From Pseudomonadota bacterium (lineage in GTDB: Bacteria > Desulfobacterota > Syntrophorhabdia > Syntrophorhabdales > Syntrophorhabdaceae): DNA of 64,000 nucleotides. The notes beneath the pieces were generated by a model that had not been told where the DNA came from, ran no database searches, and worked only from the letters and a program-made list of their open reading frames with translations. Below, one piece after another: positions 1 through 64,000 of the stretch. The DNA is taken from assembly GCA_026388315.1 (NCBI GenBank), contig JAPLKA010000118.1, positions 1 through 64,000 of the forward strand. The letters run 5' to 3'. How positions within the stretch are numbered: position 1 is the stretch's first letter; each line of letters begins with the position of its first letter. Made by a program: the position numbers and the translations under genes.

Positions 1-59
1 AAAGTTCCGAAGCCGAACGCGAGCGATTGAAGCCGCCGGAGCGCAATGAGCGTGTTTGA
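1..59 (+). other. Possible 3' end of an upstream gene (uncertain)
   Basis: Reading from base 3, an open frame runs for 18 codons rich in Glu and Arg and stops at TGA 57-59. It could be the tail of a gene that begins before the window, but the stretch is too short to test and the other frames also close quickly. Bases 60-244, before the next gene, show no clear promoter or ribosome binding site. Confidence 0.15.
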
Positions 60-244
60 GAGGGATGGTCCGACACCCATGATGATCCTAATGATAAATT
101 TGGGCTAAGTTGTTGTTTCAAGCCGGAAGAACTTTGCAGCTTCTTCGTCGCCGGAACTCAAGAAACTCCAGTAATCCAATCTGTTTAACAATTTGGCTTG
201 AAAGAATTGTAAATTCACATCATTTCAGGTATAAAGTATATCAC

Positions 245-1483
245 ATGCATACAGTGCTCATAATAGACGATGAAAAGGCAATACTGGACAGTCTGTCCTC
301 CATTCTCCAGGATGAAGGTTTTCAGGTATTCAAGGCAATAGACGGCAATGAAGGGTTGGCTCTCTTTGAAAAGGAAAGACCTGAAGTAGTCCTCCTTGAT
401 GTATGGATGCCGGGGATGGATGGCCTCCAGGCGCTGAAACGGATAAAGAAGAAAGACAAGGATGCCATGGTTATTGTTATATCCGGACACGGGACAATAT
501 CTACGGCTGTTGAAGCGGTTAAGAGGGGGGCTTACGATTTCCTCGAAAAACCCCTCTCAATAGATAAGGTGTTAGAGGTGATTTCAAGGGGTTTGGGGCT
601 GGACATTGGCAGGGCAGACAAGACTGAAAACGTTAAGGTTGGCATTACAAAGGGCCCGGACACCCGTAAGCAGAAAACAATAGGAAAGAGCATTGTTGTC
701 TATGGGTTGGGGCTTCATTCGGGCGTGAAGACGGGCATGATACTACTACCCATGCCGGAAGACACAGGTATTATATTTGAGCACATGCCGGATGGTGAAC
801 GGATACCGGCCTATATCGATTATGTCTTTTCTGTGGGATATGCCTCATCTTTGAAAGGGAAAAATTGCCTTGTCCGTACGATTGAGCATCTGCTCGCAAC
901 ATGCCACATGTACGGGATCACAAACCTCCTTATAAAGGTAAGCGAGGAGGTGCCTATCCTCGACGGTTCATCGATAGAGATATGTAAAAAGATCGATGAG
1001 GCAGGCATTGTGGAACAGCAGGAAGGCATTGAACCTTTGCGGGTGTATGACCCCATCGTGCTCCCCGGCCTTTCAGACGGAAAATACCTCTCAATTGAGC
1101 CATGGGATGTATTTGAAATCGATTATACCCTTGAGCACCCGAAGCCCATAGGTATCCAGGAGTATCGTTTTATCGGTGGAAGAGAGAATTTTGTAAACGA
1201 AATAGCGCCTGCGAGGACATTCGGCTTTTTAAAGGACTTTGACAGGCTTGAAAAAATGGGTCTTGGCTCAGGCGGGCGAATGAGCAATGTGATTATCCTG
1301 AATGATGAGGGGGTAATTAATACAAAACTACGCTTTGAGGACGAGTTTGTGAGGCATAAAGTGCTTGACCTCATCGGTGACATCTATCTTCTTAACAGGC
1401 CTATTATCGGCAAGATCACTGCGAAGCAGACAGGACACATTGAAAACATTGCGCTTGTTAAGGCGTTAAAGTCGAAACAGTAG
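245..1483 (+). CDS. lpxC: Response-regulator receiver domain fused to LpxC deacetylase
   Basis: A 412-residue protein. Residues 1-115 form a complete receiver domain: acidic pair D8/D9, phospho-acceptor D52 in LLDVWMPGMDG, S80 and K102 (EKP). Residues about 145-412 form a complete LpxC, the zinc UDP-3-O-acyl-N-acetylglucosamine deacetylase that commits precursors to lipid A in the cytoplasm. It has QKTIGKSI and GLGLHSG near its start, TIEHLLA with zinc ligand H215, LDGSS, HKVLD with H371 and D375, and GHIEN with H398. Known LpxC enzymes are about 300 residues without a receiver. ATG 245 is chosen because the receiver starts there; the frame stays open upstream to 110 without domain content. 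The ribosome binding site is weak. Regulation of the deacetylase by phosphorylation is inference. No kinase gene is adjacent. Confidence 0.93.
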   Translation: MHTVLIIDDEKAILDSLSSILQDEGFQVFKAIDGNEGLALFEKERPEVVLLDVWMPGMDGLQALKRIKKKDKDAMVIVISGHGTISTAVEAVKRGAYDFLEKPLSIDKVLEVISRGLGLDIGRADKTENVKVGITKGPDTRKQKTIGKSIVVYGLGLHSGVKTGMILLPMPEDTGIIFEHMPDGERIPAYIDYVFSVGYASSLKGKNCLVRTIEHLLATCHMYGITNLLIKVSEEVPILDGSSIEICKKIDEAGIVEQQEGIEPLRVYDPIVLPGLSDGKYLSIEPWDVFEIDYTLEHPKPIGIQEYRFIGGRENFVNEIAPARTFGFLKDFDRLEKMGLGSGGRMSNVIILNDEGVINTKLRFEDEFVRHKVLDLIGDIYLLNRPIIGKITAKQTGHIENIALVKALKSKQ

Positions 1484-1528
1484 ATAAGTATCAGCAAGTA
1501 TAAGAAAATCAACAGGACGGGGACAAAA

Positions 1529-1963
1529 ATGTTCAGACTTGATCACATAGGACTGGTGACGAAAGATATTGAGGAGCTTGCACATGTTTTTCGCGCATTG
1601 GGTCTCAAGGAGATTACGGAATCTATTGAAAACCCGAGGCAGAAGGTGGCGGCATCATTCGTGAAGGTGGGGGATAGAGAGGATGTATACGTAGAAATCC
1701 TTGAGCCGACCCGCAACGATTCACCCATTACAAAGTTTCTTGAAAAACAGGGCGGAGGTCTTCATCACCTCTGTTTTGAGGTTGATGATATAAAAAAGAC
1801 ATCCCGTGAACTGGTCGAAAAAGGCTTTAAAATGATTGTTCCTCCGGAAGACTGCGAAGCCTATGATGAAAACCTCAAAAGAGGGTGCAACGATGTCACA
1901 AAAATAGCATTCTTTATCGTTTCGGACAGACTTCTCATTGAACTGATAGAAAAAGGTAAGTGA
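1529..1963 (+). CDS. Methylmalonyl-CoA epimerase-like VOC-family protein
   Basis: A 144-residue glyoxalase/VOC-fold protein with the two-repeat layout of methylmalonyl-CoA epimerase, which interconverts the (R) and (S) forms of methylmalonyl-CoA in propionate metabolism. Candidate metal ligands are H6 in LDHIGLV, a Glu in VEILEP, the His pair in GGGLHHLCFEVDD and the Glu in LLIELIEK. Length fits the family. ATG 1529 follows a G-rich site (GGACGGGG). No mutase gene is in the window, so the substrate is not confirmed; lactoylglutathione lyase or another VOC enzyme is the alternative. Confidence 0.8.
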   Translation: MFRLDHIGLVTKDIEELAHVFRALGLKEITESIENPRQKVAASFVKVGDREDVYVEILEPTRNDSPITKFLEKQGGGLHHLCFEVDDIKKTSRELVEKGFKMIVPPEDCEAYDENLKRGCNDVTKIAFFIVSDRLLIELIEKGK

Positions 1964-1987
1964 AATCTAACGTGAAATGTGTACTCC

Positions 1988-2509
1988 TCAATCCCGCAAA
2001 GCGCGGGACAATGTGAAACGTGAAAGTATAAGTTCTAAAATACCTTCTGCATCATCTCTTAAAAATACCGGAACAGAGGCCAAAATGGGTGAATCTGAAA
2101 CTAAGGCGAGGAGATTTTTATCGTCTATGCATACGGGAGGAAGGTTTTTCTTTTTCTGATAGACCTCAATTTTCGGCATATCCGCCTTTTTGTACCCTTC
2201 TGTAATGACAATATCCATGTTTGATGCGTATTTTGAAACAATATCTTCGATTGACGGCTCTCTCCATGTGTCTTGAATAATAGCGATCTTTTTCGGGGAA
2301 GAGATGATAACGGTATGGGCACCGGCATGTTTGAGCCTGTGTGTGTCCTTACCCGGAGTATCTATCTCAAAATCATGGTGGTGATGTTTTATGACGGCAA
2401 CCTTAATGCCTTTACTGTCAAGGAGGGGTATCAGCTTTTCGATCAGGGTCGTCTTGCCGGTTTTTGATCTGCCCACAACAGAGAGTACGGGGATCCTTTT
2501 ATTGGTCAT
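1988..2509 (-). CDS. mobB: Molybdopterin-guanine dinucleotide biosynthesis adaptor MobB
   Basis: A 173-residue P-loop GTPase. The Walker A motif is GRSKTGKTT near residue 13, followed by the His-rich KHHHHDFEID segment and the late TEGYKK motif typical of MobB. MobB assists nucleotide attachment to molybdopterin. The likely clients here are Mo enzymes such as the hydroxylase at 59.6-63.3 kb; mobA lies far away at 42.6 kb. The last residues (SRFTLSRALRD) are encoded by a small palindrome, CCCGC-aaagc-GCGGG, beside weakly 7-base-periodic sequence, so the tail looks repeat-derived. Confidence 0.9.
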   Translation of the reverse strand: MTNKRIPVLSVVGRSKTGKTTLIEKLIPLLDSKGIKVAVIKHHHHDFEIDTPGKDTHRLKHAGAHTVIISSPKKIAIIQDTWREPSIEDIVSKYASNMDIVITEGYKKADMPKIEVYQKKKNLPPVCIDDKNLLALVSDSPILASVPVFLRDDAEGILELILSRFTLSRALRD

Positions 2510-2515
2510 GGGGAT

Positions 2516-3058
2516 TCAGGATAGGGCTGCCTTGGAAAAGTAGAAGTAAAAAGCGACAACCACCAATGCGTGAGTGATTATGCCCTTTTCAATAAGGGAG
2601 GGAATTTCAGCAACGGGGACATGGATGACATCTATATCCTCATTGGGATCCAGGTTTTTGCCGGACACCTTTCGCACTTTGTCCACAAGATACGTATGGC
2701 TGAGGTTATTAAATATGGCAGGGTTCGGATTTACAGCCCCGAGATATTGCACATTTTCACCGGCATACCCGGTTTCTTCTAAGAGTTCCCGTAATGCCGC
2801 CTCCTGGTGGTGTTCATCGTCAACGAGTCCGCCGGGAATCTCCAGTGTAACCTCTTGCGACCCATGCCTGTACTGTTTTATCATTACGATTTCCTGATTT
2901 TCAGTAACGGCGATAATATTGACCCAGTCATTGGTTTCTATCGTGTAGAACTGACCTGTATTGTTCGTGCGGGGAGAGACGGCCTGGACCGTTTTTATCT
3001 TAAAGACCTTGTAGTCCCTGTCTACATTTGATTCTATGATCTCCCATTCTTTTATCAT
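2516..3058 (-). CDS. Nudix hydrolase, ADP-ribose pyrophosphatase-like
   Basis: A 180-residue protein with a canonical Nudix box (G-x5-E-x7-REL-x-EETGY) in the middle of the chain. N-terminal beta strands and the position of the box resemble ADP-ribose pyrophosphatases of the NudF type, which hydrolyse ADP-ribose to AMP and ribose 5-phosphate using Mg2+. It ends 6 bases before mobB begins on the same strand, so the two genes probably share a transcript in the order nudix-mobB. Substrate is not decided by the sequence. Confidence 0.88.
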   Translation of the reverse strand: MIKEWEIIESNVDRDYKVFKIKTVQAVSPRTNNTGQFYTIETNDWVNIIAVTENQEIVMIKQYRHGSQEVTLEIPGGLVDDEHHQEAALRELLEETGYAGENVQYLGAVNPNPAIFNNLSHTYLVDKVRKVSGKNLDPNEDIDVIHVPVAEIPSLIEKGIITHALVVVAFYFYFSKAALS

Positions 3059-3130
3059 AGGCTTGAAGAAAAGAAGTTATCACAGAGTTGCTCAGCGTTT
3101 CAACTCAAAACATTGAAATGGGGTAAAGGA

Positions 3131-4468
3131 TTATTTTGCGAAGAGCGAATCGTATGCGCCTGCGGCCATCTGCAAGCCAGCTTCGTCCTTTGCCCAATCC
3201 TTGTGGCATCCCGTACATGAATTCGGCACCACATTTTTCGGATCTTTTTTGAATGCCTCAAGACTGACGGTTGGTTTTATAATCTTGAAATCGTGAGAAT
3301 GGATATCTCCTGCCTCTGCTGATGCTGCGGTTTTTACCATATGGCAGCCGGAGCACCTGCTGGTACCTTTTGTCTCCGGTGCATAATTGTGTTTTGTATG
3401 GTTCCTTATTGCCGCAGGGTTTGAAAACCTCTTGTCCTTGCCATGGCAGGACAGGCAGAGAGTATTGTTGAAATCTGCCTTTACCAACTGGAACCTTCCA
3501 GCCCCTCCATGCGGGTTGTGACAATCATAACATGCTACTTTAGCCTTGAAGTGTTTGCTTTTTAAGAGGTCTATCCATTGCTGGTGGTGTTGTTTGGAGT
3601 GTGCTTCCGGGTCTCCCCACAATCCTGGCGTGAATTGATAATAGTTTGCTATGGGCTCACCAAGCTTGTAGGGCTTGTTATCCTTGTCATTCCATGGAAA
3701 CTCAAAAGAACCGTTCGGAACGCTTGTACCTCTCGTGTGGCACTGACCGCAGCTTTCCAATCCTCTCTCATATGTTATCTTGCGTGGATTAACAATATTA
3801 CCCTTTGATTTTGGAGACTTTACGTGCTGCGAGCCCGGTCCATGACATTTTTCACAACCTGTATTCAGCTCCACGTATTTTGATTCGTATCCGTCATCCA
3901 CCTTCTTCAGTTCAAGTCCGGTATTATGACATGCCGCACACTTCATCTCAAAAGAGTTCTTCACGAACAATGCCTTCAGACTGCCATCATCATTATACCA
4001 GTTCTGAAGATTGTAGGGAACCCACCGGGAAGTTGCCTGGTTCCACTGAATGGGCAGAATATAGTTATTATTTCCGACTTTTACAAGGTAACGCTGTTTC
4101 CAGCCCCATCCTCCATACGTCCTGACGATGTCGTATGTAATTTCTTTAGAAGGATTTTTTGCGTCTACCAGTGTTGTCTGGTAGGTGTTCCCGGCCCCTT
4201 TACCCAGTTTAACCGTTACTTCTGGGATATTTCCCGCTTTCAGTTTTACCGGACCTTTCCAGTCCACAACCACAGTATCATTTGCAGGGCTGAGGATTTG
4301 CTGAGATTTATTGTGCAGCGTATCTTTCCAGTTATCAGAGATTGCCTTGTGACAGGGCGTGCACTTTGCTGAGCCTGTATAGGTTGCCTGAGCAGTCGCA
4401 AGAGCAGGAATCAACACGAGAGCACATGTAAGTAGCAACCATCTAACAAAAATAGCCTTCTTCACCAT
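3131..4468 (-). CDS. Exported octahaem c-type cytochrome
   Basis: A 445-residue protein with eight CXXCH haem sites: CTPCH, CAACH, CEKCH, CGQCH, CYDCH, CLSCH, CSGCH and CTGCH. The N terminus is a classical signal peptide (MVKKAIFVRWLLL..., likely cut after ATAQA), so it is periplasmic. The start at 4468 is preferred over an ATG 30 bases upstream because AAGGGGG lies just before it. Partial resemblance to multihaem c554-like electron carriers is suggested by the mid-chain GCEKCHGPGSQH and CYDCHNPHGG segments; a donor or terminal reductase role cannot be told apart. System II maturation genes in this window (31.3-33.4 kb) could mature it. Confidence 0.9.
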   Translation of the reverse strand: MVKKAIFVRWLLLTCALVLIPALATAQATYTGSAKCTPCHKAISDNWKDTLHNKSQQILSPANDTVVVDWKGPVKLKAGNIPEVTVKLGKGAGNTYQTTLVDAKNPSKEITYDIVRTYGGWGWKQRYLVKVGNNNYILPIQWNQATSRWVPYNLQNWYNDDGSLKALFVKNSFEMKCAACHNTGLELKKVDDGYESKYVELNTGCEKCHGPGSQHVKSPKSKGNIVNPRKITYERGLESCGQCHTRGTSVPNGSFEFPWNDKDNKPYKLGEPIANYYQFTPGLWGDPEAHSKQHHQQWIDLLKSKHFKAKVACYDCHNPHGGAGRFQLVKADFNNTLCLSCHGKDKRFSNPAAIRNHTKHNYAPETKGTSRCSGCHMVKTAASAEAGDIHSHDFKIIKPTVSLEAFKKDPKNVVPNSCTGCHKDWAKDEAGLQMAAGAYDSLFAK

Positions 4469-4556
4469 ATTTGCCCCCTTTTGCAGCCATGTAATCATGA
4501 TATAGTGGAATGGTAGCGGTGATGAAAGATTTTGTCAAGTCAGATTTTGCCTATTA

Positions 4557-4713
4557 CCGGGGCTTGCGTCGCCCCCTCCAGCAGCAAAGCTGCCGGAGCC
4601 TCCCCCTCTCGCTCGCATAGCTCGCTGGTAGATATTTCCGATACCGGGGCTTGCGTCGCCCCCTCCAGCAGCAAAGCTGCCGGAGCCTCCCCCTCTCGCT
4701 CACTGTGTGAGCT
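4557..4713 (+). repeat. Repeat family R1, tandem copies A and B
   Basis: Two near-identical copies (4557-4626 and 4644-4713) lie 87 bases apart between the cytochrome and dodecin genes. Each has hairpin 1, GGGGC-ttgcgtc-GCCCC; hairpin 2, CTCCaGCAGC-aaa-GCTGCcGGAG; and a CCCCCTCTCGCTC tail. In copy B the tail forms a third hairpin, GCTCAC-tgt-GTGAGC. Further copies are at 56402-56496 (inverted, inside pstA) and 63302-63368. The rest of the 4469-4901 gap shows no gene; open frames across the repeat are side effects of its composition. Confidence 0.92.
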
Positions 4714-4901
4714 GAATAGATTCCAATACCCGTGGAATGACCTGGATGTTCGGCAAGAATCTATGCCTGAAAAAAACTCAACAAGATAAGCATACCGGAT
4801 AAAAACGACGAGGAAACAACGTGGTCACAATGAGGTAAATAACGTATGTTTAAGGAAAAGCCCTTACTGCAGCGACAGGTAAAGACGTTTTTATTTTTGG
4901 A

Positions 4902-5117
4902 TCAGCTTTCCAGGATAAAGGTAACGTTCAGGGTCACGCGGTACTCAACGATTTTCCCATCCTCTACCTTGCACCGGTGATCACTCACCTTAATACCTGT
5001 AATACCCCTCAGTGTTTTTGAAGCCCGTTTAAAACCAACATTTACCGCATCTTCAAAACTTTTCGGAGAAGCACCGATGATTTCTGTTATTCTTGCAACG
5101 GTTCCATCGTATTTCAT
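4902..5117 (-). CDS. Dodecin family flavin-binding protein
   Basis: A 71-residue protein that matches dodecin along its whole length: an N-terminal strand (YDGTVARITEIIG), a helix containing SFEDAV, and a long beta hairpin ending in YRVTLNVTF. Dodecins form hollow dodecamers that bind flavins or CoA and buffer them in the cytoplasm. AGGAGGAAATATAC precedes ATG 5117. It stands alone between the R1 repeat and trpS. Confidence 0.93.
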   Translation of the reverse strand: MKYDGTVARITEIIGASPKSFEDAVNVGFKRASKTLRGITGIKVSDHRCKVEDGKIVEYRVTLNVTFILES

Positions 5118-5301
5118 GTATATTTCCTCCTGAGATTATTTTCACAAAGTAGCAGAAAATTTGGATTACGTCAATTGCTTTTTCTGTAAATGTTCGACGC
5201 AGCTCAACCTGAATGCAGTTACGGGCATTGATTTTAAGCATTTTTTGATGTAGATTACAAGAATTAGTAATGAGCTATCGGCTAAAAAACCGGAGGATTT
5301 G

Positions 5302-6279
5302 ATGAAAAGGATATTCAGCGGGATTCAGCCTACAGGGGAGATTCATCTGGGAAACTATGTGGGTGCAATAAGAAACTGGGTTTATCTGACAGAAGAGTAT
5401 GACTGCATCTTCTGCGTAGTGGATTACCACGCAATAACGGTGGAATATAGGATTGACGAGCTGAAGAAGAGAACCCTGGAAACTGCTCTTATATTGCTTG
5501 CCTGCGGGTTATCGCCGGAGAAGTGCAAAATGTTTGTTCAGTCCCACGTCCGTGAACATACGGAACTTGCCTGGATATTCAACTGCGTGACCCCTATAGG
5601 TGAGCTTGAAAGAATGACACAATTTAAGGATAAATCAAGACAACACAGGGCTAACATCAATATAGGGCTTATGGGTTATCCGGTGCTGCAGGCTGCTGAC
5701 ATCCTTGTGTATAAAGCAGGGTATGTGCCTGTCGGTGAAGACCAGGTGCAGCATGTGGAGTTGTCGCGGGAAGTGGCGAGAAAGTTTAATGCAAGGTATG
5801 GAGATATTTTTCCTGAGCCCCAGGTGATACTTTCCATGGCGCCCAAAATTCTGGGTGTGGACGGGACAAGCAAGATGTCAAAAACATTGAATAATTATAT
5901 CGGTTTGCTGGAAGATAAGGATTCCATGTGGGAAAAACTGAGAACAGCCGTTACGGATGTGAACAGGGTAAGAAGAAAAGACCCGGGCAACCCGGAAGTG
6001 TGTAATATTTACACGATACACCGTGCCTTTTCTCCAAACGAAACCCTTTTGGAAATTGACAAAGGGTGCAGAACGGCGTCGATCGGTTGTATCGATTGCA
6101 AAAAGACTCTTTTTTCCAACATGATGGCAGAATTGGATCCCATAAGGGAAAAGGCCGTTTCGCTCAACAATAACATTGATTATGTCATTGATGTCATAAA
6201 AACAGGCGCCGATACCTGCAGGGCAATTGCAGCAGAAACGATGGATGAGGTAAGGAAAACCATTGGCCTCTTTATGTAG
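5302..6279 (+). CDS. trpS: Tryptophanyl-tRNA synthetase
   Basis: A 325-residue class I aminoacyl-tRNA synthetase that charges tRNA-Trp. The HIGH-type signature is in PTGEIHLGN near the N terminus and the KMSKS-type loop is KMSKT. SGIQPTG and the MGYPVLQAADIL segment are characteristic of TrpRS. ATG 5302 sits 5 bases after GGAGG; a TTG just upstream is too close to that site. Length is normal. No T-box leader was seen in the gap before it. Confidence 0.96.
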   Translation: MKRIFSGIQPTGEIHLGNYVGAIRNWVYLTEEYDCIFCVVDYHAITVEYRIDELKKRTLETALILLACGLSPEKCKMFVQSHVREHTELAWIFNCVTPIGELERMTQFKDKSRQHRANINIGLMGYPVLQAADILVYKAGYVPVGEDQVQHVELSREVARKFNARYGDIFPEPQVILSMAPKILGVDGTSKMSKTLNNYIGLLEDKDSMWEKLRTAVTDVNRVRRKDPGNPEVCNIYTIHRAFSPNETLLEIDKGCRTASIGCIDCKKTLFSNMMAELDPIREKAVSLNNNIDYVIDVIKTGADTCRAIAAETMDEVRKTIGLFM

Positions 6280-6399
6280 TTTATATCATTCCGGCAACTA
6301 AACACCGATAGAAGCTCTTAAGTGTTTTTTAAAAAACGAGAAAGAGAGATTTCCGGTTATTAGCTTGACTTTTCCGTGCATCTAAAATAATCTTTTTCT

Positions 6400-7224
6400 G
6401 TGAAAAATCTCTCCATAGGGATGTTCGATTCGGGTATCGGGGGATTGACTGTATTAAAGGAGGTAAGGAAACTCCTGCCCCATGAACATGTTCTTTACCT
6501 GGGTGATACCGCAAGGGTTCCTTATGGAAATAAGTCTCCACAGACTATTACAAAATATGCCCTGGAAAGCGCCATCTTTTTGCTCACCAAGGGAATCAAG
6601 ATACTTGTTATCGCCTGCAATACCTCATCGGCATTAGCCATGAACATTTTAAAGAAGAAGCTTCCTATCCCTGTGCTGGGGGTTATCGATCCAGGCGCAA
6701 AAGAAGCGGTTGAACATTCACAAAATAAAAGGGTGGGTATCGTCGGTACGAAGGCTACCGTTAAGAGTATGGCCTATGTAAAGGCAATAAGACGGCTTGA
6801 CCCTGGCGTTGAGGTCCTGTCAAAGGCCTGTCCTCTCTTTGTGCCTATAGCTGAGGAAGGCCTTGAAGATGATATGATTGCCTATCTTGTGGCGGAAAAA
6901 TATTTAGAGGAATTTAAAGGGTCCTCCATCGACACCCTTGTGATGGGCTGCACACATTATCCGATCCTGGAAGGGGTCATAAAGACCGTCATGGGCCACG
7001 GCGTTACTATTGTCAATACCGGCAGGGAAACTGCAAAGGAAGTAAAAAAATCTCTTGAGCAGAAAAAGATTATCAATGATACCGGCAAGGGGGGTTCTGA
7101 ATATTTTGTAACAGATTCACCTGAATCTTTCCAGGAAATTGGCAGCCGCTTCCTTGGAGAGGATATAACACATGTAAAATTCCTGAAAAGCCTCGATTAT
7201 AAAGACTATCTCCTTTTTCCATGA
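6400..7224 (+). CDS. murI: Glutamate racemase
   Basis: A 274-residue racemase that makes D-glutamate for peptidoglycan. The active-site pair is visible: Cys in ACNTSSALA and Cys in MGCTHYPIL, with the N-terminal FDSGIGGLTV and the YLGDTARVPYG substrate loop. The start is taken as GTG 6400 because the usual family N terminus is covered; ATG 6421 would remove the first strand. No good ribosome binding site is present for either. It overlaps priA by 4 bases (ATGA), so the two are probably co-translated. Confidence 0.94.
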   Translation: MKNLSIGMFDSGIGGLTVLKEVRKLLPHEHVLYLGDTARVPYGNKSPQTITKYALESAIFLLTKGIKILVIACNTSSALAMNILKKKLPIPVLGVIDPGAKEAVEHSQNKRVGIVGTKATVKSMAYVKAIRRLDPGVEVLSKACPLFVPIAEEGLEDDMIAYLVAEKYLEEFKGSSIDTLVMGCTHYPILEGVIKTVMGHGVTIVNTGRETAKEVKKSLEQKKIINDTGKGGSEYFVTDSPESFQEIGSRFLGEDITHVKFLKSLDYKDYLLFP

Positions 7225-9227
7225 TTGTTCATGTTTCGTTAGCAATACCCGTATCAAAGACATTCTCATACTTCGTCCCCCGTCAGTTTGAATTATTCAT
7301 TAAACTGTACATGAGGGTAACGGTTCCTTTCCGTAACAGGGTCCTTACGGGATACGTTGTCGGAGCGGATAACGGGGACGATGATTCTTTGAAGGAGATA
7401 CTTGGTGTAGTAGACATATTCCCGTTATTTAACGAATCGCTCGTATCGTTAAGTTTGTGGGCATCCCATTATTATGCTACCCCGTTAGGCTTGATTCTCA
7501 AGTATGCTGTCCCGTTAAACCTCCAGATAGAGCAATATCTTCTTGTAAAGTCCCTGTGTGACCACACATCTTCCTTGAATGGCATTTCCTTGAAAAAGGT
7601 TTTAAGGTCTGCAGGCAGAGACGCAGTCTTGAACCTTTACCATAAACGGGAGATAGATCTTTATGATGTATTTACAGGCAAACCCTTTACTTCACTCGTG
7701 CAAGAACCCGGGCAGGTCCAAAAACACGATAAAATACTCTATCTGGGCAGTATAAATGACCGCATGGAGCATTATCTTATGCTCATATCGCAACATATTG
7801 CAGGTGGGGGGAATGTCCTCATGCTTCTCCCCGATTACCATGCCTCCGGGAGGTATTATTATAAAATTCTTGTCGAGAAGTTTAAAGGTAATGTTTCCTG
7901 GTATGGTTCACCAGGAAAGGCAAGGGCCCGCATGGAAACATATTTCAAGGCACGAAACGACGGAGGTTTCGTGATATTGGGTAACAAGAGCGCAGCCTTC
8001 CTGCCATTGCTGAATAACGGACTCATTATTGTGGAGAGGAGCGAAGGAGATGAATACAGAAATGAGGAAGGTGTCAAATTCAACGCATGGATAATCGCCT
8101 TGAAAAGGGCAGAGATAGAGAATATTCCTATTGTATTCGGGAGTATAGCCCCGCCATTGGAAATATATAAGGGTATTGGAGAAGGAAAATTCCGCATCAT
8201 TGATAATGCCGTATCAATAAAAAGGGAAGACATACATATTGTCATGAAAAGGAATCTGTCTATCCCTGGAAAGTTGCCGGGAGAATTCACAGAGATTGTG
8301 GGGGATGCCATAGCAAAGGGTGAAAATGTTGCCATATTCACGCCGAGAAAGGATTACGTATCACACCTTTTTTGTCTCGAATGCAAAACCCCGTTTCTGT
8401 GCACCATTTGCGGGGGACCGTTGAGCTATCAAAAAAGAAGTAATGTGCTCATATGCTCAGCCTGCGATAAAAGTATCAACTATGAAGAAAAATGCCCGCA
8501 TTGCAATAGCGAACTCATCCGTTTTTCTCAAACAGGCGCTGAATATCTGGAAGGAAAGCTGAAGGATGCTTTTGCCCAATGCCGGATAGTAAAAGTCACA
8601 GGCGAGACCCTGGAAGGGGTGGTGAAGGGGGAGGCTCTGGATGAACCGTTCCCCGGCCAGAACCGTTCCGGGACAGGCAAACCGCTTAATCCGACAATTT
8701 TCATCGGTACCCAGGCGCTGTCGAAATTATATGCGGTAGATGTCAAACTCCTTATCCTTTATGGATGGGAAGAATTAATGAGGATTTCCGGTTACAGAGC
8801 CACTGAAAAGATGTATCAGGTTCTCATGAATCTTATTGATGTATTACGGCCTGAGCGTATCTGTTTTTTTATGGATGAAAAGAAGTCAGTTGAACTGAAT
8901 TCCTTTATTAGTGTAAGGTCGTTTTATCTTAATGAGCTTCAAAAACGAAAGTTTGCGGAATACCCCCCATACGTGAGACTCTTCCTTATTGAGGTAGAGA
9001 AAAAGGACCGGGAGATGGGCCAACGGCTTGTAAAGAAAATACAGTCTTTCCTGGAGGAAGAAGGTTTCGGACAAGGCATAACCGGTCCCCTCATTCAAAA
9101 GAGGGGATATCGCTACCAATATAAAATGATTTTGAAAATTCCTGAAAACGAATCTATTTCACAGGGGCTTTTGGCTCTCTACAATTTTTCGGGTGTCCGC
9201 ATTGAACCCGACCCGACTATCATATAG
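7221..9227 (+). CDS. priA: PriA-family primosomal protein lacking helicase motifs
   Basis: A 668-residue protein with the PriA layout: an N-terminal 3'-DNA-binding domain (IPVSKTFSYFVP), winged helix, helicase lobes and zinc domain. All eight zinc cysteines are present (385, 388, 394, 397, 412, 415, 425, 428), with spacings 3-6-3-15-3-10-3 as in the E. coli protein. The helicase is degenerate: the Walker A position reads YLGSINDRM (174-182) with no GKT, the DEEH box reads VERSE (271-275), and the QVAGRAGR motif is replaced by NLIDVLRPER. GTQ of motif V survives. It cannot bind ATP in the usual way, so it probably acts as a structural replication-restart factor. Motif-less PriA proteins are known in Actinobacteria. 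The frame is intact, so this is not a frameshifted gene. Confidence 0.9.
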   Translation: MIVHVSLAIPVSKTFSYFVPRQFELFIKLYMRVTVPFRNRVLTGYVVGADNGDDDSLKEILGVVDIFPLFNESLVSLSLWASHYYATPLGLILKYAVPLNLQIEQYLLVKSLCDHTSSLNGISLKKVLRSAGRDAVLNLYHKREIDLYDVFTGKPFTSLVQEPGQVQKHDKILYLGSINDRMEHYLMLISQHIAGGGNVLMLLPDYHASGRYYYKILVEKFKGNVSWYGSPGKARARMETYFKARNDGGFVILGNKSAAFLPLLNNGLIIVERSEGDEYRNEEGVKFNAWIIALKRAEIENIPIVFGSIAPPLEIYKGIGEGKFRIIDNAVSIKREDIHIVMKRNLSIPGKLPGEFTEIVGDAIAKGENVAIFTPRKDYVSHLFCLECKTPFLCTICGGPLSYQKRSNVLICSACDKSINYEEKCPHCNSELIRFSQTGAEYLEGKLKDAFAQCRIVKVTGETLEGVVKGEALDEPFPGQNRSGTGKPLNPTIFIGTQALSKLYAVDVKLLILYGWEELMRISGYRATEKMYQVLMNLIDVLRPERICFFMDEKKSVELNSFISVRSFYLNELQKRKFAEYPPYVRLFLIEVEKKDREMGQRLVKKIQSFLEEEGFGQGITGPLIQKRGYRYQYKMILKIPENESISQGLLALYNFSGVRIEPDPTII

Positions 9228-9258
9228 ATACCCACGGGGCAAGTCCCGGTAATAGCGA

Positions 9259-9293
9259 TAAAAAAAGGAGGCATGTGCTATGCCCCCTTTTTT
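9259..9293. terminator. Bidirectional intrinsic terminator
   Basis: AAAAAAGG and CCTTTTTT flank a GGCAT-gtgct-ATGCC stem with one mismatch. It lies between the convergent ends of priA (plus) and the Ala/Pro-rich gene (minus), giving a T-run on both strands. Confidence 0.85.
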
Positions 9294-9309
9294 ATTTATA
9301 CACTATTAA

Positions 9310-9795
9310 CTACTTCTTTGCCGGTGCTGGTGCCGGTGCTGGTGCGGGAGCTGGTGCAGGAGCCGGTGCTGGTTTGGCTTCAGCCTTTGGGGCTGCTTTC
9401 TTAGCTGCCTTTTTCACTGACTTGCCGACTACCTTGGCAACCTTCTTACCATCTTTATCGATGTAAGAAATGACAACGACTTCACCCTCTTTAACTTCTT
9501 TGGCATCCTTGTATACTTTCCACTTCACGTCTTTGATGTCGTAGATTACATCATCGCCCTTCTTGTCTTTCACGACGATGATCCCTTCTTGTTCGCTGAT
9601 TTTCACAACCTCGCCGGCCGCCTTCATTGCTTTGACCTTTGCTGGTTTGTCAGCCTTTACAGGGGCTGCCTTTTCCGCTGCAGGAGCTGCTACCGTTTTG
9701 TCAGGAGCTGCTGCCTTCGGTGCCTGTGCAAATACGGCTGTCACGAATGAAACACTGATTAACACTGTGAGAGCAATCATTAAAACTTTCTTCAT
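9310..9795 (-). CDS. Exported Ala/Pro/Lys-rich protein with PA-repeat tail
   Basis: A 161-residue protein with a clear signal peptide (MKKVLMIALTVL..., likely cleavage after VFA), an Ala/Lys/Pro linker, a compact beta-rich domain of about 65 residues (GEVVKISEQEGIIVVKD to KVAKVVGKSV), and a C-terminal run of about nine Pro-Ala pairs ending in KK. The tail is encoded by imperfect GGTGCT/GGTGCC repeats at about 9318-9372. The start at 9795 follows TAGGAGGAACCAAA. The middle domain resembles small periplasmic beta-barrel domains; no function is recognised. The tail could span the periplasm or cross peptidoglycan. Confidence 0.85.
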   Translation of the reverse strand: MKKVLMIALTVLISVSFVTAVFAQAPKAAAPDKTVAAPAAEKAAPVKADKPAKVKAMKAAGEVVKISEQEGIIVVKDKKGDDVIYDIKDVKWKVYKDAKEVKEGEVVVISYIDKDGKKVAKVVGKSVKKAAKKAAPKAEAKPAPAPAPAPAPAPAPAPAKK

Positions 9796-9947
9796 TTTGG
9801 TTCCTCCTATTTTTTTTGTTAACTTCATATACATTTTTATTATGCATATGCTGTGCCACCAAATAAATTGGTTATAATCATTATGTATTGATGATTTTAA
9901 TGGTGACGGTTGGGATTGATTATTCGTAAAATAACGGAAGGGCGGTC

Positions 9948-11339
9948 TTACTTGTTCGTGTAATCAAGAATGTCTCCCTTTTCCTTCATCTTCTTGACCT
10001 TGAACCATAATTTGTCATATGACATATTGAGGAGTTTCGCTGCAAGGGATATTTTGCCTTCTGCTTTTATGACCGCCTTCTTTATGAATTCCCTTTCAAT
10101 CTCTTCAAAGTTCAGTCCTTCGTCGGGTATTTCAAAATGTTTTGAGAGGTTTCTTCCGCTTTCCTGCTTTACCTCTTCAGGCATATAATCTATGCTGATG
10201 GTATCTTCTTCACACATGATGTAGGCCCTTTCCGTCACCGATTCGAGCTGTCTTACATTACCCGGCCAGGAATATTTCATCAGGAGTTGTAATGCTTCAT
10301 TGGAAATACCCTTTTTCCCCTCATGGTTTTCGTTCAATTTTTTTAAGAAATGTTCCACAAGAAGCGGGATATCCGCCATTCTTTCTCTTAAAGGGGGTAT
10401 CGAAAAGGCGATCACGTTTAATCTGTAATAAAGGTCTTCGCGGAATCTACCCTTTGCTATCTCTTCCTCAAGTCTTTTGTTCGTTGCTGTAATAATTCTA
10501 ACGTCGAGCTTGATATTTTCCTTACCCCCGATTCTGCGAACTTCCCTTTCCTGGATGGCCCTCAAGAGTTTTGCCTGGGTATTGAGCGTTAAATCGCCTA
10601 TTTCGTCAAGGAACAGGCTACTCCCGTTTGCCTGTTCAAAGAGTCCCGCATGACGGGTCAGCGCACCGGTAAACGCTCCCTTCTCGTATCCGAAAAGCTC
10701 GCTCTCAAGGAGCGTCTCAGGTATGGCAGCACAATTAATCGCAAAGAAGGGCTTGTTTTTCCTCGGACTGTTATAATGGATGCTCTTTGCAAAAAGTTCT
10801 TTTCCAGTGCCGCTTTCACCGTAAATGAGGACCGTTGAATTAGTCGGGGCAACCTTTTTCACAATCTTGAAGAGTTCCTCCATTCTCCCGTGGACGCCTA
10901 CGATGTTATCAAGGCTGAACCTGTCGTGAAGCTGGTCCTTCAGCATGATATTGTCTTTCAGGAGTTTGACCTGGTTCATGGCATTGCTGATTACGATAAG
11001 CAGTTGGTCTTTTTCAAAGGGTTTTTCAAGATAATAAAAGGCGCCAAGCTTTGTGGCCTCTATAGCGGACGGGATTGAGCCATAGGCAGTAATAATAATG
11101 GCATGACATGTCCTGCCAACCCTTTTTACCTCTTTAACCACTTCTGTGCCGTCGATGTCCGGAAGCCTTAAATCCGTTACCACCAGATCAAAGGAACCGC
11201 CTTTAATCTGCTCAATCGCCTTTTTGCCGCAGTCCACGTCCTCCACAAAAAAACCTTCCTTTGTGAGGATGGTTTTGATAATGCCTCTCTGGTTATTATC
11301 ATCTTCCACTAAGAGGATATTGCCTTTATCAAGCTTCAC
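9948..11339 (-). CDS. Sigma-54-dependent response regulator, NtrC family
   Basis: A 463-residue activator with an N-terminal receiver (EDD near residue 12, phospho-Asp in VVTDLRLPD, Lys in LEKPFEK), a central AAA+ domain with Walker A GESGTGKE, the sigma-54 contact loop GAFTGA, LFLDEIGDL and the arginine-rich second region of homology, and a C-terminal Fis-type helix-turn-helix (ISLAAKLLNMSYDKLWFK). It activates RNA polymerase with sigma-54. It overlaps the upstream histidine kinase by 11 bases and is the last gene of the carD operon, so the kinase is its probable partner. Targets are not visible here. Confidence 0.95.
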   Translation of the reverse strand: MKLDKGNILLVEDDNNQRGIIKTILTKEGFFVEDVDCGKKAIEQIKGGSFDLVVTDLRLPDIDGTEVVKEVKRVGRTCHAIIITAYGSIPSAIEATKLGAFYYLEKPFEKDQLLIVISNAMNQVKLLKDNIMLKDQLHDRFSLDNIVGVHGRMEELFKIVKKVAPTNSTVLIYGESGTGKELFAKSIHYNSPRKNKPFFAINCAAIPETLLESELFGYEKGAFTGALTRHAGLFEQANGSSLFLDEIGDLTLNTQAKLLRAIQEREVRRIGGKENIKLDVRIITATNKRLEEEIAKGRFREDLYYRLNVIAFSIPPLRERMADIPLLVEHFLKKLNENHEGKKGISNEALQLLMKYSWPGNVRQLESVTERAYIMCEEDTISIDYMPEEVKQESGRNLSKHFEIPDEGLNFEEIEREFIKKAVIKAEGKISLAAKLLNMSYDKLWFKVKKMKEKGDILDYTNK

Positions 11340-12801
11340 GATACGGCACCTTAATTGTAATTGTTGTCCCCTCGCCCACCTTGCTTGCTATTGCTATTGT
11401 CCCGCCATGTTCTTCTACGAACCGTTTTGTAACGCTCAGACCAAGTCCGATGCCGAGCTTTTTTGTAGAATAGTATGGCTCAAAGATTTTATCAAGCTCT
11501 TCAGGCCCGATGCCCCCGCCATCATCAAGGACAGAGATGCAGGAATAGGAATCTTCCCTGCCGCATTCAATGTGCACAGCACCTTTATCGTCAATAGCCT
11601 GAATGGCATTCAACAGGAGGTTGGTGACACATAGCCTCATATATTCCCGGTCGCAATATATAGGCTGGCTGTTTTCTTTACAGGTTACCCGGATGTCTAT
11701 GCCCTTTCTTACCTTATCCTTTAAAATAAAGAGCACCTCGCTTATGAGGGCTTCCGGTTCAACGAACTCCTTGTGCAAGGTTATGGGTTTGCCAAGGAAA
11801 AGAAAATTGTGGATCAGTTCATTCACTCTGTAAATTTCCTTTGTCACATCATCGAGAAGCTTAATGAGCCCTTCCTTGTTTCTGATATTCTCCTCTAAGA
11901 TCCTTTCTTTGATATGCCCGACTGATAATGATAAAAAGTTAAGGGGGTTTCTGATCTCGTGGGCTATTCCTGAAGATAGTTGACCTATCATTGAGAGCTG
12001 TTCGGTTTTTTTCAATTTTTCTTCCAGTTCCTGTCGTTCGCCAAGTTTATCAACCATCTCATTGAAACTCCGGATGAGCACACCTATCTCGTCCTTACGG
12101 TGACTCTTGTCCCTTATCTTGACCAACTCGCCCTCAGCGATCCTTTTACTTGCCCGCGCTATTCTTTTAATAGGCTCTGTATATTTGTCTGCAATGAGAA
12201 GGCTCACGATGATGCCTATACTGAAGACAAAGACGGTGCTCAATATCCTCTTTAAGTGATTCTTTTGCGAGAGGAGCTTGTAATCATCCAGCACCATATT
12301 GATATGGATATACCCAATGTTCTGTCCTTTTACCGATACGGGCATTATTATATTGTAGAGGCGTTGTGTTTCCTTTTTGCTCTCTTCACCAAGGCGGGCC
12401 GTAATCATCAAATCCTTTTTTCTCCAACTCCTTTTTTCACCTATCTTTTCCTTTGTCCCTATCTTTTTTGGGTCAGAACTTGCAATGACTTCCGAACTGT
12501 CACTTAAAATCGATATCTCTTTAATGCCCTTTTTATTCAACATATCCACGTAGCTTTTCAGCCTTTCCGTGCTGCTGCCTTTATAGGTCAATTCTTCCAC
12601 GCTGATCTGAATGGCCTTTGTAATATCGTCTATATTTTCCGTTACCTTATCGATAATCATATCTTCTGTTCTCGAATAGATGATTGATAAAGAGCTTATG
12701 GAGATAACGAGAAGGAAAAGCAGGATGAGCAGGAGTTGTGTCCTCAGGGACAGGCTTCGGAAAATGTCTTTTATGGAGGAGATGATGTTCAGTTTAATCA
12801 T
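11329..12801 (-). CDS. Membrane sensor histidine kinase, NtrB/AtoS type
   Basis: A 490-residue kinase. A transmembrane helix at about residues 18-45 is followed by a periplasmic sensor of about 130 residues, a second helix (VFVFSIGIIVSLLIA), a HAMP domain, the phospho-acceptor His in GIAHEIRNPLNF, and an ATPase domain with N box NAIQAI, DDGGGIG and GIGLGLS. It overlaps ispF by 4 bases (ATGA) and the NtrC-type regulator by 11 bases, so all three are translationally coupled. The signal sensed is unknown. Confidence 0.94.
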   Translation of the reverse strand: MIKLNIISSIKDIFRSLSLRTQLLLILLFLLVISISSLSIIYSRTEDMIIDKVTENIDDITKAIQISVEELTYKGSSTERLKSYVDMLNKKGIKEISILSDSSEVIASSDPKKIGTKEKIGEKRSWRKKDLMITARLGEESKKETQRLYNIIMPVSVKGQNIGYIHINMVLDDYKLLSQKNHLKRILSTVFVFSIGIIVSLLIADKYTEPIKRIARASKRIAEGELVKIRDKSHRKDEIGVLIRSFNEMVDKLGERQELEEKLKKTEQLSMIGQLSSGIAHEIRNPLNFLSLSVGHIKERILEENIRNKEGLIKLLDDVTKEIYRVNELIHNFLFLGKPITLHKEFVEPEALISEVLFILKDKVRKGIDIRVTCKENSQPIYCDREYMRLCVTNLLLNAIQAIDDKGAVHIECGREDSYSCISVLDDGGGIGPEELDKIFEPYYSTKKLGIGLGLSVTKRFVEEHGGTIAIASKVGEGTTITIKVPYREA

Positions 12802-13268
12802 TTTTTTACTAACGCCACTGCATATACCGCTATACCTTCTTTGCGTCCTGCAAAGCCGAGTCCTTCAGTGGTTTTTCCTTTTAAACCCACCTGTGCCGGA
12901 TCTATCTGAAGAATGTTTGATATGGTTTCGATCATGATTTTTCTATAAGGGAGGATTTTTGGTTCTTCTGAAACAACAACGGCGTCTATGTTTTCAATTT
13001 TAAACCCCTTGTTTTTTAACAGTTTGCCAACGAAAGATAAAATGTTTCCGCTCTTTATGTTTTTAATACCCTGGTCTGAGTCAGGGAAGTGAAGACCGAT
13101 ATCGCCTTCAGAAATGGCACCAAGGAGGGCATCGCAGATTGCGTGTATCAGAACATCACCATCGGAATGGCCCAGCAGGCCTTTGTTAAAGGGAATTTCG
13201 ATCCCTCCGAGGAATAATTTCCTTCCCTCCACCAGGCGATGCACATCGTATCCGATCCCGACTCTCAT
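12798..13268 (-). CDS. ispF: 2-C-methyl-D-erythritol 2,4-cyclodiphosphate synthase
   Basis: A 156-residue enzyme of the MEP isoprenoid pathway that cyclises CDP-methylerythritol 2-phosphate to the 2,4-cyclodiphosphate. Metal ligands D8 and H10 lie in GIGYDVH and the third His in LGHSDGDVLIHA; TTEGLGF is also present. The start at 13268 gives the usual length; a start at 13307 would add 13 residues and overlap ispD. It follows ispD closely and overlaps the kinase gene. Confidence 0.95.
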   Translation of the reverse strand: MRVGIGYDVHRLVEGRKLFLGGIEIPFNKGLLGHSDGDVLIHAICDALLGAISEGDIGLHFPDSDQGIKNIKSGNILSFVGKLLKNKGFKIENIDAVVVSEEPKILPYRKIMIETISNILQIDPAQVGLKGKTTEGLGFAGRKEGIAVYAVALVKK

Positions 13269-13299
13269 GAGATTTATAATGATTGCCCTGAACTTATTA

Positions 13300-13998
13300 T
13301 CATACACTGCCTTTTAACTGGGAGAGCATGCCTTTCGCAATAATGAGGTCTTCAGGTGTTGTTATTTTGATGTTATAGGGGGAGCCTTCGATGACTTTTA
13401 TCTTTTTACCCATATGTTCGAGGAACGTTGCATCGTCATAACCGTAGAGCTTCTTGCTCATGCCATCTCTGTATGCCTTTATTATGAGGTCATATTTGAA
13501 TGTCTGGGGTGTTTGAACATTCCACAGGGAATCCCTTTCCAGGGTTTTCATAACAAACCCCTCCTTGGAAACTGTCTTTATCGTGTCCTTTACGGGAAGG
13601 GCAGGTATCACTGCATCAAACATCTCCATCAAAAAAATACCTTTTTCTATGAAGGAAGGCGATACAAATGGACGTGCACCGTCATGAATAATAACGATAT
13701 CGCAGGGGTTTTCAATGGCTTCAAGCCCGTTCCTCACCGAGTCCTGTCTCAACCGTCCACCTATGACGAGTTTCAATACCTTGTTGAATTTATATGTCTC
13801 CAGGATTTCTTCCTGCATAATCGGGAGGTCTTTCTGGTTCACCACGAGATAAACCCCGTCAACGGGTCTGCATTCTTCAAAGATCTGCAAGGTGCGGACA
13901 ATGATTGGCTTATTGTCTAAGAGAAGAAACTGTTTATTCGTAGCTGTGCCCATCCGTTTGCCGGCTCCGCCTGCCAGTACGATTGCGAGCGTTCTCAT
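13300..13998 (-). CDS. ispD: 2-C-methyl-D-erythritol 4-phosphate cytidylyltransferase
   Basis: A 232-residue nucleotidyltransferase that couples CTP to methylerythritol 4-phosphate in the MEP pathway. The P-loop-like VLAGGAGKRMG with the following Lys and Gln (TNKQF), IIHDGARPFV and TPQTFKYD are standard IspD motifs. It begins 3 bases after the PIN-domain gene ends and is followed by ispF, the usual pairing. Confidence 0.96.
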   Translation of the reverse strand: MRTLAIVLAGGAGKRMGTATNKQFLLLDNKPIIVRTLQIFEECRPVDGVYLVVNQKDLPIMQEEILETYKFNKVLKLVIGGRLRQDSVRNGLEAIENPCDIVIIHDGARPFVSPSFIEKGIFLMEMFDAVIPALPVKDTIKTVSKEGFVMKTLERDSLWNVQTPQTFKYDLIIKAYRDGMSKKLYGYDDATFLEHMGKKIKVIEGSPYNIKITTPEDLIIAKGMLSQLKGSV

Positions 13999-14000
13999 AA

Positions 14001-15047
14001 TTATCTCACCTGTTCTTCCAGTTTGTATTCGTCAGGGAAATAGAACTCCCGTTCGGCCTGTTCTTTGAGTTTTGCGAATATCATTCTGCCTGATGTGGTC
14101 TGTAAAACACTCGTTACAACCACGTCGACAGCCTTGCCGAGTAGCTTCTTGGCATCATCGACAACAACCATCGTTCCATCGTCAAGATACCCTATGCCCT
14201 GTCCTTGCTCCTTACCTTCTTTCATAATGCGGGTATTCATGTGTTCCCCGGGAAGTATGGCTGGTTTCAATGATGTTGCCAACAGGTTCACATTCAATAC
14301 TTCCACGCCCTGAAGCTCTGCTACCTTGTTGAGGTTATAGTCGTTGGTCAGTATCTTGCCGTTTAATTTTTTTGCAAGTGCAATAAGCTTTGTATCCACA
14401 TCTTTCAGTTTTGGAAAATCATAATCTACTATTTTTATTTTAACAAAGTTCTGTTTCTGCAGTCTGTGGATCACATCAAGACCCCTTCTTCCCCTTGTTC
14501 TTTTCATCGGTTCCTGGTTGTCCGCAATATGCTGGACCTCATAAAGAACAAACTGAGGGATAATAAATGTCCCTTCCACGAACCCTGTCTCGCATGCATC
14601 AGCAATTCTGCCGTCAATGATAGCGCTTGTATCTACTATTTTAACATTCTCAGCATCTTCCATCTTTTCAAATAAAGGGAGCTTTGAAAGGTCAAGCGTC
14701 TGGGTTTTCTTTGCCCCGATCCTGAAGCCGAGATACCCCATAACGAAATAAATGAGCACATAAATGGGTAGTGTGATAGGTACGTCTTTTATAATTGCCA
14801 AGAGGAGCCTTGAAATAAAAAGATTTGCGATGAGCAAGCTCAGAACGAGGCCTGTCATGCTTCCAATGATTGTCTTGAGGGGGATGTCCTTGAGCTTTTC
14901 TTCTGCCTTAATGATAAGGTAACCGATGGCAAGGCCGCAGATGGCGCCAATCAGACCCAATAAGTTACTTCCGAAAATCTCTTTTACGATGAAATGACTT
15001 GATACGGTGGTTACCGCTACCAATACAAGTTGAATGAGTATTTCCAC
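14001..15047 (-). CDS. PIN/TRAM-domain membrane protein
   Basis: A 348-residue protein of the YacL type. Four transmembrane helices occupy residues 1-110, then a PIN nuclease-like domain carries acidic residues in VDTSAIIDGRIAD, LYEVQHIAD, VDTKLIALA and TNDYNL, and a C-terminal TRAM-like beta domain (GQGIGYLDDGTMVVVDDA) is expected to bind RNA. A membrane-anchored ribonuclease role is inferred from the domains. The order carD-PIN-ispD-ispF is conserved in many deltaproteobacteria and Firmicutes. Confidence 0.92.
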   Translation of the reverse strand: MEILIQLVLVAVTTVSSHFIVKEIFGSNLLGLIGAICGLAIGYLIIKAEEKLKDIPLKTIIGSMTGLVLSLLIANLFISRLLLAIIKDVPITLPIYVLIYFVMGYLGFRIGAKKTQTLDLSKLPLFEKMEDAENVKIVDTSAIIDGRIADACETGFVEGTFIIPQFVLYEVQHIADNQEPMKRTRGRRGLDVIHRLQKQNFVKIKIVDYDFPKLKDVDTKLIALAKKLNGKILTNDYNLNKVAELQGVEVLNVNLLATSLKPAILPGEHMNTRIMKEGKEQGQGIGYLDDGTMVVVDDAKKLLGKAVDVVVTSVLQTTSGRMIFAKLKEQAEREFYFPDEYKLEEQVR

Positions 15048-15052
15048 AAATC

Positions 15053-15547
15053 CTAATCCTTATAATTTTTAGAGAAAATACCTTCTATCTCTCCCTCAAT
15101 CTCATCTTCCTGTTTATCCAAGGCAATGGACAACTCTTTTTTAATTAAGTTTCTTGCAATTTCAAACATTTTTTTCTCACCAAAGGAGAGTTCTTTCCAT
15201 ACTTTCAGGCTGTAGAGTTCCCTGAGCACCATTGCAACCTCGAAGATTGAACCGCTCTTGATCCGCTCCATGTATTCCTTGTACCGTCTGTTCCATGGCG
15301 CATTATCGTGCACCACATTCCTGTCCTTTAATATCTCATAGACCCTGCTTACCTCCCCCGAGTCGATTACACACCGGAGCCCTGCGGTGTTCATTCCATC
15401 TACCGGAACCATGATTGTCATGTCAGTATCAAGGATTCTCATGATGTAAAAAGCCTGTTTCATGCCTGAAAATTCTTTTTCCTCAATCGACTCTATCTTC
15501 CCGACACCATGGCCTGGATAAACAGCCACTTTTCCTATTTCGAACAT
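15053..15547 (-). CDS. CarD-family transcription regulator
   Basis: A 164-residue protein with the CarD/TRCF RNA-polymerase-interaction domain at its start (FEIGKVAVYPGHGVGKI) and an alpha-helical C-terminal DNA-binding part containing WNRRYKEYMERI. CarD binds the beta subunit and stabilises open promoter complexes. GGAGGGATC precedes ATG 15547; an upstream ATG at 15562 overlaps that site. It is the first gene of the minus-strand operon. Confidence 0.93.
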   Translation of the reverse strand: MFEIGKVAVYPGHGVGKIESIEEKEFSGMKQAFYIMRILDTDMTIMVPVDGMNTAGLRCVIDSGEVSRVYEILKDRNVVHDNAPWNRRYKEYMERIKSGSIFEVAMVLRELYSLKVWKELSFGEKKMFEIARNLIKKELSIALDKQEDEIEGEIEGIFSKNYKD

Positions 15548-15907
15548 GATCCCTCCATTCATATTACAGATTTTTCCCTTTTATCCCGATATTCTACCAT
15601 ATTTTTGATAAAATTCAAATAAGTATTTGTTTTCAGTAAGCATTTAGCGATCAGTTTTTTGCAATTATCATGAACACCAGGGCTTACGTATCTCGTTTTT
15701 CGTATACATGAAAGCTGAAGGCTAATGGTTTTGGGCTGTTTTACCGTTTGCGAGAAAAATACATTGATGAACAGGGAAAATTTCATTATAATCAATCGAA
15801 TCAGCTAATAGCTGTTAGCGATTAGCCTTAATACAGTAAAGCACGAGAATCATTGAAGCAATTAATTTTGGAAAACTCCATATCGAAAAGGCAATCGAAT
15901 ATATAAA
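15548..15907. other. Divergent intergenic region between carD and smc with 7-base periodic tract
   Basis: An A+T-rich gap that must hold the promoters of the carD operon and smc. Bases 15804-15831 read GCTAATA GCTGTTA GCGATTA GCCTTAA, a tract with a 7-base period (family R3). No convincing gene or strong promoter match was found. Confidence 0.6.
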
Positions 15908-18900
15908 ATGAAATTTAAAAGGCTTGAGCTTTTTGGTTTTAAATCCTTTCTGAACAGAACAGTCTTCCAGTTCAATGACGGCATTACCTCAATCGTGGGG
16001 CCTAATGGCTGCGGCAAGAGCAATATTGTTGACGCCATTGTCTGGGCCTTAGGTGAAAGGGGCACAAAATCCCTGAGGGTTAAGGACATGGGGGATGTCA
16101 TCTTCCACGGGAGCAATGGGAGGCGGCCTGTAAACATCGCTGAAGTGAGCATAGAGCTCGCAGACCTGGACAAAGAATACGTAATCAAAAGGAGAATTTA
16201 CAGGGACGGCCTCAATGAGTATTCATTAAACGGTAACCAGGTAAGACTTAAAGATATACAGGATTTTTTACTCGGCACAGGTATCGGATTAAATTCTTAC
16301 GCCATCGTGGAACAGGGCAGAATAGAACACTTTATACAGATGAAGCCCCACGAGAGAAGGGTTGTTATAGAAGAGACCAGCGGCATTACACGTTTCGAAG
16401 AAAAAAAGAGGGAAGCCATTACAAGGCTGGAAGAGGTAAGGGGAAACCTGGAGAGGGTTGAAGATATCTATAGTGAAGTGGTGAAATCCCTCGAAAAGGC
16501 AGGGATCGAATGGAACAGGTGGAAGACATATAAACTGCTCATTGACAAAAACTCTGAAATTGAATCCTGGATACTTATTGATGGTTACGTGAAATTGACA
16601 AAAAGAATGGCAAAAATGCAGGAACGACAGGTAGACCTCGATAAGGAAATCGCTGCAAGGGAAAATGAGAAAAATGTTTTAAAAAGTGAACTTGAGACCA
16701 AAGAAAAGGAATTTTCACTCACCGACAGCATTTTAAGGCAACTCGAGGTTGACATAAAAGGCAAAGAAAAGGATATGGAGAGCAAGCTCCTTGAGGTCGA
16801 CTATCTCAATAGAGACAGGAAAAGGTTGGAGGATGAGGTGAATGGACTCATCAACAGCAGGAAGGAGATAGGGGCTAATATCGAGAAATGCAAAGTGGAA
16901 ATAGAGGCAATTAAAGGGGAGGCAGAGGCGATTACTGTCTCATTAAAAGAGGGCGAAGGCAGGGCGGACCATCTGACAAAAACCATTGACGAATTTAAAA
17001 ACACCAGAGAGGCACACGAAAAAAGCGTTGAAGAGGAGAGGGTCAAACTGTTCGTTACTATGAGCACGATCACCGACATAAAAAATTCTATTTCTGATAT
17101 CGAAAGAATGGCCAAGGAAAAGGAGAAAAGAGAGGCCAAGAGGATTGAAGAAAAAGAGAAACTCGCACAAAGACTGGGCGTTTTAGAGGCAAAGCATAAG
17201 GAATTCGAAGGCAGGCTTGAAAGTGATACACGTACAAGAGAAGCCATTACACTTAAAGAGCAGGAAGCATCACAGCAGAAGGAAAACCTCGCAGGCTCAA
17301 TCGCAAAGGTAAAGGGTGTCATAGAGGCACTGAAAGGGGAAAAGCGGGGGAAGGAAGAGTTCTTGAAACAGATGAGCAGCTTACAGGAGACGAAAAAGGA
17401 AGGCCCGCCTGACACAAAAAAACTGATTGACATGATACGTGTTGATGAAGGGAAAGAAAAGGCCCTGGAGAGGTTTTTTTACAGAGAAATGGATTATTAT
17501 GTGTTGTCCGAAGGGGATACAAAATCTATTTCCGAAAAGATAAAGCAGTATAACGAAAATTATATATTCTTCCCTGAAAAAGGTATGGCAAGACTCAGCG
17601 ATAATGAGGTTGCTATCGATGTGAAGTGGATTGCCGGTGTAGAAGATGCCCTTGAGAGAATAGGGAAGGGAGAGGAAGGGATATTCCTCAATGAAGACCT
17701 TTATATAGATTCAAGGGGATTTATATTGCAGGAAAGGGCAGCAAAAAAGATCGATATAAAGCAATTCAAAGAGCGTAAACGCGCTGAGAGAGAATTAAAG
17801 GCAATAGAGGTAGAGTTCAATGAACATGTATCTTCTCTTAAGACAATCGAGATGGAATTCATCCGTTCAAGCGACATGCATAAAAAAATACGATTTGAAC
17901 TGGAGAGAAAAGAGGAGTCCATAAAGGGCATCGAAAAAGAGATGGCCGTTCTGGATGCCGGGATAAGGACGGCAGGGGAGAGATTCCACGAGCTGGACAC
18001 AAGGATCGATTTTTCTGAGGATGCTCCTCCCCGGGCAGCAGATGATCTCCTCCTGGAAAAAGAAAGGCATGAGAGGACGAAAGATACAGTGGAAGGCAGG
18101 ATAAAATCCCTTAAAGAAACCCTCGACAGGATAAAAAAGGAGCATGAAAGCGTATCCTCGCAATGGCATGAGGTATCGATCAATAATGAACGGAAAAGAA
18201 ACCGGATCAGGGCACTCCATGAAGACATAGAGAGGAAGGAGTTGTTCATAGCAAACCTTATTGAAGACGGTAACACACGGTGGCAAAGGATAGAAGCCCA
18301 GAAGAATGACATGATTGAACGTATAAAAAAGATAGAAATAGTAGAGAAAGACTATGATGGGTTGAAAACAACATCTGAGAAGCATATAAAGAGATACGAA
18401 GAACTGAAGGCTGTATCGGGCACCCTTCATATGGAGAAACATGTTCTTGAGGAAAAGATGGAAGGTATTTCCAAAGAGATTGACAGGATACGGAACAGGA
18501 AGGAAAATATTGAAAAGGAATTGGCTATTTTAAACGAAAAGCAGGATGCTATTTCTGACAGGCTTCAGACAACACACGGCATTAATCGGCCCGAGCATGT
18601 CAAGGTTCCCCTGAGTATGGACCTGGAAAAAGAGAAAGAAGTCCTGGATAAAGAAATTTCTGACCTCGGAGAGGTAAACTTTCGGGCTGAAAAAGAATAT
18701 GAGGAATTGAAGGATAGGGCATCATTTCTCGAGAAGCAGAAGGAAGACCTTAAAAATGCAATGGATTCACTAAAAAAAACCATAATAAAAATAGATAACC
18801 TGTCCAAAGAGATATTTTCTGATACCTTCGATATGGTCAACGATGCATTTAAGCGCTTTACCGGCATGTTGTTCAAAGGGGGTAAGGGTTATCTCGCCCT

Positions 18901-19243
18901 CAACCAGGACAATATCGGGGTGGAAATATATATGCAGCCACCTGGTAAAAGGGTTGCCCGGATGGAGCTTTTGTCCGGCGGTGAAAAAGCCCTCGTTTCT
19001 CTCGGATTTTTGCTTGCCCTCATGGATACAAAACCGTCTCCTTTTTCACTCATGGATGAGATCGACGCACCCCTTGACGATGCCAACCTCATGTCATTAA
19101 TGGAAATTATCCAGACGATCAGTAACAAAACCCAGATAATCTTCATAACCCACAACAGGATCACCATGGAATCCTCGCATACCATCTATGGCATCACCAT
19201 GGAAGATGAAGGCATCTCAAAGGTCGTATCTGTCCGACTATAA
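15908..19243 (+). CDS. smc: Chromosome segregation ATPase SMC
   Basis: An 1111-residue condensin ATPase. Walker A is GPNGCGKSN at 31-39; long coiled coils follow to about 500; a non-coiled hinge spans about 510-620; coiled coil returns to about 960; the C-terminal head has LSGGEKAL near 1022 and a Walker B ending in LMDEIDAPLDD. Residues 150-170 (EETSGITRFEEKKREA) are typical of SMC. It folds and segregates the chromosome, normally with ScpA and ScpB, which are not in this window. Confidence 0.97.
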   Translation: MKFKRLELFGFKSFLNRTVFQFNDGITSIVGPNGCGKSNIVDAIVWALGERGTKSLRVKDMGDVIFHGSNGRRPVNIAEVSIELADLDKEYVIKRRIYRDGLNEYSLNGNQVRLKDIQDFLLGTGIGLNSYAIVEQGRIEHFIQMKPHERRVVIEETSGITRFEEKKREAITRLEEVRGNLERVEDIYSEVVKSLEKAGIEWNRWKTYKLLIDKNSEIESWILIDGYVKLTKRMAKMQERQVDLDKEIAARENEKNVLKSELETKEKEFSLTDSILRQLEVDIKGKEKDMESKLLEVDYLNRDRKRLEDEVNGLINSRKEIGANIEKCKVEIEAIKGEAEAITVSLKEGEGRADHLTKTIDEFKNTREAHEKSVEEERVKLFVTMSTITDIKNSISDIERMAKEKEKREAKRIEEKEKLAQRLGVLEAKHKEFEGRLESDTRTREAITLKEQEASQQKENLAGSIAKVKGVIEALKGEKRGKEEFLKQMSSLQETKKEGPPDTKKLIDMIRVDEGKEKALERFFYREMDYYVLSEGDTKSISEKIKQYNENYIFFPEKGMARLSDNEVAIDVKWIAGVEDALERIGKGEEGIFLNEDLYIDSRGFILQERAAKKIDIKQFKERKRAERELKAIEVEFNEHVSSLKTIEMEFIRSSDMHKKIRFELERKEESIKGIEKEMAVLDAGIRTAGERFHELDTRIDFSEDAPPRAADDLLLEKERHERTKDTVEGRIKSLKETLDRIKKEHESVSSQWHEVSINNERKRNRIRALHEDIERKELFIANLIEDGNTRWQRIEAQKNDMIERIKKIEIVEKDYDGLKTTSEKHIKRYEELKAVSGTLHMEKHVLEEKMEGISKEIDRIRNRKENIEKELAILNEKQDAISDRLQTTHGINRPEHVKVPLSMDLEKEKEVLDKEISDLGEVNFRAEKEYEELKDRASFLEKQKEDLKNAMDSLKKTIIKIDNLSKEIFSDTFDMVNDAFKRFTGMLFKGGKGYLALNQDNIGVEIYMQPPGKRVARMELLSGGEKALVSLGFLLALMDTKPSPFSLMDEIDAPLDDANLMSLMEIIQTISNKTQIIFITHNRITMESSHTIYGITMEDEGISKVVSVRL

Positions 19244-19248
19244 AATCA

Positions 19249-19276
19249 GTGAATAGTGAACAGTGGATAGTCGTCA
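19249..19276. repeat. 7-base periodic tract (R3)
   Basis: GTGAATA GTGAACA GTGGATA GTCGTCA directly after the smc stop codon. Same period as the tracts at seven other places in the window. Confidence 0.8.
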
Positions 19277-19467
19277 GTTAAAACCTCTCAACAGTTCACA
19301 TCGTATCGAGTGCAGGTAAGCCTTGTCTTTAAACCATTCACCATTCATTAACGACAAAGGGCCTTTAGTCTGCATTTCATGTATCCTGTATACAGTATGT
19401 ACAATCTTTCACATGTTTATTTTCTTCAATATATTCAGGTGGTTGCTTTTGGGTATCGAAAATAATA

Positions 19468-19518
19468 TGTGATGTAGATCAATTTTTTATTGACATTTTT
19501 ATCTATAAGGCTATCATA
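19468..19518 (+). promoter_or_regulatory. FNR/CRP-type site and sigma-70 promoter
   Basis: TGTGATGTAGATCAA (19468-19482) matches a CRP/FNR-family dyad: nine of ten positions of the FNR half-sites (TTGAT-N4-ATCAA) fit. It is followed by TTGACA at 19490-19495 and TATCAT at 19512-19517, 16 bases apart. The predicted leader to the first gene is about 160 bases. Control of the symporter genes by oxygen, redox state or an effector is inferred. Confidence 0.55.
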
Positions 19519-19681
19519 ATAGGAAATGAGAAGGAGAATGGGGGTTATTGTTTGTGTACATATTCGTACAGATTTATCTCTATCTTGTCATTTCGTTTTT
19601 AAGTTTATTAATCAAAATACCTTGAAAGGGGGTGAGTTATTACATTATTGATTCCTTTAAAAATTAAAAGGAGGGTTTATT

Positions 19682-19813
19682 ATGCAACAAGTACCGCCTG
19701 AAGTAGTAGCTGATTTAATGTTTTCATGGTATGTATGGGCCTCGGTTTTTGCCTTTGCCTTTCTATTTACCATCATTGGAACACATCTTGTAACGAGGGG
19801 GTGGAAAGAATGA
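19682..19813 (+). CDS. Small membrane accessory protein of the symporter (43 aa)
   Basis: A 43-residue protein (starts MQQVPPEVVADLMFSWYVWA) with one central hydrophobic helix and a basic-aromatic C terminus (TRGWKE). AAAGGAGGG lies 6 bases before ATG 19682. Its TGA overlaps the ATG of the symporter (ATGA), so the pair is translationally coupled. Position and size match the small accessory proteins annotated beside some sodium:solute symporters. Its likely role is assembly or activity of the transporter; this is inference. Confidence 0.85.
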   Translation: MQQVPPEVVADLMFSWYVWASVFAFAFLFTIIGTHLVTRGWKE

Positions 19814-21402
19814 ATCCTACAGCATTGAAGTTTTTACCCATTCCAACACCGACTACAGAGATGATTGTATCGGGAAGTTTAGCCGTGGCCATACTGCTCC
19901 TCGTTTCCGTGCTCCTCGGCCTTGCAGGAAGAAAAAAAATGACCAAAGGCAGCTTCGATGAGTATCTCGTCGGAAAACGCGATTTGGGTCCCATCATTAC
20001 CGGCGCCGCACTTTCCGCTACCTACATCTCAGGGTGGGCCTTCTGCGGCAGCACCGGCATCGTCTACGCCCTAGGTTTTTCCGGCATGTGGTTTGCCGGC
20101 ATCTGGAGCCTCATCGGCATCATCCCCTGCATCTGGCTCGGCGCCTTGAAAACACGGGACTTTTCCAAGAAACTCGGCGCAGCCACGCTCCCTGAAACGA
20201 TCGGCAGGAGATTTGAATCAAAGGCTCTCCAGACCGTTGTGGCCATATCGATGCTCTTTTTTCTCTTCCTCTATTCCGTGGGTCAGTTAAAAGCGGGCGC
20301 CACCGTCTGGTTTGCCATGACAGGACTTGCACCGCTGTGGTGTCTCCTGCTCTCGGTCTTTATTGCCTGGCTCTATATGGTGCTCGGCGGCTATGTGGGC
20401 AACCAGTATGCAATGGCCTTACAGGGCCTCGTGTTCTGCGTGGTCGGCACCGTCCTTGGTCTCTGGGCCATTATCTATGCAGGCGGTTTCTATAATGTGA
20501 CCGCTGGTCTTGCAGCCCAGAACCCGAGCCTGATGGCGCTCATCAACCCGAAGCTTCCGAAGCTCGGTTTTACACAGCTTATGTCGAGCTGGGTCGGCAT
20601 CCTTGCCACACCGGTCATCTTCTTTACCATGGCTGTGGGTTTTCCCCATAACGTAAGCCGGTTCCTCGGCATGAAGAAGGTCACCAAGAAGGACTACTGG
20701 TGGCTGGTATTCATCGTATGGCTCTTTACCGGTATCCCCATCATGCTCGACTGCTCAAGCAACGGCCTTGTGGCCCGTCTCCTCTATGGGCCGACACTCC
20801 TCCAGGCTGCAACGATTCACGGCCAGCCCAATGTCTTTAAGGCTGACCTTGCAGCGCCCTTACTTGCTCATGCTCTGGGCGGTCCGTGGCTCCTCGCAGC
20901 ATACACGGCAGGGCTCTTCTCTGCGGCCCTCTCGACCCTCGCAGGTATGGTCTTTATCATGAGCGCCAATGTGACCAAGGATATTATCAAACTCTGGAAG
21001 CCGAGTGTATCAGATAAGTCCATGCTCTATCTCGGGTATTTCCTCATTGCCCTCTTCCTCTTCCTCCCCTTCTACTTTGTGCTCGTCAACCCGCCTCCAC
21101 TCCTCTCCATCTTCATGGGGATGGCGGCCATGGGTCTCGGCGCCGTCTTCTTCTTCGTCACAGCCATTTCCTATTACTGGAAAGGGGCAACGAAGTGGGG
21201 CGCCATGGCGTGCGTTGTCTGGGGTACCGTATTTACTCTCTACGGAAGCTGGGCTGTGCTGTACAAGAAGATGTACGGTATGGGCAGCTATGAGTGGTTC
21301 CTCGTCTTAAGCTGCGGGGCCATCTACTTTCTCGTGAGCTTCATGACAAAACCGCCGTCAAAACAACTCATTGATATGCTCTGGGGAAAACAGTCGGATT
21401 AA
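19810..21402 (+). CDS. Sodium:solute symporter family transporter
   Basis: A 530-residue SSS-family permease with about 13 transmembrane helices. Family features include YLVGKRDLG after the first helix, ATYISGWAFCGSTG and the GGYVGNQYAMALQG region. ATG 19810 is chosen because it overlaps the stop of the small upstream gene and follows GGGGTGGAAAG; the frame stays open further upstream but there overlaps the 43-residue gene. The substrate, perhaps a carboxylate or amino acid, cannot be told from sequence. The codons are richer in G and C than those of smc, suggesting strong expression. Confidence 0.93.
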   Translation: MNPTALKFLPIPTPTTEMIVSGSLAVAILLLVSVLLGLAGRKKMTKGSFDEYLVGKRDLGPIITGAALSATYISGWAFCGSTGIVYALGFSGMWFAGIWSLIGIIPCIWLGALKTRDFSKKLGAATLPETIGRRFESKALQTVVAISMLFFLFLYSVGQLKAGATVWFAMTGLAPLWCLLLSVFIAWLYMVLGGYVGNQYAMALQGLVFCVVGTVLGLWAIIYAGGFYNVTAGLAAQNPSLMALINPKLPKLGFTQLMSSWVGILATPVIFFTMAVGFPHNVSRFLGMKKVTKKDYWWLVFIVWLFTGIPIMLDCSSNGLVARLLYGPTLLQAATIHGQPNVFKADLAAPLLAHALGGPWLLAAYTAGLFSAALSTLAGMVFIMSANVTKDIIKLWKPSVSDKSMLYLGYFLIALFLFLPFYFVLVNPPPLLSIFMGMAAMGLGAVFFFVTAISYYWKGATKWGAMACVVWGTVFTLYGSWAVLYKKMYGMGSYEWFLVLSCGAIYFLVSFMTKPPSKQLIDMLWGKQSD

Positions 21403-21435
21403 GCAACAATAGCAGAACAATAACAATCATTGAGA

Positions 21436-21458
21436 GGGGCCTTCGGGCCCCTTTTTTT
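21436..21458 (+). terminator. Intrinsic terminator with TTCG tetraloop
   Basis: GGGGCC-ttcg-GGCCCC followed by seven T, placed 33 bases after the symporter stop codon. Confidence 0.93.
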
Positions 21459-21587
21459 AACCAAGATTTTTCAATCAGGATGAGCATATGTGCCGGGCTA
21501 TTGGCTATTGCCCGCAAACAACGGGGTACTATTCGTCATGACGGACGAGGGATGCTGGATGGCTGTGAACCGTGAACAGATTTAAAG

Positions 21588-21643
21588 CTATTCACTATTC
21601 ACTATCGACTATTCACTGCCTTAAACTATCGGCTATTCACTGC
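21588..21643. repeat. 7-base periodic tract (R3)
   Basis: CTATTCA CTATTCA CTATCGA CTATTCA and further units continue to the end of the next minus-strand gene, whose last codons fall inside the tract. Confidence 0.85.
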
Positions 21644-22188
21644 TTTTCATTATCCTTCTTTTCAGGACACGCAACCCGGTAGAGGGCTTCGTGAATCGTG
21701 TCCTCGGGGATCGCCTTCCAGTCCTTGTATGAGCCTGACTTGGCATAGTCAAGGGTGGCCCCTTCCTGGGTCAGCTCAAAGACCTCAAGGATGCAGAGTT
21801 CTTTTGTCTTGCTGAAACAGTTGAGTCCATAGAGCACTGTCCTTGAACTGAGTTTATCAAAGTCTTTCAGCGAAAGCCGTGCCTGCCGGCGTTCTTCGAT
21901 ACACCGCTTCTTCCCTTCTTCGCTATACACAAGACGCGTTTTTATGCTGAAGATATCGGGAAATGCCTTGCCTGATCCGTCAAAGCGGTAGAAGTGATCG
22001 CCGTCTTGATCAGTCCCGTATTTCTTCCAGTCGGTGCTTTTCGCATCATATATTGCCCTGTCGGTCGGCACCGGCTGCTGTGCCGCCTGCTCTTTGAGCC
22101 ACATGATAATCCCGACGCAGATGATCAGTACGACCCCCGTGAAGAGCATGGCCTTGAGATGATGCCTCTGCTTTATTTCTCCTCCCAT
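21637..22188 (-). CDS. Membrane-anchored protein, surface-adhesin E-like
   Basis: A 183-residue protein with one N-terminal transmembrane helix (LKAMLFTGVVLIICVGIIMW) and a periplasmic domain. The domain has the strand pattern of the surface-adhesin E-like family: a Trp-Lys-x-Tyr opening followed by DGDHFYRFD, two paired Cys around LYGLNCFSKTKELC, and a YRVAC end. AAGGGGG lies 8 bases before ATG 22188, so the ATG at 22224 is rejected. Function is unknown; family assignment is moderate. Confidence 0.75.
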   Translation of the reverse strand: MGGEIKQRHHLKAMLFTGVVLIICVGIIMWLKEQAAQQPVPTDRAIYDAKSTDWKKYGTDQDGDHFYRFDGSGKAFPDIFSIKTRLVYSEEGKKRCIEERRQARLSLKDFDKLSSRTVLYGLNCFSKTKELCILEVFELTQEGATLDYAKSGSYKDWKAIPEDTIHEALYRVACPEKKDNEKQ

Positions 22189-22261
22189 GTATGACCCCCT
22201 TTTTCTATGTGATAAGACAGACATGCCTGTCTGACGCTCTACTTCCCTGCAACCTGTGAAG

Positions 22262-22304
22262 AAAAAGGCCGGGACTGAGCACTACACTTCAGTTCTGGCC
22301 TTTT
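22262..22304 (-). terminator. Intrinsic terminator
   Basis: An AAAAGGCC...GGCCTTTT stem extended inward by GGACTGA / TCAGTTC, with a T-run on the minus strand. It lies just after the end of the next minus-strand gene and could also work in the other direction. Confidence 0.8.
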
Positions 22305-22338
22305 CAGTAATAAACGCTATGATCGGTTATTGTTCCGG

Positions 22339-22902
22339 TTAATGGAGCACATCAGGGACTTCGGAGGTATCCTTTACCAGACCAGGAGAAAGCTCAAAAA
22401 GACTGTCAGAAACGCTGCCCTTCTTGATGTTCTTATACTCGACGCTCCAGTTTGAACCAACGACCCTGACGGGGAAATTATACTCCGTTGAAAACCACTG
22501 CTGTATCGTCTCCGCCTTATTACCCTTTTTTGCGGTTACTTCATACTTCTTTGCCGTGTAACCGTTCACCGTCTCTGTACCGACCAGCTTTCTTGCGGTC
22601 TCGCCAAATATCTTTTCCTCGATAGTCGGCTTCATGTCCGGCGTCAGTTTTGCTTCCAGGTACGTCTTCTCTGCGCTGTTGACCTGCCAGAAGAGACCTT
22701 TGTCTCCCCTGACGATTGTATAAAGGGGCGTACTTCCTTTTTCCACACGGCACTTGCTGCCCTTTACATATATCTTGCCGTTTCTCGTTACCTTTCCTTC
22801 CTTGGTTATCATGTCAGCCGTGAGATCAGCGGCAAATGATTGTGAGAACATAACGAATAAGAAAATGAAAACGCTGCATACCAATAACATATATTTTTTC
22901 AT
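22339..22902 (-). CDS. Periplasmic DUF4412/LolA-like protein
   Basis: A 187-residue protein with a signal peptide (MKKYMLLVCSVFIFLF..., likely cut after SFA). The body has the strand pattern of lipoprotein-carrier-like proteins (KIYVKGSKCRVE, LFWQVNSAEKTYLE, GYTAKKYEVTAKKG, WFSTEYNFPVRV), as seen in DUF4412 proteins. TGGAGGAACG precedes the start at 22902. Its exact role is not known; a chaperone or binding function in the periplasm is plausible. Confidence 0.78.
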   Translation of the reverse strand: MKKYMLLVCSVFIFLFVMFSQSFAADLTADMITKEGKVTRNGKIYVKGSKCRVEKGSTPLYTIVRGDKGLFWQVNSAEKTYLEAKLTPDMKPTIEEKIFGETARKLVGTETVNGYTAKKYEVTAKKGNKAETIQQWFSTEYNFPVRVVGSNWSVEYKNIKKGSVSDSLFELSPGLVKDTSEVPDVLH

Positions 22903-23067
22903 CGTTCCTCCAGTAGTGAATAATTTCACTACTTGTACATCAAACCGGCCAAATAATCAACACAATAAAATAGTCTTTTTCCCCAAGTAAAATCAGTGGG
23001 TTAGCCGGCAGGATCAATATGCTGAATATAGGAAAATGAAAAAATTATATGTATACAACGGCCAGGC

Positions 23068-23286
23068 TTTATTTAGCCGCAGACGGACGCAGACAAAAGC
23101 TGGACAGTATTTTATATCGGCTGCCGACCTGGCACCCGATATACTCCATGCCCTTCGGGCAGAGTGAAAATATAATATATTCGCGCGTTAGGGCTGAAAG
23201 TTTTGACCCGCCATTGTCGGCGGGGCAAAAAACAGAATCTCTTGTCCGCTTCTGTCCGCATTGTCGAGCGACAGCGGGCGGCAAAA
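23068..23286 (+). repeat. Structured repeat family R2, copy 1
   Basis: About 219 bases shared with 28350-28594. The ends are imperfect inverted repeats (GACGCAGACAAAAGC against GCTTCTGTCCGCATT). Inside are a long hairpin, TATATCGG-c-TGCC-gacct-GGCA-c-CCGATATA (23113-23143); a short one, TGCCC-ttc-GGGCA; and TTTTGaCCCGCC-attgtc-GGCGGGgCAAAA. Open frames on the minus strand here follow nucleotide conservation and are not taken as genes. The gap 22903-23375 holds nothing else clear. Confidence 0.85.
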
Positions 23287-23375
23287 CCAGAGACGAGGGT
23301 AAGGCATGAATGCAATATACGATAGAGGCTGTTGAAATGCCGGTACGATTAGGTGTATGATGGTGAATCAACGGT

Positions 23376-24125
23376 ATGAAGCTGCTCATGTTCTTTCTCT
23401 TTGCCATGATATGTTCAGTTGTCCTTTCCAATAGCGCGAAAGGTGCATCCATCTCTGGTCCCCTCCGGAAATCAAGGCAGATCATTATTGTTCAGGCAAA
23501 GACATGGGATTCTTTTGAGGCAGTTCTGTCGCTCCATGAAAAGAAAGACGGGGAATGGCAGACCGTGAAACAGGGCATCCCGGTCGTGCTGGGCAAAAAG
23601 GGACTTGGATGGGGCAGAAGTTTTGATATCGATTATGAAGCGCTTGATAAAACGGCGCCTGTAAAAAAGGAAGGCGACGGCAAATCGCCATCGGGTATCT
23701 TTGCAATACAACAGGCCTTCGGTTTCTCTGAAAAAGCCCCTTACGTTAAATTGCCTTACATTACATTGACCGACCGTATCGAGTGTGTGGACGACGGGGA
23801 ATCGCAACACTACAACCGGATCATTGACAGCTCAGCAATACCGCTCCGCGACCGGAAGAGTTCCGAAAAGATGTCCGCCATCGATGTTTATAAAACCGGC
23901 CTCGTCATTGAGCATAACGCCCAACCTGTTGTGAAGGGTTGCGGGTCATGCATATTTTTTCATATCTGGGAAATGCCTGACAAGGGTACTTCAGGCTGTA
24001 CGGCAATGGCAGAGGACAACCTCTCGTTTTTGCTGCAATGGCTTGACCCCGCAAAAAATCCCCTACTGCTCCAGTTTACTGAGGGCATGTACGGCAATAT
24101 CAAGGAAAGATTCCATTTACCTTAG
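23376..24125 (+). CDS. Exported L,D-transpeptidase (YkuD)-like protein
   Basis: A 249-residue protein with a signal peptide (MKLLMFFLFAMICSVVLSNS). The rest resembles the YkuD-like catalytic domain: DGKSPSGIFAI, a His in IFFHIWE and the nucleophile Cys in GTSGCTAM. Such enzymes cross-link peptidoglycan or attach proteins to it in the periplasm. An extra Cys pair lies in KGCGSCIFFH. The ribosome binding site is weak. It lies just downstream of an R2 repeat. Confidence 0.85.
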   Translation: MKLLMFFLFAMICSVVLSNSAKGASISGPLRKSRQIIIVQAKTWDSFEAVLSLHEKKDGEWQTVKQGIPVVLGKKGLGWGRSFDIDYEALDKTAPVKKEGDGKSPSGIFAIQQAFGFSEKAPYVKLPYITLTDRIECVDDGESQHYNRIIDSSAIPLRDRKSSEKMSAIDVYKTGLVIEHNAQPVVKGCGSCIFFHIWEMPDKGTSGCTAMAEDNLSFLLQWLDPAKNPLLLQFTEGMYGNIKERFHLP

Positions 24126-24155
24126 ACGCTGTCAATGCCCCGATTCATGCAATAT

Positions 24156-27095
24156 TCAGCTATCGAGGACCTCTCTTGCTTTCTGCAATAACTCGCCCGG
24201 CGACAGAGGTTTCTGAACAAAGGCAAAATCCTTTGTCTGTATGCCTTTATCGAGAATGATATCTCTTGTGTAGCCGCTGATAAAAATCACCTTTATATCG
24301 GGTTTTATTTTGACGATTTCATCATATGTCTCTCTCCCGTTCTTCCCGGGCATAACGGAATCGAGAATTACAAGATTGATCTCCTTATTCTCTTGAAATC
24401 TTTGTATTGCATCTGCACCGTCTACAGCCTCAATCATCTTATAGCCGCAGAGGCTGAAGATCTCGACGACAAACTGCCTTACATTTTCATTATCTTCTGC
24501 AATAAGGATGGTCTCTTCCCCTGTCCTGAAATCACACGGAGGGGCCTGTTCTTCAGCGGCCTCTTCCCTTATTGCCGGGAGGTAAATGCGAAAGACTGTA
24601 CCGACATTCAATTCGCTATACACATTAATATAGCCGCCATGCTGTTTTACGATCCCGTAAACCGTTGAAAGACCGAGGCCTGTTCCTTTTCCAACCTCCT
24701 TGGTAGTGAAAAAGGGGTCAAATATCTTTTCCCTGGTTGTTTCGTCCATCCCCATGCCCGTATCGGAGACGGATAAGAGCGCATACTGTCCAGGTTCACC
24801 GAAGCCGTGAGCCTGCCTGAATTCATGGTCCAGTATTATTCGTTTTGTCTCTACACTTAATACGCCGCCCTTCTTCATGGCGTCTCTGGCGTTAGTTGCA
24901 AGGTTGAATAATATCTGGTCAACTTGGGTAGCATCTGCCATTATCGTTATGGCATCAGGGGTAAGGCTGACCTTCAATGCAATATCTTCTGTAAGCAGCC
25001 GCTTCAGCAGTTTTTCTGTCCCCCCTATGACGGTATTGATATTAACCGGCCGCAGGGTTATCGGTTGCTGTCTGCTGAAGGTCAGAAGGCTCTGAGTCAG
25101 GCTGGATGCCTTCTGCGATGCTGAGAGCATCTGGTCCACATATATCCGCAAAGGATTATTTTTATCCATCTTCATCTGCAGGAGGCTTCCGTATCCCGTG
25201 AGGACCGTCAGTATATTGTTGAAGTCATGGGCAATACCGCCTGCAAGCTGGCCTATGGCTTCCACCTTCTGGGCTTGGCGGAGCTGGGACTCCAGCACCC
25301 TTTCGTGTGTAATGTCGACAAAGGTTCCGGAAATGGCTTTGCTTCCATTATATTGCATGGAGCCACCGAAAACCCGTACCATAACCACCTGACCACTCTT
25401 TCTGACGACTCTTAAATCGTATTCGATGGACACATCCTCCCCGTTCATGCGCTTTCCTACATTCTCCGCTACCTTCGTTTTGTCATCCGGATGGATTATA
25501 TCCATATAGGGCAGGGTATCGATAATCTCATCATATGTATATCCGGTCATGTCGCAGAAACGCTGATTTACATACCGGAAGGTACCGCCCTGTATGATGT
25601 AAAACCCTACCAGGGCGCTCTCTACAACGCTGCGGTATTTTGCCTCTGATTCAAGGAGCGCCTGCTCAGCCCGTTTATGTTTTGTAATGTCCAGCAATGT
25701 CCCTATTACAGCAGGCTGTCCCCGGTACATGGTGCGCGAACCGTAAACCTCAACATATTTTATTTCCCGGTTTTTTGTGCGTATCCTGAATTCGAAGTGA
25801 AGGGACTTAACTTCTCCCGATATTCTCTTGCGCAGATTCTCGTCCATCACCGGCAAGTCATCGGGCAAAATCACGTCCTTCGGCCCTACTTTGTCGATCA
25901 TTTCATCAATGCCGTACCCGTGTATCTCAGCGAACCTTGAATTGACATATTTAAACAGGTTATCCTGCACGAGGTAGATTCCTGCAATCGATTTTTCGGA
26001 AAGATCCCTGAATTTACTCTCCGATTCCCTAAGGGCTTCCGCTGCCTGCTTTCTCTCGGTAATATCTTTTGCGGTGCCTTCATAGCAAAGCAAAGTGCCG
26101 TTCGCATCCGTCACGGCACGGGCGTTGATTGAAATCCACATCTTTTTGCCGTCCTTGCGGTACTGCTGGGCTTGAAAGCCTTCAATACTGCCCTGGGCGT
26201 TGAGGATCTCCATGAATCTGTCCCGGTCTTCAGAGTCGACATATAACTGCTTTTTGATGTCGGTGATGCTTGCCATGAACTCTTCCACCGAATAAAAACC
26301 GTGCATCCTGGCGTGTGCAGAGTTGGCGTTCAAAAGGGTCCCTTCAGGGGTGCTCTGGAATATCCCCATAGTAGAATTATCAAAGATGCTCCGATACTTC
26401 TCTTCACTCTTCCGCAATTCCTCTTCTGCCTGCCTTCGTATCGATATCTCTTTTTCCAGCAGCAGATTGTTTGCCTTCATTTCATGAAAAGAATTTACTA
26501 TCTTTTTCTGGAGGCCGTTCAAAGAGAGGACGAGGGGCGCCACGTACATGAGGAAGCAGGCAACTTGGAGAATCCAGTTTGCAGGTGCCAAAAGGTATGC
26601 GGCCGTATCAGGCCTTGTCGTAATAGCGCCCGTGTAAATCCCTGACCCGACGAGGATCACTGTAAGGATACTGGCACCCAAGGCAATCATCCCGACCTTT
26701 ACTCCGAGGAAGATGCCTGCGAAGGTGCAGAGGATAACAAGATGAACAACACCGGTACCTGCAAGCCCCAGGGTATAGAGTGACTGAAGGGCAACTGCAT
26801 AGACAAAGAGGGATATCAGTAAAAATACCAGAAGAACCGGTATCCGTCTGCGGAGGATAAATGTTCCCACGGCTGACAGGTAAACTGCTATATGAAAAAG
26901 GAAGGCGGGATACCAGCCGTGCTGGACGACAGACCGGTAAAGGGATGCAGCCAGAGCGATACCTCCGAGAGAAAGGATAATAGGAAACATAATGTCAAAG
27001 AGACGGGCCAGAATAAGGTATATATCCTGCCGTGGGTTTTCAAAGTCAGCCTTATCGTTGGAGGCGTTTCCTGAATGATTCTCATTTGTGTTCAT
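24156..27095 (-). CDS. Multi-PAS hybrid sensor histidine kinase
   Basis: A 979-residue membrane kinase. About six transmembrane helices fill residues 25-210; three PAS/PAC modules follow (about 235-355, 360-480, 485-605); the phospho-acceptor His is in [14 protein letters not shown]; the ATPase domain has [17 protein letters not shown] and [11 protein letters not shown]; a C-terminal receiver has its Asp in [10 protein letters not shown]. The start at 27095 follows GGAGAGGTTTACC. No partner regulator is adjacent. Phosphorelay to an unlinked protein is likely. The signal is unknown. Confidence 0.94.
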
Positions 27096-27397
27096 GGTAA
27101 ACCTCTCCATAGCAATGATATTGTATACCGTTAGAGGTCATTGTTTCCGTGTTGTGTGTTATAAACAGGCGGGGGATTAAAAACGCGCAGATTCTGATAA
27201 TCCGAATACTTACCGTTAATTCCCCCCCTGAACAGTTTTATTTTTTACTGCAATTCCTGATATTTTGCAAGCCTTATATTTCTCAATGGTGAAACCCGTG
27301 GCCGGTGCGGTTTTCAGCTTTGTGAGCGGAACACAAACCTGTACCATATACTTAAAATGGCTTTAAATCGATAACCAAAGTTATTATAATAGTTTCC
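27096..27397. other. Divergent intergenic region
   Basis: Between the hybrid kinase and the radical SAM gene. It contains a long imperfect inverted repeat (GGCGGGGGATTAA near 27170 and TTAATTCCCCCCC near 27220). No gene or known riboswitch was recognised. Confidence 0.5.
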
Positions 27398-28318
27398 ATG
27401 AATGACCCCCTGTTGCTTCTTGAAAAGTGTGCATTATGCCCGAGGGAATGTGGTGTGAACAGGCTCAATGGCGAAAAAGGGTTCTGCGGCATCGGCAATG
27501 AAATTATTATTGCACACTACGGCGCCCACTTCGGTGAGGAAACACCCATCTCCGGCACAAGAGGTTCTGGAACTATATTTTTTGCCTCGTGTAATTTGCG
27601 ATGTATCTACTGCCAGAATTACCAGATAAGTCACAGGAGGTCAGGTGAAAGCTTTACCGTTCAAGGACTTGTGGAAATATTCTTCCAGCTCAAACAGCAG
27701 GGTTGTCATAACATAAACCTTGTGAGCCCTGTGCCGTATATCCCCTTTATTGCGCTTGCAATAGACCAGGCAATAAAAGAAAGAATAGGAATCCCCTTTA
27801 TTTATAATACGAATGCCTATGAGCATGTCCATGCCTTGCGGGTGCTCGACGGGCTCATCGATATATACCTGCCTGATTTCAAGTACTGGAGCGCTTATAT
27901 CGCGGAAAAGCTTTCTCATGTCCCGCGCGATAAAGGTTACCCTGGGCATGCAAAATGGGCAATATCAGAGATGAAAAGACAGGTAGGCGATCTGGTGGTA
28001 GAAGATGGGGTTGCAAAAAAGGGTATCCTCATAAGGCACCTTGTCCTCCCCGGGAATCTGGCCGGTTCACGACATATTATCGGGTGGATTAAGGAACATC
28101 TTGGTATTGGAACATTCATAAGCCTCATGTCGCAGTATTATCCGGTGTATAAAGCTGCTTCGTATCCAATATTAAACAGGAAAATCCGGTATGACGAATA
28201 CAATGATCTGGTAACATTTCTTTCAGAGAATGGTTTTGAAAACGTTTTTATTCAGGAACTGGAAAGTGCACCGCTCCTTGTACCGGATTTTGAAGAGGAA
28301 GAACCGTTTAAACGCTAA
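27398..28318 (+). CDS. Radical SAM protein, PflX type
   Basis: A 306-residue radical S-adenosylmethionine enzyme. The cluster motif CNLRCIYC is at about 67-74 and the N terminus has four more Cys (CALCPREC, GFCGIG) typical of the PflX/COG1313 group. LVSPVPYIPF and YLPDFKYW follow. PflX proteins resemble activases of glycyl-radical enzymes, but their substrate is unknown, and no glycyl-radical enzyme gene is in the window. Confidence 0.9.
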   Translation: MNDPLLLLEKCALCPRECGVNRLNGEKGFCGIGNEIIIAHYGAHFGEETPISGTRGSGTIFFASCNLRCIYCQNYQISHRRSGESFTVQGLVEIFFQLKQQGCHNINLVSPVPYIPFIALAIDQAIKERIGIPFIYNTNAYEHVHALRVLDGLIDIYLPDFKYWSAYIAEKLSHVPRDKGYPGHAKWAISEMKRQVGDLVVEDGVAKKGILIRHLVLPGNLAGSRHIIGWIKEHLGIGTFISLMSQYYPVYKAASYPILNRKIRYDEYNDLVTFLSENGFENVFIQELESAPLLVPDFEEEEPFKR

Positions 28319-28349
28319 GGCAATGTCAAAGGACATATGAAAAACTTTT

Positions 28350-28594
28350 TTTATTCAGCCGCAGACAAGATCGGACAAAAGCCGGACAGTATTTTATATC
28401 GGTTGCCGACTCGGCACCCGATATACTCCATGCCCTTCGGGCAGAGTAAAAATTTAATATATTCGCCCGTAAGGTTGGATACTCTACGCCCCTGGGCGTG
28501 AGAGTATTTGCCGCGCCAATGTCGGCGTGGCAAATAAACATAATTCTTTTGTCTGCTTTTGTCCGCCTTTGTCGAGCGTGAGCGGGCGGCAAAA
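28350..28594 (+). repeat. Structured repeat family R2, copy 2
   Basis: About 245 bases. Ends share the inverted 11-mer CGGACAAAAGC. The long hairpin TATATCGG-t-TGCC-gactc-GGCA-c-CCGATATA is at 28395-28425. The third hairpin is TATTTGCCGCGCC-aatgtc-GGCGTGGCAAATA, a 13-bp stem with one G.T pair whose sequence differs from copy 1 while pairing is kept. This copy has an extra hairpin, ACTCTACGCCC-ct-GGGCGTgAGAGT. The gap 28319-28651 holds nothing else. Confidence 0.85.
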
Positions 28595-28651
28595 TAAAAA
28601 TTTTCGATTTAGAGGTTTTGACAAAATGAACGTTAAAAAAAGGAGGAAATT

Positions 28652-29134
28652 ATGGAATTAAAGACAGTAAAAATTGACATCCCGGAAGGGTTGAACATCA
28701 TCATCGGTCAATCCCATTTCGTGAAGACCGTGGAGGACATGTATGAGATCCTTGTGGGCTCATCGCCTTCCCTGAAATTCGGCATTGCATTTTCAGAGGC
28801 AAGCGGCCCCTGCCTCGTGCGGTATGAAGGGAATGACGAAGCCCTCATGAAACTCGCATCCGAGACATCCTTTGCCCTTTCCTGCGGCCACACATTCGTT
28901 ATTTTTATGAAAGACGGGTTTCCCATAAACGTCCTGAACGCCATCAAGGTTTGTCAGGAAGTATGCCATGTAATCTGCGCAACAGCAAATCTTCTTCAGG
29001 TCGTTGTTGCCGAGACGGAACAGGGCAGGGGCATCATGGGTATTATTGACGGTTCCAGGCCAAAAGGTATCGAGGGCGAAGAGGACAAAACGCAGAGGAA
29101 GGAACTCCTCCGCAAATTCCGGTATAAACTATAG
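28652..29134 (+). CDS. Adenosine-specific kinase family protein
   Basis: A 160-residue protein matching the adenosine-specific kinase family (DUF355/COG1839) over its full length, with FGIAFSEASGPCLVRYEGND, the SCGHTFVIFMKDG segment and GIMGIIDGSRP. The family was named from an archaeal protein that binds adenosine and ATP; the role in bacteria is not settled. AAAAGGAGGAAATT precedes ATG 28652. It follows an R2 repeat. Confidence 0.88.
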   Translation: MELKTVKIDIPEGLNIIIGQSHFVKTVEDMYEILVGSSPSLKFGIAFSEASGPCLVRYEGNDEALMKLASETSFALSCGHTFVIFMKDGFPINVLNAIKVCQEVCHVICATANLLQVVVAETEQGRGIMGIIDGSRPKGIEGEEDKTQRKELLRKFRYKL

Positions 29135-29175
29135 TCAGTTGTTCAATGTTCTGTGCTAATGTCTTTAAGTATTAC

Positions 29176-29196
29176 ACTTTGAACCTTGAACTTTGA
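29176..29196. repeat. 7-base periodic tract (R3)
   Basis: ACTTTGA ACCTTGA ACTTTGA, part of a looser tract beginning near 29135 between the adenosine-specific kinase and TIM-barrel genes. Confidence 0.7.
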
Positions 29197-29224
29197 ATAA
29201 ATAAAAGATACATTAAAGTTTGCC

Positions 29225-29998
29225 ATGGACAATCGAAAATTACCCATATTTATTAATGTTCCTTACAGGCTTGTAGAGGCCAACATCGAGCGAGTTGCGG
29301 GTCTCGGCGTTGGGGTTGAGGTATATGCGGAAAATAATATCCTCGATGAGTTGGACATGGGTGACGTCAAAGAACTGGGTAAAAAACTCCGGGATAGCGG
29401 CATTATCTGCACTGCCCACGCCCCATTTATGGATTTGAGTCCCGGCGGATATGATCGGAAGATCAGGACCCTCTCAAAAGATAAGATAAAAAGGGCCGTG
29501 GAGATGGCCCATCGCCTTAATGCAATAAGTGTTGTGTGCCATCCCGGATACAACAAGTGGTTTTATGACGGAAATGAGCAGTTGTGGCTTGATAACAGCG
29601 TCGAGACGTGGACCGAGGTTCTCAGTGAGGCAAAGGGCGGCCCGCTCGTCTTGCTTGAGAACATCTTTGAAGAAACACCCGCTACGCTGATAGCCCTTTT
29701 AGGTTATTTTAAGGATAAAGACCTTTATTTTTGCTTCGATTCGGGCCACTTTAATCTCTTTTCCACGACTCCCCTCGAAGCATGGTTTATCCCCCTTAAG
29801 AATCGTATCAGAGAGATGCATCTCCACGACAACCACGGAAAATCCGACGAGCATCTTCCTATAGGCTGGGGCACATTTCCTTTCCGGGAACTGAAGGCAT
29901 TCATTGCGCAATTAACCGGCATTATCTATACATCAGAATTCCATAGTGAAGCCCATGCGATAGAGAGTATAAAAACATTACAAGAATTCATATCATAA
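29225..29998 (+). CDS. TIM-barrel sugar isomerase/endonuclease IV-like protein
   Basis: A 257-residue xylose-isomerase-like TIM barrel. Probable metal ligands are the His in VVCHPGYN, the Glu in VLLENIFEE, the Asp-His of CFDSGHFN, the His in HLHDNHG and the Glu in TSEFHSE. Members isomerise sugars or repair abasic sites; the set of ligands does not decide which. It converges with the next gene and overlaps it by 11 bases. Confidence 0.82.
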   Translation: MDNRKLPIFINVPYRLVEANIERVAGLGVGVEVYAENNILDELDMGDVKELGKKLRDSGIICTAHAPFMDLSPGGYDRKIRTLSKDKIKRAVEMAHRLNAISVVCHPGYNKWFYDGNEQLWLDNSVETWTEVLSEAKGGPLVLLENIFEETPATLIALLGYFKDKDLYFCFDSGHFNLFSTTPLEAWFIPLKNRIREMHLHDNHGKSDEHLPIGWGTFPFRELKAFIAQLTGIIYTSEFHSEAHAIESIKTLQEFIS

Positions 29999-30755
29999 TA
30001 TGGCATGCAGGTTCCAATGCTCTCAGCACTATTAAACCGGCCTTATCTGCCATATACTCTTTTAATGGCTGGTCAACGACCTTCCTGTATCGTTCAAGGG
30101 CTGAGGCGTGCCTCAAAAAGATTTCATCGTTGTCTGCTTTTATGATAATGCCTGCATGAGAGACATCCAGGCCTGGTAATTCCGAGTATATCCCCGCATA
30201 ATCTCCTGTCCTCATTGCGGCAAGAGTAGAAGAATTCATGTTATCCGCGGGGATATATGCAATCTTTCGCTCGCGGGGAATGATACCTTGCAAAAAGCAT
30301 GTCCCATCTTCTTTTGTATTGAGAATCTTTTTCGCCTTCTTTGTTCTGTTGCCGCCAATCTCTCCTGTTACATCACGGATATTTGCCCTGCTGAACTCTG
30401 CCCAGTCCGTAAAAAAATGGTTTCTTTTCCTGTAATCAACATCTCCGGATTGATACCTCACCTTTTTCAGACTCTCTTTGAATTCATCAAAGGAACCCGA
30501 CAATCTCATAGCCTCCACATAATCGATGAAGGTAAAACAGTCCATCCCGCAAAGGTTTATGACGCATATCTCCTGCTCGTCAATACTGCCGGTTAACGTG
30601 GATTCGAGATATGGGGTGTTCAAAAAATGCTGTGAGATGAAACCTATACGTTCGCCGGGGTTGCTCAAATGCGAGGCAGTGCTCATGATGTGTTCAAGGT
30701 CACTCTTTGACCACCTGCCAAGGGCAATCATTTCCTTTTCTGTCTTCACTTTCAT
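29988..30755 (-). CDS. DUF1460 amidase-like protein
   Basis: A 255-residue protein of the DUF1460 family, an NlpC/P60-like fold annotated as N-acetylmuramoyl-L-alanine amidase-like. The probable nucleophile is a Cys in LCGMDCFTFIDY; NHFFTDW and VSHAGIII supply the His side of the active site. No signal peptide is visible, whereas many relatives are exported. Peptidoglycan or a muropeptide is the expected substrate. Confidence 0.85.
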   Translation of the reverse strand: MKVKTEKEMIALGRWSKSDLEHIMSTASHLSNPGERIGFISQHFLNTPYLESTLTGSIDEQEICVINLCGMDCFTFIDYVEAMRLSGSFDEFKESLKKVRYQSGDVDYRKRNHFFTDWAEFSRANIRDVTGEIGGNRTKKAKKILNTKEDGTCFLQGIIPRERKIAYIPADNMNSSTLAAMRTGDYAGIYSELPGLDVSHAGIIIKADNDEIFLRHASALERYRKVVDQPLKEYMADKAGLIVLRALEPACHIMI

Positions 30756-30961
30756 AAACTTACTTATCCCGTTTATCGGGGTTACGTAGTATAAGCATTT
30801 ACCCTGTATATTGTAAAACCAATTTTCGCAGAAGTGGTAAACCCTCAGTCTTGTGAAATATTTTCCAGTCTAATAACTGAAGGATTACCAAAAGTGCATG
30901 TATTTCCTTGACTTACTCTCTATGGTTGGGATAACATGTCAAGAATTTTTGGAGATAACCT

Positions 30962-31342
30962 ATGAGAAAAAAACCATACATTGTTGTAGTATGCTGTCTG
31001 GTGTTTTTTGGTTTTTTCCTCTTGAGCAATTTCGCATCAGCACAGAAAAAACCGGCCGAACCCACTATGCTTACGCTTGAAGGCGCAAAGCTGCCCCCTG
31101 TACCCTTTTCTCATACCACTCACGTTGAAAAGGGAAAGATTGAGTGTGTGACCTGCCACCACAAGGATAAAGACGCAAAGGAACCACAGGCTTGCGGAAC
31201 GTGCCATCTCCTTAAAGAGGTAAAAGACAATGCAGCTCCTGCAAAGGATGCTTTCCATAAAAACTGCCAGACATGCCACAAGGAAAACGTAGCGAAAGGT
31301 AAGGTTGCCCCTGTAAAGTGTAATGAGTGTCATAAAAAATAA
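30962..31342 (+). CDS. Periplasmic tetrahaem cytochrome c3-like protein
   Basis: A 126-residue protein with a signal peptide (likely cut after FASA) and four haem sites: CVTCH followed by a second His, CGTCH, CQTCH and CNECH. FSHTTHVEKG before the first haem supplies an axial His as in class III cytochromes. It carries electrons in the periplasm. Its 3' end overlaps the resB gene by 20 bases, linking it to the maturation genes. Confidence 0.92.
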   Translation: MRKKPYIVVVCCLVFFGFFLLSNFASAQKKPAEPTMLTLEGAKLPPVPFSHTTHVEKGKIECVTCHHKDKDAKEPQACGTCHLLKEVKDNAAPAKDAFHKNCQTCHKENVAKGKVAPVKCNECHKK

Positions 31343-32594
31343 CATTTATAAGTTTTTATCTTCCCTGAGCCTTACAATATTTCTACTATGTTTTATCGCT
31401 TTTGGTTCAATATTCGGGACTGTTATAAAGCAAAAAGCAGACGTGGAAGAGTATCTTTCCATATACTCAGATACCACATATACGATCATTAAATATCTTG
31501 GTTTTGACGATGTATACCACTCACCCTGGTTCATCGCCGCAATCGTGCTCTTCGCCATCAACCTCACTCTGTGTACATATGGGAGGTTTGCCAGACTCAT
31601 AAAGACAGAAGGCAAGGTGGATTTGCCCGATGAAAGCGAGCTTTCCGACATGTCCATGGTCTTCCATGTTGGAAATAATGAGAGAGAAAACACCATCGCT
31701 TCAATCAAAAAAGGATATCAGACTATTTATGAGGGGGAAGAGGGGGTTGTGTTACAAAAGGGTGTTATTTCAAGATACGGTGTGTACATAATACACGGGA
31801 GCATCCTCATTATTCTTATAGGGAGCCTCATCGGCATGCTCTTTGGGTATAAAGGGTTTATGACCCTAAGAAAAGGCGAAACGAAGGATCAGCTTATCCT
31901 GAGAGGTACGCCCCTAAAAGAGGTGCCCCTTGGATTTTCACTGAAATGCAAGGACTTCCAGGTAAGTTTTTATCCGGGCGGTGAGCCCAAAGATTATGTG
32001 AGCAAGGTTGAAGTATTGGATAACGGCAGGGTAGTGATGGAAAGGGATATAAGGGTAAACAGTCCACTTTCATACAAGGGTATTAACGTTTACCAGGCAA
32101 GCTACGGCGCTTCCCCATCATTTTTATTCACGATTGCCGGGGAACATGTTACTTTAAGTGAGCGGGAAACCTATGAAAAAGACGGTCTTGTCATGATGAT
32201 AGCACGTTCTGAAAGCGCTATTCACAACTTCGGGCCCGGTGTACTCGTTGCCTATTTAGACCAGGGTGAGCCAAAGGCTGTATGGTTCCTGAAAGACGTG
32301 GAACGGCTAAAGGAACAAAAAATTCAGGGTGTAAATATAAAACTCGAAGATATTAAAGAGGATTTTTACACCGGACTTGAAATAGCGAAAGATCCCGGGG
32401 TATGGGTGGTCTGGACAGGTTTTGCGCTCATACTCTTTGGACTTTATGCGAATTTTTTTGTCTATTACAGGAGAATCTACATGCGGAATATCCCTGACGG
32501 CCTGATTGTCGCGGGCATTGCGTTCAAGAACAGGGAAGGGTTTAAAGAGGAGTTCGAAAAGTTGAAAAGGAAGGTCTCCGGCAATGGATCATAA
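31323..32594 (+). CDS. resB: Cytochrome c biogenesis protein ResB
   Basis: A 423-residue System II protein. Three N-terminal helices begin at LSLTIFLLCFIAFGSIFGT, a large periplasmic beta-rich domain follows, and a fourth helix (VVWTGFALILFGLYANFFV) lies near the end. ResB works with CcsA to carry haem across the membrane and attach it to CXXCH sites. ATG 31323 lies inside the cytochrome gene; the next gene overlaps by 11 bases. Confidence 0.92.
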   Translation: MSVIKNNIYKFLSSLSLTIFLLCFIAFGSIFGTVIKQKADVEEYLSIYSDTTYTIIKYLGFDDVYHSPWFIAAIVLFAINLTLCTYGRFARLIKTEGKVDLPDESELSDMSMVFHVGNNERENTIASIKKGYQTIYEGEEGVVLQKGVISRYGVYIIHGSILIILIGSLIGMLFGYKGFMTLRKGETKDQLILRGTPLKEVPLGFSLKCKDFQVSFYPGGEPKDYVSKVEVLDNGRVVMERDIRVNSPLSYKGINVYQASYGASPSFLFTIAGEHVTLSERETYEKDGLVMMIARSESAIHNFGPGVLVAYLDQGEPKAVWFLKDVERLKEQKIQGVNIKLEDIKEDFYTGLEIAKDPGVWVVWTGFALILFGLYANFFVYYRRIYMRNIPDGLIVAGIAFKNREGFKEEFEKLKRKVSGNGS

Positions 32595-33393
32595 AATCCT
32601 CGGTGTTGTTACATTGCTTTACCTTTCAATTTTCTTTCTTCACGTCCTTCATTTTGCCGTGAAAAAGGAAAAGATACTCTCCTTTATGTGGATTCTGCTT
32701 TACATCACGCTTGGATTACATGCGACAGGACTCATAGCCCGCTGGGTTGAATCCTACAGGCTTGGCATAGGACATGCTCCCCTGTCTAACTTTTATGAAT
32801 CGCTCATCTTTTATGCATGGTGCATTGGCTTTGTACTTGTGATATTGAAGAAAAGACTGACATTCCCGATCATTACCATGATGGCGTCACTTATTGCCCT
32901 TGGTTTCATGAGCTATGCTTCTATCTCTTCGTCTGTGGAAAGGAAGATACAGCCCCTTATCCCTGCCCTGCAGAGCAACTGGCTTCATATTCATGTTATT
33001 ACCTGCTTTGTCGCCTATGCAGCCTTTGTTATATCCTTTATCTGCGGCCTTCTTTACCTCATCAAATGGAAAAACGTAGTACCGCCAAAAGAGATGCTTG
33101 AGGAGATAAACTACAGGAGTGTCATGGTAGGTTTCCCCATGCTGAGCGCAGGGATACTGACTGGCGCCGTATGGGCACATTACGCATGGGGTTCATACTG
33201 GAGTTGGGACCCCAAGGAGACGTGGTCGTTGATAACGTGGATTATCTATGCCCTTTTCCTCCATGCAAGGTTTGTAAGGGGCTGGAAGGGCAAAAGAATA
33301 GCATTTATTTCAATCATTGGATTTTTAAGTGTAATATTTACCTATTTTGGTGTAAATTTTATTCTTTCCGGGTTACATAGTTATGCAACATAA
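32584..33393 (+). CDS. ccsA: Cytochrome c biogenesis protein CcsA/ResC
   Basis: A 269-residue membrane protein with about eight helices and the haem-handling tryptophan-rich motif WGSYWSWDPKETWS. Conserved His are present, including those in WLHIHVIT and WAHYAWG. With ResB it forms the System II haem lyase. The cluster cytochrome c3-resB-ccsA looks like one transcription unit. Confidence 0.94.
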   Translation: MDHKILGVVTLLYLSIFFLHVLHFAVKKEKILSFMWILLYITLGLHATGLIARWVESYRLGIGHAPLSNFYESLIFYAWCIGFVLVILKKRLTFPIITMMASLIALGFMSYASISSSVERKIQPLIPALQSNWLHIHVITCFVAYAAFVISFICGLLYLIKWKNVVPPKEMLEEINYRSVMVGFPMLSAGILTGAVWAHYAWGSYWSWDPKETWSLITWIIYALFLHARFVRGWKGKRIAFISIIGFLSVIFTYFGVNFILSGLHSYAT

Positions 33394-33440
33394 AATAGCC
33401 GTTATGTATATGTAATAGAAAATTTATAGGAGGTAGTTTT

Positions 33441-33719
33441 ATGAACAAAATCGATATCATCAACAAGGTTGCAGAAGACATGAAGTTGAATCAGAAAGTG
33501 GCAAAAATAGCCGTTGACACAATTGTGGACACCATAAAAAAGGCGATTGTAAATAGCGAAAGGGTGGAAATCAGGGGGTTCGGCAGCTTTACGCTCAGGC
33601 AATACAAGGCCTACAAAGGAAGAAATCCCAAGACCGGTGAACTCGTGGATGTGCAGCCAAAAAAGCTTCCCTATTTCAAGGTCGGCAAAGAATTAAAAGA
33701 AATGATCTGGAAGGACTAA
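33441..33719 (+). CDS. HU/IHF family DNA-bending protein
   Basis: A 92-residue histone-like protein. The beta-arm reads RQYKAYKGRNPKTGE after RGFGSFTL, with the Pro that inserts into the minor groove. RNPKTGE is typical of the IHF/HU group; alpha-subunit-like IHF is the best guess. AGGAGG precedes ATG 33441. It is convergent with the deacetylase-family gene, 1 base apart. Confidence 0.93.
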   Translation: MNKIDIINKVAEDMKLNQKVAKIAVDTIVDTIKKAIVNSERVEIRGFGSFTLRQYKAYKGRNPKTGELVDVQPKKLPYFKVGKELKEMIWKD

Positions 33720-33720
33720 A

Positions 33721-34755
33721 CTAAAACTCTCCCCAGTAAGGGCTTAACGCCTTTTTAACTTTATGTACAGCCTGAACAACGCCATCGGAGGGGTTGCCAT
33801 GCGTATCCTTGCTGTACATAGGTGTGCCCCTCATTTCCATGATTACCGCCTTTACGGAATTGGTAAGCCCGGTCACATCGTATCCACCCTCAAGGGCAAA
33901 AAGCGTTTTGCCATTTGAATGTTTTTTGGCAATATCGAGAAGTATGCGGGTCATTGCAGCATAACCGGCTTCTGTTACACCCATACCGCCGAGCGGGTCA
34001 TTGTAGTGGGTATCGAAACCTGCCGATACAAGCACCGCCTCCGGTTTATAAAGGTCTGTTATCGGGATAAGCACATTGTTGAACACATATATATAATCGG
34101 CATCATCCATCCCCTGTGAGAGGGGAACGTTCACCGTATATCCTTTCCCGTCGCCGTCTCCAACCTCATCAAAATGCCCGGTTCCCGGGTAGTAGGGGTA
34201 CTGGTGGGTGGAAAAATAGAGTACACCGGGGTCTTTATAAAAACTGTGCTGCGTTCCGTTGCCGTGGTGGAGATCGAAATCCACTATGATCACCCTCTTA
34301 AGACCATGTCTTTTCTCAAGGTATCGTGCAGCAACCGCAATATTGTTAAATATGCAGAATCCCATTGCCCGGTTGTGTTCGGCATGATGACCCGGCGGTC
34401 TCACGAGGGCAAATCCGCTTTCAACCTCAGCATCCATCAATGCATCCGCAAGATTCAGCGTCCCTCCTACAGCCATACGTGAAGCTTCATATGACATCGG
34501 GGACGTGACGGTATCCGGATCAAGCCTCCTCTGTACCTTCCCCGATGTTGCTGCAATAGAATCAATGTAGGAATGCTCGTGAATAAGAGCAATCTCTTCA
34601 TGGGTGGCCATTCTCGGGGGTATATACACTATCCCCTGATTGTCCATATTGTTAAGCATAGAATATATAGATTTCAAACGTCCGGGGTTTTCCGGATGGT
34701 AATCATCCGTAATGTGCTCTAAATATATTTCATCTCTTACGATACCAACGCTCAT
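33721..34755 (-). CDS. Histone deacetylase family (acetoin utilisation-like) hydrolase
   Basis: A 344-residue zinc hydrolase of the arginase/deacetylase fold. The catalytic His pair is in RPPGHHAEH, zinc ligands are in VDFDLHHGNGTQ, and a third Asp is in SAGFDTH. GGAGGTAGTT places the start at 34755. Bacterial members remove acetyl groups from proteins, polyamines or small molecules; the substrate is not known here. Confidence 0.93.
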   Translation of the reverse strand: MSVGIVRDEIYLEHITDDYHPENPGRLKSIYSMLNNMDNQGIVYIPPRMATHEEIALIHEHSYIDSIAATSGKVQRRLDPDTVTSPMSYEASRMAVGGTLNLADALMDAEVESGFALVRPPGHHAEHNRAMGFCIFNNIAVAARYLEKRHGLKRVIIVDFDLHHGNGTQHSFYKDPGVLYFSTHQYPYYPGTGHFDEVGDGDGKGYTVNVPLSQGMDDADYIYVFNNVLIPITDLYKPEAVLVSAGFDTHYNDPLGGMGVTEAGYAAMTRILLDIAKKHSNGKTLFALEGGYDVTGLTNSVKAVIMEMRGTPMYSKDTHGNPSDGVVQAVHKVKKALSPYWGEF

Positions 34756-34824
34756 AACTACCTCCATATGCTCAGATTATTACCTTTTACCACAAAAATC
34801 AAGGTAAAGAAAACCTGGAGTTTC

Positions 34825-35052
34825 CTAATCTTTGTTTATTCGATGTGGCCGGAACACTGTTTTGCTCTCTGCTCCCTGCGCTTTCTTACCCTTGCTAAGG
34901 TTCGCATCCATTCGGCCTTCTAACTTGCCGCTGGGCTTCGAACAAATCAGGCCGTCCCAGTCGCGGCACTGGCCGCGGGCACATTTCTGCTTACCGACAG
35001 GGTGCCCAAGAAATGCTCGAAGTCGCGACTCACAAAAAGTTCTTCCTGCCAT
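34825..35052 (-). CDS. Possible small Cys-containing protein (75 aa)
   Basis: An open frame of 75 codons with reasonable codon use and a cluster of charged residues. It has a possible zinc-binding spacing (KCARGQCRDWDGLIC). No ribosome binding site is seen before ATG 35052 and no family is recognised. It may be a real small gene, a remnant, or chance. The surrounding gap 34756-35316 holds no other candidate. Confidence 0.3.
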   Translation of the reverse strand: MAGRTFCESRLRAFLGHPVGKQKCARGQCRDWDGLICSKPSGKLEGRMDANLSKGKKAQGAESKTVFRPHRINKD

Positions 35053-35101
35053 AATTATGAGGAAATTGTGGAGCCTTTTGTGTAAAAACCATGCAATTTC
35101 T

Positions 35102-35123
35102 CAACACCGACCTGTCGGTGTTG
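35102..35123. promoter_or_regulatory. Perfect inverted repeat, operator or hairpin
   Basis: CAACACCGAC-ct-GTCGGTGTTG, ten paired bases on each side. It lies 50 bases upstream of the small minus-strand frame starting at 35052 and about 190 bases after the nuclease-helicase gene. There is no T-run on the minus strand, so an operator is as likely as a terminator. Confidence 0.5.
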
Positions 35124-35316
35124 TCACTCATCCTCGTTTTTAGCATTATCCTCCCCACTCTTATACCTACAGTTGTCATCTTCCATATACTTCTCACATG
35201 CAGATAGAGGAATGCAAGGCATGTTATTCAGATTGCACCATATCCCACCTGAAGAAAAAAGTGAAATTCCAAAGATATCAAAAAGGTCATCCTCCACAGC
35301 AAACCACCTTTTTATT

Positions 35317-38300
35317 TTATACCACTCCTAATTGGATATATCCACCTTTTAGCTTAATAAAATCAATGAGTTTTCCGTAAATAGGCTTTTTTGTCAATAT
35401 CGCAGGGCAACCCAGAATAATGAGGTGGTTTTTTGCCCGCGTCAGGGCTACGTTTAACTTCCTATCGACCTTACCGTCGCTTGTTAAAGATTCCAGCAAG
35501 TCCAGTTGATGGGCATAGTTCACCGCAAAGGATATTATGATTATGTCCCTTTGGCTTCCCTGATAGCGCTCTACCGTATCGATAGTTATTTGTTTTTGTA
35601 AATCAGGCGGAATCCCTCCATTGAGAATAATATTCGCTATTTGTGCCCTATAAGGCGTAATTACCCCAACGGTTCCTTCATTGAAGTCATCTTGGTATAC
35701 GTCTTTAATTGTCTTTACTAATGCGCCTACAAGCATAGCTTCATGATCATTCCGTTTGGATTTGCTTTCCCTCTTTGTGGGAATAAAAACCACCCTTGCA
35801 CTCGATATTACTTTCTCATATATATTGAACGAATCTACTGCGAATCTGTGCTCTTTCACCTTTTGGTGTGGAGAGATACTTTTAAGCTTACCTCCATAAT
35901 ATTCATTATTTACAAACTCGGCGATGTCTTCGTGCATTCTTCCTTGATTGGTGAGCATGCCAACAGCCTCGTTCCACCCCTTGTTTTCACAATTTTTATA
36001 CAATCTTGAAAACAGTGAATCTTTAAGGTTGGTAATACCGATTTCAGTTAAATCGTTATCTTTAACTTCAGCATCTTTTTGAATAACTATAGCCGGGAGT
36101 TGCTTGTCATCCCCGATTAAAACAAATCGTTTAAACTCCGGTAAGATTCCTATCAAGTGGGGTTCGAGCAGTTGGGATGCTTCGTCGATTATTGCGGTTG
36201 AAAAGCTCTTCAGCTTTAAAATTTCAAGATTACTCGCAAATGAAGCCTGTGTCGAAACAAAAATTCTCGTACCTTCTATCGTTTTGTAAATTTCTTGCAA
36301 TGTTTTTTCTTTGAGCAACGTTGACCAATTATTTTCTTCCCTGGCTTCCTTCTTCCCAATTTTGAGAAAGGATAACCCTGCAGTTTTTAAATAATAACAA
36401 ATCTCATTTATTGCTCTATTGGTAAACGCAAGAATTATAATATTTTCATCTGTGGCATTAATGAGATTTTTCACCAGTCCAATAAGGAAAATCGAGGTCT
36501 TCCCGGTACCAGGTGGTCCCTGGACAAGAAAATAATCACTGGCGCTCAAGGCACGTTCAAGCAAGCTTCTCATGTCTGGCGTCATAGGGTCTGATAAACG
36601 AATATGAGCTATGCTGAAAGCTGGCTTTTTTAAGCCAAGCAATAATTCTTTTTCTTGTGAATTTGCACATAAAAAGCGATATAAAGACTTATACATGGCG
36701 TCGAAATTGTTTTCCAATAAATCGTGTTCTATTGCCCAGCGGCTAAATTTATTGAAATAAGCTTTATCTACCTGCTTGTTGCGGAGTGTAATCTTAATAT
36801 CTGAGTTGTCGATCCCATTGATAACGCATTTAAGAATCTTGGTTCTTAGAGGGTTTAAGCTATCTTCACTGATGGTAGGATAAAGTATCCCGATATCTCC
36901 TTCTCTAAAATTTGAGATAGGATTTGTAAAGAGTGTTCCTTTTCGTTTTAGGGTAAGCTCAAAATTATCGGAAATTGATTCGATTTCGAGCTCATCCAGA
37001 ATCGTGTAATTTGCTCTTTTTTCTTCTAATGTGCTTTTCCATAGTCCTGCAAAACCTTCATCGCCATCATCGATGTTGCTCCCAATTTTTGCGGCACGTT
37101 GTTCTCTTGCAATGAATGAAATAAAGGTGAGAAAATACTTCCTTTCAAGATCAGTCGTACTATTACCGTTAAGAATATCATCAAACTGATTAACGGTAGA
37201 AATATCAAATCTGGGCACTACACCAAAGGTTTGTGGTTTAATCTTGAAAATAGCATCGTAATTGTTGTTTGCCAATTTATACTCATTTGCAACGATACGA
37301 TTCCTTATCCTTAAAGCTTTTTGCTTGTTCCAAAGAGATTCGTTAAGATATCGCAGAGGGAATCCATCTGAATTCGCTTTAGAATAAAGAATAGAGGTCA
37401 TGCCTTTTCTCCCTGGAAATGCCGACTCAATAAGCATGTTATAGCATTCTGCTTGAATAGCATGATTTATCCATACCGAATTATCTGGTACAGCCCCGCT
37501 CTTAAGCTCTATGATGTTTTTACGGTTATCATCGTCTTTCCCTTCCGTAAGTATGTCTAGCCTGCCCTGCAAACCATACATCGGTGAGATAAAGGTTGGT
37601 TCAATATGGATTGAATGGTTTGCATATTCTTTTGCACATTCACAGATGGTGGCCATTTGCATTTTTGCTTTTTGTTTCATGTTATCAAAATCAAAACTGC
37701 TGTTTGAGCATGACACAGATAAAAACGGTAGCATGCTATCTCTGATTGCCATTTCAAAACTATGTTCAAACTTTGTTTTTGGCCTGACAATTACATCATC
37801 GAGTATCCTGTTGACAATATTACCCAAAAGCATTGCTTCTGATGGCTCGCCTTTTTTAAATTTATTCAGAAGATATAGAAGAGGGTTTTCACCATTAACC
37901 TGAAAGCACTCAGCAATCTTAGATGCATCAAGCAGGTAATCTGGTTCCAAAACAATGAAGGATTTGTCTGTTGTAGAATAGAATTTATCTTTGCCTTTAA
38001 TCTTTTCTATTGTAAACAAGTTTACTTTTGAATATTTCCACACCAAATCGGCAAGTTCAGTATATTTAACGATCGTTTGACCGGATGGAGCGTAATAGTC
38101 CATCAAAACAAGCGTAAAAAGACCCATTTCTTCTGAAGTACAATTTAAATAGACATATTCTCTGTCGTTTTGCTGGTTTTTTGCAACACTCAATATGATT
38201 GCCGTGACAAATGGTATTAGTTCATCTTCTTGGATCACTGATGTTTTAATTCCTAAATCAGGGCTACCTGTAATGATTCCCTGGAAAGTTTCTGGTATGG

Positions 38301-38652
38301 GAATCTTTGAGAAATAATTTATTACTTCAGCAATAAGATTTAAGCTTGCCAAGTAATCGTTTTCCTCTGGCAGCCAATCCACTTCGTGTATAACTTTGTT
38401 GGCAAGTCTTCTTAAGGCATGTATCTTTTCAATGATTTCTCTATCGATTTTATACTTATCAAAAATATATATTGTCCTTGAAAAAAGATCAGAGAAAAAC
38501 TGTTTTTCATCTTTAGTCAATTCCTTAAAAAGACTATCCAGAACGGAACGCAGCTTAGGGATTTTTTCTTTTGCGGCTAAACCTTTCTGCTCATCGATTT
38601 CGGTAACCTTGCCATATAGAATTTCGGCAGTCTCTTGAGATATCTGATTCAT
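35317..38652 (-). CDS. Dna2-like nuclease-helicase (PD-(D/E)XK plus SF1 helicase)
   Basis: An 1111-residue protein. A RecB/Cas4-like nuclease domain lies at about 355-390 (GLQGRLDIL, then IIELKSG). A superfamily 1B helicase follows, with Walker A VQGPPGTGKTS near 710, IIDEASQL near 825, LIGDDKQLPA, TVERYQGSQRD and RKLNVALTRAKNH near 1070. This is the domain order of eukaryotic Dna2, although the four-Cys iron-sulfur cluster is not evident. It overlaps recJ by 4 bases (ATGA). The gene is A+T-rich: hand counts for 36961-37020 and 37801-37860 give 33% and 38% G+C, against 55% and 53% for 40621-40680 and 41401-41460 in pyrD and pyrK. Transfer and a defence or end-processing role are inferred. Confidence 0.88.
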   Translation of the reverse strand: MNQISQETAEILYGKVTEIDEQKGLAAKEKIPKLRSVLDSLFKELTKDEKQFFSDLFSRTIYIFDKYKIDREIIEKIHALRRLANKVIHEVDWLPEENDYLASLNLIAEVINYFSKIPIPETFQGIITGSPDLGIKTSVIQEDELIPFVTAIILSVAKNQQNDREYVYLNCTSEEMGLFTLVLMDYYAPSGQTIVKYTELADLVWKYSKVNLFTIEKIKGKDKFYSTTDKSFIVLEPDYLLDASKIAECFQVNGENPLLYLLNKFKKGEPSEAMLLGNIVNRILDDVIVRPKTKFEHSFEMAIRDSMLPFLSVSCSNSSFDFDNMKQKAKMQMATICECAKEYANHSIHIEPTFISPMYGLQGRLDILTEGKDDDNRKNIIELKSGAVPDNSVWINHAIQAECYNMLIESAFPGRKGMTSILYSKANSDGFPLRYLNESLWNKQKALRIRNRIVANEYKLANNNYDAIFKIKPQTFGVVPRFDISTVNQFDDILNGNSTTDLERKYFLTFISFIAREQRAAKIGSNIDDGDEGFAGLWKSTLEEKRANYTILDELEIESISDNFELTLKRKGTLFTNPISNFREGDIGILYPTISEDSLNPLRTKILKCVINGIDNSDIKITLRNKQVDKAYFNKFSRWAIEHDLLENNFDAMYKSLYRFLCANSQEKELLLGLKKPAFSIAHIRLSDPMTPDMRSLLERALSASDYFLVQGPPGTGKTSIFLIGLVKNLINATDENIIILAFTNRAINEICYYLKTAGLSFLKIGKKEAREENNWSTLLKEKTLQEIYKTIEGTRIFVSTQASFASNLEILKLKSFSTAIIDEASQLLEPHLIGILPEFKRFVLIGDDKQLPAIVIQKDAEVKDNDLTEIGITNLKDSLFSRLYKNCENKGWNEAVGMLTNQGRMHEDIAEFVNNEYYGGKLKSISPHQKVKEHRFAVDSFNIYEKVISSARVVFIPTKRESKSKRNDHEAMLVGALVKTIKDVYQDDFNEGTVGVITPYRAQIANIILNGGIPPDLQKQITIDTVERYQGSQRDIIIISFAVNYAHQLDLLESLTSDGKVDRKLNVALTRAKNHLIILGCPAILTKKPIYGKLIDFIKLKGGYIQLGVV

Positions 38653-40370
38653 AATGATTCAGAAATGAACTCTTTGATGTTGAGGTCTATAAATTCAAGC
38701 TCACCCTGCTTTTTAATAAAGGGTGATGCGATTATGCTCAAAACCCTATCGGGAATAACTATGTTTTTTTCAAAGACAACTCCATCCCAACCCCTGCCAT
38801 TTTTATCCAGGATTTTGACAATCCTTTTGTATTTATTGTCTTTATTGTTTTTAGATACGCTAATAGGGGACAAAGAGATAAGGGGCCTGGGATTTCCAAC
38901 ACCAAATGGCGATAATTTATCAAGCTGCCGCACAAAATTTTCCGTTATTTCTTCGAATTCCGCATAGACATCAAAGTGTAGCTCTCTTTTTGTCTTCTCT
39001 AAACACTGTCCCACACATGTTTCAAACTCATTTTTGAAAGGCTCAATATTGTCTTCTATTATTGAAATACCACAGGCATTCTTATGGCCTCCAAATTTTA
39101 AAAGCAGGTGCGCTACTGAAGAAATAGCTTCATGAAGGTTAATATTATTAGCACTTCTCCCGGAACCCTTCCACTGACCATTTACTTTAGTTATGATTAT
39201 TGAAGGTTTCTGAAAACTTTCAGCAAGTTTCTGTGCAACTATACCGATTGTGCCAATGGGCCAATTCTCCTTATACAAGACAATTGAACATTTGTCCGCA
39301 TGGTTATTTCTATTTACAATATTTAACGCATCTTCGAGCGTTTTCTTACCCTCTTCTTGCCTATCTTGATTAGCTTGTATAATGTTTAAAAGCAGGGATT
39401 CAGATTTACCTTCGTCTTCGCAGATAAGAAAATCTAAAGATTTTTTCGGGTCGGATACCCTGCCTGTGGCATTTATTCTGGGGATAATAATAAAATTCAA
39501 GGCATACTCGTCGATACCTTTGCGGGGTATAAGACCTTTTCTCAAAAAGGATTTAAGCCATAGCCTCGGCCTTTTTTTCATAGCATCCATGCCGAATTTC
39601 ACGAGGATTCTATTGTCTTTTATAAGCGGCGCCATATCTCCTACAGTCCCCAGGGCAACAATATCCAGCTCGCGCTTCAGGTTTATTTTGTCTTTCAGCA
39701 AACCATCATTATGCATGACCCTTCTTAATGCCCACAGGAAAAAGAACGTCACACCGCAGGCCGCAAGCTCCCTTGTGGGGAAGCGGGAATCCTTCCTCTT
39801 AGGATTTATAAGGGCGTATGCCGCAGGGACTATTGCCGGAACTTCATGGTGATCAATGACGATTACATCCATGCCAAGTTCATTCGCGGCCTTGATTTCA
39901 TCAACATTTGATGATCCGCAATCAACACATATAAGCAGTTTTGTGCCTCGGGCCTCAATCCTTTTTACTGCCTCAATATTCAGCCCATACCCCTCTTTTC
40001 TCATAGGAAGATAGACCTCCGCTGATAGCCCGAGGTGCCTGAAAAAATTAGTCATCAGTGCCGCTGATGTTATTCCATCGGCATCATAATCACCGTAGAT
40101 GCAGATATGTTCCATTTTCTCAATAGCCTTGATTGTTCTGCTTACCCCTTTCTCAATGTCCGGGAGTAAAAAGGGATCAGAAAGGTTATCGAGTTTCGGG
40201 TAGAGAAATGCCTCCGCTTCTTCAGGGCTTTCCATCCCCCTGGAAACAAGAATGCGTGCGAAGAGGGCAGGAACACCAAGGCCCTCTTGAATAGAACGCG
40301 CAATTTCTATTTCTTCCTTGCTATTATTTCCCTGAATGCTGAACACTGAATGCTGAACGCTATTGATCAC
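38649..40370 (-). CDS. recJ: Single-stranded-DNA exonuclease RecJ
   Basis: A 573-residue 5'-3' single-strand exonuclease of the DHH family. Motifs are YGDYDADGITS (about 92-102), VDCGSS, VIDHHE and a GGHKNACG near the C-terminal half. GTG 40370 is chosen because AGGA lies 7 bases upstream; TTG 40376 is too close. Residues about 3-13 (SVQHSVFSIQG) are encoded by a tract with a 7-base period, so the N-terminal extension is repeat-derived. It overlaps the end of pyrD and the start of the Dna2-like gene. The 3' part is A+T-rich (hand count 33% for 39001-39060). Confidence 0.93.
   Translation of the reverse strand: MINSVQHSVFSIQGNNSKEEIEIARSIQEGLGVPALFARILVSRGMESPEEAEAFLYPKLDNLSDPFLLPDIEKGVSRTIKAIEKMEHICIYGDYDADGITSAALMTNFFRHLGLSAEVYLPMRKEGYGLNIEAVKRIEARGTKLLICVDCGSSNVDEIKAANELGMDVIVIDHHEVPAIVPAAYALINPKRKDSRFPTRELAACGVTFFFLWALRRVMHNDGLLKDKINLKRELDIVALGTVGDMAPLIKDNRILVKFGMDAMKKRPRLWLKSFLRKGLIPRKGIDEYALNFIIIPRINATGRVSDPKKSLDFLICEDEGKSESLLLNIIQANQDRQEEGKKTLEDALNIVNRNNHADKCSIVLYKENWPIGTIGIVAQKLAESFQKPSIIITKVNGQWKGSGRSANNINLHEAISSVAHLLLKFGGHKNACGISIIEDNIEPFKNEFETCVGQCLEKTKRELHFDVYAEFEEITENFVRQLDKLSPFGVGNPRPLISLSPISVSKNNKDNKYKRIVKILDKNGRGWDGVVFEKNIVIPDRVLSIIASPFIKKQGELEFIDLNIKEFISESL
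40332..40366. repeat. 7-base periodic tract (R3) at the pyrD-recJ junction
   Basis: CTGAATG CTGAACA CTGAATG CTGAACG CTATTGA. It starts just inside the recJ start codon and reaches the last codons of pyrD, so it is translated from both genes. Confidence 0.85.
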
Positions 40371-41265
40371 GTGCAATTCCTACAATATCCCCGATACCCG
40401 AACACCCGTGAGCATCCAGATATTCGTCGATTCCTCTGATAATCTTTGGTATTGCATACGGATCAACAAATGTTGCGGTGCCTATCTGGATCGCCCTCGC
40501 GCCGGCCATAAAGAAGGATATGGCATCCTCCGTGTTCATAATACCGCCTGCACCGATAATTGGTATGGGAACCGCCTTTGAGCATTCGTATACTGCCCTC
40601 AGTGCGATGGGCTTCAAAATGGGCCCTGACAGCCCCCCTTTTATGGGTATGTTCCTTGACTTGACATCTACAACCGCTGCAGGCATTGTGTTGATGAGGG
40701 TGAGTCCGTCAGCGCCCCCTTCATGGGCGGCCTGTGCAATCTCCGCGATGTTCCTGACCTCCGGTGTCAGTTTCGCAATAAGCGGTAGCTTTGTAACACT
40801 TTTTACATGTTTTACTATTTCAAATACTGCGCCGGGTTCTTTTCCAAAGCTGATTCCACCCTTTTTAATGTTCGGACATGAAAGGTTTATCTCAAGGGCG
40901 ACAATAAAAGGGTCAGGCTTGACCTTTGCAGCACATGCAAGGTATTCTTCTTCGGTAAAACCAAAAAAGTTTACGATAACAGGTGTCTTTCTTTTTTTAA
41001 AATAGGGGAAATATTCATCAAAGAAACGCTCCACGCCGATATTCTGCAAACCAATGCTGTTAATCATCCCGTTTCTCTCTTCCCACACACGCGGTGTGGG
41101 GTTGCCGTGATGCGGTTTTGCAGATAACCCTTTTGTAACATAGGTCCCGAGCGTTTCAATGCCCCAGAGCGGCTCAATTTCCTTACCATACCCCAGCGTA
41201 CCCGACGCATTCATGACAGGGTTTCTCAGGGTCTTTTCAAAAAATTCTACAGTAAGATTTCCCAT
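40360..41265 (-). CDS. pyrD: Dihydroorotate dehydrogenase B catalytic subunit
   Basis: A 301-residue flavoprotein that oxidises dihydroorotate to orotate in pyrimidine synthesis. The catalytic Cys in NLSCPN marks class 1, and pairing with pyrK marks class 1B, which passes electrons to NAD+. NSIGLQN, TLINT and IGAGGI are standard. It overlaps pyrK by 19 bases and recJ by 11. Confidence 0.96.
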   Translation of the reverse strand: MGNLTVEFFEKTLRNPVMNASGTLGYGKEIEPLWGIETLGTYVTKGLSAKPHHGNPTPRVWEERNGMINSIGLQNIGVERFFDEYFPYFKKRKTPVIVNFFGFTEEEYLACAAKVKPDPFIVALEINLSCPNIKKGGISFGKEPGAVFEIVKHVKSVTKLPLIAKLTPEVRNIAEIAQAAHEGGADGLTLINTMPAAVVDVKSRNIPIKGGLSGPILKPIALRAVYECSKAVPIPIIGAGGIMNTEDAISFFMAGARAIQIGTATFVDPYAIPKIIRGIDEYLDAHGCSGIGDIVGIARDQ

Positions 41266-42005
41266 AAATCGAATACAGGCCCCTCTTTACATGCCCTCTT
41301 ATAGGGTTCTTTTTCGTCGATAGTTTTAATCACACAGCCAAAACACAGACCAAGCCCGCAGGCCATTCTCTCTTCAACAAGGACCTGACATGGTGTTCTG
41401 TCCTTTTCTATCAGCTTTCGGAGGTTTCTCGCCATGCCAGCGGGACCGCAGACGAATATCTGACGATCTTCACCTTTTGTTGATTCGATGTAGCTCCCAA
41501 GCAATGCTATAACATTCCCCTCAAATCCGCATGAGCCGTCCAAAGTGGAGACCATGGGATTTAAATGCAGCATATCGTTTATCAGTGATAGTTCCTCTTT
41601 GTTCGTGCACCCGTAAAATATGGATGCCTTCTTCCCCAGCCTTTTAATGAGTGTATGGACACCGGCAATACCTATACCACCGGCAACCACTATATATTTA
41701 TCTGTTTTTCTGATACGAAAGGCATTCCCCAGGGGGCCAAGAACGAGTGTCCTTTCATTTTTCGGGCATTTGCTCAGAATCTCTGTCCCTTTACCCACTA
41801 CCCTGTACATAAGTGTAAGGGTATTATTGCTGTATGCATAGACGCTGAAGGGTCGCCTGAGAAACACCTCGTTGCCGGGAATTTTAAGCATAACAAACTG
41901 ACCGGGCAATACCCTGCCCATGGACCCGGATAGCCGCAGTTTAAGCGTGTAGTAATTTGATACAATGTGTTTATTCTGTATGATCGTTGCTTCTATATCA
42001 TCCAT
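41247..42005 (-). CDS. pyrK: Dihydroorotate dehydrogenase B electron-transfer subunit
   Basis: A 252-residue ferredoxin-reductase-like protein binding FAD and a 2Fe-2S cluster. The FAD motif is RRPFSVYAY; the cluster Cys are in ACGLGLCFGC and RACKEG. It moves electrons from PyrD to NAD+. It lies between rimI and pyrD in the operon. The short gap before it carries a small hairpin, CTACGC...GCGTAG (42022-42042). Confidence 0.95.
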   Translation of the reverse strand: MDDIEATIIQNKHIVSNYYTLKLRLSGSMGRVLPGQFVMLKIPGNEVFLRRPFSVYAYSNNTLTLMYRVVGKGTEILSKCPKNERTLVLGPLGNAFRIRKTDKYIVVAGGIGIAGVHTLIKRLGKKASIFYGCTNKEELSLINDMLHLNPMVSTLDGSCGFEGNVIALLGSYIESTKGEDRQIFVCGPAGMARNLRKLIEKDRTPCQVLVEERMACGLGLCFGCVIKTIDEKEPYKRACKEGPVFDLWEILL

Positions 42006-42055
42006 GTTTCTTCTTATGCTCTCTACGCCTGTCCTCGCGTAGCGGGGGCTCCATG

Positions 42056-42613
42056 TTATTTACTGAATGACAGGTGCATTACCAGTGCATCCTCATTCGT
42101 CTCCGTATAGTATCTTTTCCTTTTGCCTATAATCTTGAACCCGAATTTTGTGTATAAACGCTGAGCATTTATATTACTCTCCCTCACTTCGAGGAAAAAC
42201 TCAGAAATGTTTCTCCTGACAACATGCGAAACCGTATGGGTTATCAATTTTGAAGCGTATCCTCTTCCCCTGTGATCGGGGTGCACTGCAAGATTCATTA
42301 TATGCGCCTCATCCTCCACAGAATAGAGCATAATATAGCCAAGGATTTCACTATTTATTTCTATTACTGAGTTTGTCGAGATGGGGGATTCTATGGTTTC
42401 TTCAAACATCCTCCTCGTCCATGGAGAGATGAATGACCGCTTCTCTATCTCCAGGATATCTATCAGGTCATCTTCCCTCATTTCCCTTACCATGTCTTCG
42501 GCATATGTTGCTGCGGCATTATCTTTTTCCGTCCGCAATCCGAAATCCCCACCTGTGCCGCGAGCGTCTTGGTGGACAGGCGCAATCCGCAATTGTTTCA
42601 TTCCGTCTTTCAT
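42056..42613 (-). CDS. rimI: Ribosomal-protein-alanine N-acetyltransferase RimI with N-terminal extension
   Basis: A 185-residue GNAT protein that acetylates ribosomal protein S18. The core starts at about residue 41 (MVREMREDDL) and has NLAVHPDHRGRGYASKLI for acetyl-CoA binding and LEVRESNINAQRLY near the end. Typical RimI is about 150 residues. The extra 40 residues are encoded by repeat-like DNA (see findings). GAGG lies 5 bases before ATG 42613, which overlaps the mobA stop (TAATG), so translation is expected from there; an internal start at 42493 has only a weak site. Confidence 0.88.
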   Translation of the reverse strand: MKDGMKQLRIAPVHQDARGTGGDFGLRTEKDNAAATYAEDMVREMREDDLIDILEIEKRSFISPWTRRMFEETIESPISTNSVIEINSEILGYIMLYSVEDEAHIMNLAVHPDHRGRGYASKLITHTVSHVVRRNISEFFLEVRESNINAQRLYTKFGFKIIGKRKRYYTETNEDALVMHLSFSK

Positions 42614-43185
42614 TACTTCCTCAGTATCTCTAAATCTGCCGCTGTATTTATATTCGTGAACACAGAGCGCCCGTTATTATAGAAACTCGTGTGGTCATTC
42701 AATACTTTTACGGTAAGAACAGGGAATATTTCTGCAATCTTTAATCTATCCCGTTCAATAGCTGTAAGCATATGTGAAATACATGACCTGCCATATAAAG
42801 CGTGGAGCGGTTCATACCCTTTTTCTGTCTTCGGGATGATGATGTCCTCGCCGTTCATTTCGTTCATCATATAATAAATGGCGTTTTCATGGATGAACGG
42901 CATATCACAGGCACACACAAACACATAAGGGTCATGCGAATACATTAAGGCCGATACGATTCCTGCCATAGAACCCCGGGCAGGCACAATGTCTTTTATT
43001 ACGGGTACATGTATACCTTTAAGCGCACTGTGGTTGTTAGAGACAATGACAATATTCTGAAAGACATTTTTTGCCTTATCAAAGACGTAATGTATCAACG
43101 CCTTACCGTTTATCTCGAGGGTTGCCTTGTCCTGCCCTATTCGTGTACTGTACCCTCCTGCAAGTATAGCACAGGTGATATTCAT
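42613..43185 (-). CDS. mobA: Molybdenum cofactor guanylyltransferase MobA
   Basis: A nucleotidyltransferase that adds GMP (or a related nucleotide) to molybdopterin. It has LAGGYSTRIGQDKATL and ACDMPF. The start at 43185 begins at the conserved core; starts at 43251 or 43245 would add about 20 residues, and none of them has a good ribosome binding site. It is the first gene of the minus-strand operon ending with the nuclease-helicase. MobB is encoded 40 kb away at 2 kb. Confidence 0.88.
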   Translation of the reverse strand: MNITCAILAGGYSTRIGQDKATLEINGKALIHYVFDKAKNVFQNIVIVSNNHSALKGIHVPVIKDIVPARGSMAGIVSALMYSHDPYVFVCACDMPFIHENAIYYMMNEMNGEDIIIPKTEKGYEPLHALYGRSCISHMLTAIERDRLKIAEIFPVLTVKVLNDHTSFYNNGRSVFTNINTAADLEILRK

Positions 43186-43299
43186 TATCGGGAATGTATC
43201 ATTTTTTATCCTTTGAGTAAAGGAACAGATTTGGAGGTTATCCATGTTCATTATAGTGAACCTTCAATACCTGCTTTAAGTTTTCATTAATAATAATCG

Positions 43300-43328
43300 T
43301 TGACAAAAAAAAATTCATTTACTATACT
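43300..43328 (+). promoter_or_regulatory. Consensus sigma-70 promoter for dctQM
   Basis: TTGACA (43300-43305), a 17-base spacer rich in A, and TATACT (43323-43328), about 83 bases before the dctQ start. Confidence 0.8.
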
Positions 43329-43411
43329 TGCACAAATATCAATACACAGTGCTGAACAACCATGAACACATCAGAGCAAAAATCTATTTCAATTAAAATT
43401 TAGGAGGAGGT

Positions 43412-43894
43412 ATGGCAGGTTTATTTTGGTTTACTGAAAAGCTTAGCAAACTGATGAATGTCATTGCTTACACTGCTTTGACCTTTATTATGCTGCTTAC
43501 CGTGGCAGATGTTGTCCTGAGATTCTTTGGTCATCCCATCGTCGGGACATTCGAGATTGTCGGGCTTGGAGGTGCGGTAGCGATCGGCTTCGGTATCCCT
43601 CTCACCTCTTGGTTGAGGGCCCACATCTATGTTGATTTCATTATTCAGAAGTTCCCCAACTGGGGAAAGAACGCTATGAATATTCTGACACGAGTTGTCA
43701 GCATAGCCCTTTTTATCATCATCGGCTACAATCTGTTCATCTATGCAACAGACCTCTACAAATCCGGTGAGGTTTCCTTAACCAGGCAGATTCCGTTCTA
43801 CCCTATAGCATATGGTATGGGTGTTTGTTGCTTTATTCAATGCCTTGTGCTCGTCACCGACATCGTCAAGGTCATTGGAGGTCAATATGAATGA
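43412..43894 (+). CDS. dctQ: TRAP transporter small permease DctQ
   Basis: A 160-residue membrane protein with four helices, the small subunit of a tripartite ATP-independent periplasmic transporter. FIMLLTVADVVLRFFG and WLRAHIYVDF are typical. AGGAGG precedes ATG 43412. It overlaps dctM by 8 bases. TRAP systems import carboxylates using a sodium gradient; no binding-protein gene (dctP) is near. Confidence 0.93.
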   Translation: MAGLFWFTEKLSKLMNVIAYTALTFIMLLTVADVVLRFFGHPIVGTFEIVGLGGAVAIGFGIPLTSWLRAHIYVDFIIQKFPNWGKNAMNILTRVVSIALFIIIGYNLFIYATDLYKSGEVSLTRQIPFYPIAYGMGVCCFIQCLVLVTDIVKVIGGQYE

Positions 43895-45191
43895 GGTAAC
43901 AGTTGGCATCATAGGGTTAGCGATTGTACTTATTATGTTTCTTACAGGTATAGAGCTGGCCTTTGCCATGATTCTAATGGGTTTTCTCGGTTTCGGCTAC
44001 CTTATATCGTGGAATGCAGCATTCAATCTTCTTGCCAAAGATTTTTATGACGTTCTCAACTCTTATAGCTTTACCGTTATCCCCCTCTTTGTCCTGATGG
44101 GCCAGGTGGCATTCAACTCCGGTATTGCAAAAAGACTTTTTGACTCAGCGCATAAATTTATCGGCCACATCCCCGGAGGCCTTGCCATGGCAACGGTCGG
44201 CGGCGCTACAGTTTTTAAGGCTATCTGCGGCTCCTCGCCTGCAACAGCAGCGACGTTTGCCTTTGTTGCCGTCCCTGAAATGGACCGCTACGGGTACGAT
44301 AAGAGACTTTCTACGGGTATTGTTGCAACCGTTGGTACACTTGGCATACTCCTTCCGCCGAGCGTTACCCTTATCATCTATGGCATCATCACAGACCAGT
44401 CGATCGGCCGGCTCTTTCTCGCGGGCATCTTTCCCGGCTTGCTCATTGCCCTCTTCTTCATAGGTGTTATTTATGGCTGGTGTAAAATAAATCCTGCAAT
44501 AGGCCCGAAAAGTGAAAAATCTACCTGGGGTGAGCGCTTCAGAACGCTGCCGGATGTAATAATGGTCATGGTTATCTTTTTCCTGATTATCGGGGGGATT
44601 CTTGGTGGCATTTTCACCCCTACAGAGGCCGGCAGCGTCGGTACGTTCCTTGTTTTGCTGCTTGCATTTTCTAAAAGAGATATGAACTTTAAGGGATACA
44701 TCAAGTCTGCAGGGGAATCTATCCGAACGGCCTGCATGGTCATTATGCTCATTGCCGGCTCTACCGTTCTCGGCCATTTTATCGCCGTTACAAAAATACC
44801 CATGATCACTGCAGACTGGATCGTCGGTCTCCAGATGCCCTCATGGATCATCGTTATACTCATCTCACTGATTTACCTTATCGGCGGTTCCTTTATCGAC
44901 GATCTTGCATTCATGATCCTCGCAACACCGATCTTCTACCCTGCCATTACTCAACTTGGTTACAACCCCCTCTGGTTCGGGATCCTGGCTGCCGTCACTG
45001 TTATGATAGGCGTTGTCGTTCCGCCTATGGCCATATGCGTCTTTGTCGTCAAGCAGATTACCAAGACCCCCTTCAATGTTATCTATGCCGGTGTATACCC
45101 GTTTTTAATCAGTCTTGTTGTTGGCGGCATTCTTATCTTTCTGTTCCCGGGCATTGCAACGTGGTTGCCAAACTTGTTGATGCCGGGCTGA
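43887..45191 (+). CDS. dctM: TRAP transporter large permease DctM
   Basis: A 434-residue permease with about twelve helices: GSSPATAATFAFVAVPEM, GTLGILLPPSVTLIIYG and GGIFTPTEAGSVG are hallmark segments. TTGGAGGTCAAT places the start at ATG 43887; an upstream in-frame start would lie inside dctQ. It forms the transport channel with DctQ. Substrate is unknown. Confidence 0.95.
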   Translation: MNEVTVGIIGLAIVLIMFLTGIELAFAMILMGFLGFGYLISWNAAFNLLAKDFYDVLNSYSFTVIPLFVLMGQVAFNSGIAKRLFDSAHKFIGHIPGGLAMATVGGATVFKAICGSSPATAATFAFVAVPEMDRYGYDKRLSTGIVATVGTLGILLPPSVTLIIYGIITDQSIGRLFLAGIFPGLLIALFFIGVIYGWCKINPAIGPKSEKSTWGERFRTLPDVIMVMVIFFLIIGGILGGIFTPTEAGSVGTFLVLLLAFSKRDMNFKGYIKSAGESIRTACMVIMLIAGSTVLGHFIAVTKIPMITADWIVGLQMPSWIIVILISLIYLIGGSFIDDLAFMILATPIFYPAITQLGYNPLWFGILAAVTVMIGVVVPPMAICVFVVKQITKTPFNVIYAGVYPFLISLVVGGILIFLFPGIATWLPNLLMPG

Positions 45192-45212
45192 GAACATCAC
45201 TGAAAACAACCG

Positions 45213-45243
45213 AAGGGCTTCCCATTGCGGGAAGCCCTTTTAA
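45213..45243 (+). terminator. Intrinsic terminator after dctM
   Basis: AAGGGCTTCCC-attgc-GGGAAGCCCTT, a perfect 11-bp stem with a T-run, 22 bases after the dctM stop. Confidence 0.93.
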
Positions 45244-45397
45244 TTTTCTGTTTACTTTGCGTTGTCTTATCGTACCGAAAAATGTCAAGCAACTTCGAGA
45301 TCATCTTGATATTCAACTGCTGCTGCTTAGCACTTCTTACCATGCATCTCAAAAAAGATGACAAACACCGATATAATGAAGTATCTTAGGACAGATT

Positions 45398-46078
45398 ATG
45401 AATAAGCTGATTGCAATCATAGATGATGAACCTGACATTTTAGAGCTTGTTTCCATCAATCTTAAAAAAGCGAGTTACCGGGTTAAAGAATTTCCCGATT
45501 CGGAGTCTTTTTTCAGATCTCTCGCAGCCGAAACCCCTGATCTCGTTATACTGGATCTCATGCTCCCCGATATGGATGGATTCGAGGTATGTAAATTCCT
45601 TAAAGGCCAGGACAAGTATACCTCCATTCCTATAATCATGCTCACTGCGAGGGCAGAAGAAACCGAAAAGGTTCTCGGTCTGGAACTCGGTGCCGATGAT
45701 TATGTAACAAAACCTTTTTCGCCGAGAGAGCTTGTGGCAAGGGTAAGGGCGGTCCTGAGAAGAAATATCCCGAAAGAGGAGACGAAAAGGATTAAAATAG
45801 GGGACATTCTCGTTCTTGATCCTGAAAAATATGAGGTTGAGGTGGAAGGCGAAAAAATAGAGCTTACCACGACAGAATTCAAAATATTACAGATTCTCTC
45901 AACGAAAAAGGGGTGGGTATTCTCAAGGGATAAGATACTTCAGCATCTCTGGGGGGATGATAAAATGGTACTGGACAGAACTGTGGATGTGCATATCAAG
46001 CATCTCAGAGAAAAGCTCGGCAAGGCCTCGATATTTATAAAAAACATCAGGGGCGTAGGGTATAAGCTGGAAGAATGA
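45398..46078 (+). CDS. phoB: PhoB-type response regulator
   Basis: A 226-residue OmpR-family regulator. The receiver has DDE near residue 9, Asp in VILDLMLPD and Lys in TKPFSP; the winged helix ends in VDVHIKHLREKLG and IRGVGYK. The assignment to phosphate control rests on the PhoR-like partner (4-base overlap) and the pst operon 8 kb away, with a Pho-box-like site before pstS. Confidence 0.88.
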   Translation: MNKLIAIIDDEPDILELVSINLKKASYRVKEFPDSESFFRSLAAETPDLVILDLMLPDMDGFEVCKFLKGQDKYTSIPIIMLTARAEETEKVLGLELGADDYVTKPFSPRELVARVRAVLRRNIPKEETKRIKIGDILVLDPEKYEVEVEGEKIELTTTEFKILQILSTKKGWVFSRDKILQHLWGDDKMVLDRTVDVHIKHLREKLGKASIFIKNIRGVGYKLEE

Positions 46079-47811
46079 AGATACCTTTATTTTCGAAGAT
46101 ATTCGGCGGATGCCTTCTCATTATCGCGCTCCTTTCTATCCTTATCCCCTTGCTTTCATTCAATTTGATAAAAACACATTACGTTAATACCTTTACGGAT
46201 AACCTCAAAAACCTTGCCATTGCTTTAAAGCCGGATGTAACTTCACTTCTGGAAAAACAAAGATTTCAGGAATTAGATGCTTACGTAAAGACCCTAAAGA
46301 ATCAGATTCACTCAAGAATCACTGTGATTGACGGGGAAGGAAAAGTCTTAGCCGATTCGGAAAAAGACCCGAAAACCATGGAAAATCACAAAATAAGGCC
46401 GGAAGTATTGGATGCCCTGTCGGGTGATGTCGGCAAATCATTACGATTCAGCGTAACAGTTGAAGAAGATATGTTGTACGTTGCCCTCCCCATTGAGAAA
46501 GACGGCAGGGTATCAGGAGTTATAAGGATCAGCACCTTGCTCAAGCAGATCAACTCTCTGCTTAATGAGCTGAAAATGCACATTTTGTGGATAGCCCTCA
46601 TCATGACAATCCTCTCCCTTGGGATAGCATTCATGCTTTCACGGGGAGTATCAAGGCCGGTAAAAACACTGGTTCAAGCCATAAAGAGACTCTCCACGGG
46701 CAATTTCGATACAAAGGTCTTTTTGAAAAATGAGGATGAGTTAAAGGAATTAGGGAACTGCATTAATGAAATGGCAGCAAAGATGCATGACGTTTTTGAT
46801 GAGATATCGGCCCGCACCGATGAATTGAGAACGATCATCTCTTCAATCCAGGAGTCGCTGGTAGTGCTGGATAAGGATGGACGGATAAGACTAAGCAACG
46901 ACAGCTTTGGAAGGCTCATAAAACAAGAGAATGTAGAAGGGAAATTTTACTGGGAAGTTGTAAGGTCACCGGAATTTGCAGAGATGATGAAAAAGGTAGG
47001 GGCCGATGGTGGTATCTACTATTCAGGTGAAGTCCATCTATATGACAAGGTTTTTCTCTGCAGCACGAATTATCTGGTGTCGAAAGACGAAACCATAGTA
47101 TTGCTTCACGACATTACTGACTTTAAAAATCTTGAAAGGACGAAAAAGGAATTTATTGCCAACATATCGCACGAACTGAGAACCCCCCTCACCGCCATTA
47201 AAGGTTTCGTGGAAACCCTTGAAGACGAGGAAGATATTAAAAATAAACGCTATCTGGAGATTATCAAAAGACATACGGACCGCCTGATGCACATCGTGGG
47301 CGACCTTCTGCTGCTTTCAGAAAATGAGGAAAAAGGCGCTGAACTGGAGCTTGAAGAAGTTTCACTCGAAAACATCATAGAGAATGTTCTTAAGATTTTT
47401 GAAAACAGGGCAAAAGAAAAGAATATAAACATCAATGTCACCATTCAGGACACACTCCCTTTCATACAGGCAGATCCCTTTAAGCTGGAACAGATGTTCA
47501 TCAACCTCATTGACAATGCCATAAAATATACCGAAGAGGGAGAAATCACCATATCAATCACAGAGAATAACGGCCTCATAGTAATTAACGTCAGGGACAC
47601 GGGAATAGGTATCTCCAATGAATATCTTCCCCGCATCTTTGAACGATTCTATGTAGTAGACAAATCCCGCTCCAAAAGACTCGGTGGCACTGGCCTGGGA
47701 CTTTCCATCGTAAAGCATATTGTCATGCTCCATAAAGGCGCTATTGACGTTGAAAGTACCCCCGGTAAAGGTACACAATTTACCATCACCCTGCCGATCA
47801 ATCCCGAATGA
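46075..47811 (+). CDS. phoR: PhoR-type sensor histidine kinase
   Basis: A 578-residue kinase with two transmembrane helices flanking a periplasmic domain of about 130 residues, a HAMP domain, a PAS domain (SSIQESLVVLDKDGRI), the phospho-acceptor His in NISHELRTPLTAIKG, and an ATPase domain with NLIDNAIKYT, DTGIGI and GTGLGLSIVKH. Its ATG overlaps the phoB stop. Phosphate sensing through Pst-PhoU is inferred. Confidence 0.88.
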   Translation: MKIPLFSKIFGGCLLIIALLSILIPLLSFNLIKTHYVNTFTDNLKNLAIALKPDVTSLLEKQRFQELDAYVKTLKNQIHSRITVIDGEGKVLADSEKDPKTMENHKIRPEVLDALSGDVGKSLRFSVTVEEDMLYVALPIEKDGRVSGVIRISTLLKQINSLLNELKMHILWIALIMTILSLGIAFMLSRGVSRPVKTLVQAIKRLSTGNFDTKVFLKNEDELKELGNCINEMAAKMHDVFDEISARTDELRTIISSIQESLVVLDKDGRIRLSNDSFGRLIKQENVEGKFYWEVVRSPEFAEMMKKVGADGGIYYSGEVHLYDKVFLCSTNYLVSKDETIVLLHDITDFKNLERTKKEFIANISHELRTPLTAIKGFVETLEDEEDIKNKRYLEIIKRHTDRLMHIVGDLLLLSENEEKGAELELEEVSLENIIENVLKIFENRAKEKNININVTIQDTLPFIQADPFKLEQMFINLIDNAIKYTEEGEITISITENNGLIVINVRDTGIGISNEYLPRIFERFYVVDKSRSKRLGGTGLGLSIVKHIVMLHKGAIDVESTPGKGTQFTITLPINPE

Positions 47812-47909
47812 TTTTCCTTCCCTATTTCTAATAAATCACTTTGCCTCAACGTTGTTTCCTTCACCTGCTTACCAATACCCTTGTTTGTCTTGCGAGATCA
47901 ACCATATAT

Positions 47910-48281
47910 TTATTGAAGATATATAACCTTGACCCCTTTCTTCTTATATAAGCCAAGGTGGGCATCTGTTGTATAGATCTCCTCACATCCTGCCTGGAGG
48001 AATGAGCTCACTATGACGGCATCAAGGCCCGGCATTCCGGTGCCATGGGCGATATGTCCTGCCCGTGATGCTACCTCTTCAGTTATCGGTATTATCGCTG
48101 ACGATTTCTTTATGTCTTCGATTATCGCAGGATACCGTAAATTACCTGCAAGGAGTTTCTTCTGAAGTTCATAGATGGTAATAGCAGATACCACAATATC
48201 ACGTTCCTGCCATATCTCTGATGCCAGTTCATTCGCTTCCTCAAGGGCAAAGAAGAAACTCGTATCAACCCCTGTCAGCAT
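47910..48281 (-). CDS. vapC: PIN-domain toxin, VapC-like
   Basis: A 123-residue PIN ribonuclease. The four acidic residues are in GVDTSFFFALEE, ITIYEL, GLDAVIVSS and YTTDAHL. The start is set at 48281, where the domain begins, overlapping the antitoxin by 17 bases; an upstream ATG (48344) would add 21 residues without domain content. VapC toxins cut tRNA or rRNA; the target is unknown. Confidence 0.85.
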   Translation of the reverse strand: MLTGVDTSFFFALEEANELASEIWQERDIVVSAITIYELQKKLLAGNLRYPAIIEDIKKSSAIIPITEEVASRAGHIAHGTGMPGLDAVIVSSFLQAGCEEIYTTDAHLGLYKKKGVKVIYLQ

Positions 48282-48513
48282 CTGCTTCTGACCTTTCCCG
48301 GTGTAGCGATTCCCATTCTTTTGTGCCTCCAAGCGGTTTTTCATTCATGAGGGTAGCCAAGACCCTTTTCTTTGCCGCCTTTTTCTCGTCAAGTAAAAGA
48401 TATTCTTCCAAGGCCTTCCGGATGATTTGTGAGACAGGGGTATTTTCTGTTTTTGCTTTCGTTCTGACGGCCCTCAAGGTATCCTGGTTAAGATAAAAGC
48501 TTACAGCCGGCAT
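48265..48513 (-). CDS. vapB: Ribbon-helix-helix antitoxin, VapB-like
   Basis: An 82-residue protein with an N-terminal ribbon-helix-helix (MPAVSFYLNQDTLRAV then TPVSQIIRKALEEYLLL) and a charged C-terminal tail expected to wrap the toxin. GGAGGTAGTC sets the start at 48513. It overlaps vapC and probably represses the operon through the inverted repeat just upstream. Confidence 0.87.
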   Translation of the reverse strand: MPAVSFYLNQDTLRAVRTKAKTENTPVSQIIRKALEEYLLLDEKKAAKKRVLATLMNEKPLGGTKEWESLHRERSEADADRG

Positions 48514-48529
48514 GACTACCTCCTCATAT

Positions 48530-48547
48530 ATCATAGCTTGTTATGAT
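48530..48547. promoter_or_regulatory. Candidate VapB operator
   Basis: ATCATA-gcttgt-TATGAT, an inverted repeat starting 17 bases upstream of the vapB start codon and overlapping a possible -10 region. The rest of the gap to 48921 shows no gene. Confidence 0.5.
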
Positions 48548-48921
48548 AGTATAGAACGATTCAATAAAAAACCGCAAGGATAGAATTCTTTATTTCATAC
48601 ATTTGAGCGCACCTTACAAATGGCAATCAATATTTGTTACGCATAGCAGGAAACACTTCTCGGCTACCCGATGTACAAATGTTCAGGACGATGGTCGAAA
48701 AACGATAACCATTACCGAGAGAAAGGAAAAGGTTGTCAGCGTGGGGAGGTAAGCTCAAACGTCCATATTCTGCCAATGTCCCGTCAGTTCTTCCCCAGAT
48801 CTAAAACATGACCACAGACTTATTTAGGCATACTACGAAGGTGCATGATACTCTTTTTTTAAATAGATACCTGATATGTTGCCGTGGTACACTGAACAAT
48901 AAAACAATTCAAGGGGGAAAT

Positions 48922-49992
48922 ATGAGGAAAAATCATATAATCATAATCATAGTTTTCTTAAGCGCTCTTTTTATTAACTCCAGAAGCATATTAGCCTGCT
49001 CAGAGATATATATTGAAGGAAACGATTCTATTATTTCGGCCCGTAATTTCGATTTTTCATTCGGCGACGGTATTGCCGTTATCACCCCCAGGGGCACCCC
49101 CCAAACATCTGCTTACGCGAATAATGACGAAAAGCCTCTTTCCTGGACCAGTAAATATGGAAGCGTAATTTTCAATGTTGAATTGCCGACGAAGAAAAGT
49201 ATCCCGGCGAGCGTTAATGCCAGCGGATTTGTCCTGGCTGGCGTTGATGGCATGAATGAGTATGGATTTAAGGTCGGAAGTTATTTCCTTGAAACATCAG
49301 AGCTTCCTAAAGCGGATAAGCGTCCGGCACTGGCGATTGCATCATTAATTCAGTATTTTTTGGATAACTTCAAAACAGTTAAAGAGGCTGTTTCTGATGT
49401 GAAATCTGAAAAATACCGGGTTATTCAGGTCCCTGCGGATATCAAAGGGGATATCGTAAATATCAAGCTGCATTTTTATATGCACGACCCTTCCGGTGAC
49501 TCAGCTATCGTGGAATACACCAAAGGTAAACTAAAAGTCCATCTTAATCCGCCCGTCCGGGTCCTGACAAATACAATATATGATGAATCTCTGGCAATCC
49601 TTAAAAACTATGAAGGTTTTGGCGGCAAGGCGTATATACCTGGCGGGACACAATCCATGGATAGATTTGTGAGGGGGGCTTATTATCTAAAATACCTTCC
49701 TGCTCCAAAATCACCAGAAGAGGCGATTGTCTATGGATTTAGCACAGTTCAGATTTTGTCCGAATCTCCTGGGTTTGAACATGGATTTACGCAATGGACC
49801 ATTGTTTCAGATGTAAAAAATAGAAAGATATTTTTTCGTACTGTGGGTAATCCACAAATAAGTTCCCTTGATTTGAATAAGCTGGATTTTTCAGAAGGAC
49901 AACCCGTGCGTTATTTAGATTTTCTCAAAAAAGATTTATCAGGGAACGTTGGGTCTTTGTTGACTGAGAAAGGCAAGGGATGGGGAAAATAA
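48922..49992 (+). CDS. Exported choloylglycine hydrolase/penicillin V acylase family enzyme
   Basis: A 356-residue Ntn hydrolase of the linear amide C-N hydrolase family. A signal peptide (MRKNHIIIIIVFLSALF) ends at ILA, leaving the nucleophile Cys at the new N terminus; conserved Arg and Asp follow 15 and 18 residues later in SARNFDF. AAGGGGGAAAT sets the start at 48922. It would hydrolyse amide bonds in the periplasm, perhaps N-acyl amino acids or acyl-homoserine lactones. Bile salts are unlikely for a free-living anaerobe. Confidence 0.88.
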   Translation: MRKNHIIIIIVFLSALFINSRSILACSEIYIEGNDSIISARNFDFSFGDGIAVITPRGTPQTSAYANNDEKPLSWTSKYGSVIFNVELPTKKSIPASVNASGFVLAGVDGMNEYGFKVGSYFLETSELPKADKRPALAIASLIQYFLDNFKTVKEAVSDVKSEKYRVIQVPADIKGDIVNIKLHFYMHDPSGDSAIVEYTKGKLKVHLNPPVRVLTNTIYDESLAILKNYEGFGGKAYIPGGTQSMDRFVRGAYYLKYLPAPKSPEEAIVYGFSTVQILSESPGFEHGFTQWTIVSDVKNRKIFFRTVGNPQISSLDLNKLDFSEGQPVRYLDFLKKDLSGNVGSLLTEKGKGWGK

Positions 49993-50071
49993 ATGTCAAA
50001 TAAGATGCCATGGTATTAACCATTGCCGCTTGAAAGCGGGTATGCTTCTTGTTTGCCCAAAACCATTGACT

Positions 50072-50218
50072 TCAGGAAGACAGCCGTATTTTGCCGGAAT
50101 AGGAAACAAGCCGCCAAGCATTTGCACTTTTCAAACCGTATTCGATAAGCCCCTCAAATGTGTATGGTGTAGATAAGTATTTGGCATTAGGCGGCACATG
50201 CGTCCGACAAGTCCTCAC
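50072..50218 (-). CDS. Possible 48-residue frame after the KASIII gene
   Basis: A GTG-started frame overlapping the KASIII stop codon (GTGA), with a plausible amphipathic segment (TFEGLIEYGLKSANAWRL). No good ribosome binding site and no family. It may be a remnant of a deleted downstream gene or chance. Confidence 0.2.
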   Translation of the reverse strand: MRTCRTHVPPNAKYLSTPYTFEGLIEYGLKSANAWRLVSYSGKIRLSS

Positions 50219-51204
50219 CACCTCATTACAACGGCACCCCAGGTTAACCCTGCCCCAAAGCCTGCCAGCACCACCACATCGCCTGGTTTGATCCGGCCAC
50301 CCTCCAATGCTTCATGCAGCGCAATCGGAATGGATGCAGAGGATGTGTTGCCGTATCGATCCAAATTTACCATAAACTTGTCCATGGGCAGATCCATCCT
50401 ACGGGCCGCTGCCTCAATAATCCGCAGATTGGCCTGGTGCGGTATGATCAGCGCAACCTCTTCCTTGCTGATGTTGGCCATTTCCAGCGCCTGCTCAGTC
50501 ACCTTTGGCAACATCCGCATGGCAAATTGAAAAACTTCCTGCCCATCCATTTTTACTTTGTGCATATTGGCCGCAATATTTTCAGCAGTCACTGCCGTAC
50601 GGGTTCCGCCTGCCGGTGTATACAGATGTTTGACTCCCGACCCATCAGCGCCAAGACACATCGATAAAATGCCGTGCTCCGGCAAGGCTGGCCGCAACAC
50701 AACAGCGCCGGCCCCGTCTCCGATGACGATACAGGACCCACGGTCTTCCCAGTTGGCTATCCTCGAATTTGTCTCGGCCCCGATGACTAATACGGTTCGG
50801 TATAATCCGGTGGAAATAAACTGGCTCCCCGCAACCAACGCATAGATAAAGCCCGAACACCCTGCCGAAACATCAAAGGCAGGAGTATTTTTCATTCCAA
50901 GCTGTTCCTGAATGATACAGGCAGTTGCCGGCACCAGCAAATCCGGGCTCATGGTAGCCACAACGATCAGATCAACGTCGGCACGATCAATCCCTGCCTG
51001 GATCATGGCCCGTTGTGCAGCCACAACACCGAGATCGGACGTTGCCTGGGCCGGATCGACGATATGGCGCTCTCTGATTCCCGTCATTGTTCGAATCCAC
51101 TCGTCGCTTGTATCCATTGTTTTGGCCAGGTCATGATTCGTCAGCACGGTATCCGGGATACAAACGCCAACACCGGCAATAAGAGCATTGATTAGCATTG
51201 TCAT
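50215..51204 (-). CDS. 3-oxoacyl-ACP synthase III-like (KASIII/FabH) protein
   Basis: A 329-residue thiolase-fold enzyme with an intact Cys-His-Asn triad: SAGCSGFIYAL, LIIPHQANLRI and DRYGNTSSASIP. KASIII enzymes start fatty acid synthesis or condense special acyl units onto ACP. The setting (ACP and GNAT, no other fab genes) argues for a dedicated acyl product, not housekeeping FabH. It overlaps the GNAT gene by 4 bases. A decayed relative of part of this gene lies at about 52540-52660. Confidence 0.9.
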   Translation of the reverse strand: MTMLINALIAGVGVCIPDTVLTNHDLAKTMDTSDEWIRTMTGIRERHIVDPAQATSDLGVVAAQRAMIQAGIDRADVDLIVVATMSPDLLVPATACIIQEQLGMKNTPAFDVSAGCSGFIYALVAGSQFISTGLYRTVLVIGAETNSRIANWEDRGSCIVIGDGAGAVVLRPALPEHGILSMCLGADGSGVKHLYTPAGGTRTAVTAENIAANMHKVKMDGQEVFQFAMRMLPKVTEQALEMANISKEEVALIIPHQANLRIIEAAARRMDLPMDKFMVNLDRYGNTSSASIPIALHEALEGGRIKPGDVVVLAGFGAGLTWGAVVMRW

Positions 51205-52232
51205 ACCCCTCGAATTGCTTCACGGTCTGATCTGATAAACGCCAGCAGTTCCTTGGAAAACGGTGTATAAAGCTTCGTTTTCTCGTATTCTGTTTCGCTC
51301 CCAAACAATTTCTGCATGAGCAATCCGTCAGTTCCAAACCAGCGCGGAGCCATCCCCCCGAAGAAAAACCCCTTCTCCCGCAGTAAATCAACAGCAGCGC
51401 CAATATGAGGGCACGCCATATTAAGTGTGACTTGCAAGCTGATCACCCGGCGCTGTTTTGCTTTGCTCAGGATATCCTCCACCGCTGCAGCCCAGTTGCC
51501 GCCGACCATAGGGACCACCACTTTCCAGGTTTTGGCTGAAGCATAATATTTCTCTTCCAGGCTTGTCGACCCATCGGTTGGCAACGCATCTGTCGACGGA
51601 AAAAGAATCCTTGGCCGCAGTGAACCGGCAATCCTTTTTAAAATCGTATCATACCGGACCGGCACATATTCGGCCTCCAATAGATCTGTCAGTTCCCAAA
51701 AATACAGCACGCAGGATACGCGTGCAGTGCCGGTTTTGTTGCTCTTCCCGTCTTTGAAGCTGTCACCGTCCAGTTGATCCAGTTCCAGTGCGCAGTCAGT
51801 CATGCCGATCTTGGCGGCGCTAACCTGCGTAAAAAAGTGACAGCAAACCGTTTCGTTGAAAATCCCGTCGATGTCGGTCATCCGGCACATGGCAGGGTCA
51901 AAATAACAACGAATCAAGTGCGACGAAATGTTAGTGTGCGCGTACCCCGGGTCGACTAACATATTTCCGGCTTCCCAAAGGCGGGGATTAGGGGCGGTTT
52001 TGAACATCGAAATGTACCCTACCGCCTGTCCCTTCACATCAAAAGCCAATGCTGAAACTAAGCGTCCCGCCTGTATTTCCTTCCATAAAACTTCCGGTTG
52101 ATAGACATCCTTGACAGGAAAGTCTTCGCCATATAACGATCGAAAAACCGTTCCCACGTGATGGGCGTTCGCTACATCAACGGCAACGATCCGGAATAAT
52201 TCATCCGGCAATAGATCGGCCTCGCTCAGCAA
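51201..52232 (-). CDS. Two-part GNAT-fold acyltransferase
   Basis: A 343-residue protein. Residues about 10-160 look like a GNAT domain, with MLVDPGYAHTNISSHLI at the acyl-CoA/ACP-binding position; the C-terminal 180 residues include a segment LNMACPHIGAAVDLLREKGFFFGG that resembles the end of a second GNAT-like fold. The start codon is uncertain: TTG 52232 opens the frame, and TTG 52211 has GAGG 8 bases upstream. It sits between ACP and KASIII genes with overlaps on both sides. Transfer of an ACP-bound acyl group to an amine is the natural inference; the acceptor is unknown. Confidence 0.7.
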   Translation of the reverse strand: MLSEADLLPDELFRIVAVDVANAHHVGTVFRSLYGEDFPVKDVYQPEVLWKEIQAGRLVSALAFDVKGQAVGYISMFKTAPNPRLWEAGNMLVDPGYAHTNISSHLIRCYFDPAMCRMTDIDGIFNETVCCHFFTQVSAAKIGMTDCALELDQLDGDSFKDGKSNKTGTARVSCVLYFWELTDLLEAEYVPVRYDTILKRIAGSLRPRILFPSTDALPTDGSTSLEEKYYASAKTWKVVVPMVGGNWAAAVEDILSKAKQRRVISLQVTLNMACPHIGAAVDLLREKGFFFGGMAPRWFGTDGLLMQKLFGSETEYEKTKLYTPFSKELLAFIRSDREAIRGV

Positions 52233-52470
52233 TACGCTTGTCGAAATATTCCACCGCAGCGCCGATCGTTGTGAGGTTTACTGCATCGTCCAGGGGTATC
52301 TCAATGGAAAATGCATCCTCAGCCAACACCAGCATCTCCGCAAAATCGAGCGAATCAAGCATCAGGTCATCAACCAGCAACGCTTCAGGCTTCAAGGCTG
52401 CCCGGGAAATGCTTTTCTTTTTGAGTTTCAAAATAATCTCGCACACCTTTTCCATAGTTGTCATGCTCAT
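52201..52470 (-). CDS. Dedicated acyl carrier protein
   Basis: An 89-residue acyl carrier protein. The phosphopantetheine Ser is in LMLDSLDFAEML, followed by the acidic helix II and FSIEIPLDD. GGGAGGA lies just before clustered ATG codons (52473, 52470, 52464); 52470 is preferred. The frame stays open upstream to 52695 through the KASIII relic. It overlaps the GNAT gene by up to 32 bases. It is not next to fabD/fabG/fabF, so it is probably a secondary ACP. Confidence 0.88.
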   Translation of the reverse strand: MSMTTMEKVCEIILKLKKKSISRAALKPEALLVDDLMLDSLDFAEMLVLAEDAFSIEIPLDDAVNLTTIGAAVEYFDKRIAERGRSIAG

Positions 52471-52539
52471 CATTCCTCCCTTTATTTTATTTGATCCGCA
52501 AGCGAATCTGCTTCTCCTTACGTGTTTGAACGGTCTTGC

Positions 52540-52660
52540 CCCCTCATTACAATTCAAAAAGTGAGCCTCGTGCGGGATGATCAGCGCAATTTCTTCCCTT
52601 TGCGCTTTTGCCGGTACAGCGTCTGCCCCGTCACCTCCGGCAACAACTGGCAGTTTGCTT
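52540..52660 (-). pseudogene. Decayed fragment of a KASIII (fabH-like) gene
   Basis: The minus-strand translation reads REEIALIIPHEAHF, closely matching KEEVALIIPHQANL around the active-site His of the intact KASIII 2 kb away. DNA matches at 50420-50530 include ATGATCAGCGCAA and GTCACCT. No start, no Cys or Asn region and no normal length remain. It is in frame with the ACP but a ribosome binding site separates them. The rest of 52471-52863 shows nothing else. Confidence 0.8.
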
Positions 52661-52863
52661 TTCAGCATGCGATAAGGATAACAAAAGAAAAACAAACTAT
52701 CAATACTAACGTATCGATTTTATGGCTAAAAACCAGAGGGCTAATGCCTTTAAAACAAGGGGTCAAGCAATAGTGATTCATCGCTTAAAGAATTATTGAA
52801 TGCCGTTTGAAACATGGTATAAATTGCTTCTTTGTGAAAAACTTTGTTTCAGGAAGCAAATCC

Positions 52864-53280
52864 CTACTCCCCTATAATCTTTACGAGTACCCGCTTTTTC
52901 CGTTTTCCGTCAAACTCGCCGTAAAAAATCTGTTCCCACGGCCCGAAATCGAGTTTTCCATTTGTGATGGACACCACGACCTCCCGGCCCATCACTGAAC
53001 GTTTGAGATGACCGTCTGCGTTATCCTCTCCCGTGTTATGACGATACTGGGAAACGGGTTCATGGGGAGCCAGTTTCTCCAGCCACTCGTCAAGGTCCTG
53101 ATGAAGGCCGCGCTCGTCGTCATTTATGAAAACCGACGCTGTTATGTGCATGGCGTTACAGAGCAGCAGGCCTTCCGTTATACCGCTCTCCCTGAGGCAT
53201 TCTTCCACTTGAGAGGTGATGTTGATATATGCCCTTCTCGTGGATGTGTTGAACCATAACTCTTTCCGGTAGCTCTTCAT
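52864..53280 (-). CDS. YjbQ-family protein (secondary thiamine-phosphate synthase)
   Basis: A 138-residue protein of the YjbQ/UPF0047 family. [39 protein letters not shown] and [15 protein letters not shown] are the family's conserved blocks. Members have weak thiamine-phosphate synthase activity; the main role is unknown. AAGGAGAACACC sets the start at 53280; the frame extends upstream by 28 codons without homology. Confidence 0.9.
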
Positions 53281-53442
53281 CTGTGGTGTTCTCCTTTTTT
53301 CTTTTTCTGCCACATTTCCCCCTGAACCTGCAAGGAAAATCATAACAGGAATAAGTTCTCGCACGCGCTATTGAACACCACTTAAAAGCGGTAAGCTGCC
53401 GATGACCGCCAAAGGCTCCCTTTCAAGAAGCAGGAATTATTA

Positions 53443-54147
53443 TTAAAAAGTCTCCCCCCACCTTTTCAACACTTGATTGATTTTATCAGAAATAATCCTT
53501 CTGGCATCATACCGGTCTACACCACGCATGAGAAGTTCGTCGTATTCTGTTTCGGCGTGCCGTATGTGTGCTACTATTGCAAGGGTTATAGATTTTTCAT
53601 CGAACCCTTTTGCCTCCTTTGAACGTCCTACCCTACCGCTGTATTTATCGCATGCATGTTCAGCTATTTTCACCTCCAAACCGAGGGGCATGCAAGGATA
53701 GTATCGGCGTATCTGTTCGCCGTACTTTTTCACGTATTCTTTATCGATTACTTCGCGTCTTTCGGCCTCACGGTTTCTCCGGCGCTCTCTTGCCTCTGTG
53801 TCAGCCAGGCACTCTGTCTCTGCCTGCTCAAGCGCACTCTCTTCAACCAGGAGTCCTTGTCGTTCATATCGCTTTCTTGCCTTTGACCATTTTAAAACAA
53901 CTGCATATAATTGAGAGTTTTTCTTAGCCCTCCGGGTTAACGCTGTATTACCCGACGGAAGGAACCGCAGGTGTCCCAAGTCAGCACATTCCAGGCACAG
54001 CGCCCCTTTGTTTTTGGCGAGGGTTATCCATGCATGTGGTCCGAGATCTTCCCCACACTCAGAGCAAGTTGACTCCCGGGTCGAGATAAAAACCGCTATT
54101 TCGCTGTCATCGGTTTTCATAGTTCTTTCGTTCTTTATATTCATCAT
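53443..54147 (-). CDS. DUF2293 protein with N-terminal zinc ribbon
   Basis: A 234-residue protein. An N-terminal Cys4 zinc ribbon (CSECGEDLG ... ALCLECADLG) is followed by a highly charged helical middle and a C-terminal DUF2293 region (VAHIRHAETEYDELLMRG then ARRIISDKI). Function is unknown. The start at 54147 lacks a good ribosome binding site; an internal ATG at codon 10 is possible. It stands alone between yjbQ and pst. Confidence 0.82.
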   Translation of the reverse strand: MMNIKNERTMKTDDSEIAVFISTRESTCSECGEDLGPHAWITLAKNKGALCLECADLGHLRFLPSGNTALTRRAKKNSQLYAVVLKWSKARKRYERQGLLVEESALEQAETECLADTEARERRRNREAERREVIDKEYVKKYGEQIRRYYPCMPLGLEVKIAEHACDKYSGRVGRSKEAKGFDEKSITLAIVAHIRHAETEYDELLMRGVDRYDARRIISDKINQVLKRWGETF

Positions 54148-54310
54148 CTATTATTACAATCAGGTATCAGAATCAAGACAATAATGATTGCCGGATGAAA
54201 CAGAGTACTTTAGCATTTATGGGGATACAGGATATTTATACAACAATTAATGGTAGGAGGAAGCTATACGTAACAAAAAAATGGTTATCTGAATTATCCC
54301 TTTGAAAGAA

Positions 54311-54339
54311 TTAACACAAAATTAACACACCATTCATTA
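54311..54339 (+). promoter_or_regulatory. Pho-box-like direct repeats
   Basis: TTAACAC-aaaa-TTAACAC-acca-TTCATTA: three 7-base units with an 11-base period, the spacing of PhoB boxes. It lies 52-80 bases before the pstS start. PhoB binding is inferred. Confidence 0.7.
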
Positions 54340-54390
54340 CATAATAACAATCACTGTGTATATTAAGAAAAACATTTGCAGGAGGAAAAG

Positions 54391-55446
54391 ATGACCACTT
54401 TACGTAAAAAATCGATTGTTGCGGTGCTTGTTTTTGGTTTGTTGCTATTCGGAGTTATAGCTAACGCAGCAGAGAAGGAGCTGATCGGCGCAGGGGCAAC
54501 ATTCCCGCAGCCCCTTTATTCGAAGTTATTCGACGTATACAACCAGCAAAACAAGATAATGATTAACTACCAGGGTATCGGCTCAGGCGGCGGTATCAAC
54601 CAGCTTATTAAAAAGACGGTTGATTTCGGCGGAACCGATGCGTTCATGACAGAAAAAGAACTGAAAGACGCGGGGGCTCCTGTACTTCACATATCTACCT
54701 GCCTCGGTGCGGTTGTGGTAACATACAGCCTTCCCGGCAATCCGAAAATCAATTTTACACCAGATGTCGTGGCGGATATCTTTCTCGGGAGGATTACAAA
54801 ATGGAATGACCCCAGGATTGCTTCTGCAAACAAGGATGTGAAGCTCCCCGATCTTTCAATCAGCGTTGTCCACCGGGCCGATGGAAGCGGTACAACGTAT
54901 ATATTCAGTGAATACCTTACAAAGGTAAGTAAAGAATGGAAAGAAAAGATGGGAACCGGTAAATCCATAAACTGGCCGGCAGGGCAGATAGGGCAGAAAG
55001 GTAATCCGGGTGTGGCCGGCTATGTGAAGCAGACACCGGGTTCAATTGGTTATGTAGAGCTCCTCTACGCAATGCAGAATAAGATGCCCTATGGCAATAT
55101 AAAAAATAGAGCAGGCAAGTTCGTTGAGCCTACTCCAAAATCAGTCAGCAGTGCGGCAAATGTGAAAATTCCTGATGACACAAACGTTTCGCTTACCGAC
55201 ACAGATGCAAAGGATGGGTATCCGATAAGCGGTTTTACATGGCTTATTTTTTACAAGGAACAGAATTACGGCGGCAGATCAAAGGAAAAGGCCGAAGTGC
55301 TGTCAAAGCTCCTCATGTGGATGGTTGGTGACGGACAAAAATATGTTGAGCCGCTCCAGTATTCAGCGTTATCGAAAGAAGCGGCAGACAAGGCAGTGAA
55401 GATTATAAAGTCGATGACGTATAAAGGAACACCCTTGTTGAAATAA
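54391..55446 (+). CDS. pstS: Phosphate-binding protein PstS
   Basis: A 351-residue periplasmic protein with a signal peptide (likely cut after ANA). GAGATFPQPLY, GIGSGGGINQ, DFGGTDAFM and RADGSGTTYIFSEYL form the phosphate site. AGGAGG sets the start at ATG 54391. It delivers phosphate to PstCA. First gene of pstSCAB-phoU. Confidence 0.96.
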   Translation: MTTLRKKSIVAVLVFGLLLFGVIANAAEKELIGAGATFPQPLYSKLFDVYNQQNKIMINYQGIGSGGGINQLIKKTVDFGGTDAFMTEKELKDAGAPVLHISTCLGAVVVTYSLPGNPKINFTPDVVADIFLGRITKWNDPRIASANKDVKLPDLSISVVHRADGSGTTYIFSEYLTKVSKEWKEKMGTGKSINWPAGQIGQKGNPGVAGYVKQTPGSIGYVELLYAMQNKMPYGNIKNRAGKFVEPTPKSVSSAANVKIPDDTNVSLTDTDAKDGYPISGFTWLIFYKEQNYGGRSKEKAEVLSKLLMWMVGDGQKYVEPLQYSALSKEAADKAVKIIKSMTYKGTPLLK

Positions 55447-55488
55447 CTAAGCACTATGCACTAAAGGCTATGAGCAATGCACTAATTA
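55447..55488. repeat. 7-base periodic tract (R3) between pstS and pstC
   Basis: CTAAGCA CTATGCA CTAAAGG CTATGAG CAATGCA CTAATTA fills the whole pstS-pstC gap, from the last base of the pstS stop to one base before the pstC start codon, leaving no ribosome binding site. Confidence 0.9.
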
Positions 55489-55489
55489 T

Positions 55490-56383
55490 ATGCTGACAAA
55501 AGATAAAACAGAAAAGAGATTCAATCTGATTCTGAAAGTGACTGCCCTTTTTGTTGTGGCTTTGCTTGTTGTGATCTGCCTGACGCTTATCGTCGCTTCT
55601 GTCCCGTCGATAAGAACCTTTGGATTCGGATTCTTTATCGGAAAGACATGGGATGCCGCATCGGAAAAATTCGGAGCGCTTCCCTTTCTTGTCGGGACGC
55701 TCCTCACTTCCTTCCTGGCGCTTGCAATATCAATCCCTTTTTCTATTGCCATCTCAATCTTTCTCGGAGAGTATTTCAAGGAAGGGGCAATTTCCACGTT
55801 TTTAAGAAGTTCCGTTGAAGTGTTAGCCGGCATCCCTTCCGTTATTTTTGGCCTCTGGGGGCTATTTCTCCTCATGCCTCTCGTAAGGATGATAGAAATG
55901 CAAGTCGGTGTGGTACCCCATGGGGTAGGGATACTGACTGCGTCTTTGATACTCTCCATCATGGTCATCCCTTTCTCGGCTTCAATTGGGAGAGAGGTGG
56001 TAATCCTTGTGCCCTCAGATTTGAAAGAGGCTGCATACTCATTGGGCGCTACACGGTTTGAAGTGATTAAAAATATTATCATTCCTTATGCACGTTCAGG
56101 CATCTTTGCCGGGCTGCTTCTTGCCCTGGGCAGGGCAATCGGTGAAACAATGGCGGTGACAATGCTTATCGGGAACAGCAATTTCCTCCCTACAGGCATC
56201 TTCAGCCCTGCAAATACTATGGCAAGCGTTATTGCAAATGAATTTGCCGAGGCAACGGGGATAACGGCATCATCACTTATCTATGTGGGGCTTGTGCTTT
56301 TTCTTGTCACGACAATTGTCAACATCATCGGCACATATGTCATCAAGAAAATAAGCCTTGAAGCATCCAAAGAGGTAACATAA
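55490..56383 (+). CDS. pstC: Phosphate ABC transporter permease PstC
   Basis: A 297-residue permease with six helices. The ATPase-contact loop is LKEAAYSLGATRFEVI and LGRAIGETMAVTMLIG is typical. ATG 55490 has no ribosome binding site because a 7-base periodic tract precedes it. It overlaps pstA by one base (TAATG). Confidence 0.95.
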   Translation: MLTKDKTEKRFNLILKVTALFVVALLVVICLTLIVASVPSIRTFGFGFFIGKTWDAASEKFGALPFLVGTLLTSFLALAISIPFSIAISIFLGEYFKEGAISTFLRSSVEVLAGIPSVIFGLWGLFLLMPLVRMIEMQVGVVPHGVGILTASLILSIMVIPFSASIGREVVILVPSDLKEAAYSLGATRFEVIKNIIIPYARSGIFAGLLLALGRAIGETMAVTMLIGNSNFLPTGIFSPANTMASVIANEFAEATGITASSLIYVGLVLFLVTTIVNIIGTYVIKKISLEASKEVT

Positions 56384-57324
56384 TGGAAGGTAACCAGGGT
56401 AGCAGATTCCCGTTGGAATCTGCACAGCGAGCACAGCGAGCGAGAGGGGGAGGCTCCGACGGCTTTGCCGGTGGAGGGGGCGACGTAAGCCCCCGTAATA
56501 GAATCATAAAAGATAATATTTTTAAAGGCGCGGTTATTCTCCTTTCATTCATATCGCTTCTCCCGCTGCTTCTCATACTCTACTACATTACAAGAAACGG
56601 TATTGCAGTGATAAACTGGGAATTTCTGACCCAGCTTCCCAGGCCCATCGGTGAAGCAGGGGGCGGTATTTACAACGCAATCATAGGAACTCTTTTTCTC
56701 ATCGTTCTTTCAAGCGTTTTGTCGATACCTTTCGGAATATCGGCAGGGATTTATCTTTCTGAAAAGGGTGAAGGAAAGATGGCCCATATTGTCAGACTCT
56801 GTGTTGTTGTCCTGCAGGGCACACCATCGATTGTCATAGGTATTGTTGCATATATGTGGGTTGTTGGACCTTTCCAAGGTTTTTCAGCTTTATCGGGAGG
56901 CGTTGCCCTCAGTATCATGATGCTGCCCGTTATTATCAAAACCACGGAAGAGACTCTGAAACTTATGCCTTACTCACTGAAAGAGGCCTCCCTTGCCCTT
57001 GGAGTGCCATATTATAAGACAATCCTGAAGGTCATTCTGCCCACAGGATTAAGCGGTATTCTGACAGGCATACTGCTCAGCGTTGCACGGATTACCGGAG
57101 AAACTGCACCGCTTCTCTTTACCGCTTTTGGTAACCAGTTTATGAATTATAACATCTTTAAACCTATGGATTCTTTGCCGTACCGTATTTTTTATTATGC
57201 AATGAGCCCTTATCCTGAATGGCACACATTTGCGTGGGGAGCTTCATTTATCCTCGTGGTAGTGGTCCTGGGCTTCAATCTCATCGCAAGGGGGATAGCA
57301 ACTAAATGGAAAGTCCAGTTTTAG
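56383..57324 (+). CDS. pstA: Phosphate ABC transporter permease PstA with repeat-encoded N terminus
   Basis: A 313-residue permease. After five residues (MEGNQ), residues 6-38 are encoded by an inverted R1 repeat ([18 protein letters not shown] and preceding residues); normal PstA sequence follows from [17 protein letters not shown]. The contact loop [16 protein letters not shown] and [12 protein letters not shown] are intact. No alternative start with a ribosome binding site exists after the repeat, so the repeat is probably translated as a flexible cytoplasmic tail. It overlaps pstB by 19 bases. Confidence 0.93.
56402..56496 (-). repeat. Repeat family R1, copy C, inside pstA
   Basis: Inverted copy. 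On the plus strand: GCAGATTCC-cgtt-GGAATCTGC (56402-56423), a CGAGCGAGAGGGGG core, then hairpin 2 CTCCgaCGGC-ttt-GCCGgtGGAG, then hairpin 1 GGGGGC...GCCCCC. Length keeps the pstA frame open. Confidence 0.92.
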
Positions 57325-58064
57325 CTGTTGAGGATTTCTGTGCCTTTTTTGGCGACAACCAGATATTGAAGGATATCAACATTTCAATATCAAATAATCT
57401 TGTTACTGCGCTGATGGGTCCTTCCGGCTGCGGTAAAACTACCCTTATCAGATGTGTAAACAGGATGCATGAGCTGATACCCGATACAAAGGTGTCAGGC
57501 AAGATGTACCTGAAGGGCGAAGATGTCTACGCTATGGAGCCTATTTTCCTGAGGCGGAAGATAGGTATGGTCTTCCAGAAGCCAAACCCTTTTCCTATGA
57601 TGAGCATCTACGATAATGTCATCGCGGGTTACAAATTGAACGGCCTCAGGCTCGGGAGGGATGAGTTTGACGCTATCGTTGAAAGATCATTGAAAAGCGC
57701 TGCTCTGTGGAACGAGGTGAAAGATGCACTCCATAGAAAAGGTACTTTCCTGTCGGGGGGGCAGCAACAGCGGTTGTGCATTGCCCGTGCCCTTGCGATG
57801 AATCCCGAAATTTTGTTGCTTGACGAGCCCACATCGGCCCTTGATCCGAAATCCACCGCCCATATCGAAGAGCTTATTGTGGAGCTGAAAAAGAATGTAA
57901 CCATGCTCCTTGTTACCCATAATATTGCCCAGGCAGCAAGGGTTTCTGATTTTACCGCCTTTATTTACCTGGGTGAACTGGTAGAGTTCGGACCAACGGA
58001 AAAGATGTTTACCGTGCCTAAAGATAAAAGAACTGAAGAGTATCTGACGGGAAAATTCGGATAG
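57306..58064 (+). CDS. pstB: Phosphate ABC transporter ATPase PstB
   Basis: A 252-residue ATPase. Walker [11 protein letters not shown]-loop FQKPNPFPM, signature LSGGQQQRL and Walker [12 protein letters not shown] are intact. It powers phosphate import through PstCA. Its start lies within the 3' end of pstA. Confidence 0.97.
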
Positions 58065-58080
58065 GAGGGGAAGGGGTCTG

Positions 58081-58749
58081 ATGTTAGAAGAGAAAATAAC
58101 CGCACTCAGAAAGGAACTCATCGAGTATGCTGCAATTATTGAAGGAATGATCGAAGGGAGTGTCAACGCTCAGCTCAGAAAAGACAGTGCAGTGCTCATG
58201 GAAATTATCGAAAAGGATGAGCCGATAGCGAATGATGTGGAAATTACCATTGAGGACATGTGTATCGGCATGATTGCCCAGTTCCAGCCAAAGGCTAAAG
58301 ATTTGAGGACGATCCTTATGATTTTGAAGATTAATAATGATCTGGAGAGGGCAGGAGACCATGCCGTAAATATCGCTGAGAGTGGGCTTTTTTTAAATGA
58401 CCGGCCACAGTTGAAACCACTCATCGATATCCCCAGAATGGCACAGGATTCTATAAATATGTTGAAGGACAGCATAACGTCATTCATTAATGAAGACTCT
58501 CCGCTGGCATACAACGTCTGTGAACGGGACAATGAAGTTGATGAACTGGGGAATCAGATCTTGCGTGAACTGATTACTTACATGACGTGTGATCCTTCCA
58601 CTATCGAGCGTTCCCTTCAACTGCTCAAAATAGCACGCAACCTTGAGCGTATTGCTGACCTGTCAACGAATATCTGTGAGGATGTTATCTTTATGGTAGA
58701 TGGAGCGATTATAAAGCATCATATATTAGACAAGAACATCCTTGTATAG
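58081..58749 (+). CDS. phoU: Phosphate signalling protein PhoU
   Basis: A 222-residue protein with two three-helix repeats, each with an E/DxxxD metal motif (NNDLERAGDHAVNIAE and ARNLERIADLSTNICED). PhoU links Pst activity to PhoR and restrains phosphate uptake. AGGAGGGG precedes ATG 58081. Last gene of the pst operon. Confidence 0.96.
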   Translation: MLEEKITALRKELIEYAAIIEGMIEGSVNAQLRKDSAVLMEIIEKDEPIANDVEITIEDMCIGMIAQFQPKAKDLRTILMILKINNDLERAGDHAVNIAESGLFLNDRPQLKPLIDIPRMAQDSINMLKDSITSFINEDSPLAYNVCERDNEVDELGNQILRELITYMTCDPSTIERSLQLLKIARNLERIADLSTNICEDVIFMVDGAIIKHHILDKNILV

Positions 58750-58772
58750 TGAAGAAACCTGCCAATAAAGAC

Positions 58773-58807
58773 AAAAAAAGGGCTTCCCCATACGGGAAAC
58801 CCTTTTT
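58773..58807. terminator. Bidirectional terminator after phoU
   Basis: AAAAAGGGcTTCCC-catac-GGGAAaCCCTTTTT between the convergent phoU and CoxG-like genes. Confidence 0.9.
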
Positions 58808-58827
58808 ACATTCGATGCTTAAATCTG

Positions 58828-59280
58828 CTATATCAGTGTCTTTAACTTTGCCTGAAGGTTCTTGGTAAATTCTTTCTCTGTATCTTTGGCTTTTGCCCTC
58901 ATGATCCTGTCGCCGAACATGGCCAGTTTTCCTACGATGCTCACATCTGATTTATACGTAACCTCTACCATACCCGGAGATACCTCTTTCAAATCTACAG
59001 AGGTATTATTCTTAAAATGACCGAGCTTCGTTACGTCTTCGCCTTCACCTTCGATCTCAATGTGTGTCGGCTTCTCAATCTTTGTCATTTTGTTGACGAA
59101 TTTCAGCTTCGCCGTGATGATGCCGACCTTCTGCTTTACGACGCACTCATAGGTTGTATCATCGATGACCTTCACGGACTCCGTGCCGGGCACACATGTC
59201 ATGATACTCTCCGGTTTCAGCATGAAATCAAACAGCTTATCAATAGGTGCAGCTACTGTAAAACTACCCTCTATAATCAT
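58828..59280 (-). CDS. CoxG-like SRPBCC family protein
   Basis: A 150-residue protein of the carbon monoxide dehydrogenase subunit G family. FTVAAPIDKLFDFMLKPE, CVPGTESV and the YKSDVSIVGKLAMFG segment define it. CoxG anchors or assists maturation of molybdenum hydroxylases at the membrane. It lies downstream of such an enzyme's genes, separated by a small zinc-finger gene. Confidence 0.88.
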   Translation of the reverse strand: MIIEGSFTVAAPIDKLFDFMLKPESIMTCVPGTESVKVIDDTTYECVVKQKVGIITAKLKFVNKMTKIEKPTHIEIEGEGEDVTKLGHFKNNTSVDLKEVSPGMVEVTYKSDVSIVGKLAMFGDRIMRAKAKDTEKEFTKNLQAKLKTLI

Positions 59281-59334
59281 ACCTTCCTCCTACGCTGATA
59301 TTTTATTTTCACAAAGCCATTTTTGCATTTTTGC

Positions 59335-59376
59335 CTATGCACTGTACTCTATGCTCTACGCTAAACGCTATTCGCT
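59335..59376. repeat. 7-base periodic tract (R3)
   Basis: CTATGCA CTGTACT CTATGCT CTACGCT AAACGCT ATTCGCT between the CoxG-like and zinc-finger genes, starting 54 bases upstream of the CoxG-like start codon. Confidence 0.82.
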
Positions 59377-59380
59377 GCCT

Positions 59381-59596
59381 CTATAGTTTATCTTGAGCCT
59401 TCTCAATAAGATCAGAGAGAATCTCATAGCTCTTGTTTCCGGGCTCTGATATTTGGGAAAGCAACAGGTCAATATATGAATATCCCTGTGATTCGATCCA
59501 GGCCTTGTGGCTTTTATCACCCGTTCCAAACATATGCCTTGCAACCTGTTTACTGTTTGGCCATTCTTTCTTGCATGCAGGACATTTAAAGTTCAC
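59381..59596 (-). CDS. Small zinc-finger protein (C2H2-like)
   Basis: A 71-residue protein beginning FKCPACKKEW with a CxxC followed by ARHMFGTGDKSH, giving a Cys2His2-like zinc site. AGGAGG lies 7 bases before GTG 59596. It is between the molybdenum hydroxylase large subunit and the CoxG-like gene on the same strand, so it may be part of that operon. Function unknown; nucleic-acid or protein binding is possible. Confidence 0.8.
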   Translation of the reverse strand: MNFKCPACKKEWPNSKQVARHMFGTGDKSHKAWIESQGYSYIDLLLSQISEPGNKSYEILSDLIEKAQDKL

Positions 59597-59619
59597 GGTA
59601 TACCTCCTTTATCGGTAAC

Positions 59620-61905
59620 TTATTTATTTGCTTCCTGTTCCTTTTTCTCCCTCAATGCCTTCAGGATTCTTTCCGGGGTAATGGGGAGTTCTTTCATCTG
59701 TATGCCCAGTGCGTTGTAAATGGCGTTACCCAGTGCTGCTGCTGTGGGGTTCGTGAGTCCTTCGCCTGCCTCTTTTGCTCCGTAGGGTCCTTCCGGCTCG
59801 TAGGTGTCTATCTCAATAATCCCTGCTTCCGGCATCTCCGGCGCCCTGATGATTTTGTAGTCAACAAGGTTTGGATTCAACATCTTGCCATTGTCCATAG
59901 GCATATCCTCGAGGTATGCGTAACCGGCCGCCATTGAAAAGGCCCCCTCAAGCTGACCGATGAGGCCGAGCTGGTTGATGGGCTGGCCGCAATCGTGTGC
60001 CGTCATGGCGTCAATAAGCGTAATTTTACCGGTTTCAGGATCTATTTCAGCTTCAACAGCCTGCATCATGTAACTGTATGCGGGGGAGATCATACCCTTT
60101 CTGTGAGGCGTATAGTAGCCGCGGCCTAGAATCCTCTGGCCGTCTTTTGCGCGGAGCGCCTTTTTCACGAGGTCAGTATATTTCATGCCCCTTTCAGGAC
60201 GTGCAACAACGTGAACCCATCTGTCCTTGATGTCAAGGTCATATACGATGTTCAGGCCCATTTCCGCGTAGGCAAATTCGAGGAGTTGTTTCTTTGCATC
60301 CTCGCAGGCCATTTTCACTGCATTACCGGCCATGAGGGTCTGTCTCGATCCCCAAGCGCCAAGGTCTGCCGGGCAGTGGTCAGTATCGCCGGAGTGGACC
60401 TTTATATCTTCTATTTTTACGCCAAGCGTTTCAGCGCAGATGATGGCCATAGTGGTATTAGAACCCTGACCGATATCCTGGCAGCCGACGTGAAGTTCAA
60501 CGGTGCCGTCTTCGTTGATGGTGACAACAGCCGAGGAAAAGGAATAGGGCGAGTCGAACCAGTTAAAGATACCGCCTGACATAAAACCGCAAGAAGAGAT
60601 ACCGATGCCTCTGTTGGGTGGAAGTTCTCCCTTTGCTTTAACCCATTTTTCGATTTCATTGATACATTGTTCCAAACCGCAACTCTGGATGAATGCCTGA
60701 CCAGGGACTTCGTATCCCGGTGTGTGGCCGTTTTTGCGTCGCACCTCAAAGGGGTCAAGGCCAAGGTCTTTACATATCCAGTCGATCTGCTGCTCTGAAC
60801 AGAACATGGCCTGCGGTGCTCCGAAGCCACGCATCGACGTAGATGGCATTGTATTGGTATATACCCTGTATCCGTCGTAACGGTAGCCTCTCCATTTATA
60901 GGGGAATGAATGGAAAAAACCGGAGAGGTAGAGTGCTGTTGCACCCATGCCTGTATAAGCGCCGCCATTTGAAAACATACGGGATTCCCTTGCGAGAAAG
61001 GTGCCGTCTTTTTTAACGCCTGTTCTTACATAGTAGAACATGGGGGTTCTTCTCTTTGATGCGATAAAGTCTTCTTCACGGGTGAAGACGATTTTTACTG
61101 GTTTGAAAAGTTTTTTGGAGAGGACAGCGCTGCAGAACATTGCTGCATCGAGTTCGAACTTGCCGCCGAAGCCGCCGCCTACATAGGGTGCGAGGACGCG
61201 TACATCACCTTCTCTCATACCCAGCACGCCTGCTATAAGACCCTGTGTATAGTATGCAGACTGTGTTGATGCCCAGACTGTAAGCTTGCCGTCCGGTGTG
61301 TAACTCGAAACGGCTGCACGGGTCTCCATGCACATATGGTGCTGGCCGGAGCATTTAAACCAATCCTCTCTTATGTAATCGGCATCTTCAAACGCCTCAT
61401 CTACATCACCCCATTCGATATGACGCGTTACGTTAACGTTTCTCTCTATGCCCTCATGGATTTCGGGGGCTTCTTTCTTGATGGCATCAAGAGGTTCGTA
61501 GACTGCTGGCAATACTTCATATTCGACCTCGATGAGATCCAGGGCTGCTTCAGCGATTTCTTCAGTGATTGCCGCAACTGCTGCTACAGGTTCACCGATG
61601 TAACGTACTTTTTCCAACGGAAGCACCTGTTCATCGCAGAGTTCTGAATACCGTCTCCAGATACCCTGTTTAATGCCGAGGGTGTCTTTTCCTGTTACGA
61701 CGGCCTTTACACCGGAAAGTTCCAGGGCCTTGCTCGCATCGATATTTATGATCTTTGCATGGGGATGGGGGCTCCGTAAGATTTTTCCATAGAGCATGCC
61801 GGGCAGCGTAACGTCGAAGGTATAAGTCGCCCTTCCCGTAACCTTCGCCACCCCGTCAATATTATGAACATGTGTATTAATGACAGAATATTTTGCGTGA
61901 CTCAT
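59620..61905 (-). CDS. Molybdenum hydroxylase large (molybdopterin) subunit
   Basis: A 761-residue subunit of the xanthine dehydrogenase family. Molybdopterin-binding motifs include GGGFGGK, MRGFGAPQAMF and DIGQGSNTTM; the catalytic Glu is expected in GAKEAGEGL. The CO dehydrogenase active-site loop with CSFR is absent. Cofactor is Mo-molybdopterin cytosine or guanine dinucleotide. AAGGAGGAGTGAT sets the start at 61905. Substrate (purine, aldehyde, N-heterocycle or aromatic acyl-CoA) is not decided. Confidence 0.92.
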   Translation of the reverse strand: MSHAKYSVINTHVHNIDGVAKVTGRATYTFDVTLPGMLYGKILRSPHPHAKIINIDASKALELSGVKAVVTGKDTLGIKQGIWRRYSELCDEQVLPLEKVRYIGEPVAAVAAITEEIAEAALDLIEVEYEVLPAVYEPLDAIKKEAPEIHEGIERNVNVTRHIEWGDVDEAFEDADYIREDWFKCSGQHHMCMETRAAVSSYTPDGKLTVWASTQSAYYTQGLIAGVLGMREGDVRVLAPYVGGGFGGKFELDAAMFCSAVLSKKLFKPVKIVFTREEDFIASKRRTPMFYYVRTGVKKDGTFLARESRMFSNGGAYTGMGATALYLSGFFHSFPYKWRGYRYDGYRVYTNTMPSTSMRGFGAPQAMFCSEQQIDWICKDLGLDPFEVRRKNGHTPGYEVPGQAFIQSCGLEQCINEIEKWVKAKGELPPNRGIGISSCGFMSGGIFNWFDSPYSFSSAVVTINEDGTVELHVGCQDIGQGSNTTMAIICAETLGVKIEDIKVHSGDTDHCPADLGAWGSRQTLMAGNAVKMACEDAKKQLLEFAYAEMGLNIVYDLDIKDRWVHVVARPERGMKYTDLVKKALRAKDGQRILGRGYYTPHRKGMISPAYSYMMQAVEAEIDPETGKITLIDAMTAHDCGQPINQLGLIGQLEGAFSMAAGYAYLEDMPMDNGKMLNPNLVDYKIIRAPEMPEAGIIEIDTYEPEGPYGAKEAGEGLTNPTAAALGNAIYNALGIQMKELPITPERILKALREKKEQEANK

Positions 61906-61906
61906 A

Positions 61907-62386
61907 TCACTCCTCCTTGTATTTGCCTTGTGCAACTGCATCAATGGCCCTTACGATGCTGTTGTAACCGGTGCAGCGGCAGATGTTGCCCTCGATGCTC
62001 TCTTTTATCGCGTGTTTTGTAGGGCTTTTATTCTCGTCGAGGAATGCGGTAGCAGACATAAGCATACCGGATGTGCAGAAACCGCACTGGTAGGAACCGT
62101 AATCAAGAAAAGCCTTCTGGATGGGGCTCAGCTTACCATTATCTTCAAGACCTTCAGATGTAACAACGTTCATGCCTTCTACCTGCACTGCAAGAACAGA
62201 ACAGGACTTGACCGCCACGCCGTTCACGGTCACCGTACAGGCGCCGCATGAAACCGTTTCACAACCCCTTTTTGTACCGGTAAAACCGAGGTGATCCCTG
62301 ATGACCTCGACGAGTAACGTCTTCGGGTTTATGAAAACTTCATAATCCTGGCCATTAACTGCTAATTTTAGTATTTGTTTTTCCAT
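61907..62386 (-). CDS. Molybdenum hydroxylase small 2Fe-2S subunit
   Basis: A 159-residue iron-sulfur subunit. The N-terminal plant-type cluster has CETVSCGAC and a later Cys (VKSC); the C-terminal cluster has CGFC and CRC. It passes electrons from the Mo centre to FAD. GGAGG lies 9 bases before ATG 62386. One base separates it from the large subunit start. Confidence 0.95.
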   Translation of the reverse strand: MEKQILKLAVNGQDYEVFINPKTLLVEVIRDHLGFTGTKRGCETVSCGACTVTVNGVAVKSCSVLAVQVEGMNVVTSEGLEDNGKLSPIQKAFLDYGSYQCGFCTSGMLMSATAFLDENKSPTKHAIKESIEGNICRCTGYNSIVRAIDAVAQGKYKEE

Positions 62387-62407
62387 ATCTATCAACCTCC
62401 TTCGCTA

Positions 62408-63277
62408 TTAAGCCTTGGCCTGATCCCAAGCCTTCTTCAGCATCCTTTTGGTGAGAACACCGATGATGTGTCTTCTGTGTGCTTCAGATGCGTGAATATC
62501 GTCTACAGGTTCGCATTCTTCAGATGCAATCTTTCCTGCTTCAGCAAAAAGCGCTTCATCATATTTTTTTCCTATAAGCAATTCTTCCACCTTCTTTACC
62601 CGGAGTGGTACAGGCCCTGCGTTGCCGAGAACAACCCTGGCATCTTTGCAGGTTCCATCGTTATTTAGCGTTACAGACGCTGCAACAGCCACAATACCCA
62701 TGTCGCTGTCCAGGAGGTTAAACTTCTGATAGGCTGCTCCGGTCTTTGGTTCCGGTACAGGAACCTGAACCTCAAGGACAATTTCGTCTTCATTCGTTTG
62801 AGTAGCAAAATAGTCAACAGAAAACTCATCCAGCGGGAATACCCTCTCGCCGTTTACGCCGCCAACTTTAATGCTTGCCTTCAATGAGATGAGAACAGGC
62901 GCAGGATCGCCTGCTGGATCGGCATGGGCAAGGTTGCCGCCGATGGTTCCCCAGTTACGTGTCTGTATGGAGGCGAGCTTGTTCTCCATAGCCACCAGCA
63001 CCGGGTAGTTTTTAGCGATCACATCTGACTTCTCAATCGTCCGGTGGGTGGTTGTGGCGCCGATCTTCAGTCCATCTTTTGCATCAAAAGAAATGTAATT
63101 CAGTTCTTTTACATGCTTGATGTCGAGAAGGTACTCCGGTGCAACCATCCCCTGTCTCATCACGATGAGCAGTGATTGGCCGCCGCAGATCACCTTGCAC
63201 TCGTCCTTATGCTCTGAGAGCATGGAGAGCGCTTCATTAAGTGAACCAGGTTTTAGATAGTTAAAATCGTATATCAT
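62408..63277 (-). CDS. Molybdenum hydroxylase FAD subunit
   Basis: A 289-residue FAD-binding subunit with the two FAD loops typical of the CoxM family, VICGGQSLLIVMRQ and IGGNLAHADPAGDPAP. The extra 4Fe-4S cluster insertion of 4-hydroxybenzoyl-CoA reductase is absent. Gene order FAD-FeS-Mo followed by a CoxG-like gene matches bacterial CO dehydrogenase/xanthine dehydrogenase operons. Confidence 0.93.
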   Translation of the reverse strand: MIYDFNYLKPGSLNEALSMLSEHKDECKVICGGQSLLIVMRQGMVAPEYLLDIKHVKELNYISFDAKDGLKIGATTTHRTIEKSDVIAKNYPVLVAMENKLASIQTRNWGTIGGNLAHADPAGDPAPVLISLKASIKVGGVNGERVFPLDEFSVDYFATQTNEDEIVLEVQVPVPEPKTGAAYQKFNLLDSDMGIVAVAASVTLNNDGTCKDARVVLGNAGPVPLRVKKVEELLIGKKYDEALFAEAGKIASEECEPVDDIHASEAHRRHIIGVLTKRMLKKAWDQAKA

Positions 63278-63301
63278 AATCCTCTCCTTTCTATTATTAC
63301 T

Positions 63302-63368
63302 GGGGCTTGCGTCGCCCCCTCTTCGAGCAAAGCCCGAAGAGACTTCCCCTCTCGCTCGTTGTGCGAGC
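63302..63368 (+). repeat. Repeat family R1, copy D
   Basis: GGGGC-ttgcgtc-GCCCC, CTCTTCGaGC-aaa-GCcCGAAGAG and GCTCG-ttgtg-CGAGC. Hairpin 2 differs in sequence from copies A-C but pairs fully. It lies just upstream of the molybdenum hydroxylase operon. Confidence 0.9.
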
Positions 63369-63462
63369 TAATTCATTCATTGCTGCTAATGCGTTTACCT
63401 TCATGCGTTATTAACCACATTTTTATTCAGCTTTTGGCAATACCATAGATTCTTCTTCGATA

Positions 63463-63732
63463 CTATCCTTCCGAATTGCATAACTGCATATCCATTATTT
63501 TGTCTTCAATGTTCTGGATACAGTTCGGACTTGTTAGAATATTATCCGGTATGCCAAATTTCACATCTGTCGCTTCTTTAGGCTTCATTTTTAGATTGTC
63601 AATTAATCCCGATTCCAATAAACTTCCATGATACCCTTTCGAAAAACAGAGATAATAGTGCCTGCCCCTGTATATTGCACAATCGACACACATTGTTTTT
63701 GAAATAGGGCAGATCATCTTTTCTTTTGCCAT
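63463..63732 (-). CDS. Small Cys-rich protein of unknown function
   Basis: An 89-residue protein with four N-terminal Cys (MICPISKTMCVDC then YYLCF), spaced for a metal or iron-sulfur site, and two more Cys later. CAGGAGAG precedes ATG 63732. It lies upstream of the molybdenum hydroxylase genes on the same strand, beyond an R1 repeat. No function is recognised. Confidence 0.75.
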   Translation of the reverse strand: MAKEKMICPISKTMCVDCAIYRGRHYYLCFSKGYHGSLLESGLIDNLKMKPKEATDVKFGIPDNILTSPNCIQNIEDKIMDMQLCNSEG

Positions 63733-63899
63733 TGCTTACTCTCCTGATTGAAAGGTGATAACACTATACATTTTTCACGAATGGAAATTATTTACAATAT
63801 TTGCCAAAAAGTCAAGCTAATTTTTTAACAGATTATATTTATTATAATAAACCGGTGAGTTACAATGCATATTATTTTGATATGTTAGTAGTTTTATAT

Positions 63900-63983
63900 T
63901 TGTTTACTATAGTGAACAATAAGCTTTAGCCGGGTCTTAGGTCATAGAAAAGGGTTGACAAAGAAGTTTTAATTTCATATAAA
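63900..63983 (+). promoter_or_regulatory. Operator-like palindrome and consensus promoter near the window end
   Basis: TTGTTTACTATAGTGAACAA (63900-63919) is a 20-base dyad with one T.G pair. It is followed by TTGACA (63955-63960), a 17-base spacer and TATAAA (63978-63983). The promoter points to a gene beyond the window. The gap 63733-63899 shows no gene. Confidence 0.65.
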
Positions 63984-64000
63984 GAGAAAAAAACGCTTAG

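Follow-up and report, generated by a model that had tools for sequence, protein, structure and literature searches.

The window, a stretch of 64,000 nucleotides from a genome of the class Syntrophorhabdia, carries at 245-1483 on the forward strand a gene for a 412-amino-acid protein in which a response-regulator receiver is fused to LpxC, and this open reading frame is the sole lpxC of the 3.8-Mb assembly, which has no stand-alone form. The receiver, of the NtrX type, occupies residues 4-113 (254-583; Pfam Response_reg 108 bits, E 3.6e-31), a flexible linker follows at residues 118-140 (596-664), and the LpxC deacetylase domain spans residues 143-409 (671-1471; Pfam LpxC 260 bits, E 3.7e-77), all on the forward strand. 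The LpxC domain also exceeds the curated cut-off of TIGR00325, at 226.9 bits versus 187.25. An initial annotation of this DNA, made from the letters alone, had described a complete receiver joined to a complete LpxC that both keep their key residues, and the two Pfam scores, an alignment of 55 fusion sequences, and a survey of 112 fused open reading frames bear this out.

In the alignment of 55 sequences, the receiver residues D8, D9, D52, S80, and K102 are invariant, as are E214, H215, H371, K372, D375, and H398 of the LpxC domain. The predicted phospho-acceptor D52 (398-400) lies in an NtrX-like motif, DVWMP, with tryptophan at position 54; the aspartate is present in 110 of the 112 fusions and the tryptophan in 111. 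E214-H215 (884-889), which supply the catalytic base and a zinc ligand, the catalytic and zinc-binding residues H371-K372-x-x-D375 (1355-1369), and the catalytic histidine H398 (1436-1438) are kept in all 112, and position 325 is threonine or serine. Loss of receiver residues in relatives had been named as a finding that would speak against the initial annotation, yet the phosphorylation set is intact in 110/112; the two exceptions are one truncated sequence (L166) and one with its N-terminal part out of frame (L182). By family score and residues the protein reads as an LpxC deacetylase, and by its acidic pair, phospho-aspartate, Ser/Thr, and lysine it reads as a response regulator as well.

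Judged by dN/dS against the related locus L084 (0.057 for the receiver, 0.024 for LpxC), both domains are under purifying selection, and the linker is far more variable, with low identity between relatives. A structure model gave confidence (pLDDT) of ∼94 for the receiver and ∼92 for LpxC, joined by a low-confidence linker at 119-139 with values below 60 at about residues 121-139, and the mean pTM, 0.88, is a hint that receiver and LpxC are arranged in a defined way. Foldseek searches matched LpxC crystal structures, including A. aeolicus LpxC (4oze) with a TM score of 0.96.

Translation of the fusion appears to begin at the receiver. A predicted promoter, TTGTAA-N17-TATAAA, lies at 207-235 on the forward strand, directly 5′ of the receiver ATG, and a TTGTAA-N17-TAxAAT element or close variant ends 6-10 nt upstream of that ATG in 30 of 34 loci of the class. 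The conservation of this region (window positions 197-244) across class loci L083-L111 suggests a near-leaderless lpxC transcript. As the predicted 5′ end coincides with the ATG or lies only a few bases away, this promoter would leave no start beyond the receiver possible, and a methionine occurs anywhere in the linker in just 28 of the 91 receiver-LpxC fusions. An internal start 3′ of the receiver, which the initial annotation had also raised as a finding that would count against it, was rejected on both grounds, and promoter position and linker composition together argue for translation from the receiver ATG.

The fusion is widespread. Of the 46 class genomes, 42 have it in full, which excludes a chance join or a chimeric assembly; of the other four, three gave no LpxC and one a partial match. 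A sample of 395 genomes was drawn from the phylum, and the 90 fused forms among its 362 LpxC-positive genomes, about a quarter, fall in 25 families. These were counted from the search listing, in which fused forms have E-values of 2.4e-59 or better and the listed unfused ones begin at 6e-54. Most of the genomes compared are metagenome assemblies. In a tree of 143 LpxC domains, the fused forms all fall on one side of a branch with support of 99 and thus form one clade. Beyond the phylum, the fusion occurs in 29 of 29 Brachyspiraceae genomes sampled and in single loci whose records carry the labels Myxococcota and Acidobacteriota; a further search around the L008 genome gave the same fused set, so the label of L008 may be wrong. 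The search for this architecture and its spread recommended at the outset returned a broad distribution.

Several genomes carry more than one form or an uncertain label. In family f35, two genomes (G288, locus L341; G246, loci L213 and L214) have an unfused lpxC adjoining ntrY together with an additional Brachyspira-type receiver-LpxC, possibly acquired by horizontal transfer. Genome G091 has an lpxC of each kind, fused and unfused (L260 and L180), and its estimated contamination of 5% means that the two forms may reflect a mixed bin. A contig under the title Bifidobacterium breve has an LpxC of Acidobacteria-like sequence (L049) and is probably mislabelled or from a contaminated bin.

The best full-length family for the window receiver is NtrX (NCBIfam NF051870), which matches the receiver part only, at 131.8 bits and below the cut-off of 600. 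Stand-alone NtrX proteins of the phylum also score beneath this value (497-533 bits), and as the cut-off fails to separate NtrX in the phylum, trees and gene order were used. The receiver tree places the window receiver inside a clade of NtrX and fusions with support of 96/92; it comprises only 125 columns and by itself does not resolve a single fusion event. In a tree of joined receiver and AAA+ domains, the fusions are sister to NtrX (support 99), with 22 other NtrC-type regulators outside. The tryptophan two residues past the phospho-aspartate is found in 111/111 readable fusions and in 12 of 13 NtrX proteins whose motif was read, and the other regulators whose motif was read lack it. An NtrX origin of the receiver is strongly supported by these comparisons. 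The protein is nonetheless NtrX-derived and not itself an NtrX because AAA+ and Fis DNA-binding domains are absent from it in Pfam searches. Both trees rejected derivation of the receiver from an NtrC-type regulator encoded nearby, for example that at 9990-11321. That regulator, which has intact AAA+ and Fis domains and lies outside the NtrX clade, forms a separate two-component pair with a histidine kinase (11332-12864) on the reverse strand at 9990-12864.

Unfused relatives show where such a receiver could have come from. An ntrY gene lies 3′ of lpxC in 18 of 47 unfused loci, mostly in the order lpxC-DUF4390-ntrY-ntrX (L219, L220, L221, L228, L232, L236, L251, L256, L258, and others), and NtrX follows NtrY in 15 of these 18. 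DUF4390 (PF14334; e.g., L220:1585-2169) sits between lpxC and ntrY, is often still upstream of ntrY in fused genomes, and may belong to the NtrY signal.

Intermediate forms also survive. In 21 fusions, an AAA+ domain still lies between receiver and LpxC, and 16 of these also keep the Fis helix-turn-helix, giving a gene order of ntrY followed by receiver-AAA+-Fis-LpxC; Fis is also lost in five Desulfomonile-type fusion proteins. The Walker A motif of the AAA+-bearing fusions is mostly retained and Walker B is degraded, while the sigma-54 contact loop GAFTGA is found in none of the 21, versus 14 of 15 stand-alone NtrX proteins. The other 91 fusions have the receiver-linker-LpxC form of the window protein. 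These domain and motif comparisons show that the NtrX output domains decay among the fusions, whereas the catalytic residues of LpxC remain complete.

The sensor kinase NtrY accompanies the fusion in 115 of the 119 fused genomes. At 29 fused loci, the gene of an NtrY-type kinase immediately precedes the fusion on the same strand, in many cases with an overlap, and fused genomes outside the class without an adjacent NtrY have it elsewhere in 40 of 44 cases. Every one of the 46 class genomes encodes a single NtrY-like kinase of ∼710 amino acids, set in a pgeF-ntrY-smpB-like context in most of 15 loci read, none of which has an adjoining NtrX. The copy in the window genome (G000:C110:13712-15835) is unlinked to the fusion; judged as an NtrY-type kinase by NtrY_N, HAMP, PAS, HisKA, and HATPase domains, it has kinase domains above their cut-offs and a weak NtrY_N, at 19.2 bits versus a cut-off of 23.2. 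In a kinase tree, the class kinases fall beside the NtrY group and apart from other kinases, and two Brachyspira kinases are of uncertain place. An unlinked NtrY is followed by NtrX in 1 of 35 fused genomes (L338 in G320, the only such case seen), in contrast to 15/18 unfused loci (Fisher p 2e-9, a value that ignores shared ancestry).

Taken together, the window protein is best read as an NtrX-derived regulator in which LpxC, the probable target, has taken the place of the DNA-binding output, with NtrY phosphorylating D52 and so setting LpxC output; we put the probability of this reading at roughly two in three. The regulator would at first have controlled the lpxC gene, then fused to the LpxC enzyme, and afterwards shed its transcription domains, in steps that would still be visible in living lineages. 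Once phosphorylated at D52 by NtrY, a membrane sensor kinase, the receiver would change conformation and affect the attached LpxC in its activity, assembly, or stability, such that a two-component signal would determine lipid A flux at the post-translational level. With an NtrX switch fused to LpxC, the sensor kinase may act on the enzyme and not on its gene, and direct NtrY input to LpxC would replace transcriptional control of lpxC by NtrX. It also seems probable, if a little less so, that the response regulator here is the committed enzyme of lipid A synthesis, and that NtrY controls outer-membrane synthesis directly through a stepwise domain swap that ousted transcriptional control. The initial annotation had proposed direct two-component control of LpxC; the parts for it stood up, with an intact NtrX receiver across 25 families and NtrY in nearly all fused genomes, while the control as such is what we infer from sequence, together with phosphotransfer, the effect on LpxC and its direction (activation or inhibition), and the signal sensed. 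The NtrX origin, the kinase, and the breadth of the fusion go beyond that annotation.

The phosphorylated receiver might instead govern the turnover or location of LpxC, not its catalysis, as a phosphorylation-gated adaptor for a protease such as FtsH or by membrane recruitment near NtrY. LpxC is regulated by proteolysis in enterics (PMC12444477), no C-terminal extension is obvious in the window protein, and a search of the genome with the LapB profile NF008757 returned only TPR noise and nothing above the curated cut-off, leaving room for another device; a flexible, fast-evolving linker would also suit such a role. No protease tag or adaptor is identifiable in the sequence, however, and the modelled pTM hints at a defined domain arrangement, which makes this alternative rather unlikely. 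A kinase other than NtrY could also serve the receiver, for example the histidine kinase at 11332-12864, which lies 8-10 kb from the fusion within the window. The absence of linkage between NtrY and the fusion in the class favors such a kinase, as does Brachyspira: full-length NtrY was not found in six Brachyspiraceae genomes tested, the receiver is intact throughout the family (L305-L308 and 25 further genomes), and a different kinase must therefore serve there. For the window protein this is improbable, as the kinase in the window adjoins its own NtrC-type regulator, the receiver is of the NtrX type in genomes that almost always encode NtrY, and the NtrY of the class has no other NtrX. A receiver kept only as a structural leftover of gene fusion, aiding fold or solubility with no signalling role, is conceivable given that gene fusions can be fixed neutrally and that lpxC and ntrYX adjoin in unfused relatives, but it is very improbable when the phosphorylation quintet persists across 25 families under purifying selection while the AAA+ and Fis domains that derive from that ancestor too are degraded or missing.

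Earlier work had linked an NtrC-type regulator and the NtrYX system to lpxC. In D. vulgaris, lpxC is the only mapped target of the NtrC-type regulator DVU2934, and in S. fumaroxidans the operon orthologous to that of DVU2934 lies directly downstream of lpxC (PMC3333781). DVU2934 carries GAFTGA (PMC4641369), and as its operon setting matches lpxC-DUF4390-ntrY-ntrX, this synteny indicates that DVU2934 is probably NtrX. Loss of NtrYX in R. sphaeroides raised lpxC mRNA 8.8-fold (PMC7240162). A 2025 review of lipid A regulation covers proteolysis and transcription and contains no receiver-LpxC protein (PMC12444477), and the Brachyspira genome paper lists lpxC with its receiver unremarked (PMC2650404). 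Searches of open-access journal papers, this review included, gave no prior description of a receiver-LpxC protein.

LpxC sets the amount of lipopolysaccharide in Gram-negative bacteria, and its known controls are proteolysis of the enzyme or transcription of its gene. A phosphorylatable LpxC, if true, would give signals a direct way into outer-membrane synthesis, and the living intermediates would illustrate how a transcription factor comes to regulate its own target as a fused domain. The connection of NtrYX with the envelope, which is debated, would become testable in one purified protein, and there would be a bearing on LpxC inhibitors for bacteria that have the fused form.

Response regulators with enzymatic outputs include those of the CheB, GGDEF, EAL, and HD-GYP types. 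Like the window protein, they join a phosphorylatable receiver to an enzyme, but their enzymes act in signalling, whereas that of the window protein is biosynthetic and belongs to envelope metabolism. NtrX of the NtrYX system resembles the window protein in receiver sequence, in the tryptophan after the phospho-aspartate, and in its partner NtrY, and is tied to lpxC by gene order or regulation (PMC7240162, PMC3333781); the window protein differs in having neither the sigma-54 AAA+ domain nor the DNA-binding domain, and in an output that is an enzyme of lipid A synthesis. With LpxC (TIGR00325, PF03331) it shares the complete catalytic domain, zinc site, and fold, and differs by its N-terminal receiver. 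The LpxC-FabZ fusion (PRK13188; PMC3087551) likewise joins LpxC to another protein in certain phyla, but there the partner is metabolic and no regulatory domain is present.
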